A DNA stretch of 64,000 bases from Paramacrobiotus metropolitanus (lineage: Eukaryota > Tardigrada > Eutardigrada > Parachela > Macrobiotidae), in assembly GCF_019649055.1 (NCBI RefSeq), contig NW_026570273.1, forward strand, positions 248,001 to 312,000, read 5' to 3'. The position numbers were made by a program, and so were the translations under genes. Below the pieces are notes generated by a model. That model did not search any database, was not told the origin of the DNA, and saw nothing but the letters and a program-made list of their open reading frames with translations. Below, piece by piece: positions 1 through 64,000 of the stretch (position 1 is the first letter of the stretch; each line of letters opens with the position of its first letter).

Positions 1-562
1 GTCAGTCTGTACTGCATAGCATGTGCCGGTAATCGGAAACAACAAACATACCGTAATACATGTATACACTGTATTCTTGTGTTACTTGCTGATTCTTTTG
101 AACCTTTAATTCTGTTACAGCAGTTTTACCTCATACAATTTCACCCGATGGCAGAATAAGTACAAACAAGAAAGACACAGAATAAAATATATGGAATTTA
201 TTTCCAACAGAAATTTATCTGCATGAGGAAATATGTTCATAGCCTACAGCTTTTAACTTTCAAGGATACGGAATCAATTCGTGTTTGTTGTTTATAATGC
301 CGAAGGCCCGACAGTAACTGTTCGATGATCCGTGAGATATTTCTCAGAAACTGATTATTCAGACTCGTTCCGATTGCTTTTCTTGATTATCAAGTCGCAC
401 AGCTTTAAGGTTCCACCGGGCCACCGGCAGCATGCGCGGCACATTTTACCAGCTCAACTGGAACCTAGTAAACAGTTGCTTCAACTCTGCTGTTAATTTT
501 TATTTTATCAGTGGGGACTACGAGTACTGACTAGTAGCCAGTCAAACAAGGAACTGAAGACG

Positions 563-778
563 ATGGTTTCTTTACTTTCCTATTTGTGGATTGCTTCTGT
601 GCTATTAGGTTCGCTGTGTCATGGCGACGATAGTTGCGTGGAAATGGACTTCCGATGCCAACGTGTATTGCGTGATTCTACCCTTACTCAGATAATTTCC
701 TTGGAGTGGCCTCTTACCTCTGCGCATAGCGATCTAGCTGACAACTTCTGCCGGTATTCAGATCTCGATTTTTGCTAA
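563..778 (+). CDS. Putative small secreted cysteine-containing protein, 71 aa
   Basis: This short single-exon ORF starts with a typical signal peptide: a hydrophobic core rich in Leu, Ser and Val, ending near residue 21 at a Gly-Asp-Asp transition. The mature part is about 50 residues, acidic, and has four cysteines, the last being the C-terminal residue. An AATAAA-type polyadenylation signal lies about 8 bases after the stop, which favours a real transcript end. No family is recognised, so the role (secreted peptide or extracellular protein) is inferred from the leader alone. It could equally be a chance ORF. Confidence 0.4.
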   Translation: MVSLLSYLWIASVLLGSLCHGDDSCVEMDFRCQRVLRDSTLTQIISLEWPLTSAHSDLADNFCRYSDLDFC

Positions 779-1790
779 TACGACAAAATAAAATGCAAAT
801 AAAAAACTTATTAATCCCTGACTAGCAAACTAAGCTCGAAAAGCAATAAAATCAACAAACAAACCTGTGAGAAAGATATTTCTTTTCCACTGGAACCGAA
901 TTTAAGTTGTAAGAAAACAAATTTCGCCGTTATTAAGGTAATTAATATTTATTAAACCATTTTCGCTATTAACCCGTTGACGGGCATTGGCGTCAGGGCG
1001 CAACGTGGTGTTCATGGTTTTTTTCCAAGTGATCGCGAGCAGTTAATTGATATCCCTTTGCATAACTAGCAACAAGGGACCTTAAAGCAGCAGTAACAAC
1101 AGAACTCAAACTTGTATCTTAAGTTAATTACAAACTACAGGTGTCCATAAATGACCAATTTCGGACTTTGTGACCTCTCGGAGATCTTGCTAATTAACTA
1201 AATAGTGGATGAGTAATTAAATCGGAGATAATTCAACAAGGTACAATTGACAACGCTTTATTCAAAAATGTCCAACGCAGATTCTATAAGTTGAACCATA
1301 GATGACCGCAGTCCGTCAAAAACGTGTGTTGCGTGCCAACACCATTGCCCATGAAGGGTTGTGAATACACGGGCGGGTGCACTTTCGACAGATTCTTATC
1401 ACTACGTAACCGGAATAATTTAATATCGGTTCGGACGCCAAACATGCACCATGCGGTTTGGTTGTTGGAAGTTGGCAAAACATGGGGTTGCTGAACACCA
1501 CCCCGGGCGGTCGGCATGGTAGACGTGATTCTAATTCTATCGTCAGTGTATAATGTCGCTCTGTGAATTGAAATGGCAGCACAATACTGCTTTCTGCCGC
1601 GTTCCACCTTTGATACCGAATGCCGATGCACCGCTTGGGCAAGCAAAGCTGTGAAGCCACGTAGCTTTAAAAAACCATGCAAATTTTGAGTTTTGACCAG
1701 TCTCGGGCGACTGCGAACTGTTATGATCACATTAGTGATGTTAACGTTTCCGAACAGCCTTAGCTCGATAGGTCACATCCGGTCGCTAAT
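779..1790. other. Intergenic, no supported gene
   Basis: The sequence is AT-rich at first (780-1260) and more mixed later. Overlapping open frames on the minus strand at 1284-1730 show no domain, signal peptide or splice context, and I do not regard them as genes. Confidence 0.5.
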
Positions 1791-1794
1791 GAGT

Positions 1795-1970
1795 TTCGTT
1801 CCAAAAGTGCGAGTGACAACTAATATCAGGTTCGGCGCCAATCGCCTTTGTATCTGAACCATTTCCGCCGCTTTCCCCATACCGGCAACTGCGGCCACAT
1901 CCAGGAAACGTGCAAAGCCGAACAATGTACGCAGTGTGAAGGTAACTCGGTGTGTCAATGTTAAATTGCA
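1795..1970 (+). pseudogene. Remnant of a retroelement gag-like zinc knuckle
   Basis: Read on +, the segment encodes a degenerate CCHC-like stretch (GNCGHIQETC, then CxxC). A few codons upstream is a Thr/Arg/Phe-rich run resembling the region before zinc knuckles in LINE ORF1 proteins. A stop codon and a frame change separate the two. This looks like a decayed retrotransposon ORF1 or gag fragment. The assignment rests on one short motif and is weak. Confidence 0.25.
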
Positions 1971-2259
1971 CAAAGACTGCTCCGTTTAGTGCCATAGGAG
2001 AGACTGATGAAAGTTTTGGGGAGGAATAGTCTCAGAATCGCTTGTTTTCTACGTTTTTTATATGTAGCATCGGTCAAAATGCAAGAAAACGGGTTTTGGC
2101 AGTTTTTAATTTTGTACTGACCAGTGGTCAAATTGTTGACCACTTCCATACTTCTGTTTTAAAGTAATTTTTTTGTGCTATTTAATGAAGTAACTGCTTT
2201 TACTTTATTCCTGTTAACCTCATTGTCGCAAAAATACGGATTTATATGCTGTAGACCGT

Positions 2260-3970
2260 CCATGGGCATTGGCGTTGGCAAACACCCTAGTCACCACCGC
2301 TGACCTATGGTCAGCACAAGCCCACAAAAAATTCCCTATCTTAACTGATTTTTTTCATCGGGAAATCTTGATTTTCAAAAGAAAATTCGCACTCCTTCGG
2401 GTACCGCCCGCTGGAGGGTTAAGAATGTGGACCAAAATTTTGAAAAACAGTGGGCGTAAAATAAGGATAATGTATTGCGACGGAGTTCAGTTATGAAGCG
2501 CTTAAATTATCCACGTTCTAGCGTTCGAAAGGAAAGCGGAAAATGCGTGGAAGAACTGCTGACGCGTTGCTCGAGCCAGGCTTTTGTTCGTGATAATCGA
2601 AGGTATAAGTGGTACGAGGCCAAGAGCGATATTCTTTTGAGCACACTGTGCGCATCCGCCGTCAACCCCGTAGAATTCATCCGGGCCTTCGCGGAGTGCT
2701 TCGTTAAAGGCAGAGAATTTTTTTGGAATGTTGTACCCAGTATCCATGATGACTACGCCGAAGCGCGCAATGCTACAACGGCACTCCGGATGGCCTGCAA
2801 GTAAGCTGAAAAGATTGGTTCAAATTTCAAAGTAGCAATACTAGGAATGGTAAACTTGCGCAATAGTCTAGAAGGAGCATAATAAATGCTCCTGACAAGA
2901 AAAGCTCGTAACCCACATGAGCCATTTCCATCGTAAAAAGTAATTTTTGTTTAACTACTAGTATTTTTACCTTTCGGGTTACCTCTATGTTGAAAATTTT
3001 ATAAGTAAACAAAAAAAAATTTCAGAGACTTTCACCTCTCAAACCACTGATAACCGACTAACGTGGCGGCATAAACGGTTTTTAACTTAAATATCTGAAA
3101 CTGCCTTTTCCGTTTTAAAAATCCTCGCTTTCTTATTATTGTTGGAATTTCGAAGGAAGTTTATTGTAACTGCCACTGAGATAAGGTTGCCCGTGATGCA
3201 ACTGCGAATGGTTTTTCATGTGGACTACAGCTGCCGATGTCCTGACAATAAAGCATCCTGCAATTTACAGGACATCTCGATTGTTTGCCGAGGTAAACGG
3301 AAGTGTCAAAACCAGCTGGGTAGCGTCTTGTGGCCAGAAACCGGTAGATGTCCTCATCAAAGGTCATAAACTCATGCACGACGCGGCTTGCTTGTAACCA
3401 CAACACCATCAAACTCAATAAGCAATTGATTTTTGCGATAAACTCGTGGTGAATAAAATGGATTCTTGTTATTTCCTTATTTTCAGTATTTTCATACTCC
3501 AGTCATGCCTTTCAGAAATTCAAACTACGACACAGTACAGTATCTATACCGTTTATTTCATTAAGCCATATGCAAGATGCAATACCATCATCACCATCGA
3601 TTCATTAAAGTTAGTGGCCCCTTTCTGTGATAATTTTTCTCAATTTTCCTTACCGCTATTTATGTAGTTGCGAAGCTCCATGCATAGTTGGCTAAGCTGC
3701 TGTTAGTTTTTGGAATTGCTGTTAGCGAAACTGTAACGCTACTTCTGCTGAGTTTTGCTCGACTCCATAGCATCAATTCAGTTATAGCGTATAAACCCGA
3801 GTAATGCTGGTCGCATTCGCACTCGTATCCAGTTTTGTGCTTTTGGCAATCCGAGCTAACTCCGCGAAAACCAATAGTGCCCTAACCAAAGCCTGTTGTA
3901 GTCGAGAGAAGTTAACTCCAATAACTAACTATTCGGCATTAGCGAAATTCTTAATTCCGTTTACAATATC
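2260..3970. repeat. Segmental duplication, copy A (partner about 9.0-10.5 kb)
   Basis: Several blocks match the 9.0-10.5 kb region in direct orientation. They are the ORF segment at 2570-2830 versus 9040-9290, the blocks around 3300-3400 versus 9870-9970, and 3800-3900 versus 10370-10460. Order and spacing are kept, so this is one duplicated segment rather than unrelated repeats. The partner copy was later split by a retrotransposon at about 7.04-9.04 kb. Confidence 0.7.
2475..2804 (+). CDS. Hypothetical protein exon, conserved in the duplicated copy
   Basis: The + frame encodes about 109 residues. Its last ~66 residues (from an Arg-Tyr-Lys-Trp run to the terminal Lys-stop) align without gaps to the frame ending at 9253, sharing VEF, AFAECFVKG and VVPSI blocks. 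Both copies stop at the same place. The opposite strand is also open in both copies, so the coding strand is not proven. No domain is recognised. It could be an exon of a larger gene or part of an old mobile element. Confidence 0.35.
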   Translation: MRRSSVMKRLNYPRSSVRKESGKCVEELLTRCSSQAFVRDNRRYKWYEAKSDILLSTLCASAVNPVEFIRAFAECFVKGREFFWNVVPSIHDDYAEARNATTALRMACK

Positions 3971-4830
3971 TGTATGGCGGCATAATAACTTTTAATATTT
4001 ATTATTCGCTTGCGAAGGCACAAACAACCGATTAAAGTTATAAGACATTGCAAACACTGGTGCAGTTGTGTCCCTTTTATGTGGTTTCTGGTCATTAGTA
4101 AGCCACGCTTGACCAAGCTGTGATACGCCAAATACCGGTACGGAACTGTAATAAATGCAGAATTTAAATAAAATGAAATAAATATAAAAATAAACAAATA
4201 ACTGAAGTAATCACTTTAACTGAAGACAAAGTAAGACTGAAGATTTTCTCATCTCAAAAGGATGGTCTTCGTTTAAAGCGCCAGCATTGCACCGAATGCG
4301 CACTAGCTGTAAGTACGAGCATTTTTCCGGAATTGAGTACTGGCCGTGCCTGTCTGTAGTTACGCCAGGATTAAGGATTCACCATCTACGGAGACCCATT
4401 TCCGGAACAAGTGCATATTGTGTGCAAGTGGGATCCGGGTCCCGTTTGAGCACAGCTACTGACACAGTTCGTTGTTCGTTCGTTACCGACATTCGTTCGT
4501 TCCAGTGATTTTTCTTTGTTGGTGTCCATATGAGCATCATTGTACACGTACGGCGTGCCTATGTGGGTTACTTTCTCGAACCACGACGAGCGAGCATAAC
4601 GGCACTGCACTTCTGCATCGCTAAGGCATTCAGTTTACTCACTTTACTGTAACCGATATTAAATTGCGCTAGTCTGTTTTGAGCTTGTGAGAATATTCTT
4701 CAGAGGCGGCTTTTATTTTTAATATGAGCTTTGACGTAACTGCATGCTGTTGTCGTACATCTGCCTGGAGTGTTAAATTATCAACTACTTATAGTTTCGT
4801 TTTGCAAGTTTTTTCGATCATTTTCTGAGA
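3971..4830. other. Intergenic, upstream of the Agenet-like locus
   Basis: No coding region is supported. The stretch before 4831 probably contains the promoter of the Agenet-like gene copy, but I see no clear TATA or initiator signal. Confidence 0.4.
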
Positions 4831-5473
4831 ATGCGCTTTATCTTTAAAACATCCGGAATATATGGAGGGAACAGCGTAGACGTACAGCTACCCGATGACG
4901 CACTCCAGCAGGGAAATGTTACTGAAATCATGGAAAACGGTCTGGTTATCGACTTCGATTGCCATGAACAGCGTTCACAATTTGTGAAATATGGAGAGAT
5001 CTTTGAATGCTTGACATCGACAGGGCAATCATCTACGAAAGATGAGAACCTCGTTGCCCGTGTATTGGATCCCAGCTCCTGGTTGCAAGTTTTGGGGCGC
5101 CCATGTGCCGGTCAACCTTGGAAGTGGTACTCCGTCAACTTATTTATTCGTGGTTTGTTCTGCAACCGCTACGCCTTAGTGGAGCTCCAGTGCGGTTCAA
5201 CCATTCATCCAGAGGTCATCCCTGTCGATCTCTTACGTACCGTACCTTCAGCCGACGACTTGAGGAAGCGGTGCATTCATTCCGAGCATTTGTCGACTGG
5301 ACGGTATCCTTTGTCGGGTCACTACGGACCTGTACATCAAGATCCGGTTATCACCACTTGTGGAATTGTTGGCGGGAGGAGCTGTTCGGCTTGCAAATTG
5401 TACCTTTATATCTGTTAAACGACACGCTTTACTATATCAAAAAAAGTCGGTTGCCACTTCCCCTGATTTACTG
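4831..5473 (+). pseudogene. FMRP-like tandem Agenet/Tudor domain exon, copy 1 (frameshifted)
   Basis: The first ~170 codons parallel the intact copy at 22049-21372. They begin MRFIFKTS, continue with a first Agenet/Tudor-like unit (GNSVDVQLPDD to VIDFDCHEQ), and then a second (LGRPCAGQPWKWYSVNL to VELQCGSTIHPEVIPVDLLR). The second resembles the second Tudor repeat of FMR1-family proteins (Ala-Asn-Glu-x-Pro-x-x-Trp-Trp type). At about 5350-5362 the frame shifts by one. The downstream part, Trp-Asn-Cys-Trp to NDTLYYI, continues in another frame and ends at a GTGAGC donor at 5474. FMR1-type Agenet pairs bind methylated peptides or RNP partners; that role here is by analogy only. The frameshift, plus several in the F-box part, indicates a pseudogene. 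Confidence 0.65.
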
Positions 5474-6033
5474 GTGAGCTTCGAGTTAGACGTTGTTAAT
5501 GTCAGTGGTCATACTTATGGGCAACGGGACAGCTACCGTTGCCCTTTACCGGTGAATAACATATTGTTGGGTAGTGGCGTTGTGCGTATGCTCTGTTCAT
5601 TTCCTGTTACACAATGCGCATACCTGTATATAGTGAGGCGATAGAGCTCAGTGTTGTTTCAACGTAGATCAAAAGAAGTGCATGCTTCGCTTAACGCCTT
5701 ATGCGCAAAAATTTCTTCTGTGCTAGAGCCCCACGGTGGCCGTTTATGCGCTTTGAATGTACTCCTGTTGGATTATCAACTGCTGATTTATTGTTAAATT
5801 TATGAATGGCGGACTCGGATATGTATCGGTATATATGTGTCGGTATATGCCAGTATTACAGCCTTAGAGTATGTATCAGTTTATTGCAGTTTACACTGTG
5901 TACACGAAAGAAACAGACATTTCTTGCAGAAGTTCAGAAAGACAACTTATGTAGCACCTCTAAACATTGGAACGAAGTTCGCAGTCAGTAAGAATTCTTT
6001 TTATAAATTTCCATTGAGGCCTTACCATTTCAG

Positions 6034-6824
6034 TTGCGCTCTTTGACACACGCTCGAAAGATATGGAAAAGCGCTTTTCTGATGGCTGGACATTTTCCGG
6101 TGCGCACTGGCTGCCGCCCCCAACCGATGACGTGGAACACATATTTACTGGTCTCGCTATACAACAAGAATTTCTGGATGCAGCTGGCGATAGGTCGCTG
6201 TCCATGTTGGCATTGAATATCCTTGAAGAAATCTTCCAGTGTCTGTACAACGTATACTACGTACAATACCGCCAGGTAAACACATTGTGGAATTCCCTTT
6301 TACATCCGGAAAAACTCCAAAAGAAATTCGAGTTTCTTTCGCCATCGGCCACACGAAGCTGGAAGTCAATAATACGACTGCAATCGTCGGTCAGACTCTG
6401 TGGAAATGCATAACCGCGACAACAGAACGAATTATTATTTCGAATGCTGTTCCATCGCTCTGCCGCCTCCTCCTGGCAAGAAGTTGGTGGTCATTGTCAA
6501 CAGACTGGTATGGAAGATGGGTGAAGATTTTGGCCGCGAGACGGTCAGCATCAGCAACGCTTTCGCTGATGTTGCTCTGGTGATCGACACTCTCATCTGG
6601 AAAACTGTAAATTTTCTGCAGTCTACGCGCATGATTTGGAGGAAGACATCTCCTTTGGTGTGCTGTATCTGGAGTCGTACACTCTGCGGATTGATTTATG
6701 GAAGATGCTAGAAGCAAATTTAGCGGTTTCAACCGTCGTCCTGGCGCATCTTGCTGCCTGGATCCGCAGGGCAGCTTGTGCAGAAGATCACCGTTTCGAC
6801 TATCTGCGTATCAATGTATCATAA
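6034..6824 (+). pseudogene. F-box gene copy 1, decayed by frameshifts
   Basis: After a CAG acceptor at 6031-6033 the frame reads EKRFSDGWTF, then an F-box-like helix pair (LNILEEIFQ, YRQVNTLWNSLL), as in the intact copy on the minus strand at 19925-19124. Homology then jumps frame near 6318 (EIRVSFA block), near 6450-6470 with about 20 residues lost, and near 6635 (GVLYLESYTLRIDLW block). The segment ends at a GT after DYLRIN, the same place where the other copies splice. No C-terminal exon like those of copies 2 and 3 was found downstream. At least three frame breaks and a deletion mark it as non-functional. The family normally pairs an F-box with a lineage-specific repeat-like region and would act as an SCF substrate receptor. 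Confidence 0.75.
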
Positions 6825-7317
6825 AGGTAACATACACACTTAGCTATTAAAAGTTGTAAACACGATGTCGTCCACTTTTCCGGGCGCGGTTAAAACGCTA
6901 AGCACGAAGGCACGCCCTCCTAATTTTTTTCTTTGAATACCTCTGTCCATTGTCAAATGCATTTCCCAACGAAAGTGGACACTGCGTTGGAGAACTGCTT
7001 ACACGCTGCTCCAGCCACGCGTTTGTTCGTGATAATGGGATAGATTATGGCGATAATCTTAGTATTATTGTGCACAGGTGCTGACGCCTGTTGCAGCGTG
7101 TCTTGATGAATCCATGTTTGTAATCTGTATCGATGCTGTTAAGTGTCTAGCGGTTAGAAGCTCTCTCTCTGGTAGCGATGCGACCTGATTCGTAGATGCC
7201 CACTGGGCAGCCACCCGTATATAAGCGATTAATCGGCGAATACTCAGCGTATTTGGCGCGTTTGCCGCCAAGGCGGTTTACGGCGCCCGCACTTTCACTA
7301 GAATCTTTATTGATTGT

Positions 7318-7974
7318 TTGTGCACCATTGATAAGCCGTGGCATAAAGTAAAGGTTAACAAACTTTTACGCTTTGAGCTGTCTTGGTGGATTAGTTTCGC
7401 TGCCGGCTTCAACGGTCTCTGTCCGTGCCCGCTGGGTGCACCTCGGACAGTTATTACTGTCTGTACTGACGCATCCTTTTCAGGATTTGGTGCGGTAGTG
7501 GAGGGCAGCTGGCTTGCCGGCACTTGGCGGTCAACAAGCTCGGATAAGCCTACTGGTTTTGAGCAAAATTGGCTGTTACCGCCATACGTGCACGCATCGC
7601 TAGAACGCAATATCAACTTTTTAGAGCTGATAGCCGCGTGTATTCCGCTCATAGTTTTTGCTTCCAATTTTGAAGGCACCAAAGTTGTCGTTCTCTCAGA
7701 TAACACGCAAACCGTGCCATTTCTGAACAGAGGCACAACTAAAAATGTAGAGGCGTTGAAATGGCTTAAGCTCGTATTTGCCGCAAGCAATGCTCACAAC
7801 TTCCGAGTGGTCGCTACACACTCGGCTGGAGTTAAGAATGTGTTGGCGGATGCCCTGAGCAGATTAACAGAGACCCCGCAACATGCCTCACGTTTTTTCG
7901 AATATTATAAGTTTAATTTTCCCGGCCCCAATTTACCGTCTTGTCCCTGTTGCAGTCTTCCAACTGCGCCGTGA
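7318..7974 (+). CDS. Retrotransposon RNase H domain (DIRS-like)
   Basis: The frame contains the four acidic positions of an RNase H fold: Asp in VCTDASFSGFG, Glu in ERNINFLELIA, Asp in VVLSDNTQTV and Asp in KNVLADALSRL. The final DALSRL motif is typical of the RNase H end in DIRS and related elements. RNase H degrades the RNA strand during reverse transcription. The reading frame has no reverse transcriptase in front of it and begins without a convincing start, so this is the 3' remainder of a larger polyprotein. It overlaps the recombinase frame by about 90 nt, an arrangement known in DIRS elements. Confidence 0.8.
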   Translation: MCTIDKPWHKVKVNKLLRFELSWWISFAAGFNGLCPCPLGAPRTVITVCTDASFSGFGAVVEGSWLAGTWRSTSSDKPTGFEQNWLLPPYVHASLERNINFLELIAACIPLIVFASNFEGTKVVVLSDNTQTVPFLNRGTTKNVEALKWLKLVFAASNAHNFRVVATHSAGVKNVLADALSRLTETPQHASRFFEYYKFNFPGPNLPSCPCCSLPTAP

Positions 7975-8908
7975 GCTGTCCGAGCTTCGGTTTAAGTCAA
8001 TGGCGGCTACCACCTCGAAAACACGTTCTTCCCAATGGAGAACGTTCGTGACCTTTTGCGAGCGGTACAAGTTGCGCGCTCTTCCTGCTGAAGAGGAGAC
8101 TGTTGCTCTTTACGTTGCTCATTTATCAAAAACATTAGAGTTTGCAACAGTAAAAAATTATGTTTCTAGTTCAAGTTCATTTCATACGCTAAATAATTTT
8201 CCTCCTCCGGATTTAAATCATTTTTTGATAAAGCAGGCTTTGACCGGCTTGCAGCGCATTCGAACTGAGCTACCGAATAAGCGGGATCCGCTTATGCCAG
8301 CGGATTTATTAAAAATCCACGGTAGTTTGGGTTTGATGGAGAAAAAGTACCGCTGCTGTTTCTGGACAGCTACGGTGGTTGGATTTTTCTCCCTACTGCG
8401 CAGCGCAAATTTATTCAAGAGCGATGTGGGTTGTCACCTTCTCGCAGGCGACGTGCAGTTTACGCAGGATAGCGCCTTGCTGTCGGTTCGGGTTCTAAAG
8501 ACTGACCGTTTTCAGCAGAAAACGATAACTGTACCAGTCCTCAAACTCGATAAGAAAAACCCTTTGTGCCCTGTAAGGGCGCTGGGAAAGCTGTTAAACT
8601 CAGTTGAGATACAGCCGCAAGACGCGCTATTCTCGTACATTGATGCCGACCATTTGTTGCCAATGTGTTCTAGCCTATACAACAAGTTATTATCCGCCGC
8701 CGCCTCCTATGCCGGCATTCCATCCTCCCGCGTATCCGCCCATTCGCTACGCAGCGGCGCCGCAACATATGCAGCCTCCGTGGGGATTCCACCCGAATCC
8801 CTGAAGGCCCAAGGACATTGGCGCAGCGATTGCTACCAGCGGTATATTCAACGGGACCACCAATTCCGGCTGGAGTTCTGCCACGCCATTCGCGACGCCC
8901 TTCAATAA
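7883..8908 (+). CDS. Tyrosine recombinase of a DIRS-like retrotransposon, 341 aa
   Basis: The protein has the catalytic layout of a phage-integrase-type tyrosine recombinase: Arg173 in LLRSANLF, His287-x-x-Arg290 in AHSLRSGAA, His312 in GHW, and the nucleophile Tyr318 or Tyr321 in CYQRYI. An N-terminal SAM-like core-binding region is at about residues 35-130. It would integrate a circular cDNA without a target-site duplication. The frame is intact and all catalytic residues are present, so the copy is fairly young although the element lacks its reverse transcriptase. The start is uncertain because the frame overlaps the RNase H ORF; Met40 (AATTSKTRSS follows) is an alternative start. Confidence 0.88.
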   Translation: MPHVFSNIISLIFPAPIYRLVPVAVFQLRRELSELRFKSMAATTSKTRSSQWRTFVTFCERYKLRALPAEEETVALYVAHLSKTLEFATVKNYVSSSSSFHTLNNFPPPDLNHFLIKQALTGLQRIRTELPNKRDPLMPADLLKIHGSLGLMEKKYRCCFWTATVVGFFSLLRSANLFKSDVGCHLLAGDVQFTQDSALLSVRVLKTDRFQQKTITVPVLKLDKKNPLCPVRALGKLLNSVEIQPQDALFSYIDADHLLPMCSSLYNKLLSAAASYAGIPSSRVSAHSLRSGAATYAASVGIPPESLKAQGHWRSDCYQRYIQRDHQFRLEFCHAIRDALQ

Positions 8909-9379
8909 TCCTTACCCAATCCTGTTTTACCTCATTTGTGTCTGCTCTTTCTGGGGGTTTGGAGGTTGTTTTTCCCTTGCGGTTGTGTTCAATGAGAAAT
9001 AAATAAGCCCCCTTTTGAGTTGTGGTGTCGCACCGGAAACAATAATCCCAGATATAAGTGGCACGGGGCCCAGAGCGATATTCTTATGGGCACGCTGTGC
9101 GCTACCGCCGTCCACCCCGTTGAATTCGTAAGTGCCTTCGCGGAGTGCTTCGTTAAAGGAGGTCATTTTCTTCAGGATGTTGTGCCCAGTATTCGGGATG
9201 ACTTCGCCCAAGCAAACAATGAAACTACAGCACACCGAGCGGTCTGGAAGTAAGCCGAGAAGACCGGTTTAAACTTAAAAGTGGTAATACGGGGGCGTAG
9301 TGAACTAGAGTAATAGGGTTACTGTCTAGAATCCTTTCAAAAATGCAAGCTTTTGACGAACAGAAACCACTTCCTTCGT

Positions 9380-9525
9380 AAAATTACTTTCTTGTGTAGC
9401 TGTTTGTTTCTTGTTTAGCTTGTTTCTTGTTTTAAAATTACTTTCTTGTTTAGCTGTTTAGCTTTCTTGTTTAGTTTAGCTTTCTTGTTTAGCTTCTTAC
9501 TTTCTTGTTTTACTTTTGGACAACC
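9380..9525 (+). repeat. TTTCTTGTTTAGC-type short tandem repeat
   Basis: A pyrimidine-rich run repeats a unit close to TTTCTTGTTTAGC five to six times with slippage variants. It sits in the duplicated segment, whose other copy near 2.95 kb lacks the expansion. Confidence 0.7.
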
Positions 9526-10809
9526 TCTAGGAAAATTCTATAATAAAGAAATCCAGAGACTTTTACTTCTCGGACCAGTTATCACCGCCCAGTTCGGCAG
9601 GTCAATCGGCTTTTTACGAAAGCTTTGAAAAACGTCTCCACTTTTCACCGTTCTTTGAATCCTCGCTTTCCTGTTATAGTTGAGGTTTTCACCGGGCACA
9701 TTGATATTACTGTCATTGCAACAAGACAATACGTGCGGTGTAATTGCAAAAAGTTTTTCTCTTTACTAGCTGATGGAATAGTTTTTCCCTTTAGCTAATG
9801 AAATTCTGGCAATAAAACGGTCTGCGCTTACAGGATGCAATGATTAGTTGCCGAACGGATAACTGGGAGTGCCAAAGCCAGTTTGGTGGCCCATTGTGGC
9901 CAAAGAGCGTATAAATGTCCTTATCGACGGCTATAGACTCATGCACGATGCGGCGTGCTTGTGACCACGACACGGTCAACACACAACTAATTTGTGGTGC
10001 AGTCAGTATAAATTACTGTATTTCTTGCTATATAATATTTTTTCTATTTCAGTGGTGTTTTCAGAATGGAAACCACGACAACCCACCGTTTATTTCGTTT
10101 AATAATCTGCCGGATTTCATGACCATTATCGTTGGTTTTCGTTGGTGTTAGCGACCCTTTTCATTTAATCGTTCCTCACAAATTTCGGTGCCGACAATTA
10201 TCTGCGAAGCGCCGTAGTTGGGATGACTTTGTTATCAACATTTTTGAATTACTTTCCGAAGGAACAATGGTCAGGATCTTAGTTGACTTTTCTACCGGTC
10301 AGCGGAACTTTAAGGTTACCATTGCTCAGCTCTTTATCGTCAAATGGGCTAAAACATACAGAACTGGGTAGTGTTGGTCGCACCTCAATTCCAGTCGGCG
10401 TTTCGAAATTCCGAGATGACTCCGCGAAAACTGATAATGTGCTAGCCAAAGTTGCCCACGTCTGTCGTAACAAAGAACAGTCAATTCGTACATCTGTCTC
10501 CCGTTCTCTAGTAACCATCATTTTACTTTGGTATACAGTACTGAATAAATCAGGAATTTCGATTAAACAAGAGACCGGGCTAATGTTAGCGCATAGTTCA
10601 AGTTCGGTCCCATAACGCTTACTGCAAATATTTCCAAATTAAAAAGAAGCCGTTCAACAGAATATACCTAAGTTTAGCCGTGGGAAGAGAATACTGAGCA
10701 CTGTTTACCTGCATGGCACATGCTCGCGCGATGACCGTTCCGGCATGCTTAAAACAACCTAGTCCATTCGCCTTACTGCGAACATGGTAAAAAAATAGGT
10801 GACTGCTAT

Positions 10810-10902
10810 GCGCCCCGACAAACCGGGCGCTTAGAATTTAGCTATGCGCCCCGGTGTCCGGGCGCACAGAATTTGGCTTTGCGCCCCGAATTTCCGGGCG
10901 TA
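10810..10902. repeat. Three GC-rich hairpin units, left end of the element
   Basis: Three units of about 37 bp each contain GCGCCCCG, a 4-6 base spacer and CCGGGCG(C), so each can fold into a short strong hairpin. The units are linked by TAGAATTTA- or CAGAATTTG-like spacers. The right end (17885-17945) carries the inverted counterpart. They may be the terminal inverted repeats or transposase binding sites; this is inference. Confidence 0.7.
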
Positions 10903-11331
10903 GAAATATCGGCGATTTTCTAATTTTCTTACGCTTTTTACATTGTTTGGCTTCTTTTATGTATTTTCCTGTCGTGTTGTAGAATACGCTATACTGTTTG
11001 ATGATGTCATATACCAAAATGCGTCCAGACTTTAGGCAACAGGCGCTTTCCAAAAAATCTGGAGAGGCAGTGGGAAAGCTGCTAACTTTATTGTGCGCAT
11101 GAACAGAGGACAGCCTATGACTCAATCTGTAATTTATTAGCGATTACTATGGTCTTGTGCATAGTAATCCAGTAGACTTCCGTGTCGTTCTAGATGGCCT
11201 ATACGCACATGACGGACAAACCAGTGTTGCTTATTTGCTTACTGTAAAACTACTGAAAATCAGGATCAGATTGTAGATATGGCACGATCGGTACACTGTT
11301 TCGTCACGCACGAAACAATTTTAATGTATTC

Positions 11332-12272
11332 AACAGAAACACAGAAACAGTAACAAACTGTATTGGAGCCATGTATCTTTACTGGACTACCGAAAAAGCA
11401 ACAATATCGTTATTATGGCAGCAGCTGCGACTCTATAACAGAAACGCAGAAACGGCAACATTTCAATAAGTATGACGGCGCCAGCTGTATGTCTGAAGAA
11501 ACACCGAAACAGCAACATTTAAAGCATGATCACTATTGATGGCTGTTCTATTTAAACAGAAACACAGAAACCGCAACATTTTATATATAAAATGCCGTAA
11601 TTCTACAGAAACACAGAAACAGCGACATTTTATATGGGAACTGCTGTATTCTTAGAGAAACACAGAAACAGTGACATTTTATATAGGAACTGCTGCATCC
11701 TTAGAGAAACACAGAAACAGCGACATTTTATATAGGAACTGCTGTATTCTAACCGAAACATAGAAACAGCGACATTTTATATGTGAACTGCTGTATTCTT
11801 ACAGAAACACAGAAACAGCGACATTTTATACTGGTACTGCTGTATTCTTACAGAAACACAGAAACAGCGACATTTTATACTGGTATGCTGTATTCTTACC
11901 GAAACACAGAAACAGCGACATTTTATTTGGGAACTGCTCTAGTCTTACAGAAACACAGAAACAGCGACATTTTATATGTGAACTGCTGTATTCTTACCGA
12001 AACACAGAAACAGCGACATTTTATTTGGGAACTGCTGTAATCTTACAGAAACACAGAAACAGCGACATTTTATACTGGTACTGCTGCATTCTTACCGAAA
12101 CACAGAAACAGCGACATTTTATTTGGGAACTGCTGAAGTCTTACAGCAACACAGAAACAGCGACATTTTATACTGGTACTGCTGTATTCTTACAGAAACA
12201 CAGAAACAGCGACATTTTATATCGTTATTGCTGCATTCTTACAGAAACGCAGAAACAGCGACATTTTATATT
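11332..12272 (+). repeat. ~49-bp minisatellite array, left subterminal
   Basis: About 17 units share the core GAAACACAGAAACAGCGACA followed by TTTTATA and a variable tract ending in CTGCTGTATTCTTA. The first four units are divergent and irregularly spaced, while those from about 11600 are nearly identical. Open frames through the array are products of the repeat period, not genes. The same unit occurs inverted at 16660-17570. Confidence 0.92.
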
Positions 12273-12768
12273 TGTGTAGTACAATATCTATTTTTCGGTG
12301 AACCTCATATTTTCCGCGGTCAGAGTTATATGTCTGTTCGCTCGACTGCAAAAGAGTGCGCAATCGCGGATTGGTCTGTTCATTTATACTTTGACATTTC
12401 GTGACGTGTTGATGACAAGAAAATTAAGCAAGACTCTGAATGGCAGAAAGGTAAGCGCGGCATATAACGGAAACAGGTGTTAGTTTGTGAATCTTAATTA
12501 AGTTGAAGGTCAGAGTTCCGACTACCTCAATAACTTTTTGTGTTTCAGCTCATTATTCTCAATATTTCGGTCCAGCCACCACAGTAACAAGACAATGTAG
12601 ACCAAAGCCAGGTCTTTTGAAGGTTCATACAAAACATGAATGATACATTAAAAATTGCCAGTAGCATTTAAAAAGTCAAAACAGGTGATCAAAAGAATTC
12701 GAGACGCTTTATGTTTAAGCCAAGGAGTCTTTAAGCGCTTTAAGGTAAACACAACTGAAATACCGGTG

Positions 12769-13609
12769 TTACAAATATCGGCGCTCAGTGAACGTTCGGG
12801 GACCAGGCCCCACAACTCTACGTTTTGTTTTCAGGCAGTACATAATATAGCGGTTCCGGTGAACAATTAGCCGATTAATAAAAAAGATTTGGTGATCACG
12901 AGTCATCGAATTAAGTTGTTTTTTATATTTCACTAACCAGCTAAAGGTCTGCTCTGCAGCCATGGTGTTAATACACAAATCTGGCTCCCCTTCCGTTTTA
13001 AGAGCTTTGGAATCATACAACTGGCGGCAAGACGGATTTTTATGATTGGCTATATGCAGGCCGTCTATCACCTTACGCACATCTTTCCACATCCAGCAGT
13101 ACGGCTCCGGAAGTGGCAGCGGTTCTCTGCTTGCCTTCAGGCGATTAAGCTGGCACATATTATCGTATGCCACAACAAATCGTCCCCACTCTGACTGTGG
13201 AATCTCCTGCAGGCGTTGGTACAGCCAAACGACAAAAATCAAGTAAACCTGACCAAGGCTTTCAGCTCTAGCGAAACAAATACACAAAATTAGTATAAAA
13301 CAGTACATTAGTTTAAAAGATGATTTTTTTATACGTACACTTATGTTAGCCAAAGTAAAAGGCTGCACACATCCAAAATAAAGCAAAATTAAGCGCTTTA
13401 TAGACCCACCGGAATATAGGAGCGAAAGAATCGATTATTCCAGAACCTCGAACAATGAAAAAGTAACCGCGGCTCAGCCTTCCAAAAACTGGATACCTGA
13501 ACGGATGCCCATTTCTCTCTTTAAGCCAAATCTTGCCTAAGGAAACTATGTTGTCGATGGGACTTGTCACAGGTACAACATATATTTTTAAAGGAATCGC
13601 TAATGCCAC
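12769..13609 (-). CDS. KDZ-like DDE transposase candidate (C-terminal exons)
   Basis: The main exon runs from an acceptor near 13268 to the stop at 12769. It encodes a conserved-looking run: FVVAYDNMCQLNRL, then CWMWKDVRKVIDGLHI, NHKNPSC, NTMAAEQTFSWL, and a helical tail with FINRLIVHRNRY. The YDNMC motif with a following Asp and a late Glu-Gln-x-Phe-x-Trp block resembles KDZ-type (Kyakuja-Dileera-Zisupton) transposases and related metazoan proteins; this is from memory, not a search. An upstream exon at about 13430-13609 (ATG at 13609) reads IPLKIYVVPVTSPIDNIV and FRYPVFGRL. The exon joining at 13290-13430 is uncertain. It is divergent to the helicase gene and probably mobilises the element. 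An N-terminal half could be missing. Confidence 0.5.
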
Positions 13610-14059
13610 CCCATCGCACTACAAAATGCTGTTGTTAGTACTTGTTACTACAGCGCACTATTGCGCGCATCCACTACTACAGCATTTCTGCAATAATCAT
13701 TATTAAATTAGTTTTTTCATCTAGCATTTTAAGTGCGAACAATTTGTACTAATTTTTTCGCTACCACCTAATTTGAAATGCTTAAGTAGTGTTTTTAGCG
13801 TATTATTGTGCATTCGACCGGAAGTCGATTGATTACCTGTTTTGTAGTGCGGTCTAGTGACATTAACCAACGCCCTTTTTTAAAGTGTACACTTGATTCA
13901 GTTCAGAAAAAAATAATAAACATTTGGTTTTAAATATTGTAATGGAGCAGCTATTTCGCATATCTAGTAATTATTGTAATAAACAAATAACATGTAAAAG
14001 AAACCCTGCTATACGTACACAGCTATAATGCTATGACTCATAAAAACAGTCAATGAGCG

Positions 14060-16502
14060 TTGGTATGGTCAGGAGCTGTGCTGATGGGTTTGCATTCGGA
14101 AAAAGTTCGAGAGAAACTCAAGGCGTGTCCAACAATCGTATGCGAAGGAGTAACTGGTACGGGAAAGTCACTATGTACCAGCATGGCGGGAAGGATTATT
14201 GCTCCAAATGCCCATGATATTCTGGAGTATAAATCCATCACGCCATCCATGCTCAGAGAAGAAGTTTTCGCTAAACAAAATCTGCCAGTGATACTCCATG
14301 ACCCATCTGACGTAGAAGTTGTCCAGCATTTGGTTGAAGAGACCTTTGAAGCCAAGCCATTAAGCAAACGCGGGGAGCGGCTTGTTCCACACTGCATGGC
14401 AATTGTATCTTGTAACGAAGATATGCTGGCAAAAATAAGGGCGACAGGACGGTAAGCATTCTTGCGAAATTAAGAAAATATGTCTAAGCAAATTAAATGT
14501 GGACGCCGATTCGCGGCTCTTTCGGTAAACGTCTGGTAAATCTTGGTAAGTGTTTGAATCGTTTTATGATTACATGAGATTACGTTCATTTTTACTTCCA
14601 TTAACACGTTGTAATTACAACTTTACCATCTCGGAAAACGATTCAGCTATGCAAACACAAATTACGTTTCAGAATGCGCGTGATGTCGCGGTTGGCGTTA
14701 ATATCGTTTCCCGTCGCTGTCCAGCTCACTGCTGTGCAGCGTGTTGAAGTGCCTGATCTGGCAAACACGCTTTCACATCTTTTGCCACGTTTTCTTGAGC
14801 TGGATGACGACGATTTTTTGGAGATATGCAGACTTTCCGATAAGCTTCAAGAACAAATTGAGGCCCATCTGGAGAAGTACGGATTACGGGAATCGCGATC
14901 GCGAATTGCCGGCCATATCGCCCTGTTATACGCGTTTACAAAAAAGGTGCAGATTTTCTAATTTTAAGCCAATAAAGCGTCACCTAATTTTTTTTATACA
15001 GGCACTGGCAATAATCGGTAAAACCGGCATAGTGCCAAGTGACCTTGATGGATACGTAATGTCAGCCATGTGCAAAACCGCATCGACTTGGCAAACGCCA
15101 GCACTACCAAAGCGACGCGACTTGGAAATTCCAACGCAAGTTTCTACGCCAACAAAGCGACCAAAATCGCTCGCCTCGTTTGGGACAGTGCTATCTACGG
15201 CAGTTTCGGCATTAGATCCCGGCCAGGTACCCTGTTGAACACGCAGAGTTTATTACACACAACAAATTTGTAACCGGCGGAAACTGTAGGCTTGATATCA
15301 TTAGTAAAATATTAGTAGTAATTAACTTCTGTTGACCTTTTAGGCCAGACACATTATAATTATATAAGCTACATAAATTAGTTCTTATACCATGAAGTTG
15401 CCATGTGTTGTTACGGCTAGTTTTTGCTTCTGTTTACAGATTGGGAGATATGTTAAGCTGTCAAAGGATAAGAAACTGGTGTACTTCCGTGACCGCGAAG
15501 CTGAAAAGCTGATCTTATCCCAGGGCGGAGAAGTGAGCTTTCTTAATGGCATCCGTGACGTTGTCCGAGCCATACCAGGTGCAAGTGTTTCCAAAGATGC
15601 CCGCTTTATGGGCGAATCTGGGACCCAGAAGGCTATGGCAGTGCCGGTTGGATACATATCTGCCGATTTACTGCAGCATTTGGGAGGAGACATCGAAAAA
15701 GGTGTGTGAATAATATCTGGCATGCGAGATAAGGTTCATTATAAGAATTTTAGCTGTAGATGTCGAGGAAAAAGTTGTTAACGCTGAGATCGTGGAAGAG
15801 GACGCTTTGACCACTGCCGCGCTGGCACCAGATAAAGCGACATTACCATCACCGGCAACTTCCGAAGGTAATCCATTAAATTCAGCAAATTTCGATTAAA
15901 AATCATAACTAGCAAATGTGTTATTGACCCCTTGGCCAGAACAAAATCCTGAAGCAGCAAAGTCATGCGGCCAACGGACTGGAGGCAGTAGTTACTGGGC
16001 AGGGCAACCGTTACCGAAACCGGTATTGAGCGACGGCATACCAACAGACACCCACAGGCGCAAACTCGATTTTGGTGATTAAAAAGTGATTATCGTAATG
16101 AATAGACTTTCGAATAATTACATAATATTTTTTTACAGATGTTCCACCAGTTGTACCAAATAATGCGGAAGCCTGCGGTAAGCAGACTGTGAAAAAGAAA
16201 GCCTTCAAGCCAGACGTTGTTACGCATAGTGCTGTAAGTAAAAACAGAATTCACTTGTTGTTTTGACGTATCTGACTATTTTCTAATACAGTATTGTTAA
16301 ACATATTTTTAATAATCAAATTAAACATTTTCAGATTTGCTGCACTTGCAACACAGATGCCACAAACCAGAAGGAATCGGTTACGTGAGTAAACTGCGGA
16401 AAGGTTTTCCACATTCATTGTGTTATTCCGCGGCGATCAAAAAGCAAGCTCGACAAGACAAAATGGAACTGCAAACCCTGCATTACGTCAGCAGCAGAGT
16501 GA
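14060..16502 (+). CDS. SF3/AAA+-like helicase with C-terminal zinc ribbon, nine exons
   Basis: The nine exons are 14060-14451, 14673-14946, 15002-15226, 15440-15701, 15754-15867, 15940-16074, 16139-16233, 16335-16384 and 16445-16502. All have GT-AG borders and matching phases, giving about 530 aa. Exon 1 has a Walker A (GVTGTGKS), a Walker B-like PVILHDPSD and a sensor/motif C (AIVSCNED). The exon 1-2 junction restores an Arg-finger-like GRMRVMSRLALISFPV, the order seen in superfamily 3 helicases. The third and fourth exons encode a domain I do not recognise (YVKLSKDKKLVYFRDREAEK). The last two supply CxxC and CKPC, a zinc-ribbon-like pair. The Walker A lies only ~30 residues from the frame start and an in-frame stop lies just upstream, so an N-terminal exon may be missing; ATG 14084 is the first Met. 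It probably acts in replication or mobilisation of the surrounding element. Confidence 0.72.
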
Positions 16503-16659
16503 AACGGCAGCAATTCGGCAGCAACTTCTCCCCTGTTCCATTGGCACTGCATCGGTTTAGGCCACTCTGTCAACAGTTATTGTCGCATTTAATCATACCT
16601 ACATATGAGGTTTTTGTGTATTTTCTGGTGCAATGATATGGTGGTTTAGCTCAAGGAAG

Positions 16660-17570
16660 TCGCCGTTTCTGTGTTTCTGTAGAAATACAGGAGTTCCCAT
16701 ACAAAATGTCGCTGTTTTTGTGTTTCTTTAGAAATCGAGCAGTTCCCATAGAAAATGTCGCTGTTTCTGTGTTTCTGTAGAAATCGAGCAGTTCGCATAT
16801 AAAACGTCGCTGTTTCTGTGTTTCTGTAGAAATAGAGCAGTTCCCATAGAACATGTCGCTGTTTCTGTGTTTCTGTAAGACGATATAAAATGTCGCTGTT
16901 TCTGTACGAATACAGCAGCACCCATTATATAATGTCGCTGTTTCTGTATTTTGGTAAGAATACAGCAGTACCAGTATAAAATGTCGCTGTTTCTGTGTTT
17001 CTGCAAAGACTACAGCAGTTCCCAAATAAAATGTCGCTGTTTCTGTGTTTCTGTAAGAATACAGCAGTTCACATATAAAATGTCGCTGTTTCTGTGTTTC
17101 GGTAAGAATACAGCAGTACCAGTATAAAATGTCGCTGTTTCTGTGTTTCTGCAAAGACTACAGCTGTTCCCATATAAAATGTCGCTGTTTCTGTGTTTCT
17201 GTAAGAATACAGCAGTTCACATATAAAATGTCGCTGTTTCTGTGTTTCGGTAAGAATACAGCAGTACCAGTATAAAATGTCGCTGTTTCTGTGTTTCTGT
17301 AAGAATACAGCAGTTCACATATATTATAATGTCGCTGTTTCTGTGTTTCTGTAGAAATACAGCAGTTTCTATATAAAATATCGCTGTTTCTGTGTTTCTG
17401 TAGAAATACAGCAGTTTTTATATAAAATATCGCTGTTTCTGTGTTTCTTCAGAAATACAGCAGTTCCCCTATAAAAATGTCGCTGTTTCTGTGTTTCTGT
17501 AGAAATAATAGCCGCGGATGTCTCTGTTTTTCCGATGTTTCTGTGTTTCTGCAGAAATACCGCAGTACCA
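16660..17570 (-). repeat. ~49-bp minisatellite array, right subterminal, inverted
   Basis: About 18 units carry the complement of the left array core (TGTCGCTGTTTCTGTGTTTC followed by TGTAAGAATACAGCAG). The arrangement with 11332-12272 is head-to-head, so the element could form a large stem. Short subgroups alternate variable tracts (TTCACATATAAAA versus TACCAGTATAAAA), suggesting higher-order amplification. Confidence 0.92.
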
Positions 17571-17884
17571 CAGTTATTATACAGTTCCCTATCGAAACGC
17601 AACATGCGTACGAAACAGTTCACTGGTGCCAGAAACGAAACGTTGTACGGATCATGCCACTTCTGTCAGATTGATTCGGTGAAGTTTTGGAAATTTTTTC
17701 AATAAATCAGCTGATAAAAAGGCGATTAACTAAACGAAAGCGTATCTCTTAAGTGTCCTCAGATTTGCAGGCCCCTCTCAACTTCTTCTCTTCTTCGACA
17801 TTAGTGGTTAATCGAACAAAATAAAATTAAGGAAAAACAATTAACTGCCAGAGAAACATGAAAATTTTGATATTTTTCTCTGCC

Positions 17885-17945
17885 CAAGCATTCGGGGCGC
17901 AAAGCCAAATTCTGTGCGCCCGGCCACACGGGGCGCACAGCCATT
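17885..17945. repeat. GC-rich hairpin block, right end of the element
   Basis: It contains CGGGGCGCAAAGCCAAATTC and a hairpin GCGCCCGGCCACACGGGGCGC, the inverted match of about 10840-10900. Homology to the left end stops at about 17945. Confidence 0.7.
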
Positions 17946-17949
17946 TCGA

Positions 17950-18705
17950 AAAAAATATTTACTTGATTTTTGTTATTAACTTATACATATTTATATGTTG
18001 ACAATAATGGCTCGCGAAATTTCGTAGACTTACACTTTGTTAACCGACACTATATCGGGCGCACTAAGTGTGCCGCCATGAGGCCAGGGATGAAACCCTA
18101 GGGTACTCTAAAGAACCTGAGAAAGTAAAAAAACCAGAGAAGCTTAACAAAACATTAGTTCGAGTGTCGTGACGGGACAACAACCCGTCGGTTTGGTGAA
18201 GTGACGGTCGACGAATTTCGACTGAAAGGTTGTTGGATATAGTATTTTATGGTGATAAAGCTTATTATCGGTAAAGCATTGTATCTGTATTCGTAGCGTA
18301 GAAGTATTTGATGGGATCGATCCGCCACAGACCGAAAGGAAACTTTGTTCTTACCCCGCAACCTTGCGACTCGTTTTTTCGTACAAACTCAGAAATTAAA
18401 CTTGTTAAATCTATTGGTTTATGGGATGGTAAGGAATTTGTCGGGCCAAAAAATACAGGCAAACGGTTGGGAACACGTCTGGTTTATAACAGACGAGATA
18501 TCGGGCACTTTATCTGCATGCAACGTTGCGCTAACAACAGTTACGAGCCTCGTAACAACGAAATGAAATACCTCAGTCCCCCGAGTGACCTTCTCTAGAA
18601 ATATTCAAAAAATACTTAAGATTGTATAAATGCAACGCGTAATCCGTCCTATCCAAGCAAAGCAGTCACACCTTATAAGGTATTTTTACTGAGTCATTGA
18701 GTGAC
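17950..18705. other. Intergenic, no supported gene
   Basis: Short open frames on both strands at 18155-18600 have no domain, leader or conserved splice pattern. One isolated CGGGCGCAC run at about 18056 resembles the hairpin arms of the neighbouring element. Confidence 0.45.
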
Positions 18706-18710
18706 AACCT

Positions 18711-19925
18711 TCACGGAAACCGGAAGTTGACCGTAAACCCGCTGGCCGTTTCAGGCTCTGATCTCTCCTGGTCCGCTGCTTGCTGCTCTGAGGGTTGCAA
18801 TTCAATCATCATGCTGTTCAAGGCGGTTAGCGTCAGTTTACTCAGCGTCGACACGTCCAAGTACATTCCTGGATATAAAGTCCAGTTGAATTGTCGTTGA
18901 TTCTGTGGAATCCGTGGATCACTGCACTGCAAATTGTCTAAGATCTGCAAAAATTAAATTCAGAATTGGTCAACGGCAGTAAAAATAAGCGAGCGACAAT
19001 CGGCTAAGCATACTGAACCAGGTGAAATCCTTCACATTCGTGCTGACAAACGTAAGTACAACCCAAGGAAATGGTGGTTTGTTTTATAAATTTTTTTGAA
19101 AAATACCTCCGTGTTAATATTACCTTTTTGATACGGGCAATGTTAGAACTCTCCTTCTTGTCGGCGACCTTCCGAGTCCAAGCAGAAAGGACACCCGTGT
19201 CAATGCTCGAAGCCGCAACACCTCCTTCCAACAGGTTCCACAAATCACACCGTAGATTGAACGACTGCAGACTAAGGACACCACTGTAGACCTGATCGTT
19301 TAGATTGTTTGGATACAATGCCGAAAATGCAAAGTTTTTCCAGATGAGACGGTCGATCGCATCAGCAGCATTTGCGCAAGCATAGCTTAGATTGGCAATT
19401 TCCTCACCAAAGGTCGTCATTTTAGTCCACACGAATCTGCTAATAATCACCACCACCAACCTCTTCCCCGGCATTTGTGGCAGGCTTTTTTCAATAGCGC
19501 TGATCAATCGCAGACAGTAGTCTAAATCAGCATAACAGGCATTCCCTATAATAATGCGTTCCGTCGTCACCGTGATGAGTTTGCACAGGCACTGACCGAC
19601 CATAGCAGCTGCTTTATTTATTGCGTTTTTCGTAGCACAGGACGCAAACGATACGCGAATTTCATTGGAGTGCTCATCCTGATTTATTAAAGAATTCCAC
19701 AAAGCGCACACACGACGGTATTGCGTGTGGGTGACAGTGTCCAAAAACTGGAAGACTTGTTCGAGGATGTTTAAGGACAAAAGCTTAAAATCTTCTGGAT
19801 CTTTTTCAATTGCGAGATCATGCATGGTTTCTTCCATAGCTTCAATCAGCGGCAACCAACGCGTGACCCGAAAAGTCCAACCATCGGAAAGGCGCTTTTT
19901 CAAATCTTCTCTAGCGTTTGCCAAG
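18711..19925 (-). CDS. F-box protein, copy 2 (intact F-box and C-terminal exons)
   Basis: Exon 19925-19124 follows a TATGCAG acceptor. It encodes KKRLSDGWTF, then an F-box-like helical pair at about residues 48-80 (LNILEQVFQFLDT, YRRVCALWNSLI). About 180 residues of a lineage-specific region follow, with repeated hydrophobic/Trp blocks (TTERIIIGN, KRLVVVIISRFVW, AIDRLIWKN, SGVLSLQSFNLRCDLW, VLSAWTRKV). The donor is after ARIKK. Exon 18944-18711 supplies DPRIPQNQ and LDVSTLSKLTLTALNSM, a segment also present in the copy at 32639-32490. F-box proteins recruit substrates to SCF ubiquitin ligases; the substrate is unknown. The upstream Agenet exon (22049-21372) probably belongs to the same gene, but simple joining does not keep phase, so an extra exon would be needed. 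Confidence 0.75.
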
Positions 19926-20142
19926 CTGCATACCTACGATGAAAAAAGTAGATGCGCAGCTCTGCAGACAACTGCTTCTCTCCTTTAATATTTAATCAGT
20001 TATGCCCTTCGGCAGTGTTCTGCTAAACAACGTTTGTTAAGTTTTGGCTCTCGTCCATCTGCGTGGGATGCTCATTACTTTGGAGTTTGGCCACTTTTAC
20101 AGATAATATAAAGCTGTTGCATACCAATATTGCGCTGTCGCT

Positions 20143-20555
20143 ATGTATATTCTATTCTACATGTTGGTGGCGCTGCGCGTCGCCGTGGTGCTTAGATCAA
20201 AGCGGCCACCGTCATGCACGGGCATGTTGTTTGCACTTGGCAGTGTTCGTGTGCTGGCATTGCATGGTTCTGCAGTTCTCATTGCTGTCTTCGATATCGT
20301 GTGCGCGCGAGTGATCTCTGTTCTTTTACCACCCGCCACACCCTGCTGTTTTCTTCTGCTGTTAGTTCGCACTTGCTCAATAAAGGGGCCTTCGGTTGCG
20401 CAGGGCACTGGTCGCTCTCTTCCGCCGACCCCGGTCGGCCCGCTTTCCGCTGACCCGCGGTCACCGCTCACAGCCAATCACCGAGAGCACCAGCCCCCCA
20501 GCAGCCGGGGCTCAAGTGCCCCCAGGGGAGTCCGGAAGCGGTAACATTAACATCA
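20143..20555 (+). repeat. GC-rich LTR-like segment in the Agenet/F-box intron
   Basis: The segment begins near a TGTTGG and ends near TAACA. It contains CAATAAA at about 20380 and is markedly richer in C and G than its surroundings, features that would suit a solo LTR. No matching second copy or target-site duplication is visible here, so this is only a suggestion. Confidence 0.25.
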
Positions 20556-21205
20556 GATTGATTTGCACTAACTCTATTGCAATAGAAACCACTGACTTCG
20601 TCTGTTGCACGGTTAAGCCTCGCGACAAAGAAAATGGCTACCCAAGAAAAAATTAACTTCGTTTAGATCAGCTCCGTATAAAGCATATCCCAATGCAAGT
20701 GTTAAATTTCTTTAACCGCCGACCGAAATTTACAAATTTTAGTGTTAGATAGTAAAACGGTAATGTAAGATCAGTAAAGTCACAAGAAAAATCTCGAAAA
20801 CAAAACTGCAGTATATGTATTTTGCAGCAGATTGCAATATAGGAGAAGTCAGTAGCGCATACCCGGGACAAGAAACAGATTTTTGCTTTTAAATGTTTAT
20901 AATAAATGTCAATAGAAGTATTATTACTTGGGCAGCCGTTAACTGGAGGCAGCGCATTGCGTATTTATCACACGCATAGGCGCAGTGTGCAGTTCTGACG
21001 CGAAACTGCGGGATGGCTGGAGCAGTGCCGAGCACGTATACGTACATATTACGCTATTAACTTCCTCTTACTTATTATTATTATCATTATTATCGAACAA
21101 CAGTAGCCAAACTCCAACAGTGAGATTTTTAAAGCTATTGGAAAATATTTTTGGGTATTTTGAAAATTTTATATTTTTTTTGGTTTGATTTCATGAGATA
21201 AAAGT

Positions 21206-21290
21206 TACTCATCTGGGAATCGAGCCCAGGCTATACAGTAATTACAGTTCAAAAACCGAACGTATCTGTATTACCACCAGGCAATGAGCA
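21206..21290 (-). other. tRNA-like sequence, probably tRNA-derived relic
   Basis: Read on the minus strand, the ends pair (TGCTCAT against ATGAGTA, 6 of 7). A good T-arm is present (CTGGG, loop CTCGATT, CCCAG), matching a pol III B-box. The A-box region and anticodon arm are poor: the loop GGTTTTT lacks the normal U at position 33 spacing. It is more likely a tRNA pseudogene or SINE head than a working tRNA. Confidence 0.35.
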
Positions 21291-21371
21291 GATTAGCATA
21301 TCATATAATAATTATTATCAAACTTAGTCCAGTAAACTCAGTAAACGTTACATGCATAATGCCGGGCTTAC

Positions 21372-22049
21372 AAAAAATTCAGGGGAAGGAACGCCAGGAG
21401 ACGGTCGGACTATTTGCATATAGAACAGTGTGTCGTTGATTACACGGACAGGCACAATGTCACTGCGGCTAAGTTCCTCCTGCCAACAATTCCACAATGG
21501 AGCCATAGCCGGGTTATCGTGTACAGGCGCGTAGTGTCCCAACATTGAACAACGTCCCGCAGAAAAACGTCCGGGTCGAATGCGTCGTTGGTCTAATTCG
21601 TTGGCTGAAGGCACGGCACGCAACAGGTGTGCCGGAATAACCTCGCGAGAGATGGTTGGGCCACACTTCAGCTCAATGGCGACGTAGCGGTTGCAGAACA
21701 AGCCGGGAACCAGCAAGTTTACCGAGTACCATCTCCACGGTTCATTGGCAGACGGGCGCCCCAACACTTGGAAAGGAAAACCAGGTGTACTCAGTTTTTT
21801 CACAACGACATCGTTGTGGTTCGATGTACCAACATATGATGATGGTTCTGTCGGCGTCGGCAGACATTGGAAGACCGTTCCATATTCCACAAACTTCCAG
21901 TGCTGTTCACGGCCACCGAAGTCGACAATCAGCCCGCTGCCCTTAGTGTCAATGACGTTCCCGTGCTGGAGTGTACCATCGGGTGACCGTACATCTACGC
22001 CATTCCCTCCGTACACTTCGGATGTTTTAAAAATAAAGCGCATTTTCAA
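21372..22049 (-). CDS. FMRP-like tandem Agenet/Tudor domain exon, copy 2 (intact)
   Basis: The frame opens MKMRFIFKTS and is uninterrupted for 226 codons to a GTAAGC donor at 21371. Residues about 14-62 form a first Agenet/Tudor-like unit (GNGVDVRSPDG to LIVDFGGREQHWKFVEYG). Residues about 93-148 form a second (QVLGRPSANEPWRWYSVNLL to AIELKCG, then EVIPAHLLRAVPS). The Ala-Asn-Glu-x-Pro-x-x-Trp motif and the Leu-Arg-x-Val end parallel the second Tudor of FMR1-family proteins. Residues 180-212 may correspond to the following KH0-like strand pattern. FMR1 Agenet domains mediate protein and methyl-lysine contacts; transferring that function is inference. The F-box exon lies 1.4 kb downstream on the same strand, as in the decayed copy at 4831-6824. 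Confidence 0.7.
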
Positions 22050-22109
22050 ACGCCCAGAAAAAAAATTCGACTCTTGGTTAACGAAGAGCGATAATCTGCA
22101 CTGAGCGCA

Positions 22110-23030
22110 GCGAGATGCTGTAATAATTCATCCCAAGTAAACTTCTGACTGTCGCCATGAAGAATGTCAGGTCACACTTTTCCAGTTCCACAAATCAAAT
22201 AGCATTTCCGTAGGTCTTGGCGCTCTCTCGGTGTACTGATGTCGTTAAAAACCAGCGCTGGTAATAATTTTCCCAGCAAAAAAATTGTATTTGTTGCTTC
22301 CAAAAAATGGTGTTGCATACTGTAGTCAAGGGCAGCAGCATCTATTTAATTCGCTAGTAATCTGAAATAAAAAAAAGGCGATCGCAAAATGATGGATGAG
22401 TAAAGAACAGAGTCCCCGACTCAACAGAATAGGAGATGCAGAATGCACGTGCAATTGCACATATACGCGTTCAAAGAAGCAGCCTGCGTCGTTTGCTTCC
22501 TTGAACCACAAAGCCTGCGGTTGCATGCTTGTATCTCATGAAATGAGCGCCCAGGAGACAGGCAGGGAAGGTGGAGAGAAACAACACCATTCTGGCTGCT
22601 CAGTAGCGGCTTGGACCGACAGGGCTGTAATTTCTGCAGTACGATTCATGCCAAATGAAAGCAGACAGGGAGACCAGATGACGTATCGGTCCTGCGACTT
22701 ACCTATTTCTGTCTACTTGTTAATAATGCTCTCAGTCTCTTCATTCTGTTCTTTGTCTTGCTTCTCCCCAAGTAGCTCCATGTGTAAATCTGGCGCTTGC
22801 GTTTGCAATTTGTCGTATTCTATTTTCTTATTTTTCTATCTTCCCAGCACAGTCTTTATACCGTTCATTAAAATCTTGTTTCCATAAATTACCGCGCTCT
22901 GCACCGGATGTAGGCGCCAAGCTTTTCTTCCTTAACGCATATTTTCATTATTTTGTTATCCTTCCATTCAAAGCGATCGGAACTCTTAATAATTTTTATC
23001 GACCGACGCGAAGGTCCTCTTGGCCCTTGT
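22110..23030. other. Intergenic upstream of Agenet copy 2, no supported gene
   Basis: Open frames at 22396-22887 look like chance: no recognisable domain and pyrimidine-rich 3' half. A 25-base stretch near 22170 (CACTTTTCCAGTTCCACAA) resembles one near 56955, hinting at an old shared repeat. Confidence 0.4.
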
Positions 23031-23036
23031 CGAAGT

Positions 23037-23155
23037 GCCGGCAGATTTTTTTGCCGGCCGAACTTTTTATATGATCAAAACGCCGGCCGACCTTTTACTG
23101 GCCAAAACATCCCGACAGAAATTTTATGCGAGCGAAACGCCGGTCGAATATACAC
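23037..23155 (+). repeat. Degenerate copy of the GCCGGC-rich TIR repeat
   Basis: Units of the type TCAAAACGCCGGCCGA plus a short T-rich tract are repeated three to four times. The same repeat makes the termini of the TIR element at 56338-60092. Only one partial arm is present here, so it is a relic or solo TIR. Confidence 0.65.
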
Positions 23156-23324
23156 TCGTAGGGTCTTTTGCTAACACTCTGAACAGTGAACACACACTGG
23201 GCGCGTATCGGGGAATTTTGGTGACTGAGAAATACCGAAGTATGCATTATGGCATAATAATAAGCGCAGCTGCTCCAGGGTGTTCGAATTACTATTTGCT
23301 GCCCAGTGCCGGAAATTCGATAAT

Positions 23325-23402
23325 TACGAAGGGAGAGAAAAGGAGAGGAGAGAGAAAGAGAGACAGACAGGCAGACAGGGAGACAGAGCGAGAGAGAGAG
23401 AG
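23325..23402 (+). repeat. GA-rich purine low-complexity tract
   Basis: Almost uninterrupted purine sequence of GAGA, GACAGACA and GAGAGAGA units over about 75 bases. Confidence 0.85.
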
Positions 23403-23748
23403 CGTTGCAGGTTAACCGTTGAAGTATGACTACAGTATGCACCGCCACTGACAATATATCGCTTGAATTATACAAGTAAATATCACACATGTGGAGCAAA
23501 TCAAGAGTGTGGAGCAAGACATGATACGATGAAAGACGGGCTGCGGCATGCCGCATGGTTGCTTGCGTGAAGAGCGATCGGAACTCTTCTACAGCGGTGT
23601 TCGCTACGCTCGATTAAACGGACCTCAATCTGGGTTGTTATGATAAAGTGATAAAACGCCATGATGAATGATCTACAGCCTTCGTTTACATTGAACCATC
23701 CTTGTTACAATCAGCGAGTACGGACCTGTTTTCTTACTAGTCCATAAA

Positions 23749-23845
23749 ATGAAGCTGTTCTTCAACACCACTTCCGTGTACGCCTGGAACGCGGTAGACG
23801 TACTGGGAGATGACGGCCTGCTCGCAAAGACTGAAATAGCGTCCA
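23749..23845 (+). pseudogene. Truncated N-terminus of a third Agenet-family gene
   Basis: From ATG 23749 the frame reads MKLFFNTTSVYAWNAVDVLG followed by a DDGLL run. This lines up with the first 25-30 residues of the Agenet copies at 4831 and 22049 (F-K-T-S, then the N-x-VDV block, then a D-G-x-L block). Homology stops at about 23845, where palindromic GTCCATTAATGGAC sequence starts, and the rest of the domain is not found downstream. It is a gene fragment cut by an insertion or rearrangement. Confidence 0.55.
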
Positions 23846-24162
23846 TTAATGGACACTGTGTCCATCATTGAAAAAGTTTTGTCCATTATTGATCAACACA
23901 GTGTCCATTTTTGTAAAATTCAAAAAAAATGAGAAACATTAAGGGGGGTCTGTCAGGCAAAAAAATTTTTTAAAGGATTTATTTATTGATTAAGTCGGCA
24001 ACCAAATAACTACTGCCGATCAGACCTCACGATGTTACTAAGCGCCCAACTGCCTCTGTTTTCCGTGTTCTCTGCCGCCTGTCAGCTATCTTAAGTTATA
24101 AAGAAAGCAGACGGCAGTCTGTTAGTATCCGCGTCTGTTCCTTATGTGTTACTGAAAAGCAC

Positions 24163-24454
24163 GGGTATTGCTAAAGTCTGTGACTGTGACTGGGTGGGAC
24201 TGGGTGGGACTGTGAGTCTATGTGACTGTGACCTTATGTGACTGTGACCGTCTGTGACTGTGCCACACTGGGCATGGGAATGATTGGGACTGTGACCTTT
24301 TGGGAGTGGGGCTAGTGGTTGTAGCAGTCCGCCAACCAACTGACAGGGCACTTCCGGTCAAATTTTTTAACTGGCTTATAGTGTTAAAAGGCAGTACTTG
24401 CAAGCTTATTCTGTAAGGCAGTGCTTCGTACGGCATTCTAGAAATTCCAAGAAC
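24163..24454 (+). repeat. Left TIR of the MULE-like element
   Basis: About 292 bp. The outer part is built from TGTGACTGTGACC-like short tandem units; the inner part is unique sequence ending in TTCTAGAAATTCCAAGAA. Confidence 0.9.
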
Positions 24455-24816
24455 GCGTAGTATGGCATTCGTCGAAGAGAATACTTAATTTCCTTATAAC
24501 ATACAGAGTATAATAAAATTCAAAACCAAAATAACAGAAACCATAACTGCTACACCAACCATGACCGCTACTACTAGGTACTGCGCAGGGAAAAACTGCC
24601 AGAAAAACAGTGCAGTAACCATTCAGAACTGGTGTTTAGCAATATCGATTCTTATCAACAAATTTCGAAAATACATGTTTTTTAAGATAACGTAACGAAG
24701 AAAATTTAAGAGAGGCAAAAAACCAAAACAATACCTGCAACTGGATCAATAACAAAGGAATACTGGCGTAATATCGAACCTTACGGAAATACGAAGGTAA
24801 CCGTTAATGAAAAATA

Positions 24817-26977
24817 CTAAAAAATCGCGAAAATTGCTTGCTTGTGCTTTTCATCCAACTTTTCCTTCGTTTCTGCCGAGATTACGAAAGTTGCAGATTT
24901 CAAAGCTGGCGTGTTCACGCTGTTAGTTGCTGCAACAATGCAGCCATTATTAGCATGGCAGTAGACGTTTGACGGCTTTCCCTGTCGTTGAACACCGTTG
25001 CGCGGGTATATTCTAGTGCCCACTGACACAAACATCAAATCATTTGGTGAATCAGGTTTAATGTGGGGCTTTTTGCGAAAGTTCCTTCGACATCCGCTGC
25101 ACTTCGTTGTTTGAGAACTGCAATCCTCCAGCAGCCATAATTCATATTCGCCCGGTTGTGGCTTTGGTTTGTCAGCCAAATTACGAACCAATACGAAATC
25201 CCAAATCTTTTCCATGGATTTCTTTTTAAACGACTCTCGGTCAACAGGAGGAGCCTCTGAAATGGTACGGGTTACATTAAGTGGGTATAGAGCAGAAAGG
25301 TTAGTTATTGTAAAAGCTTTGTTATAACAAATCAGTTATTGAAGTTATGCCTGGAAGCTAGACACAGAAACAATAACGATAAATTTTAGTTAATGGTTGC
25401 TAATATTTGGTACGGAATTGTATATCTATCTTGTAAAATAATACGTTGTATTTGTTTCTTGCCACACTATGTAATTACAAATCCCACCTTGCTCTTCCAC
25501 ACCTTCCTCATCAACTGTGGTTAGCTCAACTCTGCGCTTACGGCAAGCAGTAGAGCTAGTGCTTGCAAAGGATGAGTCATCGGCAAGCGGTTGACTTGAC
25601 AGTAGGCTGACTGGTGGTGGCCTTCGGAGCTTCGCACCTTTGCGAATACCGGTGCCATGGAGTTTTTTTCCTGCGTCAGCTGGGGCACTGAGGTCAATCG
25701 CACGATGTAAGCCGAACCGATTTCCAAATCGCACATCGTTCGAATTCGCCCAGGTAACTAACGTGTCTAAGGATTGCGTATGAATGGCCACAGCAAATAT
25801 ATCTGGGCAAATACCAAATGTTACATAGTGGCTGCAGGTTTTGTCGCACTCGATTCGGTTCAGATTTCCGTCCAGCGTCACTGTTAACAACTGCCCGGGT
25901 TTATGACCGCACACGAGAAATCGGCTTCCATTGCTGCCAGGTGCTAGGACTATGGGATTTGGTTTTTGCAGTAACACATCGGCTTTTTCAAGCATAGATG
26001 CCAAAAGGTCACGACTAAACGTTTTGATCTGACCGACTGCTTCGCTGTGCGGATGGCTGCAAGATTAGTAGTTAATATGTTATTTATTAATAAGCAGATA
26101 ATCTGCTGCAGATTTAGTTACGAGTGGTAATAATATAATAGTATAATAGTCGTTTACTGATGTGGTTATAATAAGTAGCGGTTTAGTTGTAGTACAGTAG
26201 GTGCTGGCCGCGGGCACGGGAATTCCGCACGGGATTTGGCTTCGTGCACGGGTAAATTATTTAAATTTCTAAATTTAAATCTGGTAGTTTACTTTAAATT
26301 TTTTGTAGATAATTAAAATGAAATCTTACTCACTTGAAACCAATTCCGGCCACACAGAACAGTCCCAGGCGGGTGGTGCGATACCGCGGACCACTTCCGG
26401 CCACACGGGACAGTCCCGGGTGGGTTTTGCGGTACCGCGGACCACTTCCGGCCACACGGGACAGTCCCGGGCGGGCGGTGCGGTACCGCGGACCATTTTA
26501 TACTATAGCAGGCAGCGAATCTTTCGTAATGCGGCACCGCGCATTGCTTCCGCCACCCACACTGCGTAGTTTGATAAAAATGCACTAGTGTGGGAGTGTC
26601 TAAAATGAATTACAACGCGTGTACTTGAATGCAGTACCTGCATGAACCGTCATGATCCTCTTCGGATTCAATGGTGGTGACTGTAATGTCGCGGTTTTCT
26701 GGATCTGTTACATCCCTGAAAACAGAGCCAAAAATATTAATATAACGATATTTTAATGATCTTTAAACTTCCTTTGATAGCGGAAAACGGTACAATTGCT
26801 ATGTAATTTAGTAAAATATTATTGCATTGCGTAAACCACAAAAAACTGAAAATGTTAATAAATTATTATTAATACAACTTATACAAGAACACAGACGCAA
26901 GTGAAAAATGGTACTTACGTTGGCGGTGGACTTTCATGGACGCTGTCGTCGTCCGTTTCATAAGTTTCGGGTCGCAT
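24817..26977 (-). CDS. SWIM-type zinc-finger protein, four exons, MULE-like element cargo
   Basis: Exons on minus are 26977-26919, 26715-26638, 26056-25488 and 25256-24817. All have GT-AG borders and consistent phases (2, 2, 1), giving about 381 aa. The N-terminus is acidic (ETYETDDDSVHE). The third exon has a SWIM-like block: FLVCGHKPGQLLTVTLDG, then CDKTCSHYVTFGICPDIFAVA; the canonical CxC...CxH pattern is only partly kept. A Lys/Arg-rich linker follows. The last exon has YELWLLEDC, CSGCRRNF, a PNDLMFV block and NVYCHANNGC. This combination recalls a family of stand-alone SWIM proteins common in invertebrate genomes (recollection). SWIM domains normally lie at the C-terminus of MULE transposases and bind DNA or protein. 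A role in recognising the element ends is plausible but unproven. Confidence 0.75.
26340..26505 (+). repeat. 51-bp GC-rich tandem repeat, three copies
   Basis: Three units built around CCGGCCACACGGGACAGTCC and a GCGGTACCGCGGACCA palindrome-like end lie in the intron between exons 2 and 3 of the SWIM gene. Open frames through it are repeat artefacts. Confidence 0.85.
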
Positions 26978-27670
26978 GTTGCATCACTGCACTGTTGTAA
27001 ATAGTGACTTCCGCATTCGGATGCGCAGTACAGTATCAGTGATTCACTTACTGTTCATTAGGATTACAGCAGATATTTTTTAACTGAATAGTGCAGGAAA
27101 AGCGAAGCGTTGCCGCGTACGGGTTTAGTAGTGGTTTTACTTTCCGAAAACGTTAGTGTGATAGAATCATTTCACATACACGAAAGACAAAGAAAAGAAG
27201 CCGAAAACAAGTGCGCTGTTTGGCTTCCGATGTTTCCTTCAGCCGGTCTTCTCTAAGTCGCCTGCATAGTTCCAATCCTTCTCTCACAGAGCAAACGAGA
27301 GGGTCAAGACCAGATCACACCTACGTGCGACAGCCTAGGAATTTGAAAGGCTTTTGTTTGTTGATGTTTGCCGCTTACGAATAATGCCGCTCCGTGCCCT
27401 AAAGTAGCAGGCACTAGGCAGACACACAAGAACGCAGCAGAGGGATACCACATACTCAGTCGTCGATCACGCTGGACGCTACACAAAGTTTTCCCGAATA
27501 GGCTAAAATAATGTGTAGTGATACACACTTTTTATAGTGATACATGTATAGCGTGTATTTTTAGTTGACCAAGTGTGCAAAATAAAAGAACTTCAAAACC
27601 ATTTAAAAAAGTGAAGGAGGGTATGCTGAAGATAAAAAAAAAGCATGATTAATGTTACTTTCGACTATTT

Positions 27671-27961
27671 TTCTTGGAATTTCTAGAATGCCGTACGAAG
27701 CACTGCCTTACAGAATAAGCTTGCAAGTACTGCCTTTTAACACTATAAGCCAGTTAAAAAATTTGACCGGAAGTGCCCTGTTAGTTGGTTGGCGGACTGC
27801 TACAACCACTAGCCCCACTCCCAAAAGGTCACAGTCCCAATCATTCCCATGCCCAGTGTGGCACAGTCACAGACGGTCACAGTCACATAAGGTCCCAGTC
27901 ACATAGACTCACAGTCCCACCCAGTCCCACCCAGTCACAGTCACAGACTTTAGCAATACCC
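27671..27961 (-). repeat. Right TIR of the MULE-like element
   Basis: Inverted match of 24163-24454, differing at only a few positions, for example GTCCCAGTCACATAG where the left arm predicts GTCACAGTCACATAG. Confidence 0.9.
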
Positions 27962-28208
27962 GAAAAGCACACAGCGGACAAAACATGCAGACTGTAAGTT
28001 CGGAGAATATTCCGGGTTTTATTGAAAATCGTTTAACTTACACATTAACACAACCCTGTTTTCGTCAGTCCTACAATATTCTACGTTTACTCTATAATAT
28101 ATTCCTTCAACCGACACAGAACCAAGTAATGACATCAGTTTCTAACGCAAGACATAAATTAGTATGAATGCGCCTGGTTAATATTACCGTGGGAACACAA
28201 CAGCAAAA

Positions 28209-29525
28209 TTACAACAAAAACACTTCAGATAAGCCGTCGGTGTCCGGTAAGGTGCCCATAACGCAAAGCGCGTTTCCTCTTTGAATCTGTATCGACAGTC
28301 GCTGTCGGAAAAACTCTTTGGAACGTGGTTGGCCGGTAGCCTGAGCGATCCCACGTCCTACCCGGTCCACTAGGCTTTTCGCGCCTTCACCCTGTGGGCC
28401 GTATATTTCGAACGCAGCAGCAGCGAAGTTGTATCGCGGAGATAGCCAAGCGTGCTTGAGTCGCTTAGCGTTCTCGGCAATTTCGGCAGCGGCTCCAGCT
28501 GTAACAGCGGTGCGGTCGATGTATGTTGCGGCTAACGTGTCCACGCATGTAACATCGATCGCGAGTGGCTTTCCATGATCCCATGGGATTAACGTCACTA
28601 CGTCCGGGCGTTTTCTGTCAGCCTTCGATAGACCTTTTGGTTCCGTTCTGGAGGGAAACCCAGCCGTTTTCAGCCCTCGAGCGAACTCGGCGCTGAGTCC
28701 GTCGTGTCTGGGGAGGCGTCCGGCGGAGCGTTTACAACGAAGACCGTGTCTGCCCAACTCGTCAACCTCTGAGCCACAGACGCACGTGTGCGGTGTTACA
28801 ATTGGTGCGGCTATCCGGAGAGCGACGCTGATCTGGAAAGCGGTGTCTTCCAGCAGGTTTCCCAGACAGGCGGCTGGAAGAGCGTGCAACCAGGCTCCGG
28901 ATTCCGGCGTCGACATCGCTTTGAAGTGAGCTACGTCCTCGGGTTTAACGCGGATGCTTGACAATCTCTTATGCGACTCCGTGCAGACCGGAGAGTCCCA
29001 GGCTTTCTGCACGTGGCGAAATGACTCTGCGGGCGGTTCAGCTGGGCCGCTGAGCTTACGCCATGCCTGAACGGCGGCCGTGGTGTCAGTTGGTGCGGCT
29101 GTTGAGCACAGGCCGGCTATCAGGGGACGGAGCGAGGAAGCCGATGCCAGATAGGCGGAAGGTGCTAGCTCCTCGGTGCGTCTAATCCCTAAGCCGGCAA
29201 GGCGGACGGGCAGTGATGCCTGCAACCAAGTCGGGTAACTCATCATAACGTTACAAATGGACTCGAGTGCTTCCCGGTACATCATATCTAGCTTGAAGAG
29301 TTCTTCCGGGAACATCCACGCTGACGATGTCCGGAGGACGTGGAGTATTTTTGGTACTCCTAATGCGTGTGACAGCAGAAACAAAGCCTGGTGTTTGGGA
29401 ACCAACTGCAGTCGTGCGGCCATCATGTGCACTTCCTCCGTCTTTTTTGCGATCCACGGTGATACACCCGGTGGGAGTAAAGGTGTCCCCAGTAGAGAAA
29501 GCTGATCCGGTGAGACAACTGCCAA
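28209..29525 (-). pseudogene. C-terminal part of an RLE-type (R2-like) non-LTR retrotransposon polyprotein
   Basis: The 438-codon frame ends with an R2-type endonuclease region. It has a zinc-knuckle-like CVCGSEVDELGRHGLRC (CxC-x9-H-x3-C) and then a PD-(D/E)xK-like nuclease signature (KRPDVVTLIPWDHGKPLAIDVT). The same order is present in the fragment at 36877-38051. In R2-like elements this domain nicks the target to prime reverse transcription. The reverse transcriptase that should precede it is absent, because the frame starts at the boundary with the + coiled-coil ORF, so the copy is 5'-truncated. A similar protein could also be a stand-alone domesticated nuclease; truncation at a junction argues against that. 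Confidence 0.7.
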
Positions 29526-29531
29526 TCCGGG

Positions 29532-31592
29532 GTGGTCAGCTACAAACTGATGGGGGGGTGGCTAGCTACAAACTACTTACCTGCACCCAACGAAAGGGTC
29601 AGTTCACCGCCCAAGCGACCTTCACCAAGTGGAAGTGAGTCGACCTGGGTAATGGGAACCTTACCAATGGTGAGATCGACCAAGTCGATAATAGGTCGAC
29701 AGGTCGACCGACCGCCAAAATTCAAACTCGGCGGGTCGGAAAGTGAACGAACACCGTCACCGACCGATGAAGTTTTTGGGACGACCACCACAAAAGTGGT
29801 TCGCCCGGATAGCAGGGATGGATTCTTCCGAACGCCGATGACACCCCACTTGGGTAATCATAGGTACCAAGCAAGCACGCTTGAGTACACGGCACGGAAG
29901 TGGATTGCATCCACACCTCCAGAAAGGATTGACTATATCAACCGACTCCGGGAACGATACCGCCAACCGATTACACAAACCGTGTTGGCTGACCAAATCG
30001 TCAACTCCGCGGAAGGTACGATGTCGCAGTCGGCAAACGCCCATAAACTCGAACGAATGAGATGGGAAAAGGAACTCGCCGAGGCTAACAAAGTCATATC
30101 CGACCAACAACGGCGGATTGACCAGCTCGAGTGTCACCTCAAGAGGTCCGACAACCCATGTCGATACGACTTCGAAGAGGTCGATAAACTCAAAGGCACA
30201 CTGGAGCGGTCCGTGGAATCGGTCTTTGAACTAAAAAGACGACTCGCCACCGTGAAAAAAGACCTAGCTGATACACAAACTGCACTGGTCGAATCGGAAC
30301 TGGTGGCGAGAGCATTCCACCAACAGTTGAATCAGGCCAACGAGGAAGCCGAGGTTTACCGAAACGAGGTCGACAGATACATAGTCGAACTCAAGCAGGC
30401 CGACAATGAGGTCGACCAACTGGCCGACCAGGTCCATGCACTTAACGATGTGCTGAAGGAGGAACAGAAGCTCCGAGCACAGCTGGAATACAGTCTGGCG
30501 GAAGCTCAGAAAGTGAACGAAGCGCAACGGAACCGCATCGTTCACCTCGAAGCCCGTGAAAACGAACTCTATACCTACGGAGAAAACGCGGACAAATGTA
30601 TCGACGACCTGAATTGGTACATCGATGGGATGGATACGGAGGCACGGTGCCTCCAGGAGAAAACGAAACACCTGGACCGAACCAGGGTAGAACCTCCATC
30701 CTACAGGACGTCGATGGCAATGGACTACTATCCGTCGCAGACTGTTCGGAACATCCTGTGGGATATCCAACCTAAGGAGTCCGAGAAGAAGAAACCGACC
30801 TACTTCGTGGGAGTGGTTACAAACAACCCGCTCTCCGGAACTCCTCAGCAACAGCCTTTACCGCATCATCCAGAACCGGAACACAACACGTCGACTGCGG
30901 CGCCACATGTGCCAACGTCGAATGTTCCGACAACAACAACGGCTGGTACCTACACAAGTACCACGTATGCAACGCACACAACGATGCATGCGCCAGCGCC
31001 CACCGCGTCCCACCCGAACGGACCACGGGGAACGGAACGTGATACAGGACGGCGACTGGAAGGACGAACAGGCTCTCATCCCAACATGGATGACTTCGGA
31101 CTCTTAACTATACGCGACTCAGATTATCAGAGAGCCCGGGTGGGGTCATACACCAATGATCCTCCCCAAGGACATAACCGACAACCCGATTCGAAACACT
31201 TCGCTGATAATCCGGAACAGTCCGACCGAACGCCTCGGTATCGACCCACAGAAGGTCGAGTACCACCAAGGAGGCCGCAAACAAATCAGTTTGGACGGGT
31301 CAACGATAACCCGGCCGGATTCTTTGGTTGGACCCGGAAACGTGTGGTCAGACCTGGGTATTTCGGTTCTTTCACCGTACCGGTACGTCCCCCAAGGAAT
31401 CCCAGCGGTTCGATTCCGCTCCATCGCCATTTTTCGGAATTTCCTCAACAGACAGGATTTTCATCTGACCGCCCTCCCTCGCTGAGATCATCACGGACAG
31501 CCGACTTATGGCTGCCTCTGTTATATGGTAGCAGATCGTGGTTCACGATGTGCTATGTTAGCGGGCCGGGGCGTCTGTTGTCTCCGGTGTAG
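29532..31592 (+). CDS. Coiled-coil protein, 686 aa, retroelement-gag-like or novel
   Basis: The frame is open for 2.06 kb in GC-richer DNA. Residues 1-120 are Pro/Ser/Thr-rich. Residues about 171-380 form a long coiled coil with regular heptads (ELAEANKVISDQQRRIDQLE and similar). Residues about 430-520 are Thr/Pro/His-rich. The last ~60 residues (from about 31402) are encoded by the tail of a SINE shared with 39941-40070, so the annotated C-terminus is not ancestral. The start is uncertain: an upstream duplicated motif (GCTACAAACTGATGG/GCTACAAACTACTT) surrounds the first ATG. Codon use differs from the AT-richer neighbouring genes. No family is recognised. Position next to an RLE fragment and the gag-like architecture suggest a mobile-element structural protein. 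Confidence 0.5.
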   Translation: MVSYKLMGGWLATNYLPAPNERVSSPPKRPSPSGSESTWVMGTLPMVRSTKSIIGRQVDRPPKFKLGGSESERTPSPTDEVFGTTTTKVVRPDSRDGFFRTPMTPHLGNHRYQASTLEYTARKWIASTPPERIDYINRLRERYRQPITQTVLADQIVNSAEGTMSQSANAHKLERMRWEKELAEANKVISDQQRRIDQLECHLKRSDNPCRYDFEEVDKLKGTLERSVESVFELKRRLATVKKDLADTQTALVESELVARAFHQQLNQANEEAEVYRNEVDRYIVELKQADNEVDQLADQVHALNDVLKEEQKLRAQLEYSLAEAQKVNEAQRNRIVHLEARENELYTYGENADKCIDDLNWYIDGMDTEARCLQEKTKHLDRTRVEPPSYRTSMAMDYYPSQTVRNILWDIQPKESEKKKPTYFVGVVTNNPLSGTPQQQPLPHHPEPEHNTSTAAPHVPTSNVPTTTTAGTYTSTTYATHTTMHAPAPTASHPNGPRGTERDTGRRLEGRTGSHPNMDDFGLLTIRDSDYQRARVGSYTNDPPQGHNRQPDSKHFADNPEQSDRTPRYRPTEGRVPPRRPQTNQFGRVNDNPAGFFGWTRKRVVRPGYFGSFTVPVRPPRNPSGSIPLHRHFSEFPQQTGFSSDRPPSLRSSRTADLWLPLLYGSRSWFTMCYVSGPGRLLSPV

Positions 31593-31741
31593 CAGATGTG
31601 GTTCGCGATCTGCTGATGCCATGCTGGAGAACTGAGGTCGGTTGCCCAGTTCATTCCAGGGGATTCCTTGGGGGACGTACCGGTACGGTGAAAGAACCGA
31701 AATACCCAGGTCTGACCACACGTTTCCGGGTCCAACCAAAG
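31322..31741. repeat. 82-bp inverted repeat with ~256-bp spacer
   Basis: Arms 31322-31403 and 31660-31741 are reverse complements without a visible mismatch (CTTTGGTTGGACCCGGAAAC at the outer ends). The SINE tail lies in the spacer, directly after the left arm. Confidence 0.88.
31402..31535 (+). repeat. tRNA-derived SINE, 5'-truncated copy
   Basis: The segment starts inside a tRNA-like T-arm (GCGGTTCGATTCCGCTCCATCGC) and continues with a body ending TGCCTCTGTTATATGG. The whole segment recurs on the minus strand at 39941-40070. Confidence 0.75.
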
Positions 31742-32489
31742 GACTGTTGTAGCGTGTAAACCTCAGTGACCGTTATACCCATCTAGTTGGTGACCGTAGA
31801 GCAATGTACCATGAATCAACAATCCATACATTGAAGACATTCATCAAAGTGTGAATAGAATTTTGCCGCATGCAACGCACAAGATATGCTGGATACAGAT
31901 TTCCGCTGATCTGCTGCTTTTTGACGATGTAGAATAGGTCAGGAATGTTCTTATTGCAACTTTGTCCGTGCGTGTCCAACAAATGATATTACATTATTAA
32001 TTTCAAGTTTTCAACTTTCGAAAAATTACAATGCACAAATTGTACAAAACTGTCAGTGCATTTCCCTGGTTCACGGAATGTCTTTCAAAGAGAGAGGTTT
32101 TAAAAAAAAGTATACAATAGCAAAATACAAAAATTTATATGAAACAGAGACATGACATACAAACACATGTTGCATAGAACTAGCGTGCATAATGGCCATG
32201 CATTATAATTTTCCAGTATAAATGTATACTACAGTAAATTAATAACCAGAAAAGTAAATAAAAATATAGCCCGATAGCTGCTACTGATCGGCTGTGGAAC
32301 ATGTCAAAGGATGATAAACATACGTAGTAACATAATACAAATTAAATAATCTCAAAATTTGTAATCTCTTGAGGAGGGTGTTGTACGCCCGCGATTACAT
32401 GATTCTGCACATCATCATGCAATTCAAGCACTTCAGGGTTATGGAAAGTTTTCATTTCCAATTTCCAAACGATGGGTCTTGACTCTCGA
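31742..32489. other. Intergenic, AT-rich, no supported gene
   Basis: No splice-supported or domain-bearing frame on either strand; likely 3' flank of the F-box copy 3 gene on minus. Confidence 0.45.
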
Positions 32490-34610
32490 TCACAAACGGT
32501 TCAGAGCGCTCAACGTCAGGTTAGTCAATTTTGATAGATCTATGCAGCGCAGCTCTTCCGTAATCCAAACGGCATTTTCGTTTAGATAGAGCAGCTCCTC
32601 TCTGTTGCGTGGATCGCCGAAATGCACATCCCGTAGAATCTGCACTGCATGCAGTGCGTTAGCGTCGTGTACAAGTTTTACGAGTATGTACAGCATAACT
32701 CCCCATATAATGCAATATTTTGTCGCCCGGGGATCGTTACCTTATGCAACATAATTATTATCGCTGTAAAGGCCGTCAAACGAAAAACACAGTGGTCAGC
32801 GTAGTAAGGAAGTACACACTTCTTTCTGAGGCAATGAAGAACCGAAGCATGCCAAGATTAAAATAATTATAAATTCACTTAAGTTTATCAGTGGTTAACT
32901 TGGTTTATTTCTTTCGAACGGTTCTGTGGTTGGTAGGATACATGTTGATAACCATGTAATAATGATTGATTGATTGACCGCAAAGTGCTTTGGTGCTGAT
33001 CAATTCTGGTAATTGTAATTCTTATTTCGTTTATTTTGAAATCAGAGCGCAGCAAGAAGTTTATTTCCGATTAGAGTGACCATATTTAAGAACATTTATT
33101 GTGTACTAACGGTAATTTTAACAAAGCGTGACTTTTTACCCGTTTCCAACCTACACAACTGGAAGACCCCTAAACGGTGTGTGTATGTAAAATATAAATG
33201 TACATAAACGAAAAATTCGGGTTAAGTTACTGTAACAGTAGCCGATCTGGCTGCTGTTCTAGTGGGTTGGCGTGTTGACCGTACCACGATGTTGTGTGGG
33301 CTGTTGGGATGAAAGGTTGGCACGGCCGGCAACGATGCTGGCCGGGACTGCTCTTACTGACGTAACACAATTACTGAACGTAACAACGGAAGTTCACGGC
33401 ATGTTTAATGACAGGAACAGTGCAAGACAAGGAGCAAGGTTTAGACAAGAGTTTAACAAGCAGAACAAGCTGATCAAGCTGATGCAAGCTGTAACAAGCG
33501 AATGCAAGACTGAATTCTAGAAATTGTGAAGAAGAACAGCTAGCCGGTAAAAGGACAGGAATTCATAACACAATGATGAACCATAACTGGGTGGTCTTAT
33601 GGTTGTACAACTTCTATCGCTACAATACGGTACGCTAGCACATCGTTGTAGCTAAGATCGCTGTCGGTTTTTCTTTTAACGCAGGTTAGCTATAATTCAG
33701 TAATTTTTATAATTATATTAAAGGTGTCCTCATCGTACTGCATATCTCCACGGGACCACGATCGAAGCTTAGCAAAAGCAACGGTGGCATTTACCTAGCG
33801 CCACAGGCCACTTACCCGTGTAATATCCTCATGATGGTTTTGGGCATTCTCCCGTATCCACGCGCTAAGGATCGCCGGCTGTATGTTCATTGGCAATAAA
33901 TTAGCTTCGAACATGTAACACAAATCCGAATCCATGTCGGAGGAACTAAAGCAGAGTACGCCACTGAAAACTGAATCCTCCAAGAAGGGCGAAATGTCCG
34001 GAGACAACCGGCAGTTTTTCCACACCAGCGCCTCAATGACCGGTGAGGAATCTTCGCATGCTCGGACGAAGTCGTGCACTTCCAAGGCGAAGTAGTTAAG
34101 TATCCTCCAGACACAGGCATTCGCAATCACCAGTAACCCCTTCTCGGGGATCTGCGGCAGCTCGTCCCGGATGGCCTGGATAAAATACAGAATGTCTTCC
34201 AATACTGGGTTGTCTTTTACTTGCAAAACGTTGGTTATGACAATGCGCTCTGTCTGCGTGGTAATGCATTTCCATAGACACTGTCCGATCATTGCACTGT
34301 CGATCCCATTCAACGTAACCCGAATTTCTGTTGAGAATTTGCTCTGGTTCAGTATATAATCCCATAGAGCGCAGGTGCGACGGTATTTTGCCTGCTCGGC
34401 ACTGTCCAAAAACTGGAAAACTTCTTCCAAAATTTCCGTTGGTAGCACAGATAAACTTTCAGCTGAATCGTGAGCCACGTGTTTTACCGGTTGGTATTTT
34501 GACAAAAATTCACACTTGTTCCACGGCGAAATCCACCCGCATTCTGCAAACGTCCAGCCTTGGGAAAACAGCTTTTTCGTAGCTTCTTGGGCTTGCCTCA
34601 GTGCGAGTTT
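32490..34610 (-). CDS. F-box protein, copy 3 (F-box and C-terminal exons)
   Basis: The first visible exon, 34610-33816, follows a GGCAG acceptor. It encodes ATKKLFSQGWTF, then an F-box-like pair (LPTEILEEVFQFLDSAEQAK, YRRTCALWDYIL) and the lineage-specific region (STEIRVTLNG, TERIVITN, CVWRILNYF, VIEALVWKN, GVLCFSSSDMDSDLCY). The donor is after EDITR. Exon 32639-32490 reads ILRDVHFGDPRN to IDLSKLTNLTLSALNRL, matching the last exon of copy 2. The intron of about 1.18 kb contains the LTR-like repeat at 33225-33560. No Agenet exon is found upstream within the window: a hAT-like gene occupies that interval, so the 5' exon is lost, distant or never present. Confidence 0.75.
33225..33560 (+). repeat. 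Dispersed LTR-like repeat, copy 1
   Basis: It starts TGTAACAGTAGCCGATCTGG and matches the reverse complement of about 62150-62280 (GCTGCTGTTCTAGTGGGTTGG, then GGCACGGCCGGCAACGATGCTG). Later parts are looser. The TG start and dispersal suggest a solo LTR or other interspersed repeat. Confidence 0.55.
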
Positions 34611-34699
34611 CTGCCACAATAATGAGAAAAAATTACCACAAAATTATCACGGTATCACATGGTCTTACAACATAAGTATCGGCAATGCTTCATGTTTTA

Positions 34700-35570
34700 A
34701 CGGAGTGTCCGTACAGGAATGACAAAACGTGACCGACGCATTACTTGGTGCAGCACTGATATTTCTGCGGAAAGCGGAAGTATGAATTGGTCCTGATGGT
34801 TTTCCCATCGCCCGCGGCACATTTTCGCAGCCGTGATGTTAACATGGAATGTTTTGCTTTTATCAGAGTTTCTGCTACATAAAATAAAATTTCATGCTGA
34901 TAATAAGTGGCCTGTTAAATTCATTTCAAAAGTGAGGAAATGTTATAAACTGGTTTAAGTTCAGATTCAGTTCCAAGTTAATGTCACATTTACATCGATT
35001 TTTCAAGAAGATCGGATAATAACGTGAATTTTCATGTGCAGTAATGCGACCAGGTGGATTTTTTGTCTATTTTAATTCACCATAATATCTCAACCACCGG
35101 ATGTTACGTGCGCAGTCAGTGCCTAGGCCAGTATCCAAGCATATAAACAATTTAACTGTAGAATAAAAGAGAATAAAACAAGAAGTGTCGGCGTGGTCTA
35201 CCAGTAAACGTGCGTGACCTAAAGAAAGTTTCAGTAAACACATCTTACTGTATATCTGTATGCTGCATAATTACTTACCAATCGGCATCATGCATTACGT
35301 AGCTGTGGATGGTAAATACAGTGGTTTTCATTCTCTGAAGACTGCATTTACGTATAAACACAGGCTATACAGCTTTAGCATGGCAATGAAGGCCTTCAGG
35401 ATACGAAACCACATTTCGCCGTTCTTCTAATACTGTTATTAGTGCTATACATGTGTAGCAGGGAGTGTTCCTAGCCTTTAATTGTTCCATGAAAAATCAT
35501 TTACACAAATTATGCTAACTTCCACCTATCAACAGCCTGAATTTTCCAACACTCACCATATCATAAGTTT
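34700..35570. other. Intergenic between F-box copy 3 and the hAT-like gene
   Basis: AT-rich with no supported coding region on either strand. Confidence 0.45.
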
Positions 35571-36631
35571 TCATGGAATCTGGTTCTCGTTTCTCCAGAT
35601 ACAAAAGTCGTTCTTCGACTTTTGTAGTGTATCGTCAGACATCCTCGAACGCATACTGTCTTTCAGCATATTGTACTTGGAAATGAGTCGCTCTACATCA
35701 CACGAATGCGGTGTTGCGGCTAAAAACCGTGCTAACGCTGTCCTAACGTTTTTCCACTCAGGATGCGATATCGCTAGCTGTAAAATAAATAAAAAAAATA
35801 TATATCTAAATAATTTATTAATTTTTAATAATATAAGCATTATGTATATATACAGTGAGAGCTTCTCGAGGCTGTGTGCCTGGAAACTGGTGAGCCATTT
35901 CTTGGTATTCCTGAGCAAAATCTTCCAACGATAGTTCTGGTATCAGAAGGGAATGTGCCGACTTCAGCGCCTGGCCAGAATTATCCTTTGAAAAATTGGT
36001 TAATGGCTTCACAGCATTCACGATACCAGCATCGATTGACATTCTCTCTTCCACGAAATTAATTAAACTTTGTACAATTTCCGTTCGCATTGCTTGGAAA
36101 CTTCGGCAGTCAGAAACATACAGGTTGGCGTTTCTCCCCCGCCTAAGTTTTTGCGTAAAGGTAAATCCCCGCCACTCCCATCCTAATTCGTTGTCCACTT
36201 CTACTTCCTTCAACTCGTTGCAGAAGGATTCTTCTCTACCGCCCACGCTGCCGGTTTCGTTGTTCAACAGCAACTGCAACTTCTCTTTGAGGCTAGCAGC
36301 TTGCACGGTAATGTCGGTTAAAATAAGATTATTCGACTGCAGAATCATTGGAAATCGTTGGAAGACATACAAGGCGTCTCGCAGCAGACAACACGTTCGA
36401 ACAAAGTCTTTGTCCGTCCCGACCGCCAGCATGCCCTTTCTTTTGGCTGAGTCCTCAAGATTTGATTGTGAAAAATATGTAAGCAGTGCTTCCAAAGAGT
36501 GTAAAATGGACTCCAGCAAATTATACGTATGCTCAGCAAAACGCACTTCAAACGTTTCCGGAAAATTCTGAAATTGTAATTGCAATGCGTCACTTTCGTT
36601 ACTCTGCATTAGAAGCCATATTCAACATTTG

Positions 36632-36712
36632 GATACAGTATAACAATATTACGAAGTATTTTAAAATTTAGAATATAAAATAACAATATTACGAAGTATT
36701 TTGAAATTTAGG
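36632..36712. repeat. Short tandem duplication in a hAT gene intron
   Basis: AACAATATTACGAAGTATTT occurs twice, 49 bases apart, with the following A/T-rich tract. Confidence 0.75.
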
Positions 36713-36876
36713 ATCAAGTACTTTAGCACAGATACAATTCTTACTCGTAATCCGAAGTCCTTCGCTTTAGCCAAACTTTTTAGTTCGCCACTACGGAGCC
36801 CCGAATGATGGAAAAAGCTGGCTAAATCGGTGCACAGCTGGAGAACTGACTTGACTTCAGGGACTGATTTGGCAAC

Positions 36877-38051
36877 TGGCAATACTGGCAATACTGTCGT
36901 CTCGATCGTGAACGTAGCGGTAACCGATACGCAGTGGTTGCAGATGTGCCTTCCGGTTGGTCGCGGAGGACTGGGCTTACGGCGTGCAGAGGAGCTAGCA
37001 TTGTCGGCGTTTATCGCTTCGGCTACCTCGGTAACGCAAGTTTGTTCGGAAATACTCCCAGGCTACCGCATTTCAGGTCTGCAGGAAGCTGTGGAGGCTT
37101 GGACAGATCGGTACCTATGCGAAGTGCCAGCGGAAGGAATCAGGAAATTCCAGAAGAGCTGGGACTGGGCCGTGGTAGAGATGAATTACTCCCGGGTACG
37201 CATGCAAGCCATTCGGAGCAGAAACGAGAAGGAAATGGCCCTGCTACTGGCAGCATCGGAAAAAGAATCAGCAGCTTGGGTGCACGCCTTACCGGCAGCT
37301 TGCCTTGGGACCGTCCTGAACGATGACCAAGTAAGAATCGCCATTGGCCTGCGTTTTGGGTTGCCAGTGGTAGCGGAACATGAATGCCGTGGGTGTGGCT
37401 TTAAAGTAACTCCGGATGGCCATCACGGATTAGCATGCCTATACAACCAAGGAAGATGGAGTCAGCATGTGGAACTTAACTCCATCCTTGAACGTGGCTG
37501 TTTCGCGGCAGGGATTCCTTGCGAACTGGAGCCTAAAGGAATGCTGAGAGATAACGGCAAAAGGCCCGATGGTGCAACGTTGGTTCCCGTTCGTGAAGGA
37601 AAGCAACTGGTATGGGACGCCACGTGTGCAGACACTTTAGCTCAGTCATACCTGAAAGGATCGGCCAAAGCGGCTGGAGCAGCAGCTCGTCAAGCGGAAA
37701 ACCGAAAACGATATAACTACCGCTTGCTGGGAGATCAGTACTGGTTTTATCCGTTTGCTGTGGAGACGATGGGAGTCCTAGGAGAAGCAGCTAAGGAAGT
37801 GGTCAGTTTCTTTGGACGACTGATTAGGGAAAAGACAGGCGAGAGCAGATCCACGGCCTTTCTTAAACAGCGCATCAGTTTGGCCATTATGAAGGGAAAT
37901 GCCGCAGCAGTTTTGGGCACTTTGCCAGGAAGGAACAAATTTGTTAATGGAGAATTTGGTTGTTTTTTTCAGTCTTAATACACAGTGTGTACAGTAGTGT
38001 TGTTGACCTACCGTGAATGTATGAAACTTCAAATATAATAAAGAATTTATA
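36877..38051 (+). mobile_element. 5'-truncated RLE-type retrotransposon with 12-bp target-site duplication
   Basis: TGATTTGGCAAC flanks the insert at 36865-36876 and 38052-38063. The insert carries a 3'-terminal ORF fragment open to a stop at about 37978: LPVGRGGLGLRRAEELALS, CRGCGFKVTPDGHHGLAC (zinc-knuckle-like), then GKRPDGATLVPV and LVWDATCADT (PD-(D/E)xK-like). An AATAAAG is close to the 3' end. Truncated 5' end and a variable-length duplication fit target-primed reverse transcription. It is homologous to, but well diverged from, the copy at 28209-29525, so at least two lineages were active. Confidence 0.85.
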
Positions 38052-39265
38052 TGATTTGGCAACAGATTTAAAGGCCAAATTGGCCCGATGAGCAGCGCAC
38101 CAAATTGTCAGCAAAGGCAGATCGCGTGTATTCGGTATTTTTGACCTTTCGTTACGAAGGAGAGCCCACAAGCCGCCCTTGTCGCCGGTATTCATGCTTT
38201 CTCCATCAGTTACCAGAGACGCCATTAAGGTTGATAGCACGTCCCACGAAATCACTGGCGAGCACGCGTTTTTAATGGCTTCAAAGTAGCCTGTGCAACA
38301 AATAAAAGTATTCTGATTCACATGTGTATGCACTTTCTGTTACATTAAACACGGTTATGCTACTTATACTTCCGATTACTATTTAAATGTACTGTTTATA
38401 TGTAACATGCTTAGTAAACTGCTGAGTTTACCTACAGGCTACCGGCTACGGTATATCCTGAATGAACTCCAGCCACTATGTTATTATATTAATGTTGATA
38501 CATACAGTTTACAAGCACGCACGTACCTTTTGCTTTGCGCTCTTTTGGCTGATCGTATCCTAGGAAAATTAACTCAGAATTTCCGGAAGACGTAATAACT
38601 TTCAACATCACGAATTTATTGTCTGACTGAGTTTTGTCAACGCTTCCATCTACGCGCATCGACACCGCCAAAGACTGTTGCAGCTTCTCTTGAAGTTGGG
38701 GCAAGTCTGCATTTACAATAATTTGCAATAAATATTGATGTTCCTTAGGGTTGACATACTGCAGTTGTTTGTCCGGAGCGTATGGAACAAATGGCTTGTC
38801 CAGTTCAAGTGAACTTCCAACAATCTGTGCAACTTTGCGAGAAGGCCAAGAATGGGCGGATAATGTACCTCGTTTGGCATCATTGTAGACATCCATCATA
38901 TGGCTTGCAACTCTTTCTGCCGCTTCCTTCATTTTCGTACTTACGAAAATTCCAATTGGGCCTTCATTCAAACGTTGCGATGACGGAAGCAACGAGATCT
39001 GGTACGCCTTAATACATTCGCGATGGTAGTCCGTCTGGAGGTGCAGATCAACGAGGGACTGAGTAAACTTCTCGCCAGCCTCCGTGCATATTCCGGGAAT
39101 TTTACCGTTATACACATTTTTACCTTTCTTCACAATCAAGGGAAATCGGTAACAATATTTACAACGGGTCATTTTCCTGCCCACTGCCCCAATCTTCTCA
39201 AAATCTTCATGTAAATCTGTTTTTGCCTTTTTAAGCGGGGGCCCTTTAGAGGCCATTATAAGCAA

Positions 39266-39940
39266 AAATCGTGCCGGTTAATGCTTTAAAACATCAAACA
39301 TCATGTACTGTATTTTCACTGTACATGTACTGTACATGTACTGTAGCCTCAGTTAGAACTTAGAATCGCTGTACTATTGCGGAATTTTGCTCGTGCTCGT
39401 TACCACGTACATAATTAGACAGTCTTACCTCGTCAAAACTAGGAATCCGGGCAAGGAAAATATCTAAACTAAATGACACCGCCAAATCCTAACTGAGTCT
39501 TTAGAAATGCAGAGAAACGATGTGGCCCCTCAGGGGCACCCCCTTGCCAGGGGCACGCTCTGGCACACAAGAAAGACTCACATTTCTGGACCAATAAACA
39601 AAACGCTTTTGCACATAATAAAATAATCGATAGACATTTAGAAAATTATAAGAAGTAATGTGATTCTGTGAGTTGTAAAATGGGGCCCAGTAATCAGCAA
39701 CAGTAATTTCAAAAATGATTAAAACTGCATTTTTTAATTTCAGAGCTCAGTGAGCAGCATTGAACGCAGCTGCAGGCCCTGGGTGGCTGCATGCAGACCT
39801 AGGGCATTTTCGTGTTCCTTAAACTTGTGAAAATACAGTACAGTCAGTACAGATAAGTTTATTGGTGAACACATGGTTTGACTAACGCACTATAAGTACC
39901 TGTATTTTATGTAGGACTATGTTTATGTACTAGGCTCGGA
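39266..39940. other. Intergenic, no supported gene
   Basis: Contains a small TGTACTGTA/CATGTACTGTA repeat at about 39305-39350. Otherwise featureless. Confidence 0.45.
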
Positions 39941-40110
39941 CCATATAACACAGGCAGCCATAAGTCGGCTGTCCGTGATGATCTCAGCGAGGGAGGGCGG
40001 TCAGATGAAGATCCTGTCTGTTGAGGAAATTCCGAAAAATGCCGATGGAGCGGAATCGAACCGCTGGCTACCGAGTGAGATCCACGTAGCACAGCCACTG
40101 TGCCATCGCC
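39941..40110 (-). repeat. tRNA-derived SINE, copy with pol III A and B boxes
   Basis: On minus the head spans about 40110-40041. It has GCGATGGCACAGTGG (A-box-like), GGTTCGATTCC (B box) and acceptor-stem arms GCGATGG/CCATCGG pairing at six of seven positions (seven of seven using the 3' arm of the 31.4-kb copy). The body continues to CTGTTATATGG at 39941, identical in plan to 31402-31535. A candidate anticodon CAC can be read, but the stem is weak, so the source tRNA is not assigned. Confidence 0.75.
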
Positions 40111-40518
40111 GCTGTTGGCGAAGATCAAGATACTTGTGCTTGAGCTTGAGCCAACCAGGTAGGCGGCGGATGGGCGGCTGCTGTGTGTAAAGAGGATTCT
40201 CCTCTTACACCCCTGTTGCCGGAGTCAACTTTAGTCCTGATACCGTTGTGCTCTAATCCCCAGTGTGTAGTTGTACTCGCTGCCGTTTAAAGTGAGTACC
40301 TGATCAGCAGTTAATCCATAAACTAAGTGACCTTGCACTACATCCACTACAGCGATCGTTTACGTGTGCTGTTAAATTTCGCATAATGCGCATCAAAATT
40401 GACATCTAACGGTATTGGCCCACACCGGCGTCGCATTGAAATTGCGTTGCCACTAGGTTTTCTTCGTTTCTTTGGTGTATTTCTTTCGTTTTATTTACCC
40501 TCATCACTGTTAACTATA

Positions 40519-42151
40519 ATGCCTTCATCGAGCTACACACTATCTACAGATACAAACTCCGAGCAATCGTTGGCGCAAAATGAGAAAGACACTGCGGCTT
40601 CCGCCAACAAACGTGGTCTGATCTGGAAAATCGCCGTCGTGTGGATAGTGATACTCCAAATCAGCGGCTTCTTCTTCTTTCCACTTAAGAGCGGCTGGAA
40701 GCCGATCGGGATGATCTTACGCTGCGTCTTTGGCGTACATGCAGTGCTGATGATTATCCTGAATTTGTTCTGCATTTACGATAGTCTCCAATCATCTGCT
40801 TTGCCACTATCCAACTGGTTCACGTTTACGGTGATGAAATACATCGATATGTCCCACATGCTGAGCGATGTTCTGTGCATCCTTTTGATATGCTTCTACA
40901 GTAAGCGCATTCTCAGTGTACTGACAACGATGGATCGCGTTTATGGAGTTCGTATTGCCGGGTCAGGAAGGATCCTGGGGTTGACATTTGCTGCGGCAGC
41001 TTACTTTTGCATTATGACTGTTAAGAATGTGTATCGTATCTACACCGAGCAATTCAGCGCAATCATACTTGATGACATTGCCGAATATAACGAGAGATAT
41101 TTCAGTACTCTAACAACGATTAACGTGGAGTGGTTTGTCCGAGCTTTTTTTGTGGGCCTACGGTTAACGGTTTTCGGGCGGGACGCCCTGGTCGGTTTTA
41201 CTGTCAACATTATGTTCGTGTGCAGCGAAATTAGTCGGCTCTTAACTGTTAGTATTTCTACCAAGTTGACCAGAACCGGAAGTGCGCAGGTCGCCGAATA
41301 TTTATCACTGATGCGATTGACGCAAATCGTCGAACAGTTAGATGCTAAATTCGCGTGGATCATGGGCATACGATATTTTGCTCTTGTAGCCGGCTTAATT
41401 AATTTAACTTTTTATTGCAGTAAGTATTCTTATGATCAGCAACCTCCTGCCAATGATGTGCTGGCACTCGCTACCTTTATTGTTTCGCTTATTATTTTGA
41501 CGGTAGCGTGCGTCCAATCCAGCGAACAGGTATTTATCTACAGTACCAAGCTACTGGTATCTTCGGTTTAATCCAGTGTACAATATAACTAAAAAATGGT
41601 TTATTTCGTTGTGATGCCTACTGGGCAAAACAGGTGCTGCTCTGCTCGAACCCAGTGCCATCGACTTATGTGCACCGGTTGTGTTCGTGTTGCACTCTGC
41701 TTGTTGATCTTATTAATTATAATTCTGTGAGCCACGGACCGATATCTCTTGAAATTGTTATCGCGTTCCTGGTAATAAAGATAATTCCATTGTTGATTGC
41801 GGCTTCTTGGTAGGGTCAGCAGATGACGAAAATCAGCAAAGAATGTCGCCGCTTTGGGGAAAGGCACTGGAATAAACAGGAATTGAATGCGCTGGATCAC
41901 CGTATTAACCACAGCGATCCAGCGTGTTTTACTTTGGCCGGCATCGTGATTTCACGCGAAAGCGGAATCCAGGTATAATAACGCGATGGCTTCCAACAAT
42001 TCTTATGGTTTCCAATATTTAAAAATCTACATCGAAACTTTTGCAGGCTGGTGCTGCATTGGTCAGTGCATTACTTGTATTTGCGGAATTAACTAGCCCT
42101 GGGAAAATGACAGAGCTTGGGAAAGGCTCCCTGAATATCACCATAATCTGA
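40519..42151 (+). CDS. Gustatory-receptor-like 7TM chemoreceptor 1
   Basis: Exon 1 (ATG 40519 to 41529) encodes about 337 residues with six or seven hydrophobic spans, a PLSNWFTFTVMKYID motif after the second, and a phase-0 donor after SSEQ. Exon 2 (41814-41972, 53 codons) reads GQQMTKISKECRRF to CFTLAGIVISRESGIQ. Exon 3 (42047-42151) reads AGAALVSALLVFAEL and stops after ITII. The exon 2-3 pattern (x-C-F-T-x-A-G, then a Gly-Ala-x-x-Ser TM segment) corresponds to the insect GR C-terminus (F-T-A-x-G-F-F, then TYLVILIQF) with its conserved phase-0 introns. GRs are ligand-gated cation channels in sensory neurons; ligands are unknown. An in-frame ATG at 40399 is a less likely start. Confidence 0.78.
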
Positions 42152-44329
42152 AAATAGTGCTTTCGCATGACAAGAAAGAATACTCACATAAATGAGCAGT
42201 GGCTCTCTAGTAAATATCTCTGAAAATTTTAAACCCCGTTTGTTGGGGGGAACGTTGACGTGCATCCGTAAAATTAAGTAATCTGTTATTTGACCGATAA
42301 AGCAGAAGTGTGTGCATAAAGGGCTTATATTTTAACCAAAACCAAGAAATACTGCAGTGATCGATTCACCGGTTTTCACAAACGTTTGGTACTTTTATAT
42401 CATATCCGTCCGATCAACGTGCAATCTTGCACCACTTACTGCCCCCTACCGAGCACCGCACACGTTAAACCGAACAGCAAGCAGCGTATACGACATTATC
42501 CGTACACGAGACTGATGATCAGTGGTGTAAGTTGATCTGGCGGATCAGTATTTGTACAGTTCAGTTCTTCGTTTCTGTTTGATTGTGCGTAGATTAATGT
42601 CCCTTAACTAATCCCTTTTTGGGAAATGTGTTACAGTTTGTGAAATGTGCGTGATGGCGGTTCACACAACCATATTGATGGGATAGAAAACCGACTACGG
42701 GTCCCGTAATACGGGAGGCATGTGTTTCATTTTAAGATCCGGTTTACAGATCTGTACATAAAGCTGGGTCGATCAAAAGCAAAGTAAAATATGCTCCACA
42801 TGTGCATTAATTCAAATAAAATCTGGGTGAGACTATTGGCACACCTTTCAACCCTTTTATAGGCATCTTTTTTCTATTACATAATATTATATCTCGCACG
42901 CCGTTTTTTTTCTACTGACTATGGGCACCTGTTTCCTGTTTTCATTTTTTCCCCAGAAGCCTGATAAAGATTTTTTAACAGGCTTTCTGTTTTACGTGTT
43001 ACAAAGAGTTTATTGACGATCTGCCATCACTAGCTCATTCACATGAAAATGTGCACTAGGCACTCTGTCCGACAATGTGCCGGTTTGATCAAGTTGGTAA
43101 TGATTTGGCTGCTTTGATAAATTTTTTTGCATTCCTGAGGTCATAATGATAATTTTGTGGTCTTCTTGAGATATCGGACATCACGATGTCAATACAGCTG
43201 TAGGACGAAATGCGCATACCCAACATCTCCACATTCAGTACGCATGCATCGCAGTGCACTGTACGACCGAGTTCAAAATATCCGTTTCGTACAAGTGCAC
43301 TACATACACCGCCTGCCTACAGAATGCTGGGTGTGGGGTTATGCGACCTTTTCGTCCTAAGCTGTAAACGGCCCGGTATCTTTCTTACGGATTTCATTTA
43401 GCACATGATTGACCATCCCCTTTTCTGTTCTTTCACCTCGTTCCACTATATCGTGCCTGGTTCGTGTGTTGGGATCGTGTACAATCTGACTAAATGAGGA
43501 GGCTACGGTCTATGTTAAAAAGCCTGCGAACAGCCTTTTTTGCCCGCTGAGGCTGATTGATCAATGCAGCCTCTCTGCTGTGACTATAAATAGACCGAAG
43601 ACAGAGGATTTCAGTGCTACTAAAAAGCGCAAGCTGAATGCTGCCTCGCTGTATCGATCGATCGGCACATGTGCGTGTGAGTGGGTTAATCCGCTCGCAT
43701 TCACTTACACACGTATGAGTGTGGCCGTCTGTGCGCGTACGAGCTGTACAAACCGGTTTTCGCTGTCTTCGCTAGAACGCACACCCTAAACCCGTAGCTT
43801 CCTTTCTTGCTCGCATTGTATTTGGGTTCGTGTGCGACGGGGTAAAGGGATTAGTTAATCGAAAAAGGGTGCCTATAATATTAGTGGTGAGAAAAGGATA
43901 TGCCTATAGCGATTCCATAAAATTTTGCGTTTAATGGGTTTTAATTCCCGGCAAATCCCTCGTGACTCTTTTGCAGTAGACCGACATCAATCAACGCCGT
44001 ACTCTGGGGACTTTTCTAGTACTACTTCATGTACAGAAAAATCGTTTCTAACACTTATATATGTATGCACTGTAAGAGAACCTTTAGAGTTCGGCGTTGC
44101 ACCTACCCTTCTTTCTGCCAAACAAAGTCGTAACAACCTTTCTACGTAGAAAACCTGCTGCGTGCGCAAGCGCCAACTTCACATCGTTATGGTAAAGTTC
44201 GTCGCCCTTTAACATGACTGTTGCTTACCGCACTCGTTCCACTTCGCTTTGAATCATTTCACGTCGCTTTGATTTGGACAGTCGTGAAAATTTGCCTTTC
44301 TCGGAACGAATAAAACACCATCACATCTA
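42152..44329. other. Intergenic between receptors 1 and 2
   Basis: About 2.2 kb without a supported gene. Short open frames at 43157-43401, 43580-43789 and 43925-44149 have no leader, domain or paralog in the window. The last 300 bases should hold the promoter of receptor 2. Confidence 0.5.
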
Positions 44330-46374
44330 ATGTGGGATAATATGACCAAAATCAATATGGGAAAGGAGCCTTCTCGTATCTGTCGGGATGTCAATACAAG
44401 ATGCACCAAGGACAACGAAAAGCCCGAACGGGGATTCATCGGGAAGGTTACTATGTTTTGGGTTATATATTTGCAGATATGCGGCTACTTTTTTTATCCG
44501 TTTGACAAACGCTCGAGAGAAGGCAAAATTTTACGTTATGCGATGTTCGTGTACACTGCTCTGAATGTGGCTGCGAATTCCTTCAATGCCTACGACGAAG
44601 TTAAGTACTACGCACCACCACTGTCCAATTGGTTCACGCTGCTAGTGTATCAAGTGATTGATACATCCGATTTTATTTTAAAAATACTTTGCATATTTTT
44701 CATGTTTTCGGTCAGTCAGAAAATTGTAGAATTAACCAACAATCTGGACCGCCATTACGGCAGAATGATTACGCGGAAAGAAAGCCGTCTAATGACGCTT
44801 TCCATGGTGATTTACGTTGCCATCATGGCGGTGCGCAATGGATACCGGCTTTACCAAGAACAGCTCAGTCTTCTACCCCGGAACTTCGCTGGCTACAGAG
44901 CGGACTTCTTTCCAAATGTTTCGGCCAACAACATGGTGCTTATGGAATGGATAATTCGAATTCTTGAGATGCTGATTTTATTAACTACTGTCGGGCGAGA
45001 GAATCTGTTTTGTTTCATGGTATTCATTGCGCTGCCATGCAGTATGATTGTCCGACGAACGATAATGAATAATCGCCAGAAACTCGCCGCTGGTGAAACT
45101 GTTTCGGCGAAGGAGTATGAGACGCAGCTACGGTTGTTCCACATTGTTCACAGCCTGGACAAATGTTTCTCGGTTATTACAGCCGAGCGAGTCTTTTCTT
45201 CCATTGTTACTCTGATTTATTATGCATTTGACCTAGGCAAGTACTCACCGGACGGTCGTCCTCCATCAGCAGAATCGGTGGCCGCATTAGCGATGTACTG
45301 CCTGCACTTGTGTATCCTTGTTACTGTCTATATCTACTCGACCGAGCAGGTACGCACCGTCCTTACGCAATGGGTTGCGAAATTATTTAGGAGAAACACC
45401 TCAATACACTTTATTATTAGATCAGTGATTAAAGTACATAACATCAAAATAGTATACAACATAGAACGAAAAAAGGGCAATTGGCTAGTTGGTCCGCGGT
45501 TGAACGATAAATCCACACACTGTATGGAACCGGGTTTCATCGAATAAGTCTAAAGCGTCGTACTGCGGTTTAAAACAGAGGCGCTTGTTTTGCGAAAGCC
45601 TGCGGTAAATCAAAGCATTTACTTTTTTACAGTAGTTATGAATTAAGAATATTATGGAAGCCTGAGTATTGTAACAGGTTTTTTTAATGTTCGGTGTGAT
45701 ATAAGTACGTCTTTGGGACAGTATACATTATACAATGTATTTACAGCAGGTGTTATACGTACTGGACACCGCTCGCTAACAGCGGTTTCATTGTTTCGAC
45801 AGGGTGTGGAAATGGCGGAAGTTGCCGATATTTGCTTTGGTCTAGGCAAAGTAAAATGGAAAAAGGAAGAGTGGCTTGCACTGTATTCCTCTGCTAAGCA
45901 ACGGAAGCTTGTTTGTTTTACTGTGGCAGGCGTCATGATTACCCGGGAGAGCGCTTTCCAGGTAAGGCAAGTATCATTCTAAGTGAAAAAGGAGAATCTA
46001 AACGTCATATTACGAATAACTTGCGATATTTCACAATATATCGCATTTGTTGGTGTTACTTATCGGAATGTGCAAACGCCGAGTAATTCAAATTTCAACC
46101 GTTAGCTGAAAGTTAAATGAACTCTGGATGTTATAAAGTGTAGCTTTTTCGCTTGCTCTCTATGTTTTTTTTTTCTGGCTCTTTTTGTAACCAATAAATC
46201 GGTTTACAAAAAAAGTACTCTGTACAGATACACTAATAATACAACCGTTAGCTTATGTAGATGGGTGCTGCTCTGATCAGCACACTGTTTGTCTTCGCGG
46301 AACTGGCCAGTGGGAACAAATGTCAGGAAGTCCCAGCAAAGCCTGTCAACTGCAACCAGGTGTGCCACATTTAA
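44330..46374 (+). CDS. Gustatory-receptor-like 7TM chemoreceptor 2
   Basis: Exon 1 (44330, or internal ATG 44342, to 45349) encodes about 340 residues with the family motifs GFIGKVTMFWVIYLQICGYF, FYPFDK and PPLSNWFTLLVYQVID, ending YSTEQ at a phase-0 donor. Exon 2 (45803-45961, 53 codons) reads GVEMAEVADICFGLGKVKWK to CFTVAGVMITRESAFQ. Exon 3 (46261-46374) reads MGAALISTLFVFAEL and, after a CNxV-type tail, stops at 46374. A CAG-GTGTGC in the tail could be a further donor, as in receptors 3 and 4. It is most similar to receptor 3, and both are tandem on +. No breaks are seen. Confidence 0.82.
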
Positions 46375-47549
46375 TAAAGTTTGAAAACAGTATCGTAGGC
46401 TGTTAACGAAATTACCATTTCGGCGGTAGCGAATGAAACTTAAATTTGCACTATAGTTGGTGTTATTACAATTTACCATGTACTGTGTACATAATGGTTG
46501 CACATACAAAACAAAAAACAATTCCTACGAATAAAGGTCGTTGTATGCATTACAGACTCTATGATAGGCGCAGGACGGCCACTAAAAAAGTATTGCACAC
46601 GGTCGGCAATGGAAAGTTATGGCAATCAGCACACTTAGTTCGTGGTGAAACTTTGGTACAGTCCTTGGTTTTTAGCATTCGTATAACATGGATCCGCCGT
46701 CCAGATAACTACGACCAATTTACTACAGACAATGTAACTATTAAAAATAACAATCCTCTCCTTCCCTTATTTGATTTTCGAGCAGATTTTAATTAAACAT
46801 GCGTCCTTCGACGTACGTACGGGAGCGGAAAAAGGATTTTGTGTCGTATTTAATGTGTGACTTCAAATGGTTGAAGTACGATGTGTTGCAAATTAGGTTC
46901 AAGCTGTTTTGCCCTCGTTGAATAAAACTTAGTTCACAATATCGACGTTAGCAAACCGAAGATGCTGACTTTACAGTTCCATCGAAACCTTTAGGCAGTT
47001 ATGACGAATATTCATACACGGTACTGACAAAAACGAAAAATCATGAATTATGCTAATACTGTACATTGAAGAGGACAATCTTGCGATACTTGAAGCTGAG
47101 TACGCGTACGAAACGTGGCAGTGAATAAGTATGACAGTTACAAAGGACAAAAATGCAGGAAACATAAAACCTGCAAGATACAACATTGCGATGTTTATTC
47201 ATATGTCCATTGCAAAAGACCGCAGAATCCCATAGTATTTGTGCTTAACTGCACTGCATGCCGCATGTCTCTTGGCAGTTAAAACTGCTGCTGGCTACGT
47301 TAAAACTGCTGCCTTGCCGTTATATTACAGTAACTTTATATCGCCGTTTCATTAAAATACTGAGATACGTAGAGAACTTCGATATCCTGCATTTCGCCCA
47401 AAACAAGTGAATCTATCCCATCCGGTTTATTGTTTTGGCTAGCAAACAAAGCAAACGCAGACGACGTAACACGCCGTGCGCCTTGAACTTCTTACTGAAA
47501 GCCCGGTTTCTGGCGAAGCTATGCAAGAAGAGAATTCCGCCCTTTCAGA
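46375..47549. other. Intergenic between receptors 2 and 3
   Basis: A 116-codon frame at 46446-46796 and others nearby show no domain or conservation with the other intergenic segments. No gene is supported. Confidence 0.5.
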
Positions 47550-49453
47550 ATGGTAGATGATACAAGTGCAGATAAAACTGATCTGCATAAGGAATCCAAA
47601 CTCATCAACAAACGATTCATCAAGAATGAAGAAAAAACAGCGCGAGGATTTATTTGGAGGATTACCATCGTCTGGGCAATTATACTGCAGTTTTGCGGCT
47701 GCTTCTTTTATCCGTTTGACAAACAGTCAAAAAGAGGCAGGATATTGCGCCTTTTAATGTACATGTACATTGCACTTTTTATTTCTGCGAATTTGCTGGC
47801 TACTTTTGATGAGATCAAGTACAGCGCACCGCCATTTTCTAACTGGTTTACACTGCTTGTTTACCAAACCATCGATGCGTCGAACTTCATCTCTAAGATG
47901 CTGTGCATGTGTTTCATGTGGTCTGTCGGCCATCGAATTCTGCAGTTAACCAGCAATCTTGATCGCAATTACGGCAGACTGATAACTTGGAAAGACAGCT
48001 GCAAAGTTATCGCATATACGATCATCTACATAGTAATCATGGAAGGGCGAAACGGCTACCGATTCTACGAAAACCAGTTCAGCCAATTTTCCTATGTTTT
48101 CACAAACTACAGGATGCGCTATTTCCCAAATATGCCGGCGTTTTACATACCGTTCATGAAATGGATTGTGCGCGCTCACAACATACTGGTGTTCTTGGCG
48201 AATATTGGACGGGGACATCTACTGTGTTTCCTGATGGTCATTGCGCTGTCATGCAGGGTGGTTATCCGGCGGACCGTACTTTATATCCGGCATCAGTTAG
48301 AGGTTTTTGGAGGAATCTCGGCACAAGCATATGTGTCGCAGTTCCAGTTCATTCCCATCGTTCAGGGCTTGGATAACTGCTTTGAACTTATAGCCGCTGA
48401 TCGCGCCATTGCTATTGTAGCAAGCCTCATTTACTATGCGTTCGAACTCGGCCAATACTCGTCCGAGGGTCAACCGCCTTCGATACTATCGCTTTTTGGT
48501 TTAGTCGTGTACGGTGTGCAATTTTGCATCCTGTCCGCTGTCTGCATATCTTCCACCAACCAGGTGAAACACTAAAATCAGTTTAACATTCGATTGTCGT
48601 CAGATCTTCTGCAAATGACTTGCAAATGACTTCTGCAAATGACTCGCTTAATGTGCTGCTCCGATTTTATGGCTTATGGTTTAGGGTTTAGAAGTCAATG
48701 AGATCGCCGAAATTTGTTTGTGTCTTGGAAAGGATAAGTGGAAAAAGGAAGAGTGGACAGCGGTGTATGTCTCTAGTCAGCGACGTGATCCGGTTTGTTT
48801 TACCCTGGCCGGGGTAGTCATTACTCGGGAAAGCGCACTTCAGGTAAGAGAATTTAAGTCAGTAATTACAAACCATACATTGTAGTTTTCTATTACGAGC
48901 GCTTTGCACAAAGTTTGAACGCGACGTAAGCGCTAGTTTATCAGGTTACTTTGCGGCGTTAGCAAAGAGCGAAGACATTCTGCGCACCCTTGCATATCTT
49001 TTCCTCATCCTCGATTCTACTTTCCATGACAAGCGTGCCAGTTTAAATTTATCAAATGAAGTCTACATGTGCCGTAGAGTGGGACAAAAACGTTTGTTCA
49101 GTATGTGGTCATGGCGAACTCCGCTAAGGCTATAGATTACAGCATCACTACGAGTACGATATATTGCATGTACAGGAATCCAGATACAAAATTTTGTGAA
49201 AAATTTGAGAGTAGCTGCTTATATGCTGCTGCTTACATCGGCTGCTTATATGCTGCTGCTGCTACTTATAGTGCAGTTTAACAGACTTTTTTGTTAGACG
49301 GGTGCTGCTTTGATCAGCACGCTGCTTCTTTTTGCTGAACTGGCCAACGGTAACAAATGTCCTGATTGTGGATCCAGAAACTTCAACTGCAGTCAGGTAT
49401 GCGATGATAAGTCATTCTTAGTTTTTTGTTTAGTCGTCGTTACTATTCGATAA
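47550..49453 (+). CDS. Gustatory-receptor-like 7TM chemoreceptor 3
   Basis: Exon 1 (47550-48563) opens MVDDTSADKTDL and has GFIWRITIVWAIILQFCGCF, FYPFDKQSKRG and PPFSNWFTLLVYQTID, ending STNQ at a phase-0 GTGAAA donor. Exon 2 (48685-48843, 53 codons) reads GLEVNEIAEICLCLGKDKWK to CFTLAGVVITRESALQ. Exon 3 (from 49298) reads TGAALISTLLLFAELANGNK and a Cys-rich tail CPDCGSRNFNCSQ. The frame then runs on to a stop at 49453, but the CAG-GTATGC after NCSQ looks like a splice donor, so the true C-terminus may lie in another exon. The gene appears intact and is the closest relative of receptor 2. Confidence 0.82.
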
Positions 49454-50516
49454 ACGAAATACTAAACTATGCGGAAGTACACAACCCGTTTACAGATCCG
49501 GTATAAAATAACGTTTGCAAGTAAGAGTCGGGTTGCGTTGTTCCAGTGAGGCCTTATTTCACTTCGTACACCGTCACTGTATTACGTCGATTACAAGATT
49601 ACGATCACAAGACATGTAACCATTACATTACAGGTGGTTTGAAAAATGGATCGAAAATGTAAGATATTTCTGACAATGGACATTTAGACGACTTCAGATT
49701 TGATTCCGCTGGTCTGTACAATCAGAAGGAATTTGGACAAACTATGCATGTTGACGTTAGTTTTTGTATATCGTTTGCTGTGAAAAGAAAACGTATTGCT
49801 ATGCAAATAACACAGAGCCAACAAATTCGCGCCTGAAATTAGTATTCCGGTAAAGAGTTTACCTTGCATTAACATGCATCAGAAAGCGCGAGTTCCAAAG
49901 TTCAAGAGCTTTAAAAAATCAAGTTGAAAAACGAGGCGCAACTCTGGAAATCGGCTATAATACGCTGAGGACAGCTCAAGATTACTCGGCCTCTACAGCT
50001 TTTGTTAATAAAACTGAAAAATTAAACACATGCAAGATTTAATTCCCTTAAGTTCACAAATATTCAAAAAATGATATAAACGCAAGGAAGCACCAGGATC
50101 AGCGTTTTGTTGTAACGACATATTAGGCGCATTCTTAATGTAGCATGAAAATGGAATCGGCACACGCCCACATTAAGCGCACACTATGACAAGCGAAAAG
50201 CTGTACAGCGTATTTCATGCGAGCATTTTACTGTAGGTTCGTTTAGCATGTCTTAATTACATGTAAATGGCGTATCTGCCATGGCGGCTGCAATCTGTCA
50301 CATAATATAAAGTTTCACCATGAACAAGCACACATTTTGCGAAGCAGGGACATACAATAGAAAAAGAGGTAGATAGAATTTTTCTTGCTGTTTGATGGTC
50401 CGTTACAAACGCCCATGCAAATTCTCTTCCCCGCATCTGAGTTGAAGTTAATTACGCCATCTCCTTTTAGCACTCAAGTGGGCTACAACTGCAAGGTCGG
50501 CAATCTTTTGTTAAAT
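49454..50516. other. Convergent intergenic region between + and - receptor groups
   Basis: About 1 kb separates the 3' ends of receptors 3 (+) and 4 (-). No gene is supported. If a fourth exon exists for either receptor it should lie here. Confidence 0.5.
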
Positions 50517-52161
50517 TTAATTCGCACTGCTGCTAGTACTTCTACATACCTGCGTGCAGTTGCAGGTTTTTGGGGCTCTTTTCGGTTTGCTAGAACTGGA
50601 GAGCTCGGAAAAAACTATCATGGTACTAGCCAACGCGGCAGCGATCTAGCAAGGGTAAAGGAATGTTGCAGCTGACGCAGTAACAGTGCTAAAATGTATA
50701 AATACGCCACGTACCCCAATGGCATTTTCCCGATTAATAATTATGCCGGCCAAAGTAAAACAAGGCAGGTTATGCTGCATCGCGGGGATATAGGCGGCTG
50801 TATATTTGTCATTTTTCCATTTTGCTTTTCCCATGTGGAGACACGCATCAGTGACTTTGGCTAAGTTGAGACCCTATCAATAGAATCATACGGTTGTGAT
50901 TTTGCTGAGAGATGATTTGTATATAAAAATGATGCAAAATTCACAGATCTTAGAAAACAATTCCAATTTTAAGTTCACAAAACTACTCGAGTAACCGAGA
51001 TTAATGCAAAAAAACCGTTTTATTTGGCTGCTCGTGCTTACTTTATTCATACTATAACACGGATTTATTAATCTATACAAATTATCATTTTCTCCGCTGT
51101 TATAATTATGCTATTCGTTTGTTGTGCGGGATAACAGATACAAACCTGGACATGCCATTATGGCATACCTGTTCGGTGGAGTAAGCACACGCAGCCAAAA
51201 GTGTACACAGCGCCACTACATGGGCGGCTACGGCGGCTAATAAGGAGGCAGGCGGCGGGTAATCAGGAGGGAAATTTCCCATTTGAAAAGACAAGAAAAT
51301 TAAATTGGTAATAGCTGCATAAGCTCGGCTGGCGGCTATAATCGAGAAGCAATTATTCAGATCGGCAATCAGACGGCTCAGATGGAGCAAACGCATGTAT
51401 TCATTAACTGAGGCATAACCATGGGAGCCCAGCTGACTGTGGACATTTGCGGAACTGCGGCGCACAATGCAGCTGCAGAACAGCATAACAATGACCAGAA
51501 AATCTAGTAGGAGTTCGCGGCCAACAAGTGTCAACCGGTTCAGAATGTAATAAACACGAACTGTCCATTCCCGGAGCAGCAACGGAAGAGAGGAAAAATA
51601 GTGCTCACCTGCAGCGTTTATCACATCATAGTGTTCTGAATCAGTTTGTTCTTCAAAAAAACGGACAGCATTTTTGCCAGGCACGATCAGCATAAACGCA
51701 ATTGTACCAACGACGAATATCATTCGTTCTTTTCGAGTGATTAAAGAGCCGTAAAACCGATCGAGACTCTTTATTAGCTCAAATATACGTTCATTATACC
51801 ACCACATCAAAGCCATGCACAATAAACTGGATAGCGTATCCGTGGCATTGTTCAGCTGGACAAATATCAGCGTCAGCCAGTTTGAAAGCTTAGGTGGCTG
51901 GTATCTTGCTTTATCGTAGACGGAAAGCAGCACGAAGCAAGTAATGACGGCAACGTAGACGTACATTATACTGCGTGCTACTATGGCGCATCGGCTGCCG
52001 TTGCTTGGCGGATAACAAATGTAGCCACGTAACCGAAGAAAAGCTAACCAAACGATGGTGACTTTCCAAAGGAACCCATATGCTGGTTCCGCAGTATAAT
52101 CATTGCCAGAAGAACGTGACTGGCTGATAGTGGAAGTGCTTTTGCAATTTCTTATGCGCAT
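50517..52161 (-). CDS. Gustatory-receptor-like 7TM chemoreceptor 4
   Basis: Exon 1 (52161-51169) starts MRIRNCKST; the upstream ATG at 52185 adds eight residues, but the paralogous pseudogene starts at the equivalent of 52161. Motifs are GFLWKVTIVWLAFLRLRGYI, PPKLSNWLTLIFVQLNNATD, LVGRELLLDFL and ACAYSTEQ before the donor. Exon 2 (50873-50715, 53 codons) reads GLNLAKVTDACLHMGKAKWK to CFTLAGIIINRENAIG. Exon 3 (50645-50517) reads IAAALASTMIVFSEL and a tail TCNCTQVC before the stop. Introns are small except the first (295 bp). The minus-strand group shares LSNWLT and Gly at the exon 2 end, against LSNWFT and Gln in the + group, so the two groups diverged before local duplication. Confidence 0.82.
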
Positions 52162-52185
52162 TTCAATCGAACAATCTTTCCACAA

Positions 52186-53221
52186 AACGGATTATGGAGA
52201 AGATGCCACATCTCACACTGTCTGCCACTCAGAAAAACCAACTTTCGCTGTTATTACCGAAAATTACTAAATTTGTTATATTGGACATTTCCATATATGG
52301 AAACGTCCAGTTTTCAGACGTTACGCAAAAAACTTGTCTGAAGCGAAATACCTAGTCGCTGAACTAACCTTGTGTTTAAACCACTGTGTGCCCGAATGTT
52401 TTTCAAGTTGCGCCAAGGGATTTGTGTTGCAGAAATTAAATAAAAGGGAGGTTCTGTAAACTTCAAAGTAGCACTCCGCCGTCAGTTCCACACAGGCTCC
52501 TTTATTCCTGTGCTGCATCACACTCAAGTGCCGATATCTCATGTACATGTGTTTCAATTCCCGTGTTAACTTTCATCGTGTAGTAAAAAGTAGGACAAAC
52601 AAATAAACGACAGCGTTTAGCCACGCCCGCACGGGCCGCACCATCAAACGAAACCCCACGTCTTGTTAAAACAAACGGTTCTGCTCCCATTGCTTTACCC
52701 TAGGCGTTCCACTGGGAACGCCACTACCTAACTGTAATTGTCAAATACTCCAAAAGCGATTCTGTAGTCCGCAAAATCTTTGCCCCGGTAATACAAAAAC
52801 GTGTTGTCGTGTATCTGTAGATGCAGTTATTGGAGTATTTTTTACTATGAAGTTAAGAGGCTGTAAGGTGCAGTTTTTTATGGAATTGTGATTATATGGG
52901 TTGACAAAAGATTACGTTTATCAGAACCAAAGACGTCGGAGGAAACAGGCTCAGTTTATGAGAGTGGTTAAATCGTCCCGTTCGTAAGAAAGTAAAAGCA
53001 AATTAAAGTCAGATTAAGAACAGCATGACCCGCTTCCGATAAACTGAGTTCCTGCTACGCTAATAACAAACTGGTTATAACAATTAGCGGTCATACTCAT
53101 GGTTAACCAAATTCACAATGTTACTTCCGTTTTAGTATTTTTTGTCATATGATATGCATTATGCAGTATGATAGCCATTATCACAACAATATAACCACTC
53201 TCCGGGATTTTTTGTAAGTAT
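52186..53221. other. Intergenic; 52920-53221 is duplicated at 63660-63941
   Basis: The first 700 bases hold no supported gene. From about 52920 (AGAACCAAAGACGTCGGAGG) the sequence parallels the region from about 63651 through shared blocks CAGGCTCAGTT, CGTAAGAAAGT, CATGGTTAACCAAATTCACAA and TATTTAAGCC. It is the 3' flank of receptor 5, duplicated with the gene. Confidence 0.65.
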
Positions 53222-54751
53222 TTAAGCCCGACTACAGTTGCAGTATACAGGAACTTGTGTAGACTTGGAAGTGCTAGAATGCTCCGAAAGCATGATCATG
53301 GTGCCGGCCAGTGTCGCGCCGATCTGATAAGGGCAAAGAAAAATGTGAGTTTACTTTCGTTCACTAAGTGCTCGAAAGCATGCTTTAAGGACTAACTTTA
53401 CTTACACCGAATGCATTTTCCCGCGAAATGACCACCCCGACTAATGTGAAGCATGGAGGATCGTTGTGCTTTAATGTTCGAGCATACAGTTCTTCGTAGT
53501 CGCCAGATTTCCACTTGGTTTCGCCCAAGTGCAAACACAGGTTCATCACTTTAGCTAAGCTAGCACCCTAAAAACAACAAAACACACAAGTTGCAAGCTA
53601 AAAATAACGCCGTACGCTTCGGATATACGAATTCTAAGACATCTTCCAGAGTAATTTCCTTTGTTATTAAGATGTATCCACAGCTTTGAGATAACATGTC
53701 CTAATTATGAAAGCTAGTTTTGAAAGAGTTTGCGCTGGTCCAATCTGTCTTCTACCAGGCAGCACCTGATCAGTAGAATATGCACATGCACCCAGAATCA
53801 TTGACAGCACCACTACATGTGCAGCAGTGGTGCCTAACATTATTGCAGGCGGTGATTCGTCGGGAGAGAAGCTTCCCACGTGGAATGACAGATAAATTAA
53901 ACTGGCCGTAGCCGCATAACCCCGGCTGGCCGTGATAACGGAGAAGCACTGGTTCACTTCTCTAACCAAGTAATTCAAATTAAGAAGATCCATGTAATCG
54001 GTAACCGGCACCCAATGACTGACGCTTAATTCCCGGTGAGTCCTCGCAATACCCTTACGGACAATCCGGTTGCTGAAAACGATGACGATGAAGACGAAAC
54101 CGAGCAGGAGCTCCCGGCCAACCAGTGTCATTCGCACTATGACCAAATGCAAGCGAACGATCACTCCAACATGCGAACAATCTGACAAATGTTCGATGAA
54201 GGCGCTTTTTGTCTGCGAAAATTCGACGCCAAACTGTTCATCATAAAATCGTGCACCATTAATAACCAGTGCAGTTATTATGAGAAAAACCATAACTCTG
54301 CAAACAACATTTTCGGCTTGTTTAATAGGCGAATTTTTATACAGTTTATCAAGATGGTTAATTACATTAATGATAGGTTGATTGTGCTGCCACATTAGTG
54401 CAGTACACAGCAGATTAGCAAGCACCTCCGTAGCGTCAATTAGATGGACAAAGATTTTCGTCAACCAGTTCGATAGCTCAGGTGGGTTGTGTTTAGCTTG
54501 AATGTAGACGGAAACTAGTAGTGAGCTGGTGATGAGTGACACGTAGACTGACATTATGAAGCGCATCAACATTGCGCATCGACCTCGAATGCCAAGCGGG
54601 TAGACAAAATAGCCACACATCTGTAGAATTCTCAACCACACCGCTGTGACCCTCCATATATAAAACCATGCCTCGTTTGTGGATCATCACTAGTGTTATC
54701 GGAATCCGATTGTTTTTCCGGATAATAAATCTTCTCATTCCTATCGAACAT
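53222..54751 (-). pseudogene. Gustatory-receptor-like chemoreceptor 5, 2-nt frameshift near the N-terminus
   Basis: ATG 54751 opens MFDRNEKIYYPEKQSDSDN and runs in frame to a family-type HGFI. At the TATATA at about 54655 the frame shifts by two nucleotides, and the receptor continues as WRVTAVWLRILQMCGYFVYP in another frame. From there exon 1 is open to 53766 (PPELSNWLTKIFVHLIDATE, LVGRELLLGFV, ACAYSTDQ). Exon 2 (53567-53406, 54 codons) reads GASLAKVMNLCLHLGETKWK to CFTLVGVVISRENAFG. Exon 3 (53323-53222) reads IGATLAGTMIMLSEH and ends CNCSRA. All splice sites are intact, so the single TA-step indel is either a very recent null mutation, a polymorphism or an assembly error. Confidence 0.75.
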
Positions 54752-55077
54752 CTTATACTAAACAGTAATGTACACCAGAAAAATGTAAAGCGAAATAAAT
54801 TACTGCATGCTGTTGCAGCTGATGATCCCTTTTTTAAATCGTTCGTGCAAAAATCGCTTAAGTAACCAATGGAAATGAGTCGCTGGAGACGAATTCGAAA
54901 AATGCGGTTCTCTGCCTTCTGTTTCAGTTGGAGGCGGCAAGCAATCCCGCTCCGCTGTTTGCTGGAGCACACCAGGGATTTGATCACCTGTGGGTTTCGC
55001 CATTCATTGCAGTCGGCACTAGCAGCACAGGCTGCAAAGCACACCAGCAACGGAACGCTTTTCAGATTTCCAAACAC
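54493..55077 (-). CDS. Possible secreted-protein exon overlapping the 5' end of receptor 5
   Basis: The frame begins MFGNLKSVPLLVCFAACAAS, a good signal peptide with cleavage near residue 21. It is followed by a basic segment with three or four cysteines up to about residue 80. Beyond that it runs antagonistically through the receptor 5 start in a different frame, so only the 5' part (about 54830-55077) could be real, ending at an unknown donor. No family is recognised. It may be chance. Confidence 0.25.
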   Translation of the reverse strand: MFGNLKSVPLLVCFAACAASADCNEWRNPQVIKSLVCSSKQRSGIACRLQLKQKAENRIFRIRLQRLISIGYLSDFCTNDLKKGSSAATACSNLFRFTFFWCTLLFSIRCSIGMRRFIIRKNNRIPITLVMIHKRGMVLYMEGHSGVVENSTDVWLFCLPAWHSRSMRNVDALHNVSLRVTHHQLTTSFRLHSS

Positions 55078-56337
55078 TTGATGTTATTAGTAAATGATGG
55101 CAGTGTGTTGGCCAATGTGCTTATTTTCAGAATGCGGTAAAGTCAGAACATTTTCACGGAGCATGTATCATACACTCGCTGTCTTAAATTGGCATTAATT
55201 GATTTCACTAATTTAACCACTGTAGCGGCATTGCGCACGAACACAGAAAGCTTGACTTAGCGACTAACGATAAAAACAAATTCTTTTACAGTTTTACACG
55301 ACATTGCAGCGCCTGATATGGGATTTCTGCTGCATTACTCTTACACACCCCGCGAGATCACCGAAGGCATGCTCGGAACTTTTTTTCCTTCGAGCAGTTT
55401 GCCGAAAAGGCCGGAACCGGTGCTGAGGAGAGCAGAGTGAAAAACCAAAAAATAGGTTGGCCAATAAGAGGCGCTGTCGTTACATATGCTCGAATTCATA
55501 TCCGTTTCTCGCATGCATCTAACAAAGGGCACTCTAAGCAAAGGAACGTGTCTTGCGTCGTATTGCGAGGATTCCTTCATTCCTCCCCGTCCTTTTGAAA
55601 AACAACGGTGCTGTAGACTAATGGTTACTTCTTCCCAGGAATCAGTTAGGCAACCTTTAGCGAGATATAATAACAAGTTATGGGTAACCCAATGCACCAG
55701 CTCTTCTTCATCTTTCAGGCCCGGGCTTTGGAGTTGGCAGATTTACTGGCGCTAGAGAGCTCGGAAAAGACAATTACAGTGCTAGCCAACGCGGCACCAA
55801 TCTAAAAAATAAAAACAGCATGAGCCGAGTGGATGTTTGACGTAACATGTTCCGCTTACACCGAAGACATTCTCTGGAGTAATGACAACTCCAGCTAAAG
55901 TAAAACACGGAGGCTTCTGCTGTTTGGCCCAAAAAAAAGCTCTCCATAATCGTTACCATTCCACCGGGATTTGCCCACATGAAGACAGATATCGATCATT
56001 CGGCCAACTTGGTGTCCTGAAAAGTTTTACCGGCAAAAAATATTACGCTCATACGAATATTGTTTTTTCCTGAGGGAAAGTTTCCAGGCTTTTTGTTTAT
56101 TATTTGTTGTTTATTGTTATGGCTTTTAATCGGTACTATGAACGCATCACGCATGTAACCGGCTCAACTGTCCTCGGTTTTAAAAAATGCTTTACCCGTT
56201 AAACTGTGCTAGCATTTGTACTCACTTCGATATTGTGAAGTCATCAGATCTGGATGCGTACTAGAATGACGACGCTCATAGGTTTCGACAATGACAAAAT
56301 ATCCCTATTTTTTCGTTGAATTATTCTGGTTGGCCAA

Positions 56338-56562
56338 TGTCAAAACGCCGGCAGAATTTTCTGCCGACCGAATTTTTGTGTGGTCAAAATGCCGGCCGAA
56401 TTTCCTGCCGGCAGAATTTTTGTGGGGTCAAAACGCCGGCCGAATTTCCGGTGGTCAAAACGCCGGCAGAATTTTTTCAACATTTTCAATTGTAACTAAA
56501 AATACTAAAAAATATTACCTGCCTCCAGGCATACTTGGCACGCGGTGTATAACAAAGGTTTG
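56338..56562 (+). repeat. Left TIR of the 3.75-kb element
   Basis: See-through tandem of four TCAAAACGCCGGC-type units followed by a unique part with GCATACTTGGCACGCGGTGT, matched inverted at 59869-60092. Confidence 0.85.
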
Positions 56563-57525
56563 GGAATCTACACTTATGCAGTTATACTAGTTTCTGTATC
56601 GGCACGATTTTAATGTTGCTTTGACAGGGTGTATAAAAAGTCGCAAAATAGAATCAAGAGGCCGCGCAAAAAAGACAAACAAGGTGCCACAAAATAGGTA
56701 GAAAACCAACTTAAAGCGATCCTCGCATAAAGTAAAGGGTTAACATATTATGTACTGTATTCGTTTCAGAAGAAGCTTCTACCTGTACCCATACATGTTC
56801 CATCGTCCGACAAATAAGCAAAATTAAAGGAGTATCCAATGCGCTTTCAGAAACCAATCACCTAATTTGCACCGAGCGGGAAGCGCGAGGTGTTGCAATT
56901 AAGCCTTCGTCAAGGGGAAAAATTTTGTCTGTCGCCCACGAAGAGCGTGGGTCACGCTTTTCCAATTCCACAAGTGCGCGCAATAATTCTTGGTGTCGTT
57001 AGACTCGTTATTAATTCTGAATTTAAATTTTCATGGTTTTGATTTTATAATTTGTATTGCGAAATCTTGTTGGTGAGAATTTCAATAAAAACCATTTACT
57101 TTTATTCCCAACGAAATCTTTTTCGAATGACTTACGAAATGTACATGTATCCTGGCAATCCCCAGATAGTCTGCAGACCTCGCGATCGTAGTATTATACG
57201 GTGGACGGGTGGAGTACGCCAGCTACATCTTGCAACCTCGACTGCCATCAGAACTGGGGTCGCCGTTTGCCACTCGTCCCGATCTTCTGACTATGTCGGC
57301 CGGTTGGGATAAGGTGTTACTTTTTTGACAGGTGAGAAGAACCCCCCGACTAAAATGCCTTTCTAAGTTTAGACATTGACTAACTTCAAACTCGAGACCT
57401 GTTGTATTGGCCTTTCGTGAAGCTCCGTTGTATGTGAGTTCTGGAAATTTACCGTGGTTCGTGTATACCGGACTGTCGTTAGTGTCGTACTTTTACAGCA
57501 GTTTTGCAGTATGCACAACTGATGG

Positions 57526-57969
57526 ATGGTAAACAGTTTTTTTGTTATATTGCGTCGCAAGTATCAAGTTAACCCGGGGAAGTTCCTCTCTGCTCTTTCT
57601 TTTTTGACGGAATCACCAACAACTGCCGTCGACGACGTAAAACAGACGACAGAATGGTCTAAAGAATGGATCCGCTGTCTTGTGAATTTGTACAAAGATA
57701 CCGAGAGCTTCAAGTTTTTGTTGACACTTCAAGAGAAAGAAGAAAAACGCTTGCGTGAAAAAGGAACCCGCTATCTTGACAAGTTTGAGGATCTCCTCCC
57801 GTATGCTAGAACGTCCGTTGGCCGGAGCCTTACTTCAAGCCGTGCGGACCTGTCCACTTCAACCACAATTGAATTTAAATTGCAACGAAAGCTTCAGTAT
57901 CTCAACGCAATTAAGGCAAAGATCAGTGAACTTGAGAAAAAGAAGGTGGTAGCCGATAAAAAAAATTAA
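57526..57969 (+). CDS. Hypothetical helical protein, 147 aa, element cargo
   Basis: The frame from ATG 57526 encodes a largely helical, charged protein with a coiled-coil-like C-terminus (LQYLNAIKAKISELEKKKVV). A central run reads TEWSKEWIRCLVNLYKDTES. AATAAA lies about 190 bases after the stop. No signal peptide or membrane span is present beyond a short hydrophobic start. I do not recognise the family. Its location midway between the TIRs suggests cargo or an accessory protein of the element. An upstream exon is possible, because the region before the ATG is also open for a short distance. Confidence 0.45.
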   Translation: MVNSFFVILRRKYQVNPGKFLSALSFLTESPTTAVDDVKQTTEWSKEWIRCLVNLYKDTESFKFLLTLQEKEEKRLREKGTRYLDKFEDLLPYARTSVGRSLTSSRADLSTSTTIEFKLQRKLQYLNAIKAKISELEKKKVVADKKN

Positions 57970-58499
57970 TTTTGAATTGAAACGTGCTGTCAAAAATGTG
58001 ACTGGGTTGTGTAATATGGTAAAATTCGAAGCCCATTGGGAAGAATACGCAGCGCTGAACGTTGTCGATAAACCTAAGCCGTATTTTTTTATTGTTCGAC
58101 CCGATCAAGAGCATGCTTGCTCTGAGGCAGGGTGCCACAAAATGTGATTGTTAGTTTCAATAAAGATGCTTTCAGTTAGATTTTTAGAATGAATTGTGGG
58201 TTATGAGTTCGAATAACACATATGCTGCACTCCAACATGAATGTGAACATTTACCGGAAAACAGCGCTCGCGCTCGGTGCAAGAATGTGGTTAACAACCA
58301 CCACTAGTCATATACCTGACAAACTCACAAAACAACAAGTAAAACAAAAAAGACATAATTGTTGCAAAATCAACGTTTCTTCGCTTATTTCGGTTTTTTT
58401 GGCTTTCTAGGGATCGTTCCAAAGAAATAAAATAAAATTCGCAGATAAAATAAAACTAGGTAAAACTACTGAGTATGAAATTGAACAACACTTTAAAAC

Positions 58500-58884
58500 A
58501 TTATTAACAATCTGCCGCAACAGTGTTTACCGGCTTCCATCGCTGGTAGTAGATTGCTGGTCGAAATCTACACGATCGGAAGGGAAGCAGGACATAACAT
58601 CATCATCCGGATGATGGTGATCAGTAATGTTGGCATCACTTTTACTGCTCACAGTATCGTCTTCCTTGCGGCTCGCGTTGTCATCACTGAAAGTAAAAAC
58701 AGATTTGGTTCGCTTGAAATCAAGCTTTTCCAGTTTCTTTTTTATATTTTTTTTATCAATTCATTTCGGTATTAAATACACATTAATCACAACTGAAATG
58801 GTTCACTTACGCTAGATGTTCAGTTTTGTTGCCGCTGGCATCGTCCGTCTCGTAATCTTCCTCCATGTCAGATATGGATGCCAT
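58500..58884 (-). CDS. Acidic N-terminal exons resembling those of the SWIM gene
   Basis: Exon 58884-58811 reads MASISDMEEDYETDDASGNK and ends at a GTAAGT donor in phase 2. The next exon starts at 58686 after CTTTCAG and continues in frame with DDNASRKEDDTVSSKSDANI and a His/Asp-rich run. The SWIM gene of the MULE-like element has the same layout: acidic ETYETDDD start and a first intron in phase 2. Downstream SWIM-type exons are not found in this element, so this is a 5' relic or a different gene with a similar N-terminus. Confidence 0.4.
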
Positions 58885-59868
58885 TAAGCCGGGAGATACC
58901 AATTACGTGTGTACATACGCATATTAACACAACATATGACCCATCGCGTCACTAACTGCTATGCATATCTTCCCAAAAAAACGATTTAAATATTATGCTA
59001 TCTATCAGTGTTAGAATCCAATCGCAGCGGCTGCTGTGCTGCGCGACGAATAATGTCATACGTTAAATGTATCGACGAACGCCTTTTCTGTGTGAGCGCG
59101 TCTGCGCGTAGAAATTCCTTCACGAGAGTCAGCTGTGCCAGTCTAGACTCAGAAATTCTGGCTCATCTCAGGTACGTTCCAAAAGGAATTAGACTAAGGG
59201 CCCGTTCTGGCGTACACCTATCTATCTTAATTGCTTAGCGAGATTTGAGTTCAACCGGGGACAACCGCCTAATTGCATTAGGTCCCAAAATTGCGTTCAC
59301 GCAGTACACCTATGCTAACGTTAATTACCTAGCTCTTAATTGGTAGATAGCAATATACGGCCTGAACAGTGCTTTGCTATCAAAAGGTACCTTTTGGTCG
59401 GCTCGTTCATCTACAGAGTAGCAAGCGGGTGTTACATTTTGCCTTTGTTTTATTCCCGATATTTTGACAACATTTAATTAGCGGCTTGCGTTCATGCAGG
59501 CCCGGCTGGCTATCGCAGGTGCCTAAACGATCCTTTTATTGCACCTATTCAAAGGTGCCTCTGTGAACGCAGTTCTGCTCCCTATTTAGTCATCTATTTA
59601 GAGGAACGCGCCGCGTTCACGCATACTGCTAAGAAATCGGCCGTTCTGGGCGGTGCATCAATAGAAAAACTGATAGTTAGAAGTCAGCGAGAATTCGGCC
59701 TAAATCACACTTCGGTGTTATTGCCGCTGTTGCATTGTTGAACACCTTGTTTGTCTGTTTTGCGCGGCTTTTGCTCTCTCTCCCGGTCTCCCGGGAGTTT
59801 CTATGCACGCTGTCAATGCAAGAGCACTGAAAGCGTGCCGATAAAGATCCTTATGTAACTGTAAGATC

Positions 59869-60092
59869 CAGATCTTTGTTATACACCGCGTGCCAAGTAT
59901 GCTTCGAGGCAGTTAACATTTTTTAGAATTTTTAGTTTTAGCTGAAAATGTTGAAAAAATTCTGCCGGCATTTTGACCACCGGAAATTCGGCCGGCGTTT
60001 TGACCCACAAAAATTCTGCCGGCAGAAAATTCGGCCGGCATTTTGACCGCACAAAAATTCGGTCGGCAGAAAATTCTGCCGGCGTTTTGACA
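59869..60092 (-). repeat. Right TIR of the 3.75-kb element
   Basis: Inverted match of 56338-56562; ends GGCGTTTTGACA at 60092. Confidence 0.85.
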
Positions 60093-61149
60093 GTGGCCTT
60101 CTGGTTTGGTCTTTATTGCTGCAATGGTGCGTACTGCGTACTGATGCGTACCTGTTTGGTAGAATAAGCACATGCACATAAGAGCACAGAGAGTGCCACG
60201 ACGTGCGCTGCAGCAGCGGTTAGCAAGGTGGCTGATGGCGATTGATCCGGAGGATAATTTCCCAGTTCGAACGACAAAAAGGTCAAATTGGACATTGCCG
60301 CGTAAGCTCGGCAGCCCGCAATCACCGAGAAGCCCTTGTCCAGATCGCTCACCATCGGGCTCAAGTACAACGATTGCAAGAAATCATGAGCTGCCACACA
60401 AGTGCCAGCAGCTGACCGCGAATCGTCCTCCAAATGCTACGAACAACCAAGCTGCAGAGCAGAATTATCATCACAACAAAGCACAGCAGCAGTTCCCGGG
60501 CCAACAGCGTCGCTCGAATCGCGGCGAGGTAAATACGAACAATCAATCCACTTCCAGTAGCAAAATCTTTGAAAAATAGCGGTCATATACTGTGTGTATC
60601 ACTCGATGGGACTGTAAACTAAATTGCTCCTCGAAAAACCAAGCCGCATTCTTGGCAATGACAATTATCACGAAGACGACCATGATGGCAACGCAGATCA
60701 GGCGTTCTCTTCGCACCAGAAAAGAGCTGTAGAAACTATTGAGACTTTGTATCAGCACCAGCACATGTTTGTTATACCACCACATTAACGCCATGCAAAG
60801 CAGATTCGATAATGCATCCGTGGCATCGATAAGCTGGACAAAATATATCAGCGTCAACCAGCTGGACAGTTGAGGGGGTTTGTACTTGATCCCATCGTAA
60901 ACCGAAACCAGCACGCAGCCCCTGATGACGCTAACGTACGCGAGCATGGCGCAGTGGGCTATGACGGCGCATCGAAAACTTGCGATTACCGGATAGAGCT
61001 AATAACCACATATCTGCAGCAAAATCAGCCAGAAAATGGTGACCTTCCAGATGAAGCCAGGTTTCGCTTCTGCAGTGGATTCGGCTTTATCAGAAGGAGA
61101 TTGTTTGATCAGAGAATCACGCTTGTAATTTTTTATCCTCATTTCACCG

Positions 61150-63650
61150 AATGTATAGTTATGCAGGAAATACATACAGCATACAAAAATTTTCGGGTGT
61201 CTGCGGAAATTTTACATTTTGTTTTCGGCTAATAGAGAAAGTATCGGGTAAGGCGCCGCATTTATTATTGTGCTCAGACTGCTAGCAAAACTCCCACACC
61301 TCAGTCTTGCAGCATTTCGGCATGAGAACGCCCTGTAATGAGTAATTCCATCAGGGACTAAATTCCTCATTTTAAACGCGGAGTTCCGGCTTACTTGTGA
61401 GTTGCCATGAAGTCCATACGATCGACATGTCTCCCTAAGGAGAGACTGAGCAATACTGCAAGCTCTAATCCTGCGAAATTCAGCCCACCAACCGCTTTCG
61501 CAATTTTCAATGCAAACGTTTTGGCCGCACAACAAGAAGCTGGGTTACAAAATTAAAAACTGTTTAAAAGCCGCACATTCACATATTTATGAGCTTACTG
61601 ACTTGGATGCAATCATGCAGATTATGGAAAGGGTTTGTACCAGGTCATAAAAATACCAGTAGAGGATTAATTCAGCAAATGACATCATTACTAAATGAGA
61701 AAGCCCCAAACAGCTCGTTTCGCCACCACCATGCTCCGCATACCCCTTTTTGCACCACGTTTTGTCTCGGGCCACCTTTTTTTGCGGCACCACTATGAAT
61801 ATTGTACCGATAGAAATTAGATGTACCGCCAGTAGGAGTGTTAATTGCTTTTCTCTACTGATTATTGGTTGTTGTGTTACGACGATCAGAATCCTTATTT
61901 TCTTACATTTTACCGACCGCATCACACGGTCAGAAAAATCTTGAAGTTAGTCTTGCTGCAGCTTGCACTGAAATTGCTACGCGCCTTCCGCACTTCTTGC
62001 CCACGCTTATGCGTTCTTGCTCCACAGCTTCCGTTGCTGGGTGATTCTTGCTACGTTGCACTTGCTAATAAACACCTGCGATGACCTTGTGTTATGTTGC
62101 GTAATCGCTATGGGATGATCGTGCATCTCCCATCTTTGTCACCCTGTAAACGGTAGTCAGCTTACGGTCAGCATTGCTGCCGACCGTGCCAGCCTTTCCC
62201 ACACTAACAGCCGACAGATCGTGGTAAGGTGGATTAACCAACCCACTAGAACAGCAGTCAAACCGGCTGCTGTTACAATATGAAACTACCGGCGCTCTCA
62301 GGACACCACCTTATACTCGTAGTTCCGAAGACATACAGTGATCGGGTATATGTACGGTTAATATGAGCTACAGAGGGTAATTCAGTCAAGTGCGTTCACT
62401 TTCTGGAAACTAGAGTTCTTGTAAGCCAGCTTTTTTTCAGAGTGTCGCCATAAACATTTTAGCGACAAAGCAGTAGCGACTGCTTTCCGCAAATTTTGGT
62501 GAGAATCCAAGACTGCTTGCTTGAATGAATGAATACATAGTATGCTTGCCGTATAGGCTGTTGACCAGAAGACGCCTACTGGAGTTCCGCCAAGAGTTTC
62601 GAGGTTTAGATTTGGAGGAATTTTGCGTGCATGATCACTTTAATCAGGTAAACCACTTCCTGACCACGGGCGAGACAATGGAAGCGGGGGTATATATGAC
62701 AGGTTGGCGATTGAGCAGGTTAAAGAATAAATATGGTTGCTTTATGGGTCGTCCATGCCCGAAAAGCGGATATCGATAGCTGTATGACTGTAACGGTAGC
62801 AGAGGCCCACTGGTGGTACATATTTGAAAAGAGTAGCCAGATCGCGAGAGTCTTTTTTCTCCCGTAATAACTAACTAATGTTTTTCAATACAGTGGTGCC
62901 AAGAGACTTTGGTGGTTTATGAAAAAAATTGAAGAATAATATAACGTGGTGTGGTGCAGAGCTTGGTGGCGGTGAAAGGTGGTGTGCGGAGCCTTCCCCA
63001 TTACTGTAAGAACGACAGGCAATATTACGTCTTTTATTCGGATGCTTCATGGTTGTTAACATCGTTGTCGTGTTACACTGCTTATAAGTTTAGCAGACTC
63101 CTCAAAACTTGCGCACTGGTGCATCCGCATGACCTTCAGTAGCATACACTGGATGACTCGAAATCAATAGTACCGAAATTCATACGTACTTAGTTACAGT
63201 TACCGGTCTTCAAAACTTTCGAATGTACTTGCAAAGTATCGTACAATGAATTTTTTTTTTAAATAACGATTTGTAAGCCCTGCAAAGTGCAAAGGACAGG
63301 TGTATGCTTATATCAGTTTTGTCAGTGCTCGACATAGAAATACACCGCAACAGTACGTAGCACTATGCGATCATTTATTTTTTGTTTGCCCACGCTCTGT
63401 GGACCATTGCGGTTGAAAATATTTTTTAGGCATGCTAAGGTAGTACACTGTTACTATCTTTCCACAACAAATCAAAATTTTCTGAATTCAGACCAGGAAA
63501 ATGTATGCTGGTCAGAAATTTTTTCCGGTGATACGACAATCGTTTTAACGTACAGCGGTACAGTGCAGTTTTCCTATGAGATTTTAGTTACGTACGAGTA
63601 TGTCGACAAAGGATTCCATGCTTTCAAATCGTCAGTTATTTTTCTTATCT
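61150..63650. other. Intergenic, no supported gene
   Basis: Open frames at 61587-61925, 62525-62779 and 63365-63652 have no recognised domain, leader or splice partner. A repeat related to 33225-33560 lies on minus at about 62150-62280. The remainder is AT-rich. Confidence 0.45.
62150..62280 (-). repeat. Dispersed LTR-like repeat, copy 2
   Basis: On minus it starts TGTAACAGCAGCCGGTTTG and shares GCTGTTCTAGTGGGTTGG and GGCACGGTCGGCAGCAATGCTG with 33225-33350. Weaker similarity may continue to about 61940. Confidence 0.55.
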
Positions 63651-63941
63651 GAACCAAAAACGCCGGATTAAGCAGGCTCAGTTGTTAGGCGTTTAAAAAA
63701 TCGTGTTATTCGTAAGAAAGTGAAAACCAGAACAAAACAGCTTCAGCTGCACCGATAAATTTGCATTGTGAAGGCAGTTATATACTATAGATTGGTTACA
63801 GCAGTTAGCAATCATGGTTAACCAAATTCACAAGGCTGCTTTCTTTTGGTAATGTATGCCTTCTATCATGTGATATACAGTACGAGAACCATTATGACAA
63901 CAATAAAACTAGCTTTTGGTAACTTTCGTAAATATTTAAGC

Positions 63942-64000
63942 CTAAGTGCAGCTGCAGTTGCAGGTCACAGGAACTTGTGTAGGCTTGGAAGCGCTAGCAA
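63942..64000 (-). CDS. Gustatory-receptor-like chemoreceptor 7, partial last exon
   Basis: On minus the edge sequence encodes SASKPTQVPVTCNCSCT and a stop at 63942, aligning with the exon 3 end of receptor 5 (STSKSTQVPVYCNCSRA). The 3' flank 63660-63941 also matches that of receptor 5. The gene continues beyond the window. Confidence 0.7.
   Translation of the reverse strand, partial: ASASKPTQVPVTCNCSCT

Follow-up and report, generated by a model that had tools for sequence, protein, structure and literature searches.

Judged from its letters and those of its relatives, the element at positions 10797 to 17948 of the window (the whole 64,000-nucleotide stretch of Paramacrobiotus metropolitanus DNA analysed here) is an internally deleted and, by prediction, non-autonomous member of a two-gene KDZ transposon family. 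Its larger relatives appear to encode, head to head, a KDZ transposase of the DDE type with a CxC5 cluster, and an SF3-like ATPase that carries a PHD finger at its C-terminus. The overall explanation that we favour, to which we assign a probability of roughly 65%, combines this history with a role of the ATPase-PHD protein as a required accessory motor. We are highly confident of the element anatomy, and the particular job assigned to the ATPase stands a little short of even odds.

Anatomy of the window copy

The features of the element and its flanks are as follows (window positions, with strand where one applies).

10789..10796, target-site duplication, left copy, 8 bp, AAAAAAAT
10797..17948, whole element, 7152 bp between terminal inverted repeats
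10797..10930 (+), left terminal repeat region, GC-rich modules
11333..12271 (+), left subterminal array, 49-bp unit
12769..13434 (-), C-terminal part of the KDZ transposase with the YDNMC and AAEQTFSW segments, open frame
13397..13474 (-), preceding KDZ exon fragment, RGYFFIV...FAPIFRW, where the sibling-copy match ends
13472..13572 (+), ATPase N-terminal exon, 3' part, joined to KDZ at the deletion junction
13583..13844, about 262 bp of the window copy that sibling C126 lacks (L050 6008/6017)
14073..14451 (+), ATPase core exon with Walker A, Walker B and motif C
14673..14946 (+), ATPase exon with the Arg-finger-like RVMSRLALISF, then a conserved region
15002..15226 (+), ATPase exon "hel4"
15440..15701 (+), ATPase exon "hel5", conserved C-terminal region
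16335..16502 (+), PHD-finger exon, broken by a stop codon in the window copy
16659..17569 (-), right subterminal array, 49-bp unit, inverted relative to the left array
17880..17948 (-), right terminal repeat region
17949..17956, target-site duplication, right copy, 8 bp, AAAAAAAT

The inverted repeats that the original prediction had placed round the element were recovered, the left GC-rich repeat pairing with its right partner over about 100 bases, and the two inverted arrays of the 49-bp unit lie internal to these terminal repeats. At least 40 sites in the genome, the window's own included, are related to the left terminal repeat. Among nine short copies that were fetched, eight had the end structure NGG...CATTTCG together with an 8-bp duplication (seven with all eight bases matching, one with seven of eight); the ninth, L056, was excluded from this duplication check for its different right end.

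The KDZ match of sibling L062 stops at 13474 and the match of the ATPase N-terminal exon of sibling L050 begins at 13472, so that both genes are incomplete and the deletion junction at 13472-13474 fuses KDZ to ATPase. Both have lost their 5' ends, and the exon predicted to carry the first catalytic aspartate is gone as well. Because of this internal deletion in the middle of the KDZ and ATPase genes and the stop inside the PHD finger, the window copy looks like a dead, non-functional deletion derivative and not like a working system.

A probable KDZ transposase remnant on the left

The KDZ-like transposase named in the original prediction is probably there as a remnant: the frame at 12769-13434 on the minus strand matches the Pfam KDZ family PF18758 with E=3.3e-5 and 24.1 bits, which is under the cut-off of 26.6. 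The KDZ exon of copy C38 gave no PF18758 match when searched alone, and the KDZ gene of C38 contains the KDZ-associated cysteine cluster CxC5 (PF18718, E=1.8e-7, 31.8 bits, above the cut-off of 26.9). By comparison with sibling copies, no CxC5 exon was found in the window copy. A candidate DDE triad was read by eye in C335, C38, C50 and C420, consisting of an aspartate in MDGLWK, FDGIWK or VDGLWK, an aspartate in CYDN and a glutamate in AEQTF; these are candidate residues only. The KDZ exon of copy C9 is interrupted by a stop.

A putative SF3-like ATPase and PHD finger on the right

As first described, the window copy has Walker A (GVTGTGKS), Walker B (VILHD), motif C (AIVSCN) and the SR...ISF segment, and its GT/AG exon borders agree with those of its relatives. 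Five ATPase exons (the first in part) and the PHD exon were confirmed, against nine exons in the original prediction; the small ones suggested for the interval from 15701 to 16335 are not among them. The cores of C38 and C126 each contain a stop.

The SF3 signature comprises Walker A, Walker B, a motif C with an asparagine, and an Arg finger, and the tardigrade protein has these in SF3 order and spacing. The distances from the Walker A lysine to the Walker B aspartate and on to the motif C asparagine were 44/38 in seven of the eight genome copies measured (45/38 in the window) and again 44/38 in a Hypsibius relative, compared with 43/42 in a P4 alpha-type protein and 67/29 in MuB, each yardstick being one sequence. 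From the motif C asparagine to the Arg-finger arginine there are 16-23 residues, as joined, versus 15 in the P4 alpha-type protein. Of the SF3 helicase originally proposed, motif order and spacing stood, and confirmation as SF3 came from no family library and no usable fold; from its motifs, we class the right gene as a putative P-loop ATPase that is SF3-like.

In family searches with the joined ATPase, neither Pfam nor NCBIfam yielded an acceptable match for the core, and PHROGs returned only weak primase/helicase matches (best E=0.021). Two alignments were used, A1 with five rows and A3 with four, two of them common to A1. The homolog search with A1 returned no relatives at E<=0.01, and that with A3 (E<=1) returned P0121 and P0122; since the search missed real relatives, the absence of more carries little weight. 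Outside the P. metropolitanus genome one annotated relative was found, the Hypsibius protein P0122, which is encoded on a 20-kb contig. No Pfam match to D5_N, DUF5906 or Pox_D5 was found in the A1 or A3 rows, P0121 or P0122. A PDB sequence search yielded chiefly ABC-transporter Walker A matches and noise. Comparison by hhalign with P4 alpha-type proteins reached probabilities of 26.9 (A3) and 3.5 (A1), in the Walker A region only. AlphaFold models of the window exon alone, and of P0121 with two further rows, were poor (pLDDT 39 and 41). Foldseek/VIA searches with the second of these poor models returned generic AAA+ proteins from the PDB and, from the viral library, a mixture of AAA, Rep and NS1 rows; these fold matches were not counted as SF3 evidence.

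What had been described as a zinc-ribbon tail is better read as a PHD finger, as the tail of sibling C126 matches the C4HC3 finger PF00628 (E=2.7e-8, 34.1 bits, above the cut-off of 24). A PHD or PHD-like finger was seen in C126, C50, C4 and C420, with a partial one in C63; the C50 and C420 tails are under the Pfam cut-offs and score highest as C1 domains.

Most ATPase copies are paired with KDZ sequence

As had been predicted from the window, the two genes diverge: KDZ sequence adjoins the ATPase head to head in 15 of 17 genomic ATPase copies, with cores as low as 26% identity to the window exon, and the pairing is real. The unpaired copies, within the stretches read, are C126, a sibling of the window copy, and C63, in which a larger-family terminus and array are retained. 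C-terminal ATPase exons are retained in two further KDZ copies (C44/L032 and C7:447k/L062). The pairing is one-way, as KDZ often occurs without an ATPase nearby; for 46 of the 61 KDZ match rows, a search up to 12 kb away shows no match to the ATPase core, many of these rows being fragments and one copy being able to give several.

Conserved frames were compared in stretches of 15.0 kb (C335), 18.0 kb (C38) and 9.9 kb (C50), each against eight other stretches (tblastn E<=1e-4, frames of at least 60 aa). In the stretches read, they form two divergent spans, KDZ and ATPase, and no third conserved frame was found. The other matches were mirror frames, array and flank matches among C38, C63 and C1, and a match of part of C335 to C126.

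In the larger elements C56, C92 and C7 (24-30 kb), both genes are enclosed by a single terminus in two inverted copies, the opposite of two genes never found together between the same inverted repeats, and together with the 15 of 17 pairings this bears out the two-gene KDZ transposon that had been proposed. Perfect 8-bp duplications flank the elements C92:16840-40738 (GTGCTGCA) and C7:2282539-2312341 (CATTGTAT), and in this larger family three of the six facing end pairs checked had a duplication. None was found at the end pairs of C56, which has both genes inside, C59 and C52; a seventh facing end pair (C150:202368-203688) was outside the check. The terminus pattern of this family matched 38 times with two mismatches allowed and 52 times with three, and it is not due to chance, since a reversed control gave 0 both times. 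Direct alignment of left and right sides showed no inverted ends in the stretches of C335, C38, C4, C50 and C420, those of C335 and C38 stopping short of ends mapped later. Internally deleted copies are as small as 1 kb.

Selection and phylogeny

In five copy pairs, three of which were drawn from only three copies (C56, C7 and C121), dN/dS was 0.03-0.05 for the ATPase core and 0.04-0.09 for KDZ; in C121 the KDZ exon is 78 kb away from the ATPase. The ratios were computed for a selection of 13 ATPase and 11 KDZ pairs, of which two and four, respectively, were undefined; of three deeper ATPase pairs, two were saturated (dS above 2). Other pairs gave 0.45 and 0.91, between near-identical copies, and 0.26, between the window copy and C126. 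The low ratios of the five pairs show purifying selection on both genes. Since the ATPase core was constrained like the transposase in the five pairs, it is very probable that the element needs its ATPase.

A KDZ tree was made of 23 sequences from the 61 match rows; several of its branches are weak, and it drew warnings of long branches. Seven of the 23 rows have no detected ATPase, so KDZ transposition as such appears not to need one. C1, C60 and C104 fall within the paired kind, and C57, C129, C260 and C74 form a separate clade; the tree supports only this one clade without detected ATPase.

Proposed mechanism and alternatives

According to the explanation that we favour, the KDZ transposase would excise the element and reinsert it elsewhere. 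The ATPase-PHD protein would assemble on the element as a required accessory motor, with the inverted subterminal arrays as its likely loading sites, and may open or remodel DNA near the ends or at the target, and the PHD finger may anchor the complex to the histone tails of selected chromatin. The replicative transposition raised in the original prediction is not supported, as cut-and-paste followed by gap repair accounts better for the 8-bp duplications and for the large number of copies with internal deletions. The replicative alternative, in which an SF3 initiator would load on the iteron-like arrays and copy the element and KDZ would join the product, draws on the SF3-like motifs, on the long tandem arrays close to the ends, and on phage P4, which has annotated origin repeats and whose alpha protein is the nearer in spacing of the two yardsticks. 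However, the ends are ordinary inverted ends with 8-bp duplications, the copies deleted down to 1 kb are what abortive gap repair after excision would yield, and frame conservation revealed no primase or nuclease partner in the compared stretches, which are parts of elements; we regard it as quite improbable.

Another possibility, unlikely but deserving attention, is that the ATPase is not an unwinding motor but a target-selection regulator like MuB, TnsC, IstB or TniB, with the PHD finger picking the chromatin. A DDE transposase with an AAA+-type ATPase and a histone-reader domain is the layout expected of such a system, the fold matches of the poor model were generic AAA+, and Pfam TniB gave a weak match (E=0.16, 11.8 bits versus a cut-off of 22.4) that covers Walker A alone. 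The MuB/TniB-type spacing and family match were nevertheless not found: the spacing differs from that of MuB, for which a single sequence is a thin control, and hhalign gave a probability of 0.9 to MuB against 26.9 to the P4 alpha-type, in both cases in the Walker A region only. That the elements are remains of a large virus-like or composite element (such as Teratorn) integrating through a KDZ enzyme is very improbable. Their 24-30 kb leave space for extra genes, and the stretches read end some 4.8 kb short of the terminus on the ATPase side of C335, and at 252500 in C38, but in the stretches compared from C335, C38 and C50 frame conservation falls in the KDZ and ATPase spans, and a search of viral contigs with two peptide patterns gave 71 pattern matches and no ATPase relative. 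The window copy by itself could not exclude a chance neighbourhood or a hitch-hiking captured host gene; the pairing counts refute chance, the divergent arrangement persisting in 15 of 17 copies despite core identities down to 26%, and with the low dN/dS in five pairs this alternative is scarcely credible.

Relation to known systems

The KDZ transposons, named after Kyakuja, Dileera and Zisupton, include fish Zisupton and fungal TET/JBP-carrying KDZ elements. The window element shares with KDZ/Zisupton its inverted ends and an 8-bp target-site duplication (8/8), and the tardigrade family adds a second gene, in divergent orientation, whose product is an SF3-like ATPase bearing a PHD finger. Multi-exon genes occur in nematode Zisupton as well (PMC9297572). 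A KDZ element with an ATPase partner was not found in the literature searched, to which Boehne 2012 and Iyer 2014 did not belong; as to main texts, that of PMC12730594 mentions a helicase a single time, with reference to Helitrons, and the word is absent from those of PMC9297572, PMC11071193 and PMC12062965.

With P4 alpha and D5-type SF3 primase-helicases, the ATPase shares the order of Walker A, Walker B, motif C and Arg finger and a near spacing. However, P4 alpha has Toprim, D5_N and DUF5906, none of which was detected in the tardigrade protein, and the latter has no significant sequence match to this type and adds a PHD finger. Bacterial pairs of a DDE transposase and an AAA+ protein (Mu A/B, Tn7 TnsC, IS21 IstA/IstB and Tn5053 TniB) likewise have a dedicated ATPase partner of the transposase, whereas the tardigrade system is eukaryotic, has another transposase, a spacing unlike that of MuB and an added PHD finger. 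RAG/Transib target duplications are 5 bp, compared with 8 bp in the tardigrade element. RAG1/RAG2 and ProtoRAG also combine a DDE recombinase with a separate partner gene, and RAG2 has a PHD finger, but the tardigrade transposase is KDZ-like and not RAG1/Transib, and its partner is an ATPase and not a beta-propeller, which forms the RAG2 core; the RAG2 PHD finger binds H3K4me3 (PMC8355894).

The system thus offers an ATPase family without an acceptable Pfam or NCBIfam match, and an independent parallel both to RAG1/RAG2 (transposase and PHD partner) and to Mu/Tn7/IS21 (transposase and ATPase). It is conceivable, if doubtful, that it represents an animal transposon lineage dependent on a fusion of SF3-type helicase and chromatin reader, which would join a DDE enzyme, a replicon-type motor that loads on the subterminal arrays, and histone-guided targeting independently of RAG and Mu/Tn7, and whose 24-30 kb movement may be partly replicative. 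The usual picture of a eukaryotic cut-and-paste transposon is that of a single enzyme together with host factors. P. metropolitanus is kept in culture, and with an ATPase constrained like the transposase in the pairs compared, the question why a DDE transposon would need its own ATPase and PHD finger becomes testable.

The window copy and its internal deletion

The window element is bounded by GC-rich ends that are inverted copies of each other, and AAAAAAAT on either side forms an 8-bp target duplication. A simple AT-rich repeat is by itself weak evidence, and it is strengthened by the 8-bp duplications found at 8 short copies of 1.0-2.0 kb, which share these ends and are cut at identical bases; seven of them match 8/8 and one 7/8. 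This check excluded a ninth copy, whose right end differs. Inside the ends, a 49-bp unit is repeated in two long arrays, mutually inverted.

Features of the window element (positions within the window)
10797 to 17948, whole element
12769-13434, minus strand, KDZ frame, matching the KDZ transposase domain of Pfam (E=3.3e-5, slightly below the curated cut-off)
14073-14451, ATPase exon, AG/GT borders, aligns with relatives
14673-14946, ATPase exon, AG/GT borders, aligns with relatives
15002-15226, ATPase exon, AG/GT borders, aligns with relatives
15440-15701, ATPase exon, AG/GT borders, aligns with relatives

Instead of a working two-gene system, this locus holds a deletion derivative. The KDZ match with the sibling copy L062 (on C7, 447k) stops at 13474, and the match of an ATPase N-terminal exon with the sibling L050 (on C126) begins at 13472; therefore, a single internal deletion joined the transposase, broken off in its middle, to this ATPase exon, likewise broken in its middle. 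It removed the exon with the first D, the divergent promoter region, and the 5' ends of both genes. Approximately 262 bp at 13583-13844, absent from the C126 sibling, are perhaps a later insertion into an ATPase intron. The element is adjoined by an F-box frame of 309 aa (19004-19933, minus strand; PF00646, E=5.5e-5, over the cut-off). The region 28001-32000 differs from the remaining window, with AT skew up to 0.23 and GC up to 0.54.

Association of the two genes across the genome

When the 169.8-Mb assembly (533 contigs), in which the window is C53:248001-312000, was searched, the ATPase core exon matched at 17 places, window included, and the KDZ frame in 61 rows, many of them fragments. 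For 14 of the 17 ATPase copies, a KDZ match was found head to head within 12 kb (C53, C335, C38, C9 twice, C7 twice, C56, C171, C150, C92, C4, C50, and C420). A fifteenth, on C121, has KDZ N-terminal exons at 4 kb, and KDZ sequence beside 15/17 copies bears out the proposal that the two genes form a transposon pair. In the stretches read around the remaining two, C126 and C63, KDZ sequence was not found; C63 retains an array and a terminus of the larger family described below.

The reverse pairing fails, as an ATPase core match lies beside 15 of the 61 KDZ rows and beside none of the other 46; two KDZ copies lacking such a match retain ATPase C-terminal exons. Seven of 23 rows in a KDZ tree have no detected ATPase, thus either the partner is confined to some KDZ lineages or a divergent partner was missed. 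Three of these (C1, C60, and C104) group with paired rows, and the other four (C57, C129, C260, and C74) form their own clade. Two loci have unusual arrangements. At C9:864759-891432, two closely similar KDZ-ATPase units stand tail to tail with their ATPase core exons facing, ~7 kb apart, consistent with an inverted duplication or a nested insertion. At C121:31338-118798, ~70 kb separate one terminus and a KDZ C-terminal exon from the N-terminal exons of KDZ, the ATPase, and the other terminus, perhaps a single element split by an inversion.

Both genes lie within larger elements

Relatives of 24-30 kb have their own terminus. At nine ends (eight fetched for comparison, one in C1), an exact TTGGTACAGATTGAGCCACTTCTG is followed by unrelated flanks, and a genome pattern search located this terminus at 38 places with ≤2 mismatches and at 52 with ≤3, against 0 for the reversed control. 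As the original prediction required of other copies, both genes were found inside the same inverted termini in three elements, each read in part:

Elements with both genes between outward-facing termini
C56 365946-390595, no 8-bp duplication
C92 16840-40738, perfect 8-bp duplication GTGCTGCA
C7 2282539-2312341, perfect 8-bp duplication CATTGTAT

The duplication check covered six facing pairs, the further three being C98 (perfect duplication), C59, and C52 (none); a seventh, C150:202368-203688, was left out. The subterminal arrays of these relatives are built of a 92-94-bp unit, where the window family has one of 49 bp (L066 4-1093, L063 7742-8772, L036 2689-3308, and L052 8960-9901).

The encoded proteins

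Walker A, Walker B, and motif C, followed by an SR...F segment, are kept across all ATPase groups compared. Counted from the Walker A lysine to the Walker B aspartate, and from there to the motif C asparagine, seven of the eight copies measured have a 44/38 spacing, which a Hypsibius exemplaris protein of this family shares; the window copy has 45/38, and the one P4 alpha-type SF3 protein used as a yardstick has 43/42. SF3 membership found no confirmation in profile libraries, hhalign, or structure prediction, and by its motifs the ATPase is best described as SF3-like. The tail, previously read as a zinc ribbon, proved to be a PHD finger, which in the C126 sibling scores 34.1 bits (cut-off 24). 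The C50, C4, and C420 genes end in PHD/C1-like fingers, C63 shows part of one, and that of the window is broken by a stop codon. Extra conserved frames 5' of the first ATPase exon used in C335, C121, and C38 (e.g., C335 7792-7980 and 8443-8703) are probably part of the N-terminus.

The family is present in a second tardigrade, as P0122 (H. exemplaris BV898_19386, 349 aa), whose N-terminal region is common to C50 and C420. Between two ATPase exons of C335 (L064), positions 9468-9957 match C126 (L050) at 47-75% in several frames, perhaps an inserted repeat common to both.

YDNMC and AAEQTFSW segments both occur in the KDZ frame of the window. Its counterpart in larger relatives extends upstream with an exon carrying MDGLWK, whose D is a candidate first catalytic residue, with a CxC5 cysteine cluster (in C38, E=1.8e-7, over the cut-off), and with N-terminal exons. 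A search of the window copy for these three parts found none.

Possible role of the ATPase

The inverted ends, together with the 8-bp duplications and the many copies that have lost internal sequence, are most simply read as cut-and-paste movement, which the KDZ enzyme would carry out. Replicative movement, raised in the original prediction, is possible but lacks support. Most likely, the ATPase-PHD protein would be an accessory motor that works on the element or the target, with the subterminal arrays as candidate loading sites and the PHD finger as a putative chromatin tether. A MuB/TnsC-like role is a serious rival; the motif spacing of MuB is 67/29 compared to 44/38 here. KDZ elements with 8-bp duplications and TET/JBP cargo have been described (PMC12730594), and curated libraries of two other tardigrades include Zisupton (PMC11071193). 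In the literature searched, which did not include the founding KDZ papers, we saw no description of a KDZ element partnered by an SF3-like ATPase or a PHD protein.

Selection on both genes

Both genes are under purifying selection. In the same five copy pairs, dN/dS was 0.03-0.05 for the ATPase core and 0.04-0.09 for the KDZ exon, although these are not five independent tests, since three of the pairs combine the same three copies with one another and the C121 KDZ exon lies 78 kb from the C121 ATPase. Three deeper ATPase pairs gave 0.05-0.12, two of them saturated, and near-identical pairs gave 0.45 and 0.91, with too few changes to tell. The values for window-type pairs (0.26 for the ATPase, 0.16 for KDZ) are in keeping with decay. 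Purifying selection among the copies of a transposon implies that those with a working ATPase left more descendants, and no other sign points as strongly to a role of the ATPase in transposition.
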